A DNA stretch of 38,345 nucleotides from positions 1 through 38,345 of IMG/VR virus record IMGVR_UViG_3300042874_000025; one strand, 5' to 3'. This stretch comes from a virus. Below the pieces are notes generated by a model. The model had not been told where the DNA came from. It saw only the letters and a list, made by a program, of their open reading frames with translations, and did no database searches. The position numbers and the translations under genes were made by a program. Positions 1 through 38,345 of this stretch are shown in pieces (within the stretch, counting starts at the first letter, position 1; every line of letters starts with the position of its first letter).

Positions 1-374
1 ACGTAGTCATTCTTTTGAATTGTGTCGTTCTGAAAAGCCAACCGGGTGTCTAGCTGAACAGAGTTGTCAGAAATATGACTCATATAGTTCCTGAACTGAA
101 CCCAAGCTTGCGTCGAGAAGTCGCTCATAAATTTAACACTAACAGCTCCTTCTTTTTTTGAGAGTAGTTTGTTTTGGTAGTCAACAAGGTCTTTATCTAC
201 AAGTCTGGCCACATCATATTCATCGGTAGACCATAGCCCCCGCTCCTGATCCCAGATGGCATAAAACCCCTTACCTCTGACCATCAAGTCTTTACATCGT
301 CCAACCTTAAAATTGGGCAATATATCGATGGTTCCAGACTTGCTTGTTCGTTCGCTAATATTGAAAAAGTCCAT
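1..374 (-). CDS. N-terminal part of SF3 helicase / AEP primase-like / family B DNA polymerase (runs off left end)
   Basis: The first 124 codons of the replication protein, starting at an ATG at 374 with AAAGGAGGT nine bases upstream. The product begins MDFFNISERTSKSGTIDI and contains RCKDLMVRGKGFYAIWD, followed by a segment ending QKNDY at the window edge. I read it as the region preceding a D5-type SF3 helicase. If the four bases ACGT shared by both window ends are counted once, it continues in frame as NDYVSKKLPYPLE into the open frame at 38343. A direct join that keeps both ACGT copies would give a stop within a few codons. The gene lies immediately downstream of the iteron region, as expected for a replication initiator or helicase gene. 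This stretch is too short to assign a domain on its own, so the assignment rests on the continuation. Confidence 0.8.
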   Translation of the reverse strand, partial: MDFFNISERTSKSGTIDILPNFKVGRCKDLMVRGKGFYAIWDQERGLWSTDEYDVARLVDKDLVDYQNKLLSKKEGAVSVKFMSDFSTQAWVQFRNYMSHISDNSVQLDTRLAFQNDTIQKNDY

Positions 375-447
375 ATTCTTAGTACCTCCTTTCAAGAGCC
401 CAAAAAGGCGTCTGTTACACTATTTAGTGTTTTTGCTCTAAAACTTC

Positions 448-478
448 CTGGGAATAATATATTGTCTTTTTTTCCCAG
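448..478 (-). other. Hairpin in leader of the replication gene
   Basis: CTGGGAA (448-454) and TTCCCAG (472-478) can pair as a 7-bp stem around an A/T-rich loop. It lies between the promoter candidate at 484-513 and the start codon at 374. There is no U-run after it on the minus strand, so it is not a clear terminator. Confidence 0.35.
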
Positions 479-483
479 AGAAG

Positions 484-513
484 TTTATAGGTTTTTTCTG
501 AAAAGTGTAACAA
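484..513 (-). promoter_or_regulatory. Candidate promoter of the replication gene
   Basis: On the minus strand TTGTTA (513-508) and TATAAA (489-484) are separated by 18 bases, a moderate match to a housekeeping sigma promoter. The -35 box sits inside one of the GTGTAAC iterons, so a protein bound to the iterons could repress or modulate it. Confidence 0.35.
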
Positions 514-671
514 GATGGCACTTTTCTCCCTAAAAACGCTGTTACACTTTCTGTTACACTGTTACACTTTTTTGGTTTTTTTTTGCTTTTTTTCTGTTTT
601 TGACAAAACAAAATGGTGGGCGATAGTCCCGAAAAGTGTAACAAATGGCCTTTTTTCTGAAAAGTGTAACA
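492..671. repeat. 21-bp perfect direct repeat in the origin region
   Basis: Positions 492-512 and 651-671 are identical over 21 bases: six T, then CTG, then AAAAGTGTAACA. A third, shorter relative (GAAAAGTGTAACAA) lies at 631-644. Each copy carries one iteron in the same orientation. Confidence 0.85.
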
Positions 672-685
672 GCGTTTTTAGGGAG
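526..685. repeat. 25-bp perfect inverted repeat in the origin region
   Basis: Positions 526-550 and 661-685 are perfect reverse complements over 25 bases (outer end CTCCCTAAAAACGCT, inner end the iteron GTTACACTTT), with 110 bases between. Three iterons and the T-rich tracts lie within the bracketed part. It may be an origin structure or a paired protein-binding site. Confidence 0.9.
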
Positions 686-687
686 CT

Positions 688-1245
688 TTACCGGCTGAAA
701 TTCTCGTCCAAGAACTCCTGCATTTGGTACCATATTTCCACTTTCCGCTGGTCGTGTCTAGGTTTTCTCAGGGGGAATAAACCCCCTTTTCCTTTGCGGT
801 CATACGTACGATCTATAAAGGTTCGCAGAATTTCTTCGACAGCCCTGTCAAAACCAGAACGGTTGTTGCGATATACTTTATCTGTAAAGAACTCCAGGCC
901 TAGATTGGTGATCATTAACCACAGCCATACCAGGGTCCTATTACCTTCCTCTGGTTCATACATAATATCTTCAATGCGCTTGGCTACGGATATTAAAACC
1001 TCCAACACTGAGCACGGGAAATCGTGATCTACTAAGATTCTGGTTCCAGTGGCAAATTCATTGTTGAATATATCTCTTAGAATTTTACCGTCTTCTAATC
1101 TATTCCCGTCATTAGGAACTGTCCATGTGAATTCCTTGTTGAAGAGAATATAAAACAATCGCCCATACTTTAAACCTGGAGGAGCCCCACTCTCCACCAG
1201 GTCTTCAAGCCACAGGTAATATCTCCGATTAATCTCGCTCTTCAT
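688..1245 (-). CDS. Conserved phage protein of unknown function, 185 aa
   Basis: A soluble, aromatic-rich protein. I place the start at the ATG at 1245 (MKSEINRRYYLWLE), which has GAAAGG just upstream and overlaps the preceding gene by 17 bases; the frame is open up to 1299. The C-terminal part, KGGLFPLRKP then DQRKVEIWYQMQEFL, and the internal segment FTWTVPNDGNR are the kind of sequence I associate with a widespread but uncharacterised protein of gut siphophages. No catalytic motif is visible. It is the last gene before the iteron region, which hints at a role in early infection or replication control, but nothing in the sequence proves it. Confidence 0.8.
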   Translation of the reverse strand: MKSEINRRYYLWLEDLVESGAPPGLKYGRLFYILFNKEFTWTVPNDGNRLEDGKILRDIFNNEFATGTRILVDHDFPCSVLEVLISVAKRIEDIMYEPEEGNRTLVWLWLMITNLGLEFFTDKVYRNNRSGFDRAVEEILRTFIDRTYDRKGKGGLFPLRKPRHDQRKVEIWYQMQEFLDENFSR

Positions 1246-1930
1246 TTGCCTTTCTCGACAAAGGGGCTTCGTTTTCATCGCCGGATCCGTAAGCCTCATT
1301 GACAGCGATCACATGGTAATCGCACTTAAGCTTTTCATTACGAATATAAGCAACATCGGGATCGCCTGAAGGTCCACCGAACGCGTTGATGATATCAGTA
1401 CCCAGATACTTCTCAGGTTTGGCGAGCACCTTGCCGTCTTCGTCAGTGAAGATCTCATCGTCGGTGTAGAAGTAGATCTTGGTTGTTTTTTTCTTGGCGT
1501 CGAATCCAGTGATATATTGTTCGCTGCTGATCGGGTAAGGTTTAGAGTGATCTACATCACGAGGTTTATCTTCTTCCTCGTCAACATACTCGGTTGGTGT
1601 CGGTTCATCGGGAACAGATTCCGAGTTACGTTTATATTTACCAATGACTGCCTCGATCGATTCCTTCTCGCCCACAGCATTGTAGTTCACCTTAGCGTTT
1701 TTGGCCTTGAGTTTCCATCCGTTCGTAAGGACCTCAGTTTCTATTAGGTCGTGGTCGAGCACAGGCCGAACCTTTTCACCGTCCATATCTTTATCCATTT
1801 CCTCAATCTCCCGGTAATATTTTTGAGTTGCGATGACATCCATAACGAACTGAGCGATGAATATACCGACAACTGCGCCCGCTACTCCGCCGACTGTATA
1901 GGTGGTGATTTTCTTCCAGTTAATGTCCAT
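1229..1930 (-). CDS. Membrane-anchored phage protein of unknown function, 233 aa
   Basis: One N-terminal transmembrane segment (about residues 9-33, TYTVGGVAGAVVGIFIAQFV) is followed by a charged linker rich in D, E and K, and a C-terminal globular part. That part has YFYTDDEIFTDEDGKV and, later, SGDPDVAYIRNEKLKCDYHV. The layout predicts an inner-membrane protein with a soluble domain. I recognise the C-terminal pattern (acidic YxxDDxxxxD stretch, then DPDVAYIRN) from other gut phages but know no function. AAGGAG lies 10 to 15 bases before the start. It overlaps the following gene, so the two are probably co-translated. Confidence 0.8.
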   Translation of the reverse strand: MDINWKKITTYTVGGVAGAVVGIFIAQFVMDVIATQKYYREIEEMDKDMDGEKVRPVLDHDLIETEVLTNGWKLKAKNAKVNYNAVGEKESIEAVIGKYKRNSESVPDEPTPTEYVDEEEDKPRDVDHSKPYPISSEQYITGFDAKKKTTKIYFYTDDEIFTDEDGKVLAKPEKYLGTDIINAFGGPSGDPDVAYIRNEKLKCDYHVIAVNEAYGSGDENEAPLSRKANEERD

Positions 1931-1960
1931 TATATTTTAATTCTCCTTTGATAGGATCCT

Positions 1961-2001
1961 CTATCCAGAGCCCCCTATCATATAGATAGAAGTCTGGATA
2001 G
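1961..2001 (-). other. Two-tier hairpin just downstream of a TATAAT box
   Basis: CTATCCAGA (1961-1969) pairs with TCTGGATAG (1993-2001), with a second inner stem CTATC/GATAG. On the minus strand TATAAT (2010-2005) ends three bases before the hairpin begins, so a transcript from that box would start inside it. There is no U-tract, so it is not a classical terminator. It could be an operator or a structured leader of the 233-aa gene. Confidence 0.5.
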
Positions 2002-2057
2002 TTGATTATATCTTCTTCCCAAATCCCAGAGCCTACGGCGTTCAAACCGTCCCGCTC

Positions 2058-2984
2058 TCAAATAAGAGTAGCCATGATCCCGTCAACATTGAAGTCGAGG
2101 AGGACTGAGGGATTGTAACCGTTAACGAAATCACGGCTTGCAGGGTTTTTGGCGTCGAATATACCGAAGTCAATATAGTTGTCGCCTACAGGATTATCTT
2201 TACTGTACACCCAGCCAACCATTTGACCTTCAAGCGAACGCGGAATGCCGAGGTCGTCATAGACCTCGTTCAAGAACATATGCCCCTTCGCTTTGAATTT
2301 ATCGTTGCAGTGTGTCTGTACGGTTCGTAAGAAGAACGCGTTGAGGTTGCGATCGGTTCGCCATTCGGTCGAACTTTCATCGAAGAAGCGAGCATAAATA
2401 CTGGGGATCTGTTTGCCAATACTCTCAAGTTTACGGACCTTATTTTTGACCTTCTTACCTTCTTCGTCGGTGGTGGTCTCTGTCTCGATCTTTTCTTCAA
2501 AGCCGAGATGATACATGCGATCCTTTTCTTCGCCGAATTCATCGACAACGCGTTGTCGATAGTTCTTGTAGCCTTCACTCAAGAGGTTATATGCGCTGAC
2601 AAGTACAGCATTGCGGTGGGCCATGATTCCGCGTGAAGCAAGGATACAGGCGGTTGATGCAAGACCTACACTGATAGTGGGTCCGTAGAGTTTGGCGAAT
2701 TTGACTCCACTATTTACGTAGACCTTTACGATATCTTTCTTGCTGTCTTGTTCGGTATAAGCATCGTTATTTTTATCTATAGTAGCCACTTCTATGGAAT
2801 CAAGCTCGACTTGAGCTTCGTTGACGATCCCTTCTACTTTTAAAGCAGCTTTGCTCGCCAATACAATCGTTGCAAGCATTCCGATGAGCCCTGCCCCCAA
2901 CAGGATTTCGGGGGAATATTTCTGTAACTTGAGCCCAGCGCGTGTCATATCGAACCTCAAAAGGCTCATGTTGATTTTTTGCAT
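2058..2984 (-). CDS. DUF6353-like membrane protein, 308 aa
   Basis: The N-terminal half has two hydrophobic segments: about residues 26-46 (PEILLGAGLIGMLATIVLAS) and about 100-120 (PTISVGLASTACILASRGIM). These are followed by HRNAVLVSAYNLLSEGYKNYRQRVVDEFGEEKD. The hydrophobic pair, then an RNA(A/V)L...Y(R/K)xxV...GEEK(D/E) helix, then a beta-rich C-terminal part is the layout of the DUF6353 family of gut-phage proteins. The protein encoded at 5245-6015 has the same architecture, so the two are paralogues. AAGGAG stands seven bases before the ATG. The function of the family is not known to me. Confidence 0.8.
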   Translation of the reverse strand: MQKINMSLLRFDMTRAGLKLQKYSPEILLGAGLIGMLATIVLASKAALKVEGIVNEAQVELDSIEVATIDKNNDAYTEQDSKKDIVKVYVNSGVKFAKLYGPTISVGLASTACILASRGIMAHRNAVLVSAYNLLSEGYKNYRQRVVDEFGEEKDRMYHLGFEEKIETETTTDEEGKKVKNKVRKLESIGKQIPSIYARFFDESSTEWRTDRNLNAFFLRTVQTHCNDKFKAKGHMFLNEVYDDLGIPRSLEGQMVGWVYSKDNPVGDNYIDFGIFDAKNPASRDFVNGYNPSVLLDFNVDGIMATLI

Positions 2985-2999
2985 TGAGTTTCTCCTTAA

Positions 3000-3659
3000 T
3001 TAATCCAGGGATTCCGGTCTGGGCATATTAATCTTATACCCGTCAGGTGTTCTGGTGATACTGGTTTTAGCCAGATTGGTCCAGCCATAATTGTTGTCGG
3101 TATAGTCGCTTTGGAGTTCGAGAGTATCAAGAAGATCTGCGACCGTGACAACTTGAAATTCTTCCATGATGCCGTCAAGAGTCTCGAGGACGATATCTCC
3201 GTCTCGTTTTGTTTCTACGTATAGATCGTCGAGTCTACCACCACGTGAAGGTCTTGTTCTGCGAGGTTCTTCTCTCTTGGCGTTGTTCTGGAAGTAATTT
3301 GTATAACTTATCACTTTCTTATTTCTTCGAGAAGAGCCGCGAGTTTGACGATCTCCGAAGAGAAGCATCTCAATACCGCCAGTGACCATATCTGACATCA
3401 TGGATTTAAGAGCAGGGACGAGCACGTCCTTGATTACATATTCTCCGACATTGTCTGCGCCGCCGCCAAGAAACGTTTCGGCGAAACGAGTACCCAGTGA
3501 GCGGTTCTTTTTTACAATCCTGCCGGAAACATGTACCTTGTGTTTGCGCTCAATGTTTGTTTTTTCGTGCTTGACAGTGTCCGAGTTACTAGGTAAATCA
3601 AGACCCAATAACTTCTGTTTCCTGGCATTACCAGGAAGATCGTTCAATTCATCGGTCAT
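3000..3659 (-). CDS. Conserved basic phage protein of unknown function, 219 aa
   Basis: The N-terminal third is polar and basic (IERKHKVHVSGRIVKKNRSL). Then comes a hydrophobic helix, EYVIKDVLVPALKSMMSDMV and GGIEMLLFGD; an Arg-rich linker (TRGSSRRNKK; KREEPRRTRPSRGGR); and a C-terminal part ending NNYGWTNLAKTSITRTPDGY and LPRP-like MPRPESLD. I know this layout, ending in YGWTNL...DGYxxxxPRP, from other gut phages, but no function has been described as far as I know. The Arg-rich middle suggests nucleic-acid or membrane-surface binding. Its stop is two bases after the start region of the preceding gene, in a tight operon. Confidence 0.8.
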   Translation of the reverse strand: MTDELNDLPGNARKQKLLGLDLPSNSDTVKHEKTNIERKHKVHVSGRIVKKNRSLGTRFAETFLGGGADNVGEYVIKDVLVPALKSMMSDMVTGGIEMLLFGDRQTRGSSRRNKKVISYTNYFQNNAKREEPRRTRPSRGGRLDDLYVETKRDGDIVLETLDGIMEEFQVVTVADLLDTLELQSDYTDNNYGWTNLAKTSITRTPDGYKINMPRPESLD

Positions 3660-3660
3660 G

Positions 3661-3906
3661 TTACGGTTTCTCCTTCAAAAGAAGATCGATATCGCATCCT
3701 ATTCGGTCTATAATTTCTTGCATCGGTTCAAGAATAGGTATTTTATAGATTTCTTTTTGATTCAGACCAGGTATATAAAACATCGCCTCTAATTTTTCTA
3801 CGTGTGGGCTCTCGATTAATATGAGATCTGTTTTAACCTTCAACAAGGCTTTTTCAATAAGATCTCTATATGCCGACAATAGAACTGCCAATTGTTCGTT
3901 GTTCAT
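3661..3906 (-). CDS. Small hypothetical protein, 81 aa
   Basis: Begins MNNEQLAVLLSAYRDLIEKA at 3906, with GGAGG nine bases upstream; a longer frame to 3963 lacks such a site. Mostly helical and leucine-rich, with no transmembrane segment or known motif. It sits between two genes of the small-protein operon with gaps of one base on either side. Confidence 0.65.
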   Translation of the reverse strand: MNNEQLAVLLSAYRDLIEKALLKVKTDLILIESPHVEKLEAMFYIPGLNQKEIYKIPILEPMQEIIDRIGCDIDLLLKEKP

Positions 3907-3907
3907 G

Positions 3908-4144
3908 CTATAGTTCCTCCATACAATCTTTTGTGCATGATCGGTATTTGACAGTGTCTCCATCTGTAAGAGTCGTAATACCGATGCCGCGTTTCACAAT
4001 TGCTGCTCCAGCTCGATCAATTAGTACCTGGATGGCATCGTTGTATTTGGTGACAGCAGACAGGAAACTCCTTGTCATTTGAGGCTCAATGAATACCTTA
4101 CCTGATACCACGGTGATATGGTAGTGCGTTTTATTTAAATACAT
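3908..4144 (-). CDS. Small hypothetical protein, 78 aa
   Basis: Starts MYLNKTHYHITVVSGKVFIE with AAAGGAG eight bases before the ATG. Predicted mixed alpha/beta soluble protein with two cysteines near the C-terminus (RSCTKDC). I do not recognise a family. It is co-directional and one base from its downstream neighbour. Confidence 0.7.
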   Translation of the reverse strand: MYLNKTHYHITVVSGKVFIEPQMTRSFLSAVTKYNDAIQVLIDRAGAAIVKRGIGITTLTDGDTVKYRSCTKDCMEEL

Positions 4145-4171
4145 AGTTCTCTCCTTTCAAGAGAATAACAA

Positions 4172-4354
4172 TTAAATTTTGAATGTGTCCATACCGAAGA
4201 AAATCAACATTACAACTTGAAACAGCATGCAGATCAACAGAAGGTATAAGGTGATACGTTTTAAATCTGTCGTGCTCGAGTTCATGTTGAAATATAAATT
4301 CAAACAAGAAAATAAAAACACGGCAAGAAAGAGGAGGAAAGTCTCAAGAGTCAT
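4172..4354 (-). CDS. Small membrane protein with two transmembrane segments, 60 aa
   Basis: I start it at the ATG at 4354 (MTLETFLLFLAVFLFSCLNL), preceded by an AGGGGGG run; the open frame extends to 4396 inside the upstream gene. Two hydrophobic stretches (residues 5-20 and about 33-53, TLYLLLICMLFQVVMLIFFG) with a short polar turn predict a helical hairpin in the membrane. A holin-like or superinfection-exclusion role is possible, but nothing in the sequence decides. Confidence 0.65.
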   Translation of the reverse strand: MTLETFLLFLAVFLFSCLNLYFNMNSSTTDLKRITLYLLLICMLFQVVMLIFFGMDTFKI

Positions 4355-4355
4355 C

Positions 4356-4559
4356 TCATCCCCCCTCAGCGATCTCGTCTTCGGTTTCTTCTTCATCGAC
4401 CATCCACTCAGGAATATCGCCTTCTTCTGTCTGTTCTTCTGATATCATCCCAGCAATCAAAGCGCCCGCTACTGCGCCGATAACGCCGGTAACAATTTTG
4501 ATCATGGTGCCCTGGTTGTGTTTGATATATTCTTTTGCGCGTTCTAAAAATTCATTCAT
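4356..4559 (-). CDS. Small membrane protein, single TM and acidic tail, 67 aa
   Basis: MNEFLERAKEYIKHNQGTMI is an amphipathic N-terminus. It is followed by a glycine/alanine-rich transmembrane helix (KIVTGVIGAVAGALIAGMI, about 21-39) and a strongly acidic tail (EEQTEEGDIPEW...DEEETEDEIAEGG). AAGGAG lies nine bases before the start. The short helix-TM-acidic tail layout recurs in neighbouring genes of this cluster. Function unknown. Confidence 0.75.
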   Translation of the reverse strand: MNEFLERAKEYIKHNQGTMIKIVTGVIGAVAGALIAGMISEEQTEEGDIPEWMVDEEETEDEIAEGG

Positions 4560-4588
4560 ATAAAGTCTCCTTAGTTTTTGATTTGCTG

Positions 4589-4876
4589 TTATTTAGTGAT
4601 CTGACGAAAACTCTCAGATAACCTGTTCGTCATGGAAACTGAGTCTTCGACAGCATCGTCTAAGCGAGCATTGGGATCTTCCGTTGACACCGTCTCGGAG
4701 ACAGGCACTATCTGGCCTGGTTTTGTCGGTACGCCTGCAAATACAAGATCGCGTTTACAAGCATACTCTGTTCCGTTGAAAACCCAGACGCGTTTACCAG
4801 CCTCGTTCGTAATACGTTTAGCCGTTTTTGGGATCATTCGATTCGGAACTACTGTGTGATTTTTTCTCTTAGCCAT
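4589..4876 (-). CDS. Hypothetical protein, 95 aa
   Basis: Basic N-terminus (MAKRKNHTVVPNRMIPKTAKR), then a beta-like segment (GKRVWVFNGTEYACKRDLVF) and an acidic, serine-rich C-terminus. No transmembrane segment. AAAAGGAG precedes the ATG. The gene start overlaps the end of the upstream 103-aa frame by 28 bases, and the terminator-like hairpin at 4894-4928 lies just before it, inside that overlap zone. Confidence 0.7.
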   Translation of the reverse strand: MAKRKNHTVVPNRMIPKTAKRITNEAGKRVWVFNGTEYACKRDLVFAGVPTKPGQIVPVSETVSTEDPNARLDDAVEDSVSMTNRLSESFRQITK

Positions 4877-5160
4877 TTTTCTCCTTTTAAAATAAAGAAA
4901 GAGTCCTTTGTGGGGACTCCTTCTTTTTTGAAATACACGGTGGTAACTTCAACGACCGGGGGGACTTCAATGGTAATGGATTCTTTCTGATTCATCTTGT
5001 CCATCGCGACTGACACTGCGTTCTGAACGCCGTTGGTAACCGCATGAAGGGCAGCTCCGACTACTACGAGAGTAGCGGTGTTGACGATTCCTACGATAAC
5101 GACTTTCTGGAACTCAGGGTCTTGGCAGACGGTCTTAATAGATGTGAAGAATTTATTCAT
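4849..5160 (-). CDS. Small membrane protein, 103 aa
   Basis: MNKFFTSIKTVCQDPEFQKV is followed by one hydrophobic helix (VIVGIVNTATLVVVGAALHAV, about 21-41) and an amphipathic region. AAGGAG lies seven bases before the ATG. The promoter-like element at 5203-5230 drives it. The last 26 or so codons are unusual: they are written by a terminator hairpin (FKKEGVPTKDSFFIL) and then by the leader of the next gene. A nearly identical terminator at 6855-6890 lies outside any gene. With one A fewer in the run of six A at its start, the protein would end after about 12 codons there. The natural C-terminus is therefore uncertain. Confidence 0.7.
   Translation of the reverse strand: MNKFFTSIKTVCQDPEFQKVVIVGIVNTATLVVVGAALHAVTNGVQNAVSVAMDKMNQKESITIEVPPVVEVTTVYFKKEGVPTKDSFFILKGEKWLREKITQ
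4894..4928 (-). terminator. Intrinsic terminator-like hairpin, inside a coding frame
   Basis: GAGTCC (4901-4906) and GGACTC (4914-4919) form the core of a stem of about 12 bp, counting one G-U pair, followed on the minus strand by TTTCTTTATTTT. The plus strand also ends in a T-run, so it may work both ways. The block 4892-4933 is an almost exact copy of 6854-6894. Confidence 0.7.
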
Positions 5161-5202
5161 TAGATTTCTCCTTAGATATTGGGGTTATTAGAGTGGGGTT
5201 TC

Positions 5203-5230
5203 ATTATACCCTGTGTAATTTTCGCGAGGG
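5203..5230 (-). promoter_or_regulatory. Phage promoter element, copy A
   Basis: Minus strand: TATAAT (5208-5203), preceded directly by CACAGGG and, further up, CTCGCG. All of these are at the same distances as in four other copies (6825, 7108, 7555, 33043). The start of the transcript, GAAACCCC, is also shared with three of them. It lies 45 bases upstream of the 103-aa gene. The place of a normal -35 box is taken by the CTCGCG element. Confidence 0.7.
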
Positions 5231-5244
5231 TCTTTCTGGCCTCC

Positions 5245-6015
5245 TTATATACGCCCAGGGCCTACTTGATAGTCGACCACGAGACAGGGTTCTTGATCTG
5301 GAGTCAATCTTGAGCTAAATTTGAACTCGAGAAAATATTTCGTGGTCCAACCCAAGTCTTCACCCATAGGGATTGTTTCGAGACCTAGTTCCTCGTATAA
5401 ACAGTTGAGAGACAGATAATCTCTTCGAAGTAAGAGTTGATTGTAATTGAGCTCTATCTTCTTGATAGTATTGATGTTGCTGCTGAAATATCGTCCGGAT
5501 AATTTGTCAAAACACAGAGTATTCCCGTTACCAGTTATAACTATCGAATTGTCTTTGAGCGGATGTTTATCGACAGCATCCTGGGCAATTTCGTCTCGTA
5601 CTTCCTGTTCTTTTTTTTCGCCAATTACTTCCTTGACTTTTTCTCTATATTCTCGAGCGGCAGTCTCTGTCAAAGAGAATAACGCTGCCAGAGCGCTGTT
5701 ACGGCGGATATTTACGCTGTTCGAGCCTACAATACAAGCGATCGTTGCCGCACCCATAATGGCCGAAGGAATATATTCTTTCCATGCAAGTCGAATAACT
5801 TCTGGGACGGTAATAGGTTCGATCGGTGCGCCTTCTTCATTATCCAAATCACGTTCGTGTTCTTCTTGTTTGATGATCTCCACAGCTTTCGGCGTAGCAT
5901 ACACCGCCATGACGACGGTTGTAATCAGCCCAGCCACCCCGAGTGCGGTGAGAATCGTTGGGCTATTTTTTTGCATGATTTTGTTAGCTTGGTGGAATGT
6001 AGCTAATAGATCCAT
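5245..6015 (-). CDS. DUF6353-like membrane protein, 256 aa
   Basis: Two hydrophobic segments: about residues 19-39 (PTILTALGVAGLITTVVMAV) and about 85-103 (PSAIMGAATIACIVGSNSV). After them comes NIRRNSALAALFSLTETAAR leading into EYREKVKEVIGEKKEQ, then a C-terminal part with YFLEFKFSSRLTPDQEPCLV. The order ATPKA, EYIPSA, ARREN-type helix and GEKKEQ...RDEIAQD is what I know as DUF6353, a phage family without assigned function. The 308-aa protein at 2058-2984 is a more divergent relative. The start has AAGGAAAT about ten bases upstream. It is predicted to sit in the host membrane with most of the chain on one side. Confidence 0.85.
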   Translation of the reverse strand: MDLLATFHQANKIMQKNSPTILTALGVAGLITTVVMAVYATPKAVEIIKQEEHERDLDNEEGAPIEPITVPEVIRLAWKEYIPSAIMGAATIACIVGSNSVNIRRNSALAALFSLTETAAREYREKVKEVIGEKKEQEVRDEIAQDAVDKHPLKDNSIVITGNGNTLCFDKLSGRYFSSNINTIKKIELNYNQLLLRRDYLSLNCLYEELGLETIPMGEDLGWTTKYFLEFKFSSRLTPDQEPCLVVDYQVGPGRI

Positions 6016-6028
6016 TGTTTATATTTCC

Positions 6029-6202
6029 TTATTGTTTTTTCTCGGAAGCAGAATATAATCCACTGACGCAGGCTACTCCCAGATAAAAACCAAAGAAGCC
6101 CCAGGACACGAAATTGTTAGGTGTTTTTTCCAATATCAACATCCAACTTAGAAGGAAGACGCTGAACCAGCTTAATACTGTAACGAACAAATTGAGATTC
6201 AT
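6029..6202 (-). CDS. Small membrane protein with two TM segments, 57 aa
   Basis: A short gene with AAAAAGGAG six bases before its ATG. The product starts MNLNLFVTVLSWFSVFLLSW, continues through ILEKTPNNF to a second hydrophobic stretch (SWGFFGFYLGVACVSGLY) and ends SASEKKQ. Two transmembrane helices with a short polar turn are predicted. It fits exactly between its neighbours, with gaps of 13 and 19 bases, and its length and strong ribosome binding site make it a real gene. Function unknown. Confidence 0.75.
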   Translation of the reverse strand: MNLNLFVTVLSWFSVFLLSWMLILEKTPNNFVSWGFFGFYLGVACVSGLYSASEKKQ

Positions 6203-6221
6203 TTAAAACTCCTTTTTAACA

Positions 6222-6455
6222 TTATCCGTAGATGAATACTTTCCCTTTGAAGCGAATACCTCCCACAAGCCAACCAAAGGACTCTTTATCAGCACCAAAT
6301 ATGACACAACCAGAGAGTCGTTCGAACGCTTTTATGTTAGTCCAATTGCAGTTCCCTTTATCCGTGATGAATAAACTGCTAGCGAGAGACTCGACCTTAT
6401 CCTCGTCGTATTGTTCGAGTGCCACTAACAATAAATCCATGTCAGTATCAGACAT
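6222..6455 (-). CDS. Hypothetical protein, 77 aa
   Basis: I choose the ATG at 6455 (MSDTDMDLLLVALEQYDEDK): GGAGG lies five bases upstream, and the ATG overlaps the stop of the preceding gene as TAATG. The ATG at 6467 has a poorer site. The product has an acidic helical N-terminus and a beta-like C-terminus (CVIFGADKESFGWLVGGIRF). Not recognised. Confidence 0.65.
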   Translation of the reverse strand: MSDTDMDLLLVALEQYDEDKVESLASSLFITDKGNCNWTNIKAFERLSGCVIFGADKESFGWLVGGIRFKGKVFIYG

Positions 6456-6637
6456 TAATTCCTCCATGAAACCTCATAGATGTCGCATCCCAAGACCTCG
6501 ACAATAAGAAGTTTCTCTTTATCAAAAGAGCCCGTTACCCAGATTGAGAATCTCTCTCTAACTTTTGCATCCTTGGACACGAGATGTTTACCGAGATCGT
6601 CTTTCCGGTTTTCTAGCTCTATTCGATGCCCGCTCAA
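6455..6637 (-). CDS. Hypothetical protein, 60 aa, TTG start
   Basis: The frame starts at a TTG (6637) with AAGGAG only two bases upstream, an unusually tight spacing, and has no in-frame ATG. The product, with FSIWVTGSFDKEKLLIVEVL and a C-terminal CDIYEVSWRN, looks like a small beta-rich protein. Its stop overlaps the next start (TAATG), which supports it being translated. Moderate confidence because of the start. Confidence 0.5.
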   Translation of the reverse strand: MSGHRIELENRKDDLGKHLVSKDAKVRERFSIWVTGSFDKEKLLIVEVLGCDIYEVSWRN

Positions 6638-6706
6638 TTCTCCTTAGGGCTAGGTTGGGTAAACAAAAAGAGAATGTCGCATTTATGTAGCAGTCCCTGT
6701 TAAACC

Positions 6707-6793
6707 TTACGGACAAGCGAGGACGGACTTGATGACGTTGACAATTGTCACTGATACTACACCGTTGACGAATTTCTTGATGTTTTGTAACAT
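6707..6793 (-). CDS. Very small membrane-active peptide, 28 aa
   Basis: MLQNIKKFVNGVVSVTIVNV followed by IKSVLACP. AGGAG lies seven bases before the ATG, and it is the first gene after promoter copy B. The lysine-containing amphipathic start and continuous hydrophobic helix suggest membrane association. The start resembles other small genes of this cluster (MNKFFTSIK..., MNEFLERAK...). No family can be named. Confidence 0.6.
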   Translation of the reverse strand: MLQNIKKFVNGVVSVTIVNVIKSVLACP

Positions 6794-6824
6794 TATAATT
6801 CTCCTGTTATTTGGGTGGGGTTTC

Positions 6825-6852
6825 GTTATACCCTGTGCCATTTTCGCGAGGA
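6825..6852 (-). promoter_or_regulatory. Phage promoter element, copy B
   Basis: Minus strand: TATAAC (6830-6825) directly after CACAGGG, with CTCGCG at the conserved distance upstream and GAAACCCC downstream. It comes directly after the terminator at 6855-6890 and before the 28-aa gene, so it starts a new transcription unit. Confidence 0.7.
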
Positions 6853-6854
6853 GA

Positions 6855-6890
6855 TAAAGAAAGAGTCCTTTATGGGGACTCCTTCTTTTT
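6855..6890 (-). terminator. Intrinsic terminator
   Basis: Stem core GAGTCC/GGACTC, extended by A/T and G-U pairs to about 12 bp, then TTTCTTTATC on the minus strand. It directly follows the stop codon of the 60-aa gene and directly precedes promoter copy B. Near-identical to the hairpin at 4894-4928. Confidence 0.75.
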
Positions 6891-6894
6891 GAAA

Positions 6895-7077
6895 CTACTT
6901 GATTAGCTTTCGTAGAATATACAAATGCCATAACATTGCAGGGACAATTAACAACAGACCTATAGGCAGCGTCAAAACATAGTATATGACTATTAACCAC
7001 ATGGGCACTTTGTCATTCCACATCTTGACGATGGTGTAAATTCTGTTGAAATCATTCTTAAGCATATTGAGCAACAT
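6895..7077 (-). CDS. Small membrane protein, 60 aa
   Basis: MLLNMLKNDFNRIYTIVKMW is followed by one long hydrophobic segment (MWLIVIYYVLTLPIGLLLIV, extended by PAMLWHLYI) and a basic end (LRKLIK). This predicts a helix-TM protein with a positively charged cytoplasmic end. AAGGAG lies seven bases before the ATG. The unit is delimited by promoter copy C upstream and the terminator at 6855-6890 downstream, so this gene forms a transcription unit of its own. Confidence 0.7.
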   Translation of the reverse strand: MLLNMLKNDFNRIYTIVKMWNDKVPMWLIVIYYVLTLPIGLLLIVPAMLWHLYILRKLIK

Positions 7078-7107
7078 TGGGTTTCTCCTTAGTTAGATTG
7101 GGGTTTC

Positions 7108-7135
7108 ATTATACCCTGTGCTATTCTCGCGAGAG
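7108..7135 (-). promoter_or_regulatory. Phage promoter element, copy C
   Basis: Minus strand: TATAAT (7113-7108) abutting GCACAGGG, with CTCGCG at the fixed upstream position and GAAACCCC downstream. It lies between the terminator at 7166-7198 and the 60-aa membrane protein gene. Confidence 0.7.
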
Positions 7136-7165
7136 AATTTTTATAAGGTCTGCCAATCAAGCTAG

Positions 7166-7198
7166 AAAAAAAGAGAGACCCGGTTAGGATCTCCCTCT
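7166..7198 (-). terminator. Intrinsic terminator
   Basis: On the minus strand AGGGAGATCC pairs with GGGTCTCTCT (stem of about 10 bp with G-U pairs, short loop), followed by seven T. It ends the transcription unit of the 99-aa gene, whose stop is about 30 bases upstream. Confidence 0.75.
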
Positions 7199-7226
7199 TT
7201 CGCTCCTTATTACTTGGATTGCAATT

Positions 7227-7526
7227 CTACATTCGTGGTTTCACGATGGACGAGAACGCCTTCGATGTTATCACGTGCAAATTCTCGTGATTTAGTACAA
7301 GTAAGGTTCCGAGTATACTCGTAACAGCCATCAGAACGCTATCAGCGCTCAGAATACTAGTCGTCTTGTTTTGACCGTTAGCTTTTGTGAGTACGGATAA
7401 GTTATCGAGGGCTTCATTATAAGCTTTATCTTCAACCTTAATATGTGCTATTTCTTCGAGCAATCTAGTGATCTCATCATCGATTGTTCTTGTCTTCTTC
7501 GGGAAAAGGTGGGCGAATATTTTCAT
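7227..7526 (-). CDS. Small membrane protein, 99 aa
   Basis: The helical N-terminal half (TRTIDDEITRLLEEIAHIKV) is followed by YNEALDNLSVLTKAN and a C-terminal hydrophobic segment (SVLMAVTSILGTLLVLNHEN), then LHVITSKAFSSIVKPRM. The ending LN(H/Y)E(N/K)L(H/N)VITSKA is one I know from many small phage membrane proteins; their function is not established. AAGGAG is seven bases before the ATG, and promoter copy D lies just upstream. With a promoter in front and a terminator behind, it is a one-gene unit. Confidence 0.8.
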   Translation of the reverse strand: MKIFAHLFPKKTRTIDDEITRLLEEIAHIKVEDKAYNEALDNLSVLTKANGQNKTTSILSADSVLMAVTSILGTLLVLNHENLHVITSKAFSSIVKPRM

Positions 7527-7554
7527 TGGTTTCTCCTTGGGTTAATAGGGTTTC

Positions 7555-7582
7555 ATTATAGCCCTTGTAACCGCCGCGAGGA
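7555..7582 (-). promoter_or_regulatory. Phage promoter element, copy D
   Basis: Minus strand: TATAAT (7560-7555) followed by GAAACCC, with CTCGCG at the conserved upstream position. The middle part (GGTTACAAGGGC) is the most divergent of the five copies. It starts next to the holin stop codon and separates the lysis genes from the membrane-protein region. Confidence 0.65.
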
Positions 7583-7585
7583 GGT

Positions 7586-7912
7586 TTAAATTATCGGTTT
7601 TCGATCTTCCGGACACTCATCCTCTGCTATGTTATCAATAGTCTGCTTAAGTCGGACTAGCTGATCATAGCTCATGTCCTGGATCGAGAGCGTCTTGTGG
7701 CTGACATCGCTTTTGATCTTTAGATATTGACTATTGCTTAGGTTCAGAAGAACACCGAGGAAGAGTACGAAGGCCATCAGGGTCTGAGAGACCTGATCGC
7801 CGTAAGGAAGACTCCAGACGGTACTTAAGGCTACGTAGAGTGTAGCCAGAGCGGGAAGGAGAATCTTAGCGATCCAAGTAAGAATATCATATACTTTGTT
7901 TGAGAAATACAT
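7586..7912 (-). CDS. Holin, phage r1t/phiLC3-like
   Basis: A 108-aa protein that would form the membrane pores allowing the muramidase to reach the cell wall. The start is the ATG at 7912 (MYFSNKVYDILTWIAKILLP), with AAAGGAG seven bases upstream; a longer frame to 8029 lacks this. Two transmembrane segments: about residues 9-32 (WIAKILLPALATLYVALSTVW) and about 44-60 (TLMAFVLFLGVLLNLS). The pattern KVYDxLxWIxxxxLPAxxTLYxALxxxWxLPYGxxV is typical of r1t-type holins of Gram-positive phages. The charged C-terminal tail, about 45 residues long, is longer than usual. It ends the lysis group. Confidence 0.9.
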   Translation of the reverse strand: MYFSNKVYDILTWIAKILLPALATLYVALSTVWSLPYGDQVSQTLMAFVLFLGVLLNLSNSQYLKIKSDVSHKTLSIQDMSYDQLVRLKQTIDNIAEDECPEDRKPII

Positions 7913-7935
7913 AACTGTGCTCCTTTTGTGAGATT

Positions 7936-8430
7936 TTAAAGATTGAATGTTTGAATCCAAAAAACTATCAACTTCCAAATAAGAGGCGGTAAGGTGGTTA
8001 TAGCAAAGCCTACTCCTGCCCACTTCCATTTGGTAAGTTCTGACCTTTTTCTTTCTTTTTCCAAGGCCTCTTCTTTGTTTCTACGAGCCCTTTCTATTTT
8101 AACATCGTCGACCCAAATATTGACAGTATTAGTGAGATTTTGAATTGTTACTTGTTCGGACCAACAAGCTTTTGCCCCAGAAGCATCTCGCTCTATTTGT
8201 AATTTCTGACTGATCCGAAAATCGTCAATCAACTCAGAGACGTTTTTGGTTAAAACCCTAACGGTTTCTTGTAACGAAGGTACCCCGTTGCCTTTCACTA
8301 ATATTTTATCATGTTCTATAAGTGTTAGGTGATCAGCAGTTTGAAGTATAGAAATTCTTTCCAGAATTGTCATTATACTAGATATAGATTGTTTGATTGT
8401 GTTGATGTCCTCCTCTGTGTTTGTATCCAT
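7936..8430 (-). CDS. Coiled-coil protein with C-terminal membrane anchor, XhlA-like
   Basis: The 164-aa product starts at the ATG at 8430 (MDTNTEEDINTIKQSISSIM), which has AGGAG four bases upstream; the ATG at 8454 has none. A long helical region with heptad-like hydrophobics covers about residues 8-130 and includes charged stretches (KIERARRNKEEALEKERKRS). One transmembrane segment follows near the C-terminus (AGVGFAITTLPPLIWKLIVF). Small coiled-coil proteins with a C-terminal anchor next to the holin recall XhlA of phage PBSX, which assists lysis. The resemblance is in layout only. Confidence 0.7.
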   Translation of the reverse strand: MDTNTEEDINTIKQSISSIMTILERISILQTADHLTLIEHDKILVKGNGVPSLQETVRVLTKNVSELIDDFRISQKLQIERDASGAKACWSEQVTIQNLTNTVNIWVDDVKIERARRNKEEALEKERKRSELTKWKWAGVGFAITTLPPLIWKLIVFWIQTFNL

Positions 8431-8437
8431 ATAGCTC

Positions 8438-9334
8438 CTATTTGCCAGGTTCATACATTGAGAACCCTTGTCCTGGACGCATTTTTCGTGTGCGAGCCTC
8501 CAGAATCATAACTTCTCCGTTTAGAGATAACACGGGGATTGGGGTCCCGCTGTCTAGATATCCGTTGAGACGATTCACCGCATTCACCGCAGGATACCTA
8601 GTAACTGCATATTTCTTATTCGGAAGACGATATGGTTCTTGGTTCGTTGCAAAATGAATAAGATGATGTTTTCCTCGTAACGACTCGATGGAAGGTACTG
8701 GTTTCCTGATATCAATCGCTTCGCATACAAGGCATTTGTATTCTCGGCGAATGACCCTATGAATGTTACCAGTGGTTGTTCGGAAAAGCCAACTATATGG
8801 ACCGGGAGCATCCATATATCGTTTCAACACGTCGTCACGCCAGCCCTTTTCAACTGGACGATCGTCCGTATGACTTCTGGACACTTCGATCATAAATTCG
8901 TACATCCATTTGGCAGATCCAGGAGTATATGTATCGAGCGCAATAACTTCTTCTCTCTTCCAGGGATCTTCTCGAGTTCCTGTCCATTCCCCATCAGGGA
9001 TAGGACCAAGAGCATACGCTCGCCAAAGATCGAACAAGAACCACTGCCACTGAGGAGGCATATCTACATAGTCATAGACACGCCCCCTATATTTAACAGG
9101 GATTGAATCGTCATTAGGCGCCATAAGTCTTGTATCATTCATAACAGCCGGGACCGAGTAATTCACATGGTGTTTTTTCTGACGAGGCTCGCCTAGATAT
9201 TCACCATCGTGAAGTGTTTGTACGTATGAATATCCGTCATCAGGAACCGATAGACCTTCGTCGTACGGAGCAGTAATGACAGATACCTTATCCTCGGGCT
9301 GATATTTGGCCAAGTGCTTTATGGTCGTGGTCAT
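8438..9334 (-). CDS. Unrecognised protein in the lysis region, 298 aa
   Basis: I start it at the ATG at 9334 (MTTTIKHLAKYQPEDKVSVI); a GTG at 9340 is possible but GAGGTG fits the ATG better. The protein is soluble, rich in W, Y, P and R, with segments DYVDMPPQWQWFLFDLWRAY, EWTGTREDPWKREE, GPYSWLFRTTTGNIHRVIRR and KCLVCEAIDIRKPVPS. I see no known catalytic motif, signal peptide or membrane segment. It sits between the lysin and the coiled-coil membrane protein. It may be a late gene linked to lysis or virion structure, but its role is unknown. Confidence 0.75.
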   Translation of the reverse strand: MTTTIKHLAKYQPEDKVSVITAPYDEGLSVPDDGYSYVQTLHDGEYLGEPRQKKHHVNYSVPAVMNDTRLMAPNDDSIPVKYRGRVYDYVDMPPQWQWFLFDLWRAYALGPIPDGEWTGTREDPWKREEVIALDTYTPGSAKWMYEFMIEVSRSHTDDRPVEKGWRDDVLKRYMDAPGPYSWLFRTTTGNIHRVIRREYKCLVCEAIDIRKPVPSIESLRGKHHLIHFATNQEPYRLPNKKYAVTRYPAVNAVNRLNGYLDSGTPIPVLSLNGEVMILEARTRKMRPGQGFSMYEPGK

Positions 9335-9336
9335 TG

Positions 9337-9738
9337 TCACACCTCTTTTTCGATCGAAGTGATGTTCAGAGTTCCACCAGTGACAGGTGATTCATATACG
9401 ACAGTGCCGTCCACGTTTGTTACCACGAAAGGACCGTCCGAAGCATACACAGCATCTAGGCGGATTTTACCGAATACAGGTTCTACTTCGGGAACGATAT
9501 CCGACAACTTGCAGTACCAGGATGCGATATATGCAGGAGCAGCAAGAACCTTACCGTTAATCTCGAGCGCCTTAAACCATAGATCACCGGTTGCAGATTC
9601 CACTAGAGCATCGCCCTTGGCAACACTTCCACGATCAAAATTCCCTATATCTTTGGCCGCTGTGCTGGGTGCTTCGCGTAGGTTCAGATAAGGAGAAGTC
9701 GTCTTGACAGGGTCCAATTCTAATTTGATTTTGTACAT
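9337..9738 (-). CDS. SH3-like cell-wall-binding part of the lysin
   Basis: The frame reads MYKIKLELDPVKTTSPYLNL, then REAPSTAAKDIGNF: the start of a bacterial SH3-type domain (xLNLRxAPSTxAxxIG). It continues with LWFKALEINGKVLAAPAYIA and a second beta-rich part. AGAGGT lies five to six bases before the ATG at 9738, so it could be made separately. Upstream, the same frame is open and encodes VFNGTEEDLNRSYGLP, then a proline-rich linker (SPIPPTEE). VFNGTEEDL is the expected end of a GH25 domain. The gene was therefore once, or still is, the C-terminal half of the muramidase encoded at 9789-10352, now in the -1 frame relative to it. Confidence 0.75.
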   Translation of the reverse strand: MYKIKLELDPVKTTSPYLNLREAPSTAAKDIGNFDRGSVAKGDALVESATGDLWFKALEINGKVLAAPAYIASWYCKLSDIVPEVEPVFGKIRLDAVYASDGPFVVTNVDGTVVYESPVTGGTLNITSIEKEV

Positions 9739-9788
9739 TAATACCTCTTCTGTTGGTGGGATCGGACTGGGAAGACCATATGATCTAT

Positions 9789-10352
9789 TCAGGTCTTCCT
9801 CAGTTCCGTTGAAAACTCCCATTTGGACCATGGCATAACGACTGAGGGCGAATCGACTCCATAGTGCGCAATCCATAACGGATACTGTCCGAAATAAGAC
9901 AGACTCATTGATGGGATGTTCTTTACTACGGTGTTCTCTAACCAATATGATGGTCCCGTGTATACGCCAAGTTGGACTCCTGGACTAAGGACTTTTAATT
10001 CTTCTAGAAAGTTATACCAGTTGTTCCATCCCCCATATGGCCCATTGTAGCGATCCTCAAAATCTGCGAACATTGGAAGTTCTCCATGGTCTTGAGTGAC
10101 TAACGAAGAATATAAAGCCGCTTGGGTTTTTGGATTCACCCGACTATCATAGAACCAGTAGCTCCCTCGAAGAAGTCCTGCCGCCTTTGCTTCTTTCATA
10201 TTCCACAGAAAATCCGGATCAATCCATAAATTTTGCCCAGCCCTTATGATGACAAATGGAGTTTTAGTTACCATCTTCTTGAAATCAATCTGAGCATCCG
10301 TTTCAGATGAATCTTGATAGAACGACACATCGGTTCCTATAAGCTTAGTCAT
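9789..10352 (-). CDS. Endolysin, GH25 muramidase domain, truncated
   Basis: GH25 enzymes cut the glycan strands of peptidoglycan between N-acetylmuramic acid and N-acetylglucosamine. The start MTKLIGTDVSFYQ carries the conserved Asp (D8), and ELPMFADFEDRY carries the D97-x-E99 pair. GVQLGVYTGPSYW and YPLWIAHYGV (about 157-166) are also typical. The chain then stops after MPWSKWEFSTELRKT, 187 aa. The last strand of the fold (WQ(F/Y)..., then a DLNxF-type segment) is missing, and its remnant VFNGTEEDL is found in another frame from about 9815. A short deletion or a sequencing/assembly error is the simplest reading. AAAGGAG precedes the start. Confidence 0.85.
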   Translation of the reverse strand: MTKLIGTDVSFYQDSSETDAQIDFKKMVTKTPFVIIRAGQNLWIDPDFLWNMKEAKAAGLLRGSYWFYDSRVNPKTQAALYSSLVTQDHGELPMFADFEDRYNGPYGGWNNWYNFLEELKVLSPGVQLGVYTGPSYWLENTVVKNIPSMSLSYFGQYPLWIAHYGVDSPSVVMPWSKWEFSTELRKT

Positions 10353-10361
10353 AGTTCTCCT

Positions 10362-12365
10362 TTAGTTTAGCAGAGTGCTATATGCCTTTAGTTCTGTAGG
10401 CATGGAAGCATTCAGAAACACAATAGATGTTTGTCCTGCTTGCGAGGCCATGAAGTTAAGATAGAGTGTCTTCTTAGTGACGGTACTTACTCGATAAGTA
10501 ACCACCACAGGGAACCTGTTCATACCAACGACCATGATCGTTTGTGATATCGCATATTCTTGAGTAGTCTCCAACGTCGGAGACTCAGATAGAAATGTAC
10601 GAAATGACCCGACAACGGTAGCAGATATTTGTGCTAAATATGACGTGTCTAAATCCCACTCTCCGATTGGAAGTACAATCGATTGGCCGCCTATGTTATA
10701 ATTCGTGGATGCTACAGGGTAAGTTTGTGTTACACTCACTACATTCTTGAATAACACTGACCAGCTTTCTCTATCTGAGGGAAATCCAACAGGACTGCTG
10801 ACAACAGAGTAGAATGGTTGTGTTATTGACGAATCCATAAGTGCAGATTCTACCCCATGATAAGCAGTTACTAAAGTGTTCCCGCTAACATCTAGAGCAA
10901 CCTTGGACACTATCGCATATTTAGTAATAGATAAAGGGAGGCCAGCAAGGGCAGCATTAGTCTCAAATGACGACATTTCGAACTGACTACTTAATCCGTA
11001 ATGAATTAAGAACAGATCATCTATCTGACCAACAAAATATTCAGCGTTGCTCCCTGCTAGTGCTTTACAACCGATTCGTACGTAGTTTGTTCCTTCATAC
11101 CCAGGAGCTTCACAATAGGAGGATTTTATTAAAACCCCATCCACTAATATGCGAAGTAACTTGTTTCGGAAAGTTACTAGGAGCTTATGATTATTAGAAT
11201 CTCTAAAATTACCAGAGCAGGTCGTTATCGTGTATGTATCCAAATCGTTATGACCTATTTTAACTTCAAGAGCTCCTGTAGACGTTGTATATATCGTGAT
11301 GCCAGAACTATTAGGATTGTCTGATCCTGAGTGGAATAATGTTTGTGCAGCTCCAACAGCCCCCGTATTCTTGAAGTGCATCCCTATTGAGAATTCTCCG
11401 GTAGGCTTTAACAAAGCGCTATCCGATGCACCTAAGGCCGATGAACCATTAAGCGTTAGCGCATTTGAGAATTTACCGGCGGTGTAAGTAGGGAGTCCAT
11501 AAACGGTCATGGCTGTACTGCCTACCGTAGGATTTCCATTAACATCGAAGGGCCAGTAGAAAGCCACCGAAATAGATTGAGTATAACGTATTTTCCTCTT
11601 ATAAGCAAAGGCGGATCGTTGGTCCCCACTAAGAAGCAACGTTCCAGTCTGGGCATCGACCGAAGAAAAAGCAAAAGGGCCTGGGGATGGGATCCATCCA
11701 GATTCTTGGTCGGAGATGTAGTTGATCTGATTTTGAAGATTCCCAGCGGCATCTGTGGACAACTGACCCTTAATTAGTGAGAACCAATCATCAAACGCTG
11801 CTTGATTTGCGTCGTTAAGCGTCACCGCCGATGTTAGAAGAAGACCAAATATAGTTTCTAAATTTAGTGTCTCTAATGGTCCAGTTATGAACGGGGTACT
11901 AGCCGTGCCAATGTTATTTACGATTTGACCTACAGGGATTGAGGTGGATGTCGCAGGAACTCCTATGGTAGCCAGACTATATTGATGAAGAGTGCCGCTG
12001 TTTACTAGCGTTGGAGGATAGGCGACACTTGCTGGTGTTCCAGTTAGAACCTTGATAGTGTTAGTTCTGGTGCCAAGATCAGTATTAACCTCCAATATAA
12101 TCGAATCTTTTCGATGAAGTGTGGTATTTGAGGGTTGAATTGTTAAAATCAAAGCCTCGTCGTTATCTGTCCAGGTTCCATTAAACCAGGCACGTCCTTC
12201 GCCAACAGTTACCGTCATGTTGGAATTTGAGGTCACGGCGAGTCCTGCCCCTACTGACTGAAACACCCCATCGTTGATAATCCCCTTGAATAATGACGAA
12301 ATGTCCTCAGCGTTATATTTTCTGTCGCCATTCAATGAGTTGTAAAACCCAAATTTTACTGTCAT
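10362..12365 (-). CDS. Baseplate / receptor-binding tail protein with LamG domain
   Basis: 667 aa from the ATG at 12365 (MTVKFGFYNSLNGDRKYNAE), which has AAAGGAG upstream; the frame extends to 12404 inside Tal. The N-terminal part (DISSLFKGIINDGVFQSVGA, then VTVGEGRAWFNGTW, then DSIILEVN) is typical of upper-baseplate or tail-fibre proteins of phages of Gram-positive hosts. A concanavalin A-like (LamG) domain lies at about residues 255-460, with FYWPFDVNG, GKFSNALTLNGSS and FVGQIDDLFLIHYGLSS. LamG domains bind sugars, so this is the likely host-surface-binding protein. It follows Dit and Tal, the usual place for one. Confidence 0.85.
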   Translation of the reverse strand: MTVKFGFYNSLNGDRKYNAEDISSLFKGIINDGVFQSVGAGLAVTSNSNMTVTVGEGRAWFNGTWTDNDEALILTIQPSNTTLHRKDSIILEVNTDLGTRTNTIKVLTGTPASVAYPPTLVNSGTLHQYSLATIGVPATSTSIPVGQIVNNIGTASTPFITGPLETLNLETIFGLLLTSAVTLNDANQAAFDDWFSLIKGQLSTDAAGNLQNQINYISDQESGWIPSPGPFAFSSVDAQTGTLLLSGDQRSAFAYKRKIRYTQSISVAFYWPFDVNGNPTVGSTAMTVYGLPTYTAGKFSNALTLNGSSALGASDSALLKPTGEFSIGMHFKNTGAVGAAQTLFHSGSDNPNSSGITIYTTSTGALEVKIGHNDLDTYTITTCSGNFRDSNNHKLLVTFRNKLLRILVDGVLIKSSYCEAPGYEGTNYVRIGCKALAGSNAEYFVGQIDDLFLIHYGLSSQFEMSSFETNAALAGLPLSITKYAIVSKVALDVSGNTLVTAYHGVESALMDSSITQPFYSVVSSPVGFPSDRESWSVLFKNVVSVTQTYPVASTNYNIGGQSIVLPIGEWDLDTSYLAQISATVVGSFRTFLSESPTLETTQEYAISQTIMVVGMNRFPVVVTYRVSTVTKKTLYLNFMASQAGQTSIVFLNASMPTELKAYSTLLN

Positions 12366-12375
12366 GATTTCTCCT

Positions 12376-13491
12376 TTAGACTTTACTGAATGTTGGATGA
12401 ACAAAGAATCCGGTCGGACTCTCGGTGAATAAAACTTCAGTTATCATAGACCGTCCTTTTAATCCGTACTCGTTTTCAATCTGTACAATATCGCCAAGAA
12501 AGAAGTCCACGCCATATACGAAACCTACAGTAGTATCAGCTTTTCCTTCGAAGTCCTCAACTATCGAGTTTTCAATGATAGATAGTTGATCTAGAAGATA
12601 GTCGACTTGAAGATTATATTCGTCAGTAGGTATGAATTCGGTAGTACCCTGCACGAATCTATCTAATGAATATTGAATATCTACGAAACGCTCCCGATGA
12701 TTGATTCCGGTAGGATCATCCCATCCTGTTTTCGTGACGGAACGTACGTGCAAAGCCCCAGTATCGTAGACATAACTCAAACCATAAATAAAGTTCTTAA
12801 GGTTGGCGTTCGTTCGGAAATAGTTACTACTTAGAAGATTCTCGTAATTAGAAGAGAAAACCACATATGGATGCGCGGTTTGTGTGTAGGATCTGTCCGT
12901 TCCTAGATACACATTACATATAAATTGTTTGGCTGTATTCATAGTTATCTTGAAGCCTACACCCGTTTGTTGAGCGAAATAGAACACCAGATCATAAACA
13001 TATTCGCTATATGCTTGGTAAGTTACCAATTTTGAGGCTAGCGTGGTATCTGGATTATTAGCCCATTGCATATTCGGGATTTTACGCTTATACGGATCAG
13101 TCGGATCTTGATACCCTCCGTCTACCTCGGGCTGAATACAAGACCTGTTCACCAAGGTGAGTATTGCATTTTGAACGTCCGAAGCAATTCGTGTCTGGTT
13201 GATAACAAAACGCCTTTCTAGTAAGGTCTCAAGTGATCGACCTTTAACTATGAGTTTATTACCAAGCTCCACGTCAGTCTTTATCTCGACGGATTCTATG
13301 ATCATCGTTCTATCTGAGAAAGATACTTTTATGTAATTATCCTCTACCAAATAGAGTAAGTGAGCAGGTTTGATAGCAGTGTATATTTCAAACTCTCCGA
13401 AACCCTGGAATCTATCGATCCAGATTAAAGACTCTATATTTTCTAAGAGGGTAATTAAATTGAGAGATTTATCAAAGACTTGTATGTCCAT
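12376..13491 (-). CDS. Tail-associated protein (Tal), ReqiPepy6 Gp37-like
   Basis: 371 aa. The N-terminus MDIQVFDKSLNLITLLENIE, then SLIWIDRFQGFGEFEIYT, matches the pattern of the Siphovirus Gp37-like family, which forms the hub at the tail tip below Dit. RSLETLLERRFV and QTGVGFKITM are further typical spots. The C-terminal VDFFLGDIVQIENEYGLKGR leads into MITEVLF and SPTGFFVHPTFSKV, which resembles the end of such proteins. GGAGGG precedes the ATG. It lies between Dit and the receptor-binding protein in the standard order. Confidence 0.9.
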   Translation of the reverse strand: MDIQVFDKSLNLITLLENIESLIWIDRFQGFGEFEIYTAIKPAHLLYLVEDNYIKVSFSDRTMIIESVEIKTDVELGNKLIVKGRSLETLLERRFVINQTRIASDVQNAILTLVNRSCIQPEVDGGYQDPTDPYKRKIPNMQWANNPDTTLASKLVTYQAYSEYVYDLVFYFAQQTGVGFKITMNTAKQFICNVYLGTDRSYTQTAHPYVVFSSNYENLLSSNYFRTNANLKNFIYGLSYVYDTGALHVRSVTKTGWDDPTGINHRERFVDIQYSLDRFVQGTTEFIPTDEYNLQVDYLLDQLSIIENSIVEDFEGKADTTVGFVYGVDFFLGDIVQIENEYGLKGRSMITEVLFTESPTGFFVHPTFSKV

Positions 13492-13493
13492 AT

Positions 13494-14408
13494 TTACAGC
13501 CCTCCATAAAGAATATCATTCTCCACCCTTAGTTGTATAAAATTCAATCCTGTATTCGCTGTATAACTAAAGACATTATCTCCACGCTCCAATTCAATCC
13601 ACAAGGAGTTAGGATTTAAAGCATTAATAATATTATACACGTGTCCGGTGGCTCGATAAAGATAAATGCTTTTAGAGCCTTTTACTGTGGAGATAACAAG
13701 AAGATCACCATCTATTAAACCGGACCCAGTAAGTAAAATTATTATGTCCGAACTTAAGAGTATGGATTTATTTGTAGAAGTGTTGTGTACAGCAAAACCC
13801 GTCACAGGTCCCAGAATTTTGGCGTAAATAATAACACCAGTAGGATCGTCTCCTTCATAATATAAATTCTTAGTTGTTTGAATGTATACTTGACCGAACT
13901 CAATTAAAGATTCAGTTAATGAAGGGTTTTCGAAAGGGAATTCGAAGCCGTTATCAAAGCCTGTGAAAGTTGTATCTACGATTTCTCTGTCGTAAAAATA
14001 AGAAGACGGGGCAAGTAATGAGATGGTTGTTGATTCCATTTTGCTAAAGATATCTGGCTCATTAGACTCAACCAGGCATTTGATGTAGCCCGTACGATTC
14101 TCAGTCTGGACCTCTACCTCAATTATTTTATTCGAGGGGAAGAATCTGTAGGTAGACTGTCGTAAACTCTCAATGGTCATACCTAAGATCTCTATAAAAC
14201 CAATTCTTAGGACTATATTTCTGTACGAAGATCTGGAAGAATTGATCGTAGTACCATTAAGGGATAGAGCATCCGTGGTATTGATTACATTCTTCGCTGG
14301 GCCCAAACCATCAATGTTTAGAATAAAGAACCCCGATTTCTCGGGGCTCCCTAACTCTATCGTGAGATTTTCTCCAAGATGGTTTGTGATTCTTATAGCG
14401 TTTATCAT
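13494..14408 (-). CDS. Distal tail protein (Dit)
   Basis: 304 aa. The start MINAIRITNHLGENLTIELG, followed by SGFFILNIDGLGPAKNVINT, and DGTTINSSR-type sequence (LNGTTINSSRSSYRNIVLRI), is typical of siphovirus Dit proteins, which join the tail tube to the tail tip. Further on are YRFFPSNKIIEVEVQTENRT and GYIKCLVESNEPDIFS, the usual galectin-like part. It overlaps the tape measure stop by four bases, with GGAGG upstream. A strong terminator-like hairpin lies within its first 25 codons (14322-14346). Confidence 0.9.
   Translation of the reverse strand: MINAIRITNHLGENLTIELGSPEKSGFFILNIDGLGPAKNVINTTDALSLNGTTINSSRSSYRNIVLRIGFIEILGMTIESLRQSTYRFFPSNKIIEVEVQTENRTGYIKCLVESNEPDIFSKMESTTISLLAPSSYFYDREIVDTTFTGFDNGFEFPFENPSLTESLIEFGQVYIQTTKNLYYEGDDPTGVIIYAKILGPVTGFAVHNTSTNKSILLSSDIIILLTGSGLIDGDLLVISTVKGSKSIYLYRATGHVYNIINALNPNSLWIELERGDNVFSYTANTGLNFIQLRVENDILYGGL
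14322..14346 (-). terminator. Intrinsic terminator-like hairpin inside the Dit gene
   Basis: On the minus strand CCCCGA-GAAA-TCGGGG, a 6-bp GC-rich stem closed by a GNRA tetraloop, is followed by TTCTTTATTC. By shape it is a good intrinsic terminator, about 60 bases into the coding region, encoding part of SPEKSGFFIL. It could reduce read-through from the long tape-measure transcript. Confidence 0.55.
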
Positions 14409-17400
14409 GAAGAACCTCCTAGTCTTTTTAATTGTTTCAGTTGCACTTGTGTCTGTCTGTAGATATCCAACCTAGAAAGTTCTTTAGGAGAGTAATTGTT
14501 TTGGTTGAAAATCACGGACGTCGGAGTCGATGGTTTCGATGGATTCTGGATTTGCCCTGTGTTAGGCTCGACAGAACTAGTTATATTTCCTAGTTTATTG
14601 TAGGCTGCTGTCAAATTCAAGGTTTTACCACTCATCATCTTATCCATCATTGAATTACCTTTAAGTACCTCGCTCATATCTAGAATAGGCGTCACGGTTG
14701 GGGTCACGTTCATATCAGAATTAACGATGTCCGATATTCTAGACATCACGTTAGTCATTGAACCCAAAGTATCCTGAGCCATGGTATTGGCAGATTTTTC
14801 TGCGAGAGATGAGAATTTAGATATCCCATTAGCCAAACCTAGAACTACGTATTTGGCTATTGACATTGTCTCTTTTGATGGCGATTTTATATCAAATATA
14901 TCTTTCACCTTCGATAGAATTGCCTTTGCCATTTCCACAGCGGCATCTGTTGCCAGGTGCATGAACTGTTTAAAACCGTTCACGATGCCTAGTATGATGT
15001 TCTTAGCTAAGTCGATGAATACATCTGACGGAGAGTGAATACCAAGAGCATCTTTAAATGCTTTCACTATCATCTTTGCAACATCCACAATGCCCTTACG
15101 AACATTCGCAGCCATATCAATCCAACCCTGGAGCAAACCCTTCATTATGGCTAAGGATAACTTCGAAGTAGAAGCCATAATAACAGGTAGGTTTTCTTCA
15201 ATAGCCAACGACAATCCATCTATGAAGGCTATTATGAACTTGAATCCAGAGTCTATCAGATCTGGTATCTTCTCAGAGAGAGCGGCTAAGAATTTAACTG
15301 CTATGTCATAACCTAATATAGCTGCTTCTCCTATATTGTCTCTGATGCCAGTCAATATACCGATTAATAATTTGTAACCTGATTCTACGAATGAAGGGAT
15401 ATGATCTTTGAGGCTTGTGAGTAATGACTCAATCATTGTCAGAATCGTTTCGACAGCCTCAGGTATGACTTTTGAAAAGCCTTTCAAAAGTTCAAGGGCC
15501 ATTCCAACAAGAGCTAAAGTAATTTCGGGAATACTTTTATAAAGCTGTAGCAGAAATGCAGTAATACCTTTTGCTATTTGAGTAGCAACTAACGGTATCA
15601 ATGCGGCTAGACCTGATATCACAAGTGTGAGTGCTGCGATCCCAACGCTGCCTAATCCCGCAAGAGCCACGATTCCTAAAGCCAACGAGGCTAAACCAGC
15701 ACCAACTGCGCCTATTGCTAATCCAACAGCAAGAGCGGCAGCTCCTATAGCTAACAAGGATATAGCAACGATAGCGATCGTAGGAGCCACAGGAGTCAAG
15801 ATCGAGCCTGCGATCCCAAGAATAGTCAGCGCTCCTGCTATAGCAAGAAGGGCTATACTGACTTGTTCGATCGACATAGAACCTATAGTCTTTAGAGCTA
15901 ACCCTAATACTAATATAGCGCCAGCAGCAATAAACATTGAGCCTGCACCTGTTGCACCAGCATTCATATTTTTCATTGCTACACTTACTATCCCCAGAGC
16001 TATACTCATACCTAATAATCCCCGTCCAAGAGTTTCCATGTCCATTCCACCAAAACTACGGACGGCTAAGTTTAACCCTAGCATGGCTGTCGAAAGACTT
16101 AGTAGTCCTGCTGTTGCGCCTACTAGACCTTTTGGTCCGGAAGAAAGTTTTTGGAATAGAACTAGTACACCCAATATAGAAGCTATAGCTATCACACCTT
16201 GTGCTGCCTCTTTAGGGTCCAACTTGGATAGTATAAGAACTGCTCCCGACAAAATCACAAGAGCCAAAGATATACCAATTAAAGCAGCAGTTAATACCAG
16301 CATTTTCTTTCCACTACCTGTAGTTTTATCGAAGACCTCTAACGTTGTAGTTAGAGCCACGAACATACCCGCAACAGCAGCCGTAGCGTTTACCAATTTT
16401 CCTTGATCTATCAAAGTCAAAGCGACTATAGACAGAACGAGAAGAGCTATAGCCTGTGCTATTTTCATAAGTGTGTTCGATTTCAAGCTCTTCTGATACG
16501 CATCAAGGCTTCCTTTTACACTGTCCAGTATCTTCGAAGCGTTCTTAAACACACTTCCGCCAGAATCAATGAAATCCTTTATGGAGGCCAATATACCTGC
16601 GAACATACCACTGCCTATAAGCCCAGAGCTGTTGGTTAGGAACTTTTTAATCGCAAGGAAAACCCCTCCGGAAAATACAGCATTGAAAGCCGTAAGTATC
16701 TTACCTGAATCGAGTTTATCTAAACCTCTTGTCATGGCATCGAGCAAACTATCAAACAACTCTCCTATTTTCGAAGTTACGGATTTTACTAACGGACCAA
16801 ACTTTTCTGCGATCTTAGACACGATACCGAATATCTTGGATATCAGTAGTCCTATCTTCCCAAAACTTTTAAACTTCTCGGCCAGCTCTGTCAAGAAATT
16901 AGACATAGAATTGCTCTTAACTGCTTTGTCGCTAAAAGAGAATCCTTTGACTAAAGCCCCAAAGAAGACAGTTATTCCCGTGATCACTGACGAAAGCACC
17001 TTCGCTATATTAATGAAGAATGTAGTCAATGCCCCCGTACTCTTAAGAAAATCCCTTAGGTTGACGATCCAATCCCCAGATTTAACAAGAAGATCTGCGA
17101 AGTCACCAGCAGCAGGTCTTAACGACTTCAGTAAAACCTCGAGACCTTTCGCCAGAGAAACGATGACCATCTTTCCTATGTCTAAGATCGCGAAAACTCC
17201 TTTGAAAATTCTCTTAAGCTTAGCGGCAGATTCTTCCCCCATTTTGAATTTTTCAGTGAGGTCTTTGATCCCCATACTTAAGTCGAAAAGCTGTTGACTT
17301 GTAACTGGAGGGAAAATCTCTTTTAGAGCTTCCGTTATTGGTTTTAGCACGTCCATGATGCCGTTGAAGGCATTGCGAAGAGCATCTATGACGGCTGTTC

Positions 17401-18535
17401 GTCCGCCAAGTTCTTTCCAGCCTTCAAGTATGGAATTACGAGCTTCAGCAGAAGAACCGATCAGAGCGCCGATGATGTCGTTGATTTCGGTCATCAAGAT
17501 CTTAGCTTCTTCAAAATCTCCAATGACTACTTGCCAAGTTCTTGCCCATCCAGATTGAGCTGCCTCCTTAAGGGTGCTCCATAATTGAGTGAAAGTCTTA
17601 ACTTTGGTAGCTGCATCGTTAGCCATCTGGCCAAGTTTAATGTTTGCAGCTATTTGTTCATCAGTGTATCCCATCGACCTAAGTTGATCTTCAGTAAGAT
17701 CGCCAGTGAACTTACTAAGTGTCTCGGTGAGAATCTCAGCTGTAAACCAACCTTCCCGAAGAGTTTCTCTAAAACTACCTTCTGTCTTGATCATTTCGTC
17801 GATAGCGACACCATGAGTCCTGGCTGTTTCTTTGATGGCATCCTGGAATACTTGTCCGCCCATACCTGCGTTCACAACGGAATTCCAGTCCATTAATTTG
17901 ACACTTCCAGACGAAAGTGCCTGAGAGAGTTGATACATAGCGGTACTTGCTTGGTCTGCATTCGAACCAGACACTGCGGCTAAATTAGCAATACCTTTAA
18001 TAGCAGAAGTTGCAGTATCTAATTCAATACCAGCAGCAGTAAATGTACCTACATTCCTCGTCATCTGGGCGAAATTGTAGATCGTTTTATCAGCGTACGT
18101 ATTTAACAGATCCAAAGCTTCGTTCACCTGATCTAGAGTGGTCCCTTTTGTGGAAGTATTAGCCAGGATTGTTTGGATACTATTCATCTTGGTTTCATAT
18201 TCATTTAGACCTGTCTTTATGGGATCGATCACGAGAGCATTAAAAACGGATTTGCCCATATTTAGTGCTGCATTCGTAAGATTCATAAGAACAGTCATGC
18301 CAATAACACCTAATGCACTGAAGCGATTGGATATGTTTTCAACGCCGTTACTTATCCCTGCTAGAGAGAAATTAGAAGCAGCTTTCGAAAGACCAGAAAG
18401 ACTTCTCTCCGATTCCGAGAAGTTTAGGCCTTTTTTAAGCTTATCTATGGATTGTAAACTTGTTCCGACGCCCTTCTCGAATTGATCGTTCTGGAAAGCA
18501 ATCTGAACCAAACGATTATCAATAGTTGTTGTCAT
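14405..18535 (-). CDS. Tail tape measure protein
   Basis: 1376 aa, the longest gene, which sets tail length and probably takes part in DNA injection. The N-terminal part has the TMP core: SQAL-type segment YQLSQALSSGSVKLMDWNSV, then FQDAIKETARTHG, then SFRETLREGWFTAEILTETL. The middle and C-terminal parts hold many long hydrophobic stretches (such as AIALLVLSIVALTLI; IAIVAISLLAIGAAALAVGL), usual for proteins that enter the host membrane. Near the end two short repeats end in IHSPSD and IKSPSKE, both in VxxVxDxxxIxSPS context. AAGGAGGTG precedes the ATG, and the gene overlaps both neighbours by four bases. Confidence 0.95.
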   Translation of the reverse strand: MTTTIDNRLVQIAFQNDQFEKGVGTSLQSIDKLKKGLNFSESERSLSGLSKAASNFSLAGISNGVENISNRFSALGVIGMTVLMNLTNAALNMGKSVFNALVIDPIKTGLNEYETKMNSIQTILANTSTKGTTLDQVNEALDLLNTYADKTIYNFAQMTRNVGTFTAAGIELDTATSAIKGIANLAAVSGSNADQASTAMYQLSQALSSGSVKLMDWNSVVNAGMGGQVFQDAIKETARTHGVAIDEMIKTEGSFRETLREGWFTAEILTETLSKFTGDLTEDQLRSMGYTDEQIAANIKLGQMANDAATKVKTFTQLWSTLKEAAQSGWARTWQVVIGDFEEAKILMTEINDIIGALIGSSAEARNSILEGWKELGGRTAVIDALRNAFNGIMDVLKPITEALKEIFPPVTSQQLFDLSMGIKDLTEKFKMGEESAAKLKRIFKGVFAILDIGKMVIVSLAKGLEVLLKSLRPAAGDFADLLVKSGDWIVNLRDFLKSTGALTTFFINIAKVLSSVITGITVFFGALVKGFSFSDKAVKSNSMSNFLTELAEKFKSFGKIGLLISKIFGIVSKIAEKFGPLVKSVTSKIGELFDSLLDAMTRGLDKLDSGKILTAFNAVFSGGVFLAIKKFLTNSSGLIGSGMFAGILASIKDFIDSGGSVFKNASKILDSVKGSLDAYQKSLKSNTLMKIAQAIALLVLSIVALTLIDQGKLVNATAAVAGMFVALTTTLEVFDKTTGSGKKMLVLTAALIGISLALVILSGAVLILSKLDPKEAAQGVIAIASILGVLVLFQKLSSGPKGLVGATAGLLSLSTAMLGLNLAVRSFGGMDMETLGRGLLGMSIALGIVSVAMKNMNAGATGAGSMFIAAGAILVLGLALKTIGSMSIEQVSIALLAIAGALTILGIAGSILTPVAPTIAIVAISLLAIGAAALAVGLAIGAVGAGLASLALGIVALAGLGSVGIAALTLVISGLAALIPLVATQIAKGITAFLLQLYKSIPEITLALVGMALELLKGFSKVIPEAVETILTMIESLLTSLKDHIPSFVESGYKLLIGILTGIRDNIGEAAILGYDIAVKFLAALSEKIPDLIDSGFKFIIAFIDGLSLAIEENLPVIMASTSKLSLAIMKGLLQGWIDMAANVRKGIVDVAKMIVKAFKDALGIHSPSDVFIDLAKNIILGIVNGFKQFMHLATDAAVEMAKAILSKVKDIFDIKSPSKETMSIAKYVVLGLANGISKFSSLAEKSANTMAQDTLGSMTNVMSRISDIVNSDMNVTPTVTPILDMSEVLKGNSMMDKMMSGKTLNLTAAYNKLGNITSSVEPNTGQIQNPSKPSTPTSVIFNQNNYSPKELSRLDIYRQTQVQLKQLKRLGGSS

Positions 18536-18909
18536 AGCCCAGTCACCTCCTTATAAAGATCATCAGCGATTTTATCAAATATGGGTTTCATCACTGGATT
18601 TATGTAATCCCTTCCTTGGATGTATCCACCCGATCTGGTCCCATGTCCGTATTGAACTATGGCCGCTATGTTTATACCGTCAACAACATGTATGTTAGAC
18701 CATATAATAACGTATCCCCCTTTAATGCTGGTAATCTCATATCTCCAGGACTCAGAAGTAATTCCAGTATCGACAGGTGTTACAGAGACCAAAGCGTTCA
18801 CTCCGATTTGTCCGTATCGATTTAGAATTGCTCGATACTGAGCGTCTCTATCTTTACTCAAGAATTTCTCAACGTTATTGAAATTCCCTCCGTGCTTGAA
18901 TGTTATCAT
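18532..18909 (-). CDS. HK97 gp10-like tail protein
   Basis: 125 aa. MITFKHGGNFNNVEKFLSK and the central VTPVDTGITSESWRYEI (pattern TPVDTGxTxxSWxY) identify the HK97 gp10-like family of tail completion or assembly proteins. VQYGHGTRSGGYIQGRDYIN is the equally typical C-terminal part. In many phages this gene lies among the head-tail joining genes. Here it directly precedes the tape measure gene, an order I have met in related gut phages. AGAGGTG lies upstream of the ATG. Confidence 0.85.
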   Translation of the reverse strand: MITFKHGGNFNNVEKFLSKDRDAQYRAILNRYGQIGVNALVSVTPVDTGITSESWRYEITSIKGGYVIIWSNIHVVDGINIAAIVQYGHGTRSGGYIQGRDYINPVMKPIFDKIADDLYKEVTGL

Positions 18910-18921
18910 AAAACACCTCTG

Positions 18922-19467
18922 TTATCCCGTGGTATTGAGAGCACTTTTCCGTGAAGCGTTCAAAGCTCTGTTCTTAGCCGCCAATTCAGTTTTACTCATT
19001 TTTTTAGCAGGTTGTTGTTTTACATTACATACATTAATCAAAGTTAATAACCTGTTAAGATGCCACTTCTGGCATTCGAATGGTATGCTGAAAGTTATCA
19101 TCCAAAAATATATGATCTCGGATGTGATCATTTCTCGATTGATTGATCTCTGTCCAGGTTTATTAGTGAAGGTCGTAGCCGTCATAGGATCATCGATATA
19201 ATCGATTATCGAACCCATAGAGATTGAGGGTATCCTTTTATAAACTTCAGGATCTACATTCTGGGTTAAAGTCATACATCTTATATAGTCAAGTGACTCT
19301 TCTGTTGTTTTATCGTTTTTTGATAAGAATGGTCTCAGCCATTTTGACTCCCATTTTGACACAGATACTAACGAATGCTCCAGTTGTAAAATTTGAGATT
19401 TGGTAGTGATAAAAGTATTTTTTTGTTCATCATACAATTCAGTCTCTGGTATAGTTATTGTGAGCAT
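18922..19467 (-). CDS. Tail assembly chaperone-like protein (second of pair)
   Basis: 181 aa. LQLEHSLVSVSKWESKWLRP, then EESLDYIRCMTLTQNVDPEV, then MITSEIIYFWMITFSIPFEC followed by QKWHLNRLLTLINVCN, is a strongly conserved pattern among siphophage proteins encoded between the tail chaperone and the tape measure gene. The basic C-terminus (KKMSKTELAAKNRALNASRK) is usual. Its role as chaperone is inferred from place. There is no overlap or slippery site joining it to the gene before it, so no G/GT-type frameshift product is expected. Confidence 0.75.
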   Translation of the reverse strand: MLTITIPETELYDEQKNTFITTKSQILQLEHSLVSVSKWESKWLRPFLSKNDKTTEESLDYIRCMTLTQNVDPEVYKRIPSISMGSIIDYIDDPMTATTFTNKPGQRSINREMITSEIIYFWMITFSIPFECQKWHLNRLLTLINVCNVKQQPAKKMSKTELAAKNRALNASRKSALNTTG

Positions 19468-19486
19468 TCGTTAGTATCCTTTCCAA

Positions 19487-19867
19487 TTAACCTGATGTCG
19501 GTATTACTCTCGTCACTTGTGGCACAATGCCGTTAATAAATTCCGAGAATTTGTCTGGATTCATAACAAGCTCCATAAACAGGGTGTCGTAAGCAACCGT
19601 CTCAGAGAACCTTTTCGAAAGTTCTTGGGATTTGACGAAACTTCCATCAGCTGATTTTTCTCCGTATGATAGACTGATGAAGTCTTCTACGACTTTGACG
19701 ATCTCAGCGCCATCTTGATCGTCCACGATCGTACGAAGCTTCTCGACAAGTCCGCCTTTTGTTGAAAGTTCCATCTTTGTGATTTCTGTTTTGGTCAAGT
19801 TGAAGAGGAATGTTTTCTCTTGTTCTTTCCCGTTGTAGTCTGTGTAGTTGATTGTTTTCTTTAACAT
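19487..19867 (-). CDS. Tail assembly chaperone-like protein (first of pair)
   Basis: 126 aa. MLKKTINYTDYNGKEQEKTF followed by LFNLTKTEITKMELSTKGG is typical of the small protein encoded just after the major tail protein, thought to chaperone the tape measure during tail assembly. SLSYGEKSADGSFVKS and AYDTLFMELVMNPDKFSEFI are further family features. AAAGGAG lies 12 bases before the ATG, a long spacing. The terminator-like hairpin at 19896-19924 separates it from the major tail protein gene. Confidence 0.8.
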   Translation of the reverse strand: MLKKTINYTDYNGKEQEKTFLFNLTKTEITKMELSTKGGLVEKLRTIVDDQDGAEIVKVVEDFISLSYGEKSADGSFVKSQELSKRFSETVAYDTLFMELVMNPDKFSEFINGIVPQVTRVIPTSG

Positions 19868-19895
19868 GGTGATGTTTAACTCCTTTAGAAAATAT

Positions 19896-19924
19896 GAAAG
19901 GGCCCTCGTAAGAAGAGCCCTTTC
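19896..19924 (-). terminator. Terminator-like hairpin after the major tail protein gene
   Basis: GAAAGGGC (19896-19903) pairs with GCCCTTTC (19917-19924); additional CTC/GAG pairs extend the stem. On the minus strand it is followed by ATATTTTC, a weak U-tract. A partial terminator here would give more major tail protein than downstream tail proteins. Confidence 0.6.
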
Positions 19925-19965
19925 CGAAATTTATAACCGATATCGAACTAATCAAACAACTATTT

Positions 19966-20634
19966 TTAACCTGGGGTCATCAAGGTGATGACTTCGGCAG
20001 GAAGAGGCATACGAGCAGCGATACCGGGAGCGCCAGCAACACCGTACAAAATCACTTCGAAGGCCGCAAGTTTCGTGGAATCGACTTTGGTTGAATCAAT
20101 TGTGAGTGAAGACGTTGGTTTGTAACCAGTGAGAGCAACTGGGGTCGTTGTTACTTCCCAAGAGAAGGTGATCGGTTCCGGAGATTCGTTGATCGTATTG
20201 TAGGATTTTTCTGACGGGGCAGCGAGAGCGCCAAAGACCAAATGAAGTTTGTAACCGAGCTCTTGGCCGACAACATCATTGCCGATCTTGGTGCGGTAGG
20301 AGAGACCAAACTGCTTACGAGCTTGTTGGCCGACAAGAACGCCTTCGGTTGGGGCTGCCGTGCCGTCGCACACGCCGAATTCATCAGGATATGTGAAGGC
20401 TTCGATTGTACATCCGAACTCTTCAGCAGACATCAAGTTGAGGTACTTGACGTTATCAGCATAAAACGGAGAGGCTTCTGCTCCGGACGGTGATTCGGTG
20501 ATACTGACGATGCCATTCCAGGCTACACCAGCAGGATACTCACCATTAACATCCATCGGATAAAGGACTCCCCGATCAATGCCTGTTTCGAACAATCGTT
20601 CGGCAGTAGCGTCCCATAAAATTTTAGGGGTCAT
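19966..20634 (-). CDS. Major tail protein
   Basis: 222 aa, the subunit of the tail tube. MTPKILWDATAERLFETGID, then GVLYPMDVNGEYPAGVAWNG, is a conserved start in gut siphophages. FGCTIEAFTYPDEFGVCDGT, then QQARKQFGLSYRTKIGND and EPITFSWEVTTTPVALTGYK, are also characteristic. AAGGAG stands nine bases before the ATG. The gene lies between the tail terminator and the chaperone pair, as expected. Confidence 0.9.
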   Translation of the reverse strand: MTPKILWDATAERLFETGIDRGVLYPMDVNGEYPAGVAWNGIVSITESPSGAEASPFYADNVKYLNLMSAEEFGCTIEAFTYPDEFGVCDGTAAPTEGVLVGQQARKQFGLSYRTKIGNDVVGQELGYKLHLVFGALAAPSEKSYNTINESPEPITFSWEVTTTPVALTGYKPTSSLTIDSTKVDSTKLAAFEVILYGVAGAPGIAARMPLPAEVITLMTPG

Positions 20635-20647
20635 ATGTGATTACTCC

Positions 20648-20953
20648 TTAGTAGTAAGTATTGAAAATATCATGGTTTAAACCATCGCTTGTAAAATGTC
20701 TGTCAAACGAGGTCTGAGGTTGCTTCGCCATTTTTTCAACCAATTCACTGTCAGGGTCAGCGGAAATGATCGTTACTGAATATCTGACATTATTAAAGTA
20801 AGGTTTATTATTAGCGAAGTCCGTGCGAATACTGTTTCGGTTATAGATGATGCAAGGATATTTTATCTTGAAACTTGGAGGTGGTTGAAAATAAACATTC
20901 TGCGACCCCAAGATCCCTACTAATACTTCATGGAAATCAATCCTGTGAGACAT
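20648..20953 (-). CDS. Tail terminator-like protein
   Basis: 101 aa from the ATG at 20953 (MSHRIDFHEVLVGILGSQNV), with a GGGGGG run upstream. It overlaps the head-closure gene by 17 bases. FQPPPSFKIKYPCIIYNRNS and YFNNVRYSVTIISADPDSEL, with the polar end, follow the pattern of small tail terminator or neck proteins (P-S-x-x-(I/M)-x-Y-P-x-I-x-Y). Position between head closure and major tail protein fits. Role by pattern and place. Confidence 0.75.
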   Translation of the reverse strand: MSHRIDFHEVLVGILGSQNVYFQPPPSFKIKYPCIIYNRNSIRTDFANNKPYFNNVRYSVTIISADPDSELVEKMAKQPQTSFDRHFTSDGLNHDIFNTYY

Positions 20954-21260
20954 TGAAAATCCCCCCAAGAGTCAAGATAAGACGTGGTCTCTGAATTTCG
21001 ATACTTGATATTTCCCAAGAGACCCCTTCCCATTTAACATAACGGATAGCCGAGAAATGTTCGTAGGCGTAGGCATCAGCTACAATACTAATACGATTAC
21101 TCACAATAAGATTATCGTTCACTTTTTGTGCGTTTTCCCAACGTCTGGTATCACGAAGAATATCGCACTTATACCTTTTCTCAGTGAATATTTCCTTATG
21201 AACGCCAGGTGTTACTTCGGTCGTACTAGATATACCGATAAAACAAACAAACCTAGCCAT
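20937..21260 (-). CDS. Head closure / head-tail joining protein
   Basis: 107 aa. ISSTTEVTPGVHKEIFTEKR, then YKCDILRDTRRWENAQKVND and NLIVSNRISIVADAYAYEHF, then IRYVKWEGVSWEISSIEIQR, is a beta-rich protein of the type encoded directly after the capsid gene, which closes the head after packaging. AAGGAG precedes the ATG. Its end overlaps the next gene. Confidence 0.8.
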   Translation of the reverse strand: MARFVCFIGISSTTEVTPGVHKEIFTEKRYKCDILRDTRRWENAQKVNDNLIVSNRISIVADAYAYEHFSAIRYVKWEGVSWEISSIEIQRPRLILTLGGIFNVSQD

Positions 21261-21279
21261 AAATTACTCCTTGACTAGA

Positions 21280-23160
21280 TTATCCTGCGGAAACCTGCTC
21301 GATAACGATCGCGGACTTGGGTTGAATGAGAGCGCCAGAGATGCGAGTCTCCATCAAGTATTTGAATTGGTTGTAATCGATATCGAAATCGTCGAACATC
21401 GAAACCGCGCCACCTTTATCAGCGCCGATCACGTAGTCGCGAGGATTGACGAGAATGGCAATAAGGTTGAGCGTTGCGGCGGAAGGAAGCGTCACATCGC
21501 GGCTCACACCGGTCATCACAGGAACTTCAACGATCTTGGAGACACGAAGTGTCGCCTCGAGATCGGCCTGGGTGTTGTAGATGCGGCGGTTGGTTGTGTC
21601 TTTCACGAGCAACATATCAGTGAGGAAAGAGGTTGTTGTGAACAGGGTTGGCGAACCGAGTCCCTTGTAGAACTCACGGCTTCGAATGATCGCTTCGATG
21701 ATATCTTCGGTGTCACCAACAGCGGCAACTTCGATCCGGTGACTGTACATGACATCATCGCTGTAAATCGGGCGAATATTCGTCTCATTGATTTTGTCTT
21801 CGCTGGCTACATCACGACCATCGCCGATCAATACCGCTCGGGCAATTTCTTCATCGAGCATGATGCGCATTTCTTTCTTCAACCAAACGACAACATCCAG
21901 ATCGGTGATATCAACGATATCGTCACGATCAAGCTTCTGCTTTTTGTAGATGGTAGTCGGTGTGGTAATGCGGCGAAGCAAAGCGAAGACTTCTTCTTTC
22001 TTCAGTGCACCCTTGACATACCCGAGTGCACGGGCTGTTTCAACTGTGATATCGGCGGCCAGGGATTTGATTCGACTGAACGGGCTGTGGCGAGTACCGT
22101 TGATGATACTGTTGACCCAGGTCATGTCGCGCTGAATGAAGGTCGGTTCGTCGGTCAGAGTCTTGGCGTCAGGGAACAGGTAATCGACATTTTCGATACC
22201 ATAGGTCTGAATATGAGCGAGGAAGGCTTCACGCATGGAGCCAGATTGCTGCGCGTAGGAGAGGATCTCACCAAATTGCGCGTGAGTCAAGTGTGTGTCA
22301 GGTGCCTTTTCCTCAGTTTTATCGAAAACGTTCTTATGCATATTTTCTTCTCCTTTATTTGAGTTGATACTTGATTGTGAGATTTCATCGGAGGATGAAC
22401 CCATGGCGTCTGAAGCCATGCCGATAATAGCGTACAGGACATTCTTCTCTTTTTCTGAGAAACTGTCAAAGACTTCGTTCACAGTTTCGCCAGAACCTTC
22501 GTGGAAAATGGAATCGTCAGAGTCGTCTGATTGAGCAACATCGTCGTCTTCATCACCTACGTTGAGAGCCTGAGCAATCATAGCGTAAGCGACCTGTTTC
22601 TTCTTGTCGCTCATTGAGTCGAAAATATCTTTGATGGTTTCTGACTCTTCACTGGAATCTTCATGCTTCACGAATGATTGTTCGATGCGTGAATCTGTGA
22701 ATATGATGGCTTCATCGTCGAGATCGTCAGTTGATCCATCAGCATGCGCAATGGCTAAATAATCGATCTTAGCTCCAGGATTTGCACCGGAAAGGACCAG
22801 ACTGGCTTCGCGGATCATACCGTGCTGAACCATCTTCGATTTCTCCACCAGTTTATTGGCGTAGATCGAAATGGAGTCGATATCGCCATGTGCAACTGAT
22901 TCTTTAACAGCTCGACCACCGTCGGTGTCGTTGAACCAGCCGTACAAGTATACCCCATTTTGACGGTTTTCCAGGAGCCCGTGTCCAAGAATATTCATCG
23001 GATCACTATGGACATGTTGCCACACAAGTGGGACTATTTGTCCGTCGTTATGTTTGAACGCATCTCTCATGATCGTACGATCATCTGTACACTTTACTCC
23101 GTAGACAGTAGCGTATCCACTAAAATCACAAGTGCTTTTATCTTTGGTAAGTTTTGTCAT
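21280..23160 (-). CDS. Prohead protease fused to HK97-type major capsid protein
   Basis: 626 aa. Residues 1 to about 140 are an HK97-type serine protease of prohead maturation. H49 lies in LVWQHV, and S120 in REASLVLSGANPGA, the usual His and Ser positions. Residues about 173-255 hold two copies of a short acidic module (ETIKDIFDSMSDKKKQVAYA; ETVNEVFDSFSEKEKNVLYA), probably scaffold-like. From M274 (MHKNVFDKTEE...) the chain is an HK97-fold capsid protein, with KGALKKEEVFALLRRITTPT, VVWLKKEMRIMLDEEIARAV and LIGDGRD. An internal AAAGGAG with ATG at 22341 would make the 353-aa capsid protein on its own. The gene overlaps the portal gene by four bases. Confidence 0.9.
   Translation of the reverse strand: MTKLTKDKSTCDFSGYATVYGVKCTDDRTIMRDAFKHNDGQIVPLVWQHVHSDPMNILGHGLLENRQNGVYLYGWFNDTDGGRAVKESVAHGDIDSISIYANKLVEKSKMVQHGMIREASLVLSGANPGAKIDYLAIAHADGSTDDLDDEAIIFTDSRIEQSFVKHEDSSEESETIKDIFDSMSDKKKQVAYAMIAQALNVGDEDDDVAQSDDSDDSIFHEGSGETVNEVFDSFSEKEKNVLYAIIGMASDAMGSSSDEISQSSINSNKGEENMHKNVFDKTEEKAPDTHLTHAQFGEILSYAQQSGSMREAFLAHIQTYGIENVDYLFPDAKTLTDEPTFIQRDMTWVNSIINGTRHSPFSRIKSLAADITVETARALGYVKGALKKEEVFALLRRITTPTTIYKKQKLDRDDIVDITDLDVVVWLKKEMRIMLDEEIARAVLIGDGRDVASEDKINETNIRPIYSDDVMYSHRIEVAAVGDTEDIIEAIIRSREFYKGLGSPTLFTTTSFLTDMLLVKDTTNRRIYNTQADLEATLRVSKIVEVPVMTGVSRDVTLPSAATLNLIAILVNPRDYVIGADKGGAVSMFDDFDIDYNQFKYLMETRISGALIQPKSAIVIEQVSAG
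22339..22356 (-). promoter_or_regulatory. Internal ribosome binding site for the capsid protein
   Basis: Within the protease-capsid frame, AAAGGAG (22356-22350) stands eight bases before an in-frame ATG (22341-22339), at the boundary between the acidic linker and the capsid domain. This site decides an internal start. Capsid protein would be made in excess over the fused protease, as virions need hundreds of capsid but few protease copies. Confidence 0.7.
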
Positions 23161-24407
23161 ACAATCTCCTTTTTAGGCATCGTTTTAACTGAAGCCGGAT
23201 TAGCTACCTTCTCCTCGGAAGGATCCGTAGCTTTGTTTAAATTCTTGTTGCGCAATTCATCTGCCCCTGGATCATCACTGGGTTTAAGTCCAATGACAGA
23301 CCTAAGTTCGTTGGAGGTGACAATCTCATTACGAGTAAACTTGTCTGCAAACTCCGCGAGATCTTTGATCGGGACCAATTTAAACGGATCTCTGAATGCC
23401 ATAATGGATTGTCCCTGAGTACGTGCGGTCTTTGATAAGAACGTTCGTTTCATACCATTAACAATCGCGGCCATCGTAGGCTCAACTAATCTAGAGTGAT
23501 AGTTGAGCATTGTCGCTTCATCGGCGGTCCCATCAAATACGCTTTGCGTTATACCTAACTGGCTGTACAGCATACTCGTCAGGAATTCCACTTGCGCCAT
23601 AAGATTGTTTTCTATAGGACGATTCAACTGAGTCACTTTCTCTACGCCATCGATATATCCGATGCCCAGTTTTTTGTTGTTCAACTGAGATTCGAGATTG
23701 GCCACACGTTCATTTGCTTGTTTTTGTCGCTCGTCAGTTTTGACAGCGAAGGGTAACTGAATAATAAGATCCAATTTACCAACACCGCTTGCATCGATCG
23801 AGTCTAGGAGATTCAGCTTAGAGATGAGTCTCTTTAATACGGAGTTAGGTTCGTTCATCACAGAGTAAAATGGATTTTCTATGACAGCAACAGTGGTTTT
23901 TGGCAGAATCAATTCTTCCTGTACGCCTAGTCGATCGTTATACGCTTTAACTCGAACGTGACCAGGATACCATTCGATTATCTTACCGACTCTCATCGTA
24001 TGAATATCATAAGAGGAGGAATCGTTGGGGTTCGAAGAAGTATCCACAGGAACGATAGCAGCTGTTCCTTCATTGAATAGAGTCATGACAATATCTTGGA
24101 CGAAGGCTCTTCCTGTTTGGTCTATATTCGCAGATAGAGTTAGACAATCGTTAAGAGGAGAATTTATAGGACCAAGATACTGTAGATCTTCGTTGACCCG
24201 ACAATGAACTATTGGTAGAGCGGCAACGTCAACAGATCCTCTTAAATATAACCCTCCGATAATAGACTTCTCGTTAGTACCTGTGAATCTGTTACGATCC
24301 GGCCTCATAGAATAACTAGGGCCTTTGTCGTTTCTTTCGGTGGTAGGGTCCCTACTCGTGAATGCGTTCCAAGCAGATTTAAATCTACCTAAAAATGTAT
24401 CTGGCAT
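23157..24407 (-). CDS. Portal protein, HK97 family
   Basis: 416 aa. Forms the dodecameric ring at one capsid vertex through which DNA passes. LKRLISKLNLLDSIDASGVG, then KLDLIIQLPFAVKTD, and later FLTSMLYSQLGITQSVFDGT with ADEATMLNYHSRLVEPTMAA, are the conserved C-terminal core of HK97-type portals. The end, IVTSNELRSVIGLKPSDDPG followed by ADELRNKNL, is also typical. AAAGGAGG lies before the ATG. Order TerL, portal, protease-capsid is standard. Confidence 0.95.
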   Translation of the reverse strand: MPDTFLGRFKSAWNAFTSRDPTTERNDKGPSYSMRPDRNRFTGTNEKSIIGGLYLRGSVDVAALPIVHCRVNEDLQYLGPINSPLNDCLTLSANIDQTGRAFVQDIVMTLFNEGTAAIVPVDTSSNPNDSSSYDIHTMRVGKIIEWYPGHVRVKAYNDRLGVQEELILPKTTVAVIENPFYSVMNEPNSVLKRLISKLNLLDSIDASGVGKLDLIIQLPFAVKTDERQKQANERVANLESQLNNKKLGIGYIDGVEKVTQLNRPIENNLMAQVEFLTSMLYSQLGITQSVFDGTADEATMLNYHSRLVEPTMAAIVNGMKRTFLSKTARTQGQSIMAFRDPFKLVPIKDLAEFADKFTRNEIVTSNELRSVIGLKPSDDPGADELRNKNLNKATDPSEEKVANPASVKTMPKKEIV

Positions 24408-24422
24408 AAGTTGTCGCCTCCT

Positions 24423-26168
24423 TTATTCAAAGTCTTCTTTATGGTTTTTGTGGGCAATATAGGCATCCATCATAGCAGATACACTGTCGATTTTGTCTGC
24501 GTAGCGCTTTTTTAGAAGCTTCCGATTACCGTTAGTATCTTCGATCGTAACACAATTACCCATGGCAAACGACATTAAATCCTCGTCAAATATGAGCATT
24601 CGTTCTTCGGATAAAGTCTTTAATTCGCCTAATGGTACAGATTCGGTTTTGGCTCCCTGAATAACCTTTTCGACAGCATGTTCTCCGTTCTCTCTTGTCC
24701 ATCGCTCGACAAATTCACGAGCATTGTATGGATCGAAGCCTAAAGCTCTAACGTCATACGACGAAGATCTTATGAAAGAGTCCAGGTCATCGTAGACTTC
24801 CATCATATCAAGAACTGTACACTCAAGAACTTGAAGGCTTCCCTCAGCTAGAAACTGTTCATACTTAATTCTCATGGCTGTGGGCAGTTTAGAAAGAGTT
24901 AGAGAGGAAATATAGCACCTAGTCTTAACTCCGAACTTCCCTCTCTGAAGAGGGAACAGAAAAGTGAATGCGCAGAAATCATCACCTTGAGAAAGATCAG
25001 CCCCAAGAGCACACGGTAAAGACCAAAAGTCTCGCTTTAGGTGTGGAAGAGTTTCTTCGTAAGTGAAGAAATATGTGTAGCCTTCCATCGGTATACCAAA
25101 TCTCTTGGCTAGAATATCGTTGCGAGAAGCAGGCGCTGATTCGGCTCTTTCCACCTCAAGTTGATAAGTCTCATAAGAGACTGTCTTTCCTATGTTGGGG
25201 TTAGCTTTAAGCCACATCGCTGGATCAGAAACTTCTTTGACATCATCAAGTTTATAGTAGAAAATTGAAACGTGTGGATTGATGTAATCGCCCTTAAGAA
25301 TGTCAAGTAACTCCATTTTTATTGTGTCGCCGGAACTATTACGGACTGTTCCTTCCGAACTCATGGCAACAATCAGGTAGTCATTCAACTTGGACGCACC
25401 TTGTTCTAAAGCACCGATCACGTCTTCTCTTATATCCCCAGAGAGCCATTCGTCTACAGTTGAAATCTTCGGGCGTAAACCTTGAAGTTTATTGATAGAC
25501 ATAGGTCTGATCTCCAGAAGAGATCCGGTCAAAAAATTCTCTATGCCTTTCTTAGTGGAAGCTAGCTTCTGCCGATTAGCTTTTGACCCAGTAGTGTTCT
25601 GTAAAGACCCCTCCGTTAGGAATTGAAACAAGGGACCTCTGGATCTTACAACGGATGTTCTTATAGGGGAAAGAATTTCTTCCGCTTGCTTCATGGTGGG
25701 AGCACTTGTGATTTGATGGGTTGTTTCGGTATCAACGTTTAGAAAGAAATTTTGTATCGCTGATCCGTACATAGATTTAGCCGCACCTCTTGCAACGATC
25801 AAATATTGCTTGTTGATCAATCGCTTCTTAATCTTTCGCCGAACATACCTCCCACCATGACCATCTGGACTTGGTTCGTAAACACTTCTAGTAACGAAGT
25901 AGTACCACGCAAAAATCTGCTCAGCCCATAACTTAAAGCTGTCTAACAGATGAAGATCTGATCCATCAGTAAGAGTTAGCTCGTTTTCGCAGTATAGAAT
26001 GAATCCCTCTACGGCATCCTGATCATAATATATTTCAGGATTATCTACGAGGGCATCTATACGATTCATTTCTAGAGATATTTCTCTGCAAACGGGTATG
26101 TCACCTCTTAGAACCTTGTCTCTAAATTCCCCGTAATATATAGGGGTGGCAGTGTTTGACAGAGGCAT
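24423..26168 (-). CDS. Terminase large subunit
   Basis: 581 aa, the packaging motor and nuclease. The Walker A-like motif is ARGAAKS at about 126-132 (YLIVARGAAKSMYGSA), with Walker B around STVDEWLSG. RGAAKS followed by the motif SAPTMKQAEEILSPIR is typical of HK97/phiC31-type terminases. The C-terminal RNase H-like nuclease has GADLSQGDDFCAFTF, then LGFDPYNAREFVERW and KIDSVSAMMDAYIAHK, which supply the metal-binding Asp residues. It is preceded by a weak AAAGGCGG site and lies two bases from the preceding gene, so it is probably translationally coupled. Confidence 0.95.
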   Translation of the reverse strand: MPLSNTATPIYYGEFRDKVLRGDIPVCREISLEMNRIDALVDNPEIYYDQDAVEGFILYCENELTLTDGSDLHLLDSFKLWAEQIFAWYYFVTRSVYEPSPDGHGGRYVRRKIKKRLINKQYLIVARGAAKSMYGSAIQNFFLNVDTETTHQITSAPTMKQAEEILSPIRTSVVRSRGPLFQFLTEGSLQNTTGSKANRQKLASTKKGIENFLTGSLLEIRPMSINKLQGLRPKISTVDEWLSGDIREDVIGALEQGASKLNDYLIVAMSSEGTVRNSSGDTIKMELLDILKGDYINPHVSIFYYKLDDVKEVSDPAMWLKANPNIGKTVSYETYQLEVERAESAPASRNDILAKRFGIPMEGYTYFFTYEETLPHLKRDFWSLPCALGADLSQGDDFCAFTFLFPLQRGKFGVKTRCYISSLTLSKLPTAMRIKYEQFLAEGSLQVLECTVLDMMEVYDDLDSFIRSSSYDVRALGFDPYNAREFVERWTRENGEHAVEKVIQGAKTESVPLGELKTLSEERMLIFDEDLMSFAMGNCVTIEDTNGNRKLLKKRYADKIDSVSAMMDAYIAHKNHKEDFE

Positions 26169-26170
26169 GG

Positions 26171-26551
26171 CTAACCGCCTTTAGGTACTAGTTTTATTAA
26201 ATTGGCGGCCTGATCGAGGATAGTGCTTTTATTTTCGATCATATATTTGATAGCAAGGGCAGAGGCGCTAGCCACAAAAGTAGATACCATCATCTTACCT
26301 TGACTAGCCAATATATCATTTACTGCTTTAACAGCGGGATGAGATGGTTTAACTGTAAGATCTTTGTATTGCCTCTCAAGCTGGATACGCTCTGCCGCCT
26401 TACGTATTTGAAGATTGCTGAGCTCGTGAACCTGCTTACCCTTTACCTCTGTGAGAACTTTACGGTCCTCTGAAGATGGACCCGACGCCTTACGCCTGCC
26501 CCATTTCATCCCTAAAATGCCGAAATGAAATATGGATTTCTTTTGGTCCAT
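26171..26551 (-). CDS. GMKWG-motif protein, 126 aa
   Basis: The N-terminus MDQKKSIFHFGILGMKWGRR carries the HxGILGMKWGxR motif, found at the start or within many proteins encoded next to terminase and portal in phages of Bacillota. The rest is a charged helical region, then one hydrophobic segment (MMVSTFVASASALAIKYMIE). AAGGAGG precedes the ATG. The next gene upstream encodes a second protein with the same N-terminal 15 residues, so these are paralogues or share a tag. The function of the motif is unknown; it may target proteins to the procapsid. Confidence 0.75.
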   Translation of the reverse strand: MDQKKSIFHFGILGMKWGRRKASGPSSEDRKVLTEVKGKQVHELSNLQIRKAAERIQLERQYKDLTVKPSHPAVKAVNDILASQGKMMVSTFVASASALAIKYMIENKSTILDQAANLIKLVPKGG

Positions 26552-26561
26552 ACAGACCTCC

Positions 26562-27161
26562 TTACGGGTTTTTGATTGCTTGATAGGCTATCGCCCCGAT
26601 ACCAGCTATTAAAATTGCTCTGTTGATGGCAATCCCCGCAGTAACTTTATACGGCGGAAGGGCTTCATATTCAGTATCAAACTCTTTGGCTGCCTTGCGT
26701 AAAAGAATCGAACCAGCTCTTACTTGGGCTTTTCCGGCTGCGCGTAAAGAGGTAGTCATTCCGTACCTGGCTTTCTCTGTACCTCTTGCTATCGAGGCCT
26801 CAGCGCTTTTCGATCGTCTGTCAAGTTTGTCGGCCATTGATGAAATACGATTTGACATCTCGCTATTGTGGGCTTTCTTGGAAGCTTCAGATTCTTTAAA
26901 TTTAGCAAGCACCTTTGGTGCACCAGCAGCAATGGCCTTGACAGCCTTTGCAGTTGGGGTTTTTCCTGCAAGACCGACGACTGCTTTTGCTACTTTTCCG
27001 AGTGGGGTTTTTGCAGCAAGATTACCGACTGCCTTAGCTGCTTTCACGGTAGGTAGTCTCGATATCAAACTACCGCCACTGGAGCCTTCAGCTTTGCGCC
27101 GTCCCCATTTCATTCCTAAAATGCCGAAATGAAAGATTGATTTTTCTTCTTCGTTGTCCAT
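26562..27161 (-). CDS. GMKWG-motif protein, 199 aa
   Basis: I start it at the ATG at 27161 (MDNEEEKSIFHFGILGMKWG), nine bases after AAGGAG; the frame extends to 27182. After the shared KSIFHFGILGMKWGRRKA come three short repeats rich in K, A and V (PTVKAAKAVGNLAAKTPLGK; VAKAVVGLAGKTPTAKAVKA), a charged helix and a C-terminal hydrophobic segment (AGIAINRAILIAGIGAIAYQ). Basic (lysine-rich), it could bind DNA or the capsid interior. Same tag as its neighbour. Confidence 0.75.
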   Translation of the reverse strand: MDNEEEKSIFHFGILGMKWGRRKAEGSSGGSLISRLPTVKAAKAVGNLAAKTPLGKVAKAVVGLAGKTPTAKAVKAIAAGAPKVLAKFKESEASKKAHNSEMSNRISSMADKLDRRSKSAEASIARGTEKARYGMTTSLRAAGKAQVRAGSILLRKAAKEFDTEYEALPPYKVTAGIAINRAILIAGIGAIAYQAIKNP

Positions 27162-27165
27162 TATA

Positions 27166-27543
27166 CTATTCTCCTTCTTCAATTATTGGAATCGGTCTTG
27201 CATCTATCACAGCATTATCGGCCTGAACGGTCAGCCGAAATTCAGCCTCTGCTACAATCTGCTGAAACGCTGCGAGTACGTAACTCATCGGCGGCGGATC
27301 AAAAGCTAATTTGACCTTCATGTAAATATAAGTTTTAGCAAGCTCGTAGAGCTTAGATTCGCCAAGGAATTGCCCCCATGTAGCTGTGGCATCTGAGATT
27401 GAGAATATCAAAGCTGACCCTACACCAAGAAACTTAAGGGTCCCCATCGCAGCATTTATAAATACGATCAATTCCGTATCAAAATCTGTGACGTCCTCAG
27501 TAATACCGAGCATCCCTTTGATAGTATTAAGGATACTGTCCAT
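27166..27543 (-). CDS. Head-tail connector protein (gp6-like)
   Basis: 125 aa. MDSILNTIKGMLGITEDVTD, then FDTELIVFINAAMGTLKFLG, then LYELAKTYIYMKVKLAFDPP with SYVLAAFQQIVAEAEFRL. The helical layout, with an early (D/E)xxLxxxIxxA pattern and a late L-x-E-x-E-x-R-L helix, is that of adaptor proteins bound under the portal. Its gene lies upstream of TerL instead of downstream of the capsid gene, a local order I have seen in related phages. It overlaps its upstream neighbour by 17 bases. Confidence 0.75.
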   Translation of the reverse strand: MDSILNTIKGMLGITEDVTDFDTELIVFINAAMGTLKFLGVGSALIFSISDATATWGQFLGESKLYELAKTYIYMKVKLAFDPPPMSYVLAAFQQIVAEAEFRLTVQADNAVIDARPIPIIEEGE

Positions 27544-27895
27544 GATCCACTTCCTTCACGAACTTGGCAACTACATAACCCGTCCGAAGAACTGCATCAG
27601 TTGTTCGAACCAAAAGCCACTCGCCATTCAGAGTATCGGTAAGAAAGATGTCGTTTCGCTTAGCTACGAATAAAATCTTGGCCCTCATGTTTGGGGCTTC
27701 GCGGACGTTGAGGATCTCGATGATTGTCTGAACACGAATATCACCAACAGGTAAGAATTCCTCTTGTTGCAAAACCTTAGAAACAGCTTCGATGCGTTCG
27801 ACTTCTTCGTTAACCAGTTTAGAGTCTTCCGTGTCATTATTTAGACCGAAAGCTGCTGGTTTGGGACTTGCGCTTTTGCGTTTAATTTCAGGCAT
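27527..27895 (-). CDS. SH3-like domain protein, 122 aa
   Basis: Residues about 50-118 form a bacterial SH3-type domain: QTIIEILNVREAPNMRAKIL, then FVAKRNDIFL and GEWLLVRTTDAVLRTGYVVA. The N-terminal third is charged and low in complexity (KRKSASPKPAAFGLNNDTED). AAAAAGGAGG precedes the ATG. The role inside the packaging/head gene group is unclear; it could be a virion protein with a cell-wall-binding domain. Confidence 0.75.
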   Translation of the reverse strand: MPEIKRKSASPKPAAFGLNNDTEDSKLVNEEVERIEAVSKVLQQEEFLPVGDIRVQTIIEILNVREAPNMRAKILFVAKRNDIFLTDTLNGEWLLVRTTDAVLRTGYVVAKFVKEVDHGQYP

Positions 27896-27907
27896 GATGC
27901 CTCCTTT

Positions 27908-27997
27908 TTATGACGTACTATTGTTGTGGACTTCAACGGAAGCGTCTAGCTCTTCCTTAGGATCATTGATTCCTCCTATTAAAAAATCACCATAGAT
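27908..27997 (-). CDS. Possible small protein with non-standard start, about 29 aa
   Basis: The gap between the HNH and SH3 genes has an open frame reading IYGDFLIGGINDPKEELDAS, then VEVHNNSTS, then TAA. It looks like protein and resembles small proteins I have met in gut phages, but has no ATG, GTG or TTG in frame. AGGAG lies six bases before ATC (27997). If translated it would use ATC or ATA, or it may be the remnant of a gene. Low confidence. Confidence 0.3.
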   Translation of the reverse strand: MYGDFLIGGINDPKEELDASVEVHNNSTS

Positions 27998-28403
27998 TCG
28001 TATCTCCTGGTTCCCTTGGTTTTGAAAGTCGAATTAGATTGGACTCATCCCCATAATGTATAGCCAGATGTGTAGATCCACTGACACAGATAAGATATTC
28101 TGGATCCAAGATCCTACGAATATTATTCTCAATATCATTTAGAGTTAAAGGGTTCATATGATGTACTGTTATAACCCCTCCGATCTCAAAACCTTCAATC
28201 CCTAAGTCACGTCCGTTATCCCTAACTATAACTTGACGACGAGCGAGACGCCATTCGGTAGATCTATAAAATTCCTGGTTAAAAACTCGATCATAACCAA
28301 AAGTAGATCTACCAACAGAACCTGTGATTCTTAGAAATTGGTACCTCTCCTCGAAAGTAGCTAGAAGCTTAAGATCTGAATACCTTCTAATTATCTGCTT
28401 CAT
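27987..28403 (-). CDS. HNH endonuclease-like protein
   Basis: 138 aa. EWRLARRQVIVRDNGRDLGI leads to GGVITVHHMNPLTLNDIENN and SGSTHLAIHYGDES. The central VHHMNP, with a second H in THLAIHYG, is the HNH core. Genes of this family beside the small terminase are common; HNH proteins near terminases take part in DNA cutting during packaging in several phages (as with HK97 gp74). It overlaps the small terminase gene by 17 bases. Confidence 0.8.
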   Translation of the reverse strand: MKQIIRRYSDLKLLATFEERYQFLRITGSVGRSTFGYDRVFNQEFYRSTEWRLARRQVIVRDNGRDLGIEGFEIGGVITVHHMNPLTLNDIENNIRRILDPEYLICVSGSTHLAIHYGDESNLIRLSKPREPGDTNLW

Positions 28404-28812
28404 CTTGCACTCTGATCTTAATCTTGCCGTTTCCGCTGTATGCTTTCATCGCGTCGATTGCGTTCTGAACTAGGACTTTAGTGTCTTTCGCAGTTTCAAG
28501 GGATTCTGTCTTGGCTCTTAAAAGGGCGTTCTCTTGTACGAGCTTCTCTTTCTCAAGCTTTTCTTTAGTCGAGCCTATTTTTAAGAAGTGAGTCATGACT
28601 TGCGAAGACGCAGTACCAGCCTTTATCTGTCTGGCGGCCAGATCGATCGTCATACTAATTAGTTGGTTCTCTCTTGCCTCGACAGTTCTTCCTGGTCTTG
28701 GGGTGGGCTTAACTTTAGGTTCTTCATATTCGTCGTCAATGTTCCCAGGAAGAATTCGTTTACGTTTTATGATAGTCTGTGATCTCTTCGGAGACTTCTT
28801 GGGGACAGCCAT
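28387..28812 (-). CDS. Terminase small subunit-like protein
   Basis: 141 aa from the ATG at 28812 (MAVPKKSPKRSQTIIKRKRI), with GGAGGTGAT upstream, one of the best ribosome binding sites in the window. The basic N-terminus is followed by ARENQLISMTIDLAARQIKA, then GTASSQVMTHFLKIGSTKEK and a coiled-coil (LEKEKLVQENALLRAKTESL). This (GTASSQVxTHFLKxG, then coiled coil) is a pattern of small-terminase proteins in gut siphophages. The subunit recognises the packaging site, possibly in the adjacent non-coding region. Confidence 0.8.
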   Translation of the reverse strand: MAVPKKSPKRSQTIIKRKRILPGNIDDEYEEPKVKPTPRPGRTVEARENQLISMTIDLAARQIKAGTASSQVMTHFLKIGSTKEKLEKEKLVQENALLRAKTESLETAKDTKVLVQNAIDAMKAYSGNGKIKIRVQDEADN

Positions 28813-28857
28813 AACAATCACCTCCAGTTCTTAAGATTTATATTCTAGTTTTGGAAT

Positions 28858-29011
28858 AGATAGAGTAGACTTTTGACTTAAACTCCAAGAATTCACACAC
28901 ACTTTATACTAGCTTACGCCGACATTGTGTATTCTTGAAAGGAGAAACCCGTTCACCCGCAGGTTTTTTGTTGTGAGTCCTTGAAGTCTAAGTTAAAAGT
29001 CTACTCTATCT
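28858..29011. repeat. 38-bp imperfect inverted repeat
   Basis: 28859-28896 and 28973-29010 are reverse complements at 33 of 38 positions, starting GATAGAGTAGACTTTT at the outer end, with 76 bases between. All five differences are transitions. In minus-strand RNA three of them would be G-U pairs, leaving two mismatches, which is consistent with selection for an RNA structure as well as a DNA site. Confidence 0.8.
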
Positions 29012-29047
29012 CTACCCCCGGGGCTTTTTTTATGAGCCACGCGATTG

Positions 29048-29083
29048 ATAGAGGGGGTATATATCGCGACACCCCCCCTCTAT
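29048..29083 (-). other. Strong hairpin after the 105-aa gene
   Basis: ATAGAGGGGG (29048-29057) pairs perfectly with CCCCCTCTAT (29074-29083). The loop contains the palindrome TCGCGA. It follows the stop codon of the 105-aa gene at once but has no U-tract, so it may stabilise the transcript end or mark a protein-binding site, not terminate on its own. Confidence 0.6.
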
Positions 29084-29084
29084 G

Positions 29085-29402
29085 TCATCGGTCTTGGGCT
29101 GTTGTTCTATCTCTAAAAGATTCTCTTGTAACTTTAATATAAAGGCCTGTGACATTCAAATCTAATATTTCATCTACTGCATACGAAATAGCTAACGACT
29201 CATCCGCACTGCTTAGTTCATCTGATGATTTTGCAATTCGTGCAATGTAACCACATGTATAGTAGCCTTTAGATACATCAAAAGTATACCATTCGTCATA
29301 CTGTGTGAAAGGATTAAAAGGATTGTCCAATGTGGTTAGCATAAACTCTTCTGGTGCTTTAGCTATAGAGCTTGATTGTACTTTAATTACTTCTTTAAGC
29401 AT
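29085..29402 (-). CDS. Conserved phage protein of unknown function, 105 aa
   Basis: MLTTLDNPFNPFTQYDEWYT, then FDVSKGYYTCGYIARIAKSS, DELSSADESLAISYAVDEIL and NVTGLYIKVTRE. The pattern TSLDNPxxPFTQxDxWxxFDxxxGYxTCxYLARIAxxSxELSxxD is common in phages of Bacillota next to the large HTH/DFDGD protein, but no role is known to me. AAAAGGAGG precedes the ATG. It is the last gene of the early block, 12 bases after the RNA-polymerase-like gene, and may be its partner. Confidence 0.8.
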   Translation of the reverse strand: MLKEVIKVQSSSIAKAPEEFMLTTLDNPFNPFTQYDEWYTFDVSKGYYTCGYIARIAKSSDELSSADESLAISYAVDEILDLNVTGLYIKVTRESFRDRTTAQDR

Positions 29403-29414
29403 AGATTCCTCCTT

Positions 29415-32129
29415 TTACAAAGCTCTTTCTAACGTAGACACAGATACACCTAAAGCACTAGCTATCTCTGCTGCTGTGTAACCTAAAGAACGCATTCCTT
29501 GTGCCCTTAAAATTCTTGCAGGAGACATGCCTTTTGTTGTTCTAGGCATGGCTCTTTCTTTTAATAGGTCAATGTCAGTATTCAATAGTATCTGGCCAAG
29601 AGTGTCTTTATGGATTGCGCCAAGTTGAATGGCTTCCCATTCTCGATCAGTAATCAGTATTTTTTTCTTACCGGCACCCATTCTAGCACGGGCCTCCTCT
29701 AGGGCTTGTCCTTTTAACTTCTTAATCTCGGACTTCTCTAAATCGAGGTGGGCCTCTTTCTTAGCTTGATATATCATGTCTGCTAGTAACTGAGCTTGTC
29801 TTTCTAAAGGCTTATTCATATATGCTACTTTTAACTTAGCCTTAAGAACACTTACCTCATGGGCGTATGTCTTGTTTGCAGAGGGGGAGTATTCTATATC
29901 TCCTGTTTTAAGATAGACAAGTCTTGCTTTATTAGCCAACTGTTTTAAAGCATTGGCATGTTCGGCATAGACAGCTTCTTTCGTAGTGCCAGAAGATAAA
30001 TTATAAGCATCTGATTCTTTTTCCATCTTGGTTAGCTTAGTCGTTCTTTTTATTGTTTTACCAAGTTCTCCATCTTTCCCTTTTACGACAAAGCTTTCGT
30101 TGCTATCAACCATAATTCTTTTACCGGTTACAGGATCTGTTCGATGCGTATATTGTTTCTTACCTGTTATGTTATTGACAGTATATTCTTCAACTTGATG
30201 GGGTATTCGAGTTTCAGATTTAGCTCTAGATATAAGAGTAGACGCGCCGCCTGTTACTTTGTTTTGGTATTTGGCTTTTAATTCGCCAATACTATGATCA
30301 GTGTAGGACTTCTTATAATCAAGGTGGTGTTTCTCGGCATCAATGACAACCATTGAATGTTTTACAGCTCTTGCTATTTCGCTCTCGGTAGCACCCTTTA
30401 TAGTCATATCAGTAATGAGATTTGAAATATCCCCCATCTTTAACTGCTTACCTTTTGGAGATAAACCTTCTATCTTGGAATCAAGAGGATATGACTTTTT
30501 AGGATTGAAATTTTGAAGATCTTTCAAAGGAGCTGATGAACGAATCAATTTTTCTTTATTAGGAATAACAATAACTGTGTCACCATCAAAATCAGCCCCA
30601 GACAATCTTTCCGCAACTTTGGGGTGAATACCTATAGCATCTCTTGCGTCTTTAATTAAATTGTTTGCTTGAGGATTCTTATTATTCACAGTTAATTCGG
30701 GAATTTCGAATATGCCCCCGTGAGGGTGCCTTATAAGAACCACTCTATCTCCGTTATTGTATTTAGGAGCGTAGACTTCGTTCTCTTTGATAGATGTTAT
30801 TGGTAATATGATGTGGGTGTCTTGTCTTGGAAGAGCAGCAGCTTTTAAATGAATGGCGGCAGAATCTGATTCATCAGCAAAGGTCTCTAGCAATCTTTTC
30901 TTAAGTGTTGGGTTTGTTAGAGAATTGATCTCGTCGAACTCTTCTTTTTTAAGTTCAAACGCAAGCTTTAGTTGCTTCTTAGCAAGTGAGTCTGATTGTT
31001 TCGAAAGAACTTGAGACGAGATATTCTTAGACCAAACAACCCAATCACCCTCTTCATTGACGATGTTCAATACGCCTTTCTGTCCTCCCGGTTTGATTGC
31101 GGATCCGAAAGGATTGTGGGTGTCTATGGTACCATCTTTATTTTTCTCCATAGGTTTAAATACTTCGTCCGGTTTTGGTCCGCCAGGAACACGAACTGCT
31201 GTTCGAGGGATATCTTTTGTCTTACTTGTGTTATACACAATATCAACGCCTTTAGGGAAAGCATCGTCTGTGTACATGGCCATTCCTTTTAGATAATGGG
31301 TTCCATCAACACCTATTCTTACTTGTGCGTATTTGGAATTACCTAAAGAGGTATCGGCGACACCACGTCTAAGCTCTATTACCCCGTCTTTTAACGAACC
31401 ACCGTCTTCGTGATATCGAATAGCTACACGCTTGCCATCGACATTAACAACGGGCATAACAGGTATCACATAACCATTAATATCAAATCTTTGATCTACC
31501 ATTCTTATTTTATACTTTGCACCTTTTTGGTAGATTTCTGTATGAGGTGTGTCCGGTCCGGTAAGAACCATTAAAGATGTCTTCTTCCCAGTTCCGGCTT
31601 GAACTTGGCTGAGGTATTGAACTTTATACCCTTCTTCTTTCAAAAGGGCTACAGCCTGTTTAAGTTTATGTCGGTTCAGACCCATATGGATTTCTGTGCC
31701 AACGCCAACATCGATATATTTGTGTTCTTTAACTGCATTCCTAAGCACTCCAGCTACATTATTAGTAACCATTGCTCGCTCATGTTTTTCGTCATCGAGC
31801 CACTCTCTAATTGTTGATTCGTTGTATCCACCCATACGTTTACCAATCTCAACATGAGAATATCCTTTAGTTTTGAGCCTAAGGGCCTGTCTACGATTAT
31901 CTTCACGAAGTTCAGTTTTAATCATAGATTTTCTTGCCCTCAGTTCGGTGGTTTTTATACCTAAACCTTTAGCTATTTCTAGCTCGCTCATGCCTTCGTC
32001 TTCTAGGTTTTTAACATAACCTAGAAACGATTTGCCTCTTTGTTGAGGATCTTTCCCGGACCCCCAAGGATATCGGCCACTATGGCGTTTAGTGCCTTCG
32101 TGACTTAACTCGTCAATAGTTATTGTCAT
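29415..32129 (-). CDS. RNA-polymerase-like protein with DFDGD motif and HTH segments, 904 aa
   Basis: LSGADFDGDTVIVIPN (about 510-524) reproduces the metal-binding NADFDGD motif of the beta' subunit of cellular RNA polymerases (D513, D515, D517). About 45 residues before it, VVLIRHPHGGIFEIPELTV resembles the beta' stretch [20 protein letters not shown], and IHPKVAERL lies between, as in beta'. Earlier, YLKGMAMYTDDAFPKGVDIV and YNTSKTKDIPRT (280-310) resemble NKGVxS...PVDIVLNPxGVPSR of beta, so both double-psi barrels may be present in one chain, as in YonO-type phage polymerases. Helix-turn-helix-like segments occur at about 43-66, 82-110 and 874-903. The N-terminus has a GRYPWGSG tag. GGAGG precedes the ATG. 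Confidence 0.8.
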   Translation of the reverse strand: MTITIDELSHEGTKRHSGRYPWGSGKDPQQRGKSFLGYVKNLEDEGMSELEIAKGLGIKTTELRARKSMIKTELREDNRRQALRLKTKGYSHVEIGKRMGGYNESTIREWLDDEKHERAMVTNNVAGVLRNAVKEHKYIDVGVGTEIHMGLNRHKLKQAVALLKEEGYKVQYLSQVQAGTGKKTSLMVLTGPDTPHTEIYQKGAKYKIRMVDQRFDINGYVIPVMPVVNVDGKRVAIRYHEDGGSLKDGVIELRRGVADTSLGNSKYAQVRIGVDGTHYLKGMAMYTDDAFPKGVDIVYNTSKTKDIPRTAVRVPGGPKPDEVFKPMEKNKDGTIDTHNPFGSAIKPGGQKGVLNIVNEEGDWVVWSKNISSQVLSKQSDSLAKKQLKLAFELKKEEFDEINSLTNPTLKKRLLETFADESDSAAIHLKAAALPRQDTHIILPITSIKENEVYAPKYNNGDRVVLIRHPHGGIFEIPELTVNNKNPQANNLIKDARDAIGIHPKVAERLSGADFDGDTVIVIPNKEKLIRSSAPLKDLQNFNPKKSYPLDSKIEGLSPKGKQLKMGDISNLITDMTIKGATESEIARAVKHSMVVIDAEKHHLDYKKSYTDHSIGELKAKYQNKVTGGASTLISRAKSETRIPHQVEEYTVNNITGKKQYTHRTDPVTGKRIMVDSNESFVVKGKDGELGKTIKRTTKLTKMEKESDAYNLSSGTTKEAVYAEHANALKQLANKARLVYLKTGDIEYSPSANKTYAHEVSVLKAKLKVAYMNKPLERQAQLLADMIYQAKKEAHLDLEKSEIKKLKGQALEEARARMGAGKKKILITDREWEAIQLGAIHKDTLGQILLNTDIDLLKERAMPRTTKGMSPARILRAQGMRSLGYTAAEIASALGVSVSTLERAL

Positions 32130-32130
32130 A

Positions 32131-32691
32131 TCAGTCCTCCAAAGAGTTTTTAATTATCTCAATTCTTTTGTCGAAAGACACTATTTTTTTCATAATCTTG
32201 AGAATATCAGAAGGATCCGGTGTATGCACTACTATTTCGTTATTCTGGTATAATCTTAATTCAACGTTAATCTTTTTCGGATCTTCTTTATATTCCAAGC
32301 AAAAGAGCGCCACATAGATCTCTAATTGATACATCGCAACGGGAGATACCCCAGTCTTCAGATCATGAACTCGAAGTACATTATTCCTAAAAGATATAGT
32401 ATCAGCTGTACCAAAGGCATTGTAGGAATGGAATAAAAGCACTTCAGGTTTCATACGAAACCCTATTGCATCGTTTACGTACGAATTTAATGTGATATTA
32501 CTTTTGGGTAACTTCTGTCCTAATTTTATACACTGACATGCGAAAGCGTGGAGAACAGTTCCTCTTTGGGCTGCCATATGAGTAAGATATGCCCTATCAA
32601 GTTTGTCTTCATCATAATTAACCCAATGATATTTAGATGCGCTTAGAAAGGCATGTTGGCCTTCTAGTTCGGAATGAGAGTTGAAGTTCAT
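32131..32691 (-). CDS. PD-(D/E)XK nuclease, Cas4/RecB-like
   Basis: 186 aa. The start MNFNSHSELEGQHAFLSASK, then HMAAQRGTVLHAFACQCIKL (with the early H of RecB-type nucleases: RGTVLHAF), leads to YNAFGTADTISFRNNVLRVH and DLKTG. GTADxxxxxxxxLxxxDLKTG is the D...(D/E)xK active-site pattern, with YQLEIYVALF the following Q-x-x-x-Y motif. Such nucleases process DNA ends in replication and recombination. No Cys cluster is seen, unlike Cas4. It overlaps the VRR-NUC gene by 59 bases, and its stop lies inside the ribosome binding site of the next gene. Confidence 0.85.
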   Translation of the reverse strand: MNFNSHSELEGQHAFLSASKYHWVNYDEDKLDRAYLTHMAAQRGTVLHAFACQCIKLGQKLPKSNITLNSYVNDAIGFRMKPEVLLFHSYNAFGTADTISFRNNVLRVHDLKTGVSPVAMYQLEIYVALFCLEYKEDPKKINVELRLYQNNEIVVHTPDPSDILKIMKKIVSFDKRIEIIKNSLED

Positions 32692-32953
32692 GAAGAATCT
32701 CCATTTTGTTTTCGTTATTTATAAATCTAGCGAATGACATTGAGTCCATCAGATCGACATAATATTTTTGATTGGGTTGTATAAAAGATTCACCATCAGC
32801 TTTCCCTTCCAAAGCCGCCCATCTGTCATTATAAAGAACGAGCAAATCAGGTATTCCTTGGATGTAATTAGCATCATTCTTTAGCACTATACATCCAGGA
32901 AAAAGGCTTTTTAGATCTTTAATTAGGCGAGCTTGAAATTTAGATTCTAACAT
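32633..32953 (-). CDS. VRR-NUC domain nuclease
   Basis: 106 aa. MLESKFQARLIKDLKSLFPG, then IQGIPDLLVLYNDRWAALEG, then KADGESFIQPNQKYYVDLM: the order E...(Q)GIPDxxxxxxxxxxxxEGK...QxxY is the catalytic core of the VRR-NUC family, restriction-like nucleases that often accompany phage helicases and may resolve branched DNA. AAAAGGAG precedes the ATG. It is the first gene after promoter E and its leader hairpin. Confidence 0.9.
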   Translation of the reverse strand: MLESKFQARLIKDLKSLFPGCIVLKNDANYIQGIPDLLVLYNDRWAALEGKADGESFIQPNQKYYVDLMDSMSFARFINNENKMEILHELQLSFRTRRPTCLSKRI

Positions 32954-32975
32954 AAAAATCTCCTTTTAAGATAAA

Positions 32976-33040
32976 AAGAAAGACCCCAAATACAACCCTT
33001 TTTATGGAGGATTTCTTGGGTAAAATAAGAGGTCTTTCTT
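32976..33040 (-). terminator. Leader hairpin / attenuator before the nuclease genes
   Basis: On the minus strand AAGAAAGACC (33040-33031) pairs perfectly over 10 bp with GGTCTTTCTT (32985-32976), followed by TTTATC. A short inner stem (ACCC/GGGT) can form too. The transcript from promoter E would start at about 33036, inside the first arm, so the hairpin would form as soon as the RNA is made and end it after about 60 bases unless prevented. It could alternatively stop transcripts from the helicase gene. Confidence 0.65.
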
Positions 33041-33042
33041 CT

Positions 33043-33070
33043 ATTATAGCATGTGTGATTCCTGCGAGGG
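33043..33070 (-). promoter_or_regulatory. Phage promoter element, copy E
   Basis: Minus strand: TGCTATAAT (33051-33043, with an extended -10 TG), preceded by CACACA and, at the same spacing as in the other four copies, CCTCGC. Downstream sequence differs from the other copies (AGAAGAAAG instead of GAAACCC) and leads straight into the leader hairpin. Confidence 0.65.
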
Positions 33071-33184
33071 TCACATTTCCTTAAGCATCTGGTAATAAGC
33101 CTCAAAATATGCAGGCCACTCGTCTTGGGTTATAACATTAAACTCCACGAATTCGACAAAGCAATTATAATCTTCATCGGTCAT
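33071..33184 (-). CDS. Possible small acidic protein, 37 aa (or 49 aa from a TTG)
   Basis: MTDEDYNCFVEFVEFNVITQ followed by DEWPAYFEAYYQMLKEM. The amino acid make-up looks like a real small helical protein. The ATG has no ribosome binding site but lies 14 bases after the helicase stop. Alternatively the frame may begin at a TTG at 33220, which has GGAG six bases upstream, overlapping the helicase gene. Not recognised. It ends at the edge of promoter copy E. Confidence 0.4.
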   Translation of the reverse strand: MTDEDYNCFVEFVEFNVITQDEWPAYFEAYYQMLKEM

Positions 33185-33197
33185 CACAGTGGTATAA

Positions 33198-34439
33198 TCA
33201 TGTCGTGTATCCCCACCCAAACGCCGTCTCCACAAACTTAGTTTCATTGAATTTCTCCTTTTTAGCTAGAACTCTTAGATAGGCTTTATCTATTTCTGAC
33301 TCAGAATACAGTCGATGGTAATATAAATTACCGTACCCAGTATTCAATCTATCAATCCTACCTGCTGCTTGAGTCATTATACGCCAGGAGTAATGCAGAG
33401 AGTAAAAAACTACACAGTTCGTCTCGACGCAATTCCATCCCTCTGCTCCTGATGTGTATTGTACAAAATATAACCACTTATCTCCTTCAGGCACCGATTC
33501 ATGTTTATGACCATTATATTCTGCCCAAGGGATCGAAAGAGAGTCGCCAAAAGCTCTCAATATGTCGAGTTCGAAGTTGTAGTTGTAGAATACGATTTGT
33601 CTTGGATGTACAACTAATAAATCCTTAATTTTTTCGATTCTGCTTGGATCACTGAAAGATATCTTCCTCATTAGAGTGCAAAGCTCGGCTACATCCCTAA
33701 CTGGTTTTTGTTCGAATGGATTCCATCGTTTCTTTGTAACCGTATCAAAGACGTCTTTATCGTAAACCATAATATGATCTATTGTGTGAGATACAGTTTT
33801 TTTCTCATATGGCATATCCACTAAAATTGAAATCTTATGGCGGTCCAATAGTGTGACTTCGACGTAATGATCCACTTTAGGATATGGGCTGAATAGATTG
33901 TAGACGACATGTCGTCTTAAGAATTCAGTTCGGTTCTTATAGAAACCATTAGCAACAAATGCGGGTATATAATCAAGCCATGTGTCTGCTGGTGTGGCAG
34001 ACAAAAGTATCCATTGGTTATATTTTGTTGTCTCGAGAAAAGACTTTACCCAAGTACCAGATCCAACTACTCGTTGTTCGTCAAATATGAAGAATGCTCC
34101 TTTTACATCTGCGTATTTTTTAATATTATTCCATGAATCAACTGTGACTTGGATGCCTGATATGCTTGAGTCACGATCACGAGAAAGGGCGAATAGAGCA
34201 GCCTCACTGTCCCATTCAAGTTTGTCTCTCTTATTGGCGGTAGTGATGATATAGAGATCTCTAGGGGTAGTCGGGGCTGTCATGTTGATATGGATGTCCG
34301 AAAGAGATCCACCGCATACTCTCGTGTAGAAATATGCCAGAGAAGTTATGGACTTCCCAGAACCGACCCCACCGCAAAGGATGGAGCCGGTCTTTAATTT
34401 GGAAATCGCAGTTATCTGGTGAGGAAATAGACTAAACAT
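33198..34439 (-). CDS. Superfamily 2 (DEAD/SNF2-like) helicase
   Basis: 413 aa from the ATG at 34439 (MFSLFPHQITAISKL); the frame is open to 34514 within the ssDNA-binding protein gene. Q-motif-like FPHQ is followed by Walker A GGVGSGKS (23-30), the DEAD-type box IFDEQR (119-123), LLSATP (145-150) and, near the end, QAAGRIDRLN, which is motif VI. Phage SF2 helicases of this compact type act in origin opening, replication restart or recombination. Start and the preceding stop overlap (ATGTTTAG), so translation is coupled to the ssDNA-binding gene. The stop is TGA. Confidence 0.9.
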   Translation of the reverse strand: MFSLFPHQITAISKLKTGSILCGGVGSGKSITSLAYFYTRVCGGSLSDIHINMTAPTTPRDLYIITTANKRDKLEWDSEAALFALSRDRDSSISGIQVTVDSWNNIKKYADVKGAFFIFDEQRVVGSGTWVKSFLETTKYNQWILLSATPADTWLDYIPAFVANGFYKNRTEFLRRHVVYNLFSPYPKVDHYVEVTLLDRHKISILVDMPYEKKTVSHTIDHIMVYDKDVFDTVTKKRWNPFEQKPVRDVAELCTLMRKISFSDPSRIEKIKDLLVVHPRQIVFYNYNFELDILRAFGDSLSIPWAEYNGHKHESVPEGDKWLYFVQYTSGAEGWNCVETNCVVFYSLHYSWRIMTQAAGRIDRLNTGYGNLYYHRLYSESEIDKAYLRVLAKKEKFNETKFVETAFGWGYTT

Positions 34440-34950
34440 CCTCTTTTTCGTCGTCGTTCTCTTCGAATCCCGTATCAGCCGGGTTTTGATATTTGGCTTC
34501 GAAAGCATCTTCAACGATCGTGAAGTAACCTGCTTTCAAATATGCTTTGACCCCTGAATTACCGTTCACATTCCACACGGAAGGATTCAGAATAAGATCA
34601 ACTTTAGAGATTTCGGCCCAATCGAGAAGATCTACGTCTCCCTCGTCGAGATATACCGCCTTGTTATTACCTTTGATCAAAACGATCTTCGGCGGAAACT
34701 TAGCGTAACTGACCTTAACTTGAACATAAGGCTCAGGGGAGTCATCCTCACTGCGAGGCTTGGTCATCCGAATATTCCAACCATGAGCAGCCAAATCCTT
34801 AGCCATTTTAGGATCGTCAAGAAGGACGCAGAAACTGCGATCACCTTCTCGATTGTACTTACCTGGTTTGCCTGCTAAGTTGCGGAAGAATATGCGAGTA
34901 TCCTCAATGTTCACGATCGGAAGTCTGGGCGTAACTTTCTTGATATGCAT
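34432..34950 (-). CDS. ssDNA-binding-like protein with acidic tail
   Basis: 172 aa. IFFRNLAGKPGKYNREGDRS, then FCVLLDDPKMAKDLAAHGWN, PYVQVKVSYAKFPPKIVLIK and INVDLILNPSVWNV-type sequence (VDLILNPSVWNVNGNSGVKA) form a beta-rich domain of the kind annotated as OB-fold ssDNA-binding protein in related phages. The C-terminus is acidic (EENDDEKEDV), as in SSB and T7 gp2.5, where it contacts other replication proteins. AAAGGAG precedes the ATG, 13 bases after the polymerase stop. Confidence 0.75.
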   Translation of the reverse strand: MHIKKVTPRLPIVNIEDTRIFFRNLAGKPGKYNREGDRSFCVLLDDPKMAKDLAAHGWNIRMTKPRSEDDSPEPYVQVKVSYAKFPPKIVLIKGNNKAVYLDEGDVDLLDWAEISKVDLILNPSVWNVNGNSGVKAYLKAGYFTIVEDAFEAKYQNPADTGFEENDDEKEDV

Positions 34951-34962
34951 CTAAAACTCCTT

Positions 34963-37900
34963 TTAATTATTTGAGGTGAACCACTCGAAGTCACCATATT
35001 GTGCTATTTTTTCTACTGCTGCGTCTACGAGTTTGACGTAATAGCTTTGATCGATATCTTCCTGTTTATTAAGGGAAGCGACAACTTCAGATTCCATCCA
35101 ACGATAACCCTTGGTTCCAACAGCAGCGTGGTAAGATCCGTCTTTTTCTCTAACCAGGAGCCCACCCCCCGTTCCTGGCTTCATCGGGCAGAAGAGCCCA
35201 GCCTTTCCTACGAAGTGGATATTGTGATTTGATTCGTCACTTTCATTAAAATCAAGATGTAAGGCTGTTGTTACCTGTTTAGTCTCGCACATATCCTTGA
35301 ATGCTATTGATTCACCACTAAACAAAGTCTTGAAGACATAAGGTTGTGCGAACTGTGCTCCAGTGGCGGTCCATTCTCCCTCTGTAGTTTTAGCAATATA
35401 GACAGAATCGTTGACGAGACAGAGTTTGGCGTATGTCTCTTCGTGTTCAAACGTGTAGCCATATTTAGCCCCGAATTCGAATACAAACTTTATAATCTCA
35501 GGTGTTGCATCTGGGATCTTAATAGAGTCTGTTTTGATATGAACAACGGTAAATCCTTTGGCCTGCACGGCTAGAAGAAGGTCTATCATAAACAAGGCTC
35601 CGCGCTTAGCCACAATATTATCAGTATTTCGAAGATCTCTGAATTTACTATCATACTGAGCAGCAGTAAATCCATAGACACTGACGATGATAGTCTTTAG
35701 AGCTGCAGATAACGATTTTGCTGAATCCTTGGACCCTAAATATTTCTTAAGGGCGCCATTCATTAAACTACCTGCTGCTTCAAAGTCTTTGTGTTTGATA
35801 GCTATACGCGCGCTTTTTAACTCGCTGAATCTCTTGGTATATACTGATCCAAACAGGTTTAGACATTCGATACTTGTGGGATGCATGGAAGCCACATCAA
35901 GCAATACGACATTTTTATACATCCCAGGTTCGGAATATACGAACCCTCCCTCTCCTGCTTCGAGTCCTTTATAAGTACTTACACCTCCTTCGAATTTGTA
36001 GCCTTGGAACATCTCGCCTAGATCGGTATAGATGAAATTATCCTGAGGATTTTGGTCTTGACCAAATAAGATTCTTGTAGTATGCATCTGAGTAGTAGCG
36101 TTGACAGGTAGCCCACTAAGTTCGGCTAGAATTTGTCTGGCTACAAAGTCTTCTTTACGGTCGTTGAATGTTGCCTCAAGAGAGGTCACGTCATTTGCAC
36201 AATAGTCTGCCGCCTTAACCCACAAATCTTCTGGAACAGGTTGATCCCAAGGGAGGCCTAATTCTTGGTGATGGATACCTAGTTGTATCTGGAATATCTT
36301 AAGTCCTTGTTTTACAGACGAGAAGTCCAAAACATCAGCATAGGAAATATCGTATGCTTCTCTGAACATTCCGTTCCGTGATTTATTGATTATCTTCTGA
36401 CTTAATTGATACAGTTGTTCGTTATCATAACCAAGGTACCTGGCATAGAGGATATGATTATCATATCTCCGACAATTGAACCCGACAAGTTTCATTTCGA
36501 ACAAGGTTTCCATGTCTTGCGCTGTTGGGTTGATCATACGGACGCATTCATGTTCTTCCCCCTGGAATTTCCAAACTACAATAAATAGATTAGGAAATAC
36601 CTCGGTATCATAGAACACTATTGAGTCATTCTTGTAGGCTTCTGATACTTGCTGGATATTATCAAGCTCTTCAGATTTAAACTTCATCTTCCCAACAGTC
36701 TTTACACAATGCTCCGATTGATTAGTACTATTCATCGCGAACGATAAGATCTTCGGACGCATCTCTGTCAAATCATATCTTAGATCTGACTCATGCGCAT
36801 CATCGAGAATCTTCTTAATGAAATCAACACTCGGTGCTGTCGCGGGATGGATCTCTTTGTGTAAATTTCTTAGAATGAGATCTCTAAGCCCTCGCTCGCT
36901 CTTTACAGAGTCTGCATTTATCATCTTTACTCCTTTCAAGGGTAAGCCGCTATTTAATCTAGCGATGGGTATATTGTTACATTTAGTCAACTTTCTTCTG
37001 AGCGAGGAGTCCCCATTAAAAACCTTCACCTCAATGCCTTGGCTAAATATTCGACTTAAAGTGGACGTATCTCCTTCATAAATGTAATGGAGATGTATAG
37101 CTTTACCACTTTTACTTAACTCGGCATAGGTTGCGGGCCACTTAGAGGCAGCCTCGATATTTTCCTCCAATGACTTTTGTCCGCCCTCACTTGTAAGATC
37201 GAAATCTATCACTATATGATTCTCTGGTACTTTAACATAATGAAGAAGTGTCGTATCTAAAGAAGAAAGAGTGGTTGTGGTGTTGTTCCATTTTCTCCCA
37301 GGCAGGTCATCATTGTTTGCGTATTGAGCCAGGCAACCTGAATATAGATCATCGATGATCGATTTTGCGGAATCCATAACTAGAGAACTTGGAGGAACTT
37401 CTTGTTCTTCTACTGCGGCAGCTACAAACTTAGACTCAAGAAACCCTGAATATATACTGCGAACTTGCTTTCCCTCAATTCTCTCCACATCCGAAAATTT
37501 CTCGAAATAGTTCTTCAGTTCTTCACGAAACTTATGTTTTGGCAATTTGAATTCGATGAGCGACTCGTCGCAGTAGGTTTTATAAATGTCATACCCCTGT
37601 GTTAGAGTGGTACTATTCTGTTGCTTGAACAGGTAGAAATTTGCTTCGACGAAATTAAAGAACACGTCTGTCTGTAACATCATATCCAAAGGTCTATATA
37701 GTGAATAGTAGTTCTTCCCCATTCTCCTATAAACTTTAAGACAGTGGAAAGCAATAGCGCCCAGCTCAAAATCTATCTGCCCCATAAGGGATTGGTATCT
37801 TCTAGTAGGGACTTTATTTCCAGAAGGGCGCACATCGATAAGGCGACGGAGAAGACCTGATTTCCCGTCTGTTATGCGAACAGGTTTATTAGTAGCCATG

Positions 37901-38345
37901 AACAAGAAAGCATTAACCCTTGACATGTAACTAGGTTTATATTTCTCATTCATCGTCATCTGCTCGTGAGACACTATCGAGTTTAATCTTGTATTATCTT
38001 CGATCCTTGATAGATCCCCGTCGTGTTGGATGGCGACAAGAGGATTGTCCTTAAACGACTCAGTAGAGAAGGAGTTGTTTGACGAAGTCAAAGCTTTAGC
38101 CTCGAATGTCGTGTAATACCCAATAAATAATCTCTGTATGATGTCAAGCATGGTTGATTTACCAGTGCCTGCTGCACCATACATGACAACAAATTTTTGA
38201 ATGGTCTTAGCGTCTCCAGCAATAATAGCACCTATTGCCCATTCAAGTTTAGCTCGTTCCTCCTTCTCGTAAAGGGTACTTACGATTTCCTCGTAAGCTT
38301 CGATGTTGCCTTTCTCTAAAGGATATGGAAGCTTCTTACTTACGT
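34963..38345 (-). CDS. SF3 helicase / AEP primase-like / family B DNA polymerase (continues from left end)
   Basis: Residue numbers are for the joined 1250-aa protein. SF3 (D5-like) helicase: Walker A GAAGTGKS (180-187), Walker B area LVAIQHDGD (about 226), sensor LFMATNK with N276, arginine finger area LLRRLIDVRP. An AEP-type primase-like domain follows: IVIDFDL (D504, D506), SKSGKAIHLHY (H541, H543) and IEVKVF with E562. Then family B polymerase: exonuclease motifs FYDTEVFPN (D703, E705), GFNCRRYD (N747, D752) and YCANDVT (D842); polymerase motif A LLDVASMHP (D940), motif B KTIIVSVYGFT (K1007, Y1014) and motif C HIKTDSIK (D1063). One chain would thus unwind, possibly prime, copy and proofread DNA. 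The stop is TAA; the 5' end lies at 374. Confidence 0.9.
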   Translation of the reverse strand, partial: VSKKLPYPLEKGNIEAYEEIVSTLYEKEERAKLEWAIGAIIAGDAKTIQKFVVMYGAAGTGKSTMLDIIQRLFIGYYTTFEAKALTSSNNSFSTESFKDNPLVAIQHDGDLSRIEDNTRLNSIVSHEQMTMNEKYKPSYMSRVNAFLFMATNKPVRITDGKSGLLRRLIDVRPSGNKVPTRRYQSLMGQIDFELGAIAFHCLKVYRRMGKNYYSLYRPLDMMLQTDVFFNFVEANFYLFKQQNSTTLTQGYDIYKTYCDESLIEFKLPKHKFREELKNYFEKFSDVERIEGKQVRSIYSGFLESKFVAAAVEEQEVPPSSLVMDSAKSIIDDLYSGCLAQYANNDDLPGRKWNNTTTTLSSLDTTLLHYVKVPENHIVIDFDLTSEGGQKSLEENIEAASKWPATYAELSKSGKAIHLHYIYEGDTSTLSRIFSQGIEVKVFNGDSSLRRKLTKCNNIPIARLNSGLPLKGVKMINADSVKSERGLRDLILRNLHKEIHPATAPSVDFIKKILDDAHESDLRYDLTEMRPKILSFAMNSTNQSEHCVKTVGKMKFKSEELDNIQQVSEAYKNDSIVFYDTEVFPNLFIVVWKFQGEEHECVRMINPTAQDMETLFEMKLVGFNCRRYDNHILYARYLGYDNEQLYQLSQKIINKSRNGMFREAYDISYADVLDFSSVKQGLKIFQIQLGIHHQELGLPWDQPVPEDLWVKAADYCANDVTSLEATFNDRKEDFVARQILAELSGLPVNATTQMHTTRILFGQDQNPQDNFIYTDLGEMFQGYKFEGGVSTYKGLEAGEGGFVYSEPGMYKNVVLLDVASMHPTSIECLNLFGSVYTKRFSELKSARIAIKHKDFEAAGSLMNGALKKYLGSKDSAKSLSAALKTIIVSVYGFTAAQYDSKFRDLRNTDNIVAKRGALFMIDLLLAVQAKGFTVVHIKTDSIKIPDATPEIIKFVFEFGAKYGYTFEHEETYAKLCLVNDSVYIAKTTEGEWTATGAQFAQPYVFKTLFSGESIAFKDMCETKQVTTALHLDFNESDESNHNIHFVGKAGLFCPMKPGTGGGLLVREKDGSYHAAVGTKGYRWMESEVVASLNKQEDIDQSYYVKLVDAAVEKIAQYGDFEWFTSNN

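Follow-up and report, generated by a model that had tools for sequence, protein, structure and literature searches.

Gene order around the polymerase gene

The window, by which is meant the whole 38,345-nucleotide stretch that was analysed (IMG/VR record IMGVR_UViG_3300042874_000025), has all its main genes on the (-) strand, and its replication part reads, in order, DNA polymerase/primase, single-strand annealing protein, helicase, VRR-Nuc, Cas4-like exonuclease and then the gene considered here, whose product is predicted to be a single-chain two-barrel RNA polymerase. Downstream of it on the same strand come g105, a gap, g144, HNH, a connector protein, terminase, portal, a protease-capsid fusion and tail genes. 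The initial annotation took the 38-kb record for a whole phage genome, which it is not: its end cuts through the DNA polymerase/primase gene. The features of this region are as follows.

34963-38184, (-): DNA polymerase with a primase-like N-terminal region, cut by the contig end
32633..32953, (-): VRR-Nuc-type endonuclease (phrog_93), a conserved upstream neighbour
32131..32691, (-): Cas4/RecB-like exonuclease (phrog_3953), a conserved upstream neighbour, in 173/177 loci
29415..32129, (-): predicted single-chain two-barrel RNA polymerase, 904 aa, ATG start, assigned from PHROG 4291 and the predicted fold
29085..29402, (-): g105 (phrog_4303), small ORF directly downstream of the polymerase, beside it in 172/177 loci
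29035..29047, (-): cos-like site (TATCAATCGCGTGGCT / CATAAA, coding strand), placed from the Mudcat termini and the left end of the nearest relative's contig
28387..28821, (-): g144 (phrog_4259), first gene of the late/packaging operon
24423..26168, (-): terminase large subunit, in the late operon

Is this order peculiar to the window? It is not, the block VRR-Nuc, Cas4, polymerase, g105, cos, g144, HNH and terminase being near-invariable in 177 loci, with the cos-like site forming the junction of the replication and late modules. The genome ends of phage Mudcat have a 9-base 3′ overhang (PMC5513430). Just before the cos site lies an inverted repeat of a G-run and a C-run, AUAGAGGGGGGG...CCCCCUCUAU (window 29047-29084, (-) strand), and many relatives have similar G-runs and C-runs at the same place. 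The product of g105 is a possible partner of the polymerase; a sigma- or omega-like partner was looked for in it and discarded, since it is well predicted (pLDDT 90), yet has no PDB fold match. Farther along, the head maturation protease and major capsid protein are apparently fused in one ORF of 626 aa (window 21280-23160, (-) strand), and the same fusion has been reported in Arthrobacter cluster AM phages (PMC5513430). The phrog_2152 family is present in two copies downstream of the tail genes (window 2058-2984 and 5245-6015, (-) strand).

The protein and its parts

The ORF at 29415..32129 is a genuine coding sequence, and its product can be divided, from the N-terminus, into the following parts.

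32037..32102, (-): N-terminal tail, residues 10-31, HxGTxRxSGRYPWGSGxxPxQ, of low model confidence and strong conservation
31962..32027, (-): N-terminal helix-turn-helix (HTH)-like segment 1, residues 35-56, with model helices 35-44 and 49-56
31791..31910, (-): N-terminal HTH segment 2, residues 74-113, Pfam HTH_23 at 35.2 bits (cut-off 24.6)
31053..31427, (-): beta-like barrel, residues 235-359, six strands, with K281 and K303, from model strands and conservation
31287..31289, (-): codon of K281 (LKGMAMY), a candidate catalytic Lys, invariant in 135 sequences
31221..31223, (-): codon of K303 (NTSK), a candidate catalytic Lys, invariant in 135 sequences
30561..30821, (-): beta′-like catalytic barrel, residues 437-523, six strands, from the model and profile comparisons
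30579..30593, (-): DFDGD metal-binding motif, residues 513-517, invariant
30312..30437, (-): MGDISNLITDM...HSMVVIDAEKHHLDYK, residues 565-606, the first part of which aligns with YonO
29421..29522, (-): C-terminal HTH, residues 870-903, sigma-70 region 4-like (Sigma70_r4_2 at 27.8 bits, cut-off 25.7)

The string LSGADFDGDTV, residues 509-519 and preceded by VVLIRHPHGGIFEIPELTV, had initially been read as belonging to a beta′ barrel, and YLKGMAMYTDD...FPKGVDIV, upstream of it in the same ORF, as belonging to a beta barrel. Both are present, the former in the putative barrel at 437-523, with LKGMAMY of the latter in the six-stranded segment at 235-359. The three HTH-like segments that had been noticed at the two ends are likewise borne out, by the helices at 35-44 and 49-56, by the HTH_23 match at 74-113 and by the sigma-70 region 4 match at 870-903, where the model has helices at 870-881, 886-893 and 897-903. 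HTH_23 is present in all 49 family members scanned and the sigma-70 region 4 model is matched by 47 of them.

The SGRYPWGSG tail is, in deposited phages, essentially confined to the polymerase family. Two related prophages (L099 at 12402 and L105 at 12936, (+) strand) encode a further protein whose N-terminal tail motif, HHGVLGQRWGVRRYQN, bears a loose resemblance to the polymerase tail HxGTxRxSGRYPWGSG.

A widespread family and its labels

Against PHROG 4291 the window protein scores 1125.5 bits (E 0) over residues 2-903, and a tblastn search brings up 250 deposited phage records with relatives, at about 36-52% identity; in 249 the match spans 80% of the query or more. Further relatives are encoded in at least 513 IMG/VR stretches (two scans) and in at least 130 GTDB genome stretches (one scan). 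The carriers are hundreds of phages of Gram-positive bacteria, among them phages of Arthrobacter, Gordonia, Streptomyces, Lactococcus and gut bacteria. Arthrobacter phage Mudcat gp94, and the PHROG 4291 members of Streptomyces phage DrGrey and Lactococcus phage P078, belong to the same family as the window protein over their full length and share its gene order; apart from the degree of identity just given, there is no essential difference from them.

In deposited records the family goes by ‘helix-turn-helix DNA-binding domain protein’, by ‘RNA-dependent RNA polymerase’ or as hypothetical, and most commonly the gene is filed as that of a plain DNA-binding protein. That a small siphophage should have such a gene was at first considered unusual, which is right only in part: the phages and prophages that have it number in the hundreds, and the RNA-dependent RNA polymerase label is already to be met in PHROGs and in several RefSeq phage records. 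Single-chain two-barrel polymerases as such are also familiar, from YonO, the crAss-like phage polymerases, the P23-45 enzymes and QDE-1 (PMC10770324, PMC7824862). Two points seem to be new: behind the ‘HTH DNA-binding protein’ label of these phages there stands a protein with HTHs on either side of an apparently intact two-barrel active site, and its gene has a fixed place at the junction of cos and the late operon. No experimental study of the family was found in the literature outside the supplementary two-barrel survey of PMC10770324, which may list it.

Predicted fold and active-site conservation

Double-psi barrels require six strands each. The AlphaFold2 model, made on the family alignment (mean pLDDT 89.1, pTM 0.82), has six strands at 235-359 and six at 437-523, just where the two double-psi beta-barrels were expected. 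Foldseek against the PDB gives as top match QDE-1 (7y7p, E 9.6e-10), along the length of the protein, followed among others by maize RDR2 (E 5.7e-7) and phage P74-26 gp62 (E 1.3e-6), while cellular beta′/RPB1 subunits match weakly (E near 0.01). The structure prediction that had been proposed as a check on the motifs thus places two six-stranded beta segments correctly and leads to two-barrel RNA polymerases, though with TM-scores of about 0.3 and large rmsd the agreement is local only, the positions of the domains being different. Among the PDB fold matches listed, crAss-like phi14:2 gp66 is absent.

D513, F514, D515, G516, D517, K281, K303, R467, P469 and H470 are identical in all 135 aligned members (which, the window protein apart, are less than 80% identical to one another), a count that is biased, many of the loci having been retrieved with patterns that include GADFDGD or KGMAM. 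D-F-D-G-D is kept, though, in all 15 loci retrieved by patterns without it, and in all eight of the tblastn-found deposited phages that were checked; the three Asp, whose loss from close homologues would have told against a polymerase, are retained wherever they were looked for. The PHROG 4291 match, the hundreds of relatives and the invariant residues together put the motifs far beyond chance.

Sequence searches are less telling than the fold. Pfam RdRP matches residues 504-600 of the window protein at 18.3 bits, below its gathering cut-off of 23.8, and matches 28 of 49 family members at E <= 0.01 (best E 1.3e-4); neither the RNA polymerase beta nor the beta′ model of Pfam matches the window protein. 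With a single chain and weak fold matches to the cellular subunits, it is not a multisubunit RNA polymerase with separate subunits. Searched singly against PDB sequences the window protein brings up HTH matches only, and the family profile mostly HTH and designed proteins; with the core profile the top PDB sequence is that of the P23-45 virion polymerase, matched at its catalytic loop, and the E of 0.46 is not significant alone.

Relation to YonO and other two-barrel polymerases

YonO transcribes the late genes of SPbeta. Like it, the window protein is a single chain and has, upstream, a conserved KG pair followed by another conserved Lys, and like yonO its gene lies just upstream of the packaging genes (the terminase-portal operon). 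Compared family against family, with an alignment of 26 YonO members, R-x-P-H, D-x-D-G-D and G-x-x-S-N-x-I-T fall in register (pairwise E 0.0038-0.011); the register is seen in that way only, the window protein giving no useful alignment with YonO by itself. The hhalign probability is 3.9-8.7% and the likeness extends over only some 120 columns at the active site, so that there is no significant similarity to YonO beyond the catalytic motifs. Elsewhere the two have almost no sequence similarity, and the HTH segments set the PHROG 4291 family apart: it ends in an HTH, whereas the YonO family consensus ends in conserved Cys residues.

QDE-1 and the eukaryotic RNA-silencing polymerases (PF05183) share with the window protein the best fold match and the weak Pfam match already described; unlike them it is below the Pfam gathering score, phage-encoded and furnished with HTHs at both ends. 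In phages P23-45 and P74-26, gp64 and gp62 are non-virion polymerases and gp96 is the virion polymerase. Here the likeness is to gp62 in fold and to the catalytic loop of gp96 in the core-profile search, but gp96 is fused to a tape measure protein, and these polymerases have no close sequence relation to the window protein.

What does the polymerase do?

To judge from the invariant residues together with the known activity of YonO, the window protein very probably works as a template-dependent RNA polymerase. Its active site would lie between the beta′-like barrel, with D513, D515 and D517 for Mg2+ and with R467, and the beta-like barrel, with K281 and K303. The terminal HTHs, of which the last is sigma-70 region 4-like, would probably find or hold a promoter in place of a sigma factor; no promoter motif common to all relatives was found. 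The most likely target would be the operon of packaging and structural genes whose start lies just downstream of the polymerase gene. Taken as a whole, the reading of a DNA-dependent single-chain enzyme that transcribes the late operon of its own phage is reasonably probable, its late-gene part being drawn from two things, gene order and the analogy with YonO.

The upstream neighbours are replication and recombination genes, and so a role there is possible. The enzyme might provide primers or other RNA alongside the DNA polymerase/primase, single-strand annealing protein, helicase, VRR-Nuc and Cas4-like nuclease, its gene being the last large one of the replication module and tightly linked to those of VRR-Nuc and Cas4. 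This is unlikely, since the phage already has a gene for a DNA polymerase with a primase-like region, the HTH segments suggest sequence-specific binding, and the phage two-barrel enzymes whose role is known are transcription enzymes (PMC5467207, PMC10770324). Several of the latter are virion enzymes (PMC10770324), and packaging of the window protein and its injection for early genes, in the manner of crAss-like phi14:2 or P23-45 gp96, would give a use to the conserved disordered SGRYPWGSG tail, as a targeting signal. That use as a general virion signal was rejected, the tail not being seen in other proteins of these phages; with the motif not seen in their structural proteins, and the gene among replication rather than structural genes, a virion polymerase is distinctly improbable.

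The sequence does not tell whether the template is DNA or RNA, and there are RNA-dependent enzymes among the nearest solved structures, those of QDE-1 and RDR2. Action on RNA of the phage or the host, in line with the label in PHROGs and RefSeq, could draw on those folds, on the Pfam RdRP matches and on a structured hairpin RNA that adjoins the gene in many of these phages (see the section below). The label is based on homology only, YonO is strictly DNA-dependent (PMC5467207), QDE-1 structures contain DNA as well as RNA templates and several relatives have no hairpin, and an RNA template is accordingly given a very low probability. Though HTH segments at both ends would suit a former polymerase turned DNA-binding transcription factor, which the ‘HTH DNA-binding protein’ label implies and which the initial annotation had entertained beside a phage making its own transcripts, putative catalytic Asp, Lys and Arg invariant in 135 diverse members are unexpected for a dead enzyme, and this reading is highly improbable, the other being much the better supported.

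If the DNA-dependent late-gene polymerase is indeed active, it would rank among the commoner single-chain kin of cellular RNA polymerase, one to which DNA-recognition domains have been fused. The way in which the carrier phages run their late genes would then be accounted for, the misleading ‘HTH DNA-binding protein’ label would be put right, and promoter finding by a two-barrel polymerase without sigma could be studied in a compact enzyme. Carriers among the Lactococcus and Arthrobacter phages are in culture, and the question is thus directly testable.

A hairpin at the head of the late operon

Between cos and g144, in the gap mentioned above, the late operon of the window starts with a long hairpin, which has counterparts in related loci.

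28858..29011, (-): long hairpin with arms of about 32 bp and a loop of about 90 nt containing UCUCCUUUC, at the head of the late operon, RNA folding z-score -8.35
Related locus L105, 11095-11235: hairpin
Related locus L114, 11078-11225: hairpin
Related locus L268, about 26-165: hairpin

The conserved UCUCCUUUC of the loop is anti-Shine-Dalgarno-like. The best inverted repeat between cos and g144 scores at least 13 in 56 of 83 loci, the maximum in 415 shuffles being 12. Across 24 relatives, 26 pairs of a 27-bp stem show compensatory changes, with 95.7% of cells paired as against 33-47% when the stem is slid, and with a covariation of 0.76 as against 0.36 in shuffles. G-U cells number 80 and A-C cells 12, a bias that indicates an RNA with the same orientation as the late genes. 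A covariance model finds the hairpin at that one place in most Firmicutes-type loci, with a few weak extra matches, and the relatives' model does not reach the window's own hairpin. As a known RNA it was sought in Rfam, with no match, and as a universal promoter of the polymerase it is ruled out by its absence from Streptomyces phages Bilo and DrGrey and from several IMG/VR relatives.

The hairpin may be a site for RNase III, an element of translational control or a leader for antitermination. A joint reading, tentative and rather doubtful, would have a widespread clade of sigma-free polymerases, with promoter-recognition HTHs built in at both ends, effecting the late switch across cos, the late transcript in many of the phages beginning with the covarying hairpin and its loop exposed. 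A leader hairpin that exposes such a loop could control late expression. In the nearest relative of the window the sequence of the loop is almost unchanged, while that of the stem differs and still pairs.

Follow-up and report, generated by a model that had tools for sequence, protein, structure and literature searches.

A single minus-strand frame of the window (the whole 38,345-nucleotide stretch of viral DNA analysed here) appeared to combine a helicase, a primase-like domain and a DNA polymerase in an unusual order. This raises the question of whether these parts belong to one genuine gene, whether the domain between helicase and polymerase is a primase, and whether replicases of this build are already known.

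Replicase gene and its continuity across the contig ends

The minus-strand frame 34963–38343 comprises 1126 codons with an open 5' end, and was matched over its whole length by PHROG 4210, annotated as 'DNA polymerase' (E = 0, positions 128–1287 of the 1304 in the profile). The first 127 positions of the same profile matched the left end of the window (3–395, minus strand). Bases 1–4 and 38342–38345 are identical (ACGT); when these were counted once and the two gene pieces joined across the 4-base overlap, a stop-free frame encoding 1250 amino acids resulted, with a seam (TIQKNDY followed by VSKKLPYPLEKG) that agreed with that of the 85%-identical homologue L002 (TIQKTDYVSKKLPYPLEKG). The profile match at the opposite end, the stop-free joined frame and the L002-like seam together indicate that the record represents a circular or circularly permuted genome, opened within the replicase gene and overlapping itself by 4 bases; its unique length would be 38341 bases. 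Truncation of the gene by the contig end was also considered and was ruled out by the PHROG match at the opposite end, which showed that circular permutation accounts for the cut. The main part of the gene lies at 34963–38345 (minus strand; residues 125–1250, encoded by 34966–38343, plus the stop codon) and the first 124 residues at 1–374 (minus strand; PHROG 4210 positions 1–127), with the ATG at 374–372 and a Shine-Dalgarno sequence GGAGG, read from the sequence, at 385–389 (minus strand), 10 bases upstream. The circular cut means that the size of 1250 amino acids given in the first-pass annotation is exact for the whole gene, while the coordinates assigned to it, 34963–38345, were incomplete, containing 1126 residues and lacking the other 124 at 1–374 (minus strand). 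Residues are numbered below by window numbering, to which 124 is added to obtain full-length numbering.

With the contig ends falling inside the gene, one of its junctions depends on an overlap of 4 bases, and this could speak for an assembly artefact joining genes from different genomes. We consider this barely credible: the same continuous order was present in 71 full-length relatives from viral contigs and sequenced phages, 252 phage records matched at 80% coverage or more, and the seam is that of L002. A chimera was rejected because all full-length relatives have the same order, and a chance origin of the 1250-residue protein is excluded by the 252 phage records in which at least 80% of its length was matched.

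Domain architecture of the replicase

The protein starts with a short N-terminal region; an SF3 helicase, an AEP (PriS-like) domain and an alpha-helical domain (aHD) come next, and the exonuclease and polymerase of family B form the C-terminal part. The helicase (37414–38343, minus strand) contains a Walker A motif, GAAGTGKST (38152–38178), a sensor-1 Asn152 and Arg166/Arg167, assigned as the arginine finger by position only. Its region matched Pfam DUF5906 (E = 5.5e-13) and the NCBIfam primase_Cterm P4 family (E = 3.9e-13, yet under the curated cut-off of that model). Phage 'DNA primase' PHROGs mostly matched the helicase region by their C-terminal halves, the usual position of the helicase in proteins where the primase comes first. 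The AEP catalytic domain (36904–37392, minus strand) carries the motifs DFD (380–382), SGKAIHLH (412–419) and EVKVF (438–442), with D380, D382, H417 and E438 as predicted catalytic residues from AlphaFold2, Foldseek and conservation. Behind the AEP core lies the aHD (36679–36903, minus strand; helices 160–234 of the model), which includes Y523 and F535. The 3'–5' exonuclease (36064–36636, minus strand) has D579, E581, D628, Y714 and D718, and the family B polymerase domain (34966–36063, minus strand) has D816 in motif A, K883 and Y890G891 in motif B and, in motif C, KTDS (937–940) in place of the usual DTDS. For the polymerase, a sequence-profile search matched E. coli Pol II (E = 8e-7), and the fold comparison matched archaeal PolB and Pol alpha (E about 1e-15). 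Profile and fold matches thus bear out the initial view of one frame in which the AEP domain lies between the SF3 helicase and the family B polymerase with its exonuclease.

Fold of the middle domain and conservation of catalytic residues

A Foldseek search with the whole chain returned PolB matches only among the matches listed, and the middle domain was therefore folded and searched alone. The AlphaFold2 model, built from an alignment of 56 relatives, had a mean pLDDT of 89.7. Whether this domain folds as an AEP had been named beforehand as the point on which the assignment could fail; the ten best matches in the PDB were all pRN1 or NrS-1 primase-polymerase (E = 1.5e-4 to 1.5e-3), the next match having a probability of 0.10. 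A viral structure library also returned annotated primase-polymerases. Whole-chain TM-scores were low (0.26–0.36), and a difference in the helical domain accounts for at least part of this. In the comparison with the helix-bundle domain (HBD) that follows the catalytic core in classical PrimPol–helicases, helices were present after the AEP core, and the NrS-1 matches spanned only 138–143 columns. The sequence-profile search of the PDB gave no AEP match for the window protein, NCBIfam was uninformative for AEP on the middle domain, and Pfam Prim-Pol gave weak matches in four of 33 members (best E = 0.023). The AEP match of the middle domain is one of fold only, and the fold comparison decided the assignment.

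Residues K62, N152, D380, D382, H417, E438 and F535 were invariant across 72 full-length and subsequently 193 distinct sequences, as were D579, E581, D628 and D718 of the exonuclease and D816 and D939 of the polymerase. In the 193 distinct homologues R166, R167 and the KTDS of motif C were likewise invariant, and Y523 of the aHD was kept in 191. The second histidine of HLH, H419, was kept in 190 of the 193, and this variation suggests that H417 is likely the catalytic histidine of the AEP domain. The DxD and the first histidine (H417), on whose retention in homologues the initial proposal depended, and the glutamate were kept in all 193. The first homologue set had been gathered by peptide patterns outside the AEP motifs and the bacterial-genome set by polymerase and helicase patterns, so that in these two sets selection does not account for the AEP conservation; the DFD motif did serve in part to select the second viral set.

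The weak Prim-Pol matches and the empty AEP result of the PDB profile search would suit a middle domain that has only a structural, linking role or has degenerated into a non-catalytic AEP, with another enzyme doing the priming. We regard this as highly improbable, since D380, D382, H417 and E438 are invariant in the 193 sequences, many of them fetched without use of the AEP motif, and the fold matches are to catalytically active primase-polymerases. Moreover, in the homologue GP55 of Lactococcus phage 1706, the mutant D509A, which corresponds to D382, is primase-deficient (PMC12205980), and the published mutants refute such a reading for GP55.

Homology to GP55 of Lactococcus phage 1706

GP55 (YP_001828703) was purified and dissected by Zhang et al. 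(2025) as a 'four-in-one replicase' with UTP/dTTP-dependent helicase, RNA-priming, polymerase and 3'–5' exonuclease activities (PMC12205980). According to the same study, it dimerises via its helicase domain, performs strand displacement through the helicase, and its primase and polymerase cooperate in trans; the aHD, a new helical domain for which homology to the HBD is absent, is required for priming, with Y655 and F667 essential (PMC12205980). The window protein aligned with GP55 over nearly its whole length (39% identity over 1186 aligned positions, E = 0), and the domain order is the same in both: helicase, PriS-like AEP, aHD, exonuclease/PolB. GP55 is longer (1317 versus 1250 amino acids), and gaps in the alignment fall in the C-terminal region near window residues 1040–1075. 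Seven GP55 residues reported as needed for activity (PMC12205980) were compared and all are identical in the window protein: K189 (K62), D509 (D382), Y655 (Y523), F667 (F535), D712 (D579), E714 (E581) and D949 (D816).

The name HelPrimPolB was given by Kazlauskas et al. (2020; PMC7544198) to polymerases that carry an SF3 helicase and a PrimPol domain as fusion partners; they cite their 2016 paper, in which the fusion was first described. Because of the whole-length homology to GP55, the window protein very likely belongs to this group and would be expected to cluster with it in a polymerase tree. The earlier statement that no biochemical description of such fusions was known is out of date, the architecture having been named in 2020 (PMC7544198) and GP55 dissected in 2025 (PMC12205980); architecture and biochemistry of such replicases are already described, and the window protein is an additional member.

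Neighbouring genes

In tblastn searches 17 of the 26 other window proteins tested matched the first 49 kb of the 1706 genome, the terminase with 61% identity, and homology and gene order are common to the window and 1706 from the replication genes through the tape measure. The phage is accordingly predicted from its gene content to be broadly 1706-like and tailed. Downstream of the replicase both genomes have a run of genes for an SSB, a helicase, an endonuclease and an exonuclease. In the window, all on the minus strand, these predicted products are an ssDNA-binding or single-strand annealing protein (34432–34950; gp66 homologue by tblastn, PF24083 with E = 1.5e-55, phrog_4787), a DEAD/DEAH-type helicase (33198–34514; gp67 homologue, 38% identity, phrog_62), an endonuclease (32633–32953; gp68 homologue, 41% identity, phrog_93) and an exonuclease (32131–32691; gp69 homologue, 42.5% identity over 80 amino acids, phrog_3953). 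Ten small genes separate replicase and SSB in 1706, whereas there are none in the window.

Several further features were observed. A 904-residue protein (29415–32129, minus strand) belongs to PHROG 4291, 'RNA-dependent RNA polymerase', and has DFDGD at residues 513–517, a helix-turn-helix near the N-terminus (74–113) and a sigma-70 region 4-like helix-turn-helix at the extreme C-terminus; it probably represents a single-chain, YonO/QDE-1-type RNA polymerase. Relatives of it were found in 250 phage records, whose hosts are distributed nearly as those of the replicase, and among the matches listed the sole annotation is 'helix-turn-helix DNA-binding domain protein'. A PHROG 4678 protein (688–1299, minus strand), with relatives in 209 fetched replicase loci, is a candidate partner or regulator. 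The window also encodes two paralogous DUF6353 (PHROG 2152) proteins (5245–6015 and 2058–2984, minus strand) and contains a direct repeat of 35 bases with 91% identity (6816–6850 and 7099–7133, 283 bases apart); a tRNA search of the window found none.

Repeats upstream of the replicase gene

Seven TGTTACACT repeats, in both orientations, lie in the noncoding DNA immediately before the replicase start (413–671). Eight sites were found in the whole window against 0.24 expected, and seven of these fall in the interval bounded by the replicase start (374) and the neighbouring minus-strand gene (688). The cluster is a candidate origin, or a candidate operator of the replicase gene; GC skew of the window indicated no clear origin. 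When upstream regions of relatives were compared with 50 shuffles each, 27 of 195 (the window included) had a repeated 8-mer commoner than in every shuffle, against about four expected by chance. This is a crude test on sequences that are related to one another, and some of these 27 cases are weak. Where the cluster is clear, each genome keeps to a single variant of the repeat (GTGTAACA, GTGTCACA, ACGCAACA, AAGTGGCA), and almost every copy in the fetched locus falls in the stretch upstream of the replicase. In most relatives, including Gordonia phage Pherobrine (L081), no such cluster was found upstream.

It is possible, although we think it doubtful, that the cluster is a replication origin bound by the N-terminal 124-residue region of the replicase or by its helicase. 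An origin bound in this way would mean that one protein recognises the origin, unwinds it, primes and copies. A variant shared by the copies of one genome, as seen in some relatives, is what a binding site changing along with its protein would be expected to show. The repeat cluster is the sole part that may be new and is best seen as a lead; if the repeats are the origin, origin, initiator and replisome would form a compact system approachable with a single purified protein.

Proposed mode of replication

We propose, with a probability of about 93%, that this HelPrimPolB protein is the GP55 ortholog of a tailed, 1706-like phage and serves as its replicase, working as GP55 does. By analogy, its activities and its nucleotide and site preferences would be those of GP55. 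The SF3 helicase, probably as a dimer, would open the duplex (with UTP or dTTP in GP55), the AEP domain with the aHD behind it would prime with short RNAs at sites that are loosely specified, and the family B polymerase would extend these with proofreading, its strand displacement helped by the helicase. The upstream repeats would be the place at which replication starts or at which the gene is controlled.

With just 39% identity between the proteins, the UTP/dTTP dependence of GP55 and its preference for CCAAC may not carry over. This room for differences, together with upstream repeats in a subgroup that go undiscussed for GP55 in the available part of PMC12205980, could point to a distinct, undescribed functional variant of GP55-like build that differs in the nucleotides it uses, in its oligomeric state or in its start sites. 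Such a variant seems improbable to us, as domains and their order, critical residues and surrounding genes are all the same as in GP55 and 1706, and we favour an ortholog that works as GP55 does. The protein adds a member to a family shown to do most of the replication-fork work in one chain, and is of value as a natural, diverged variant encoded by a circular 38-kb genome that is apparently complete.

Comparison with known replicases

The family is widespread, with replicase candidates at no fewer than 580 places in viral contigs and 188 in bacterial genomes. The 'DNA primase/polymerase' gp63 of Gordonia phage Pherobrine is about 59% identical over 99% of the window protein, and the same annotation is given in many of the approximately 250 sequenced phages with this protein. 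NrS-1 PrimPol and pRN1 ORF904 are likewise replicative proteins in which a single chain carries both an AEP catalytic fold and an SF3-type helicase. However, these have the AEP domain first and the helicase last, an HBD rather than an aHD, and no PolB, whereas the order in the window protein is the opposite; with its helicase preceding the AEP domain, it lies outside the classical PrimPol–helicase definition of an AEP domain N-terminal to SF3. The contrast that the first-pass annotation drew with the usual AEP-then-SF3 order holds for pRN1 ORF904 and NrSPol and agrees with the C-terminal helicase matches of the phage 'DNA primase' PHROGs. With the HelPrimPolB group no differences were found: both there and in the window protein, SF3 helicase and PrimPol domain are followed by a PolB that departs from the usual motif C.
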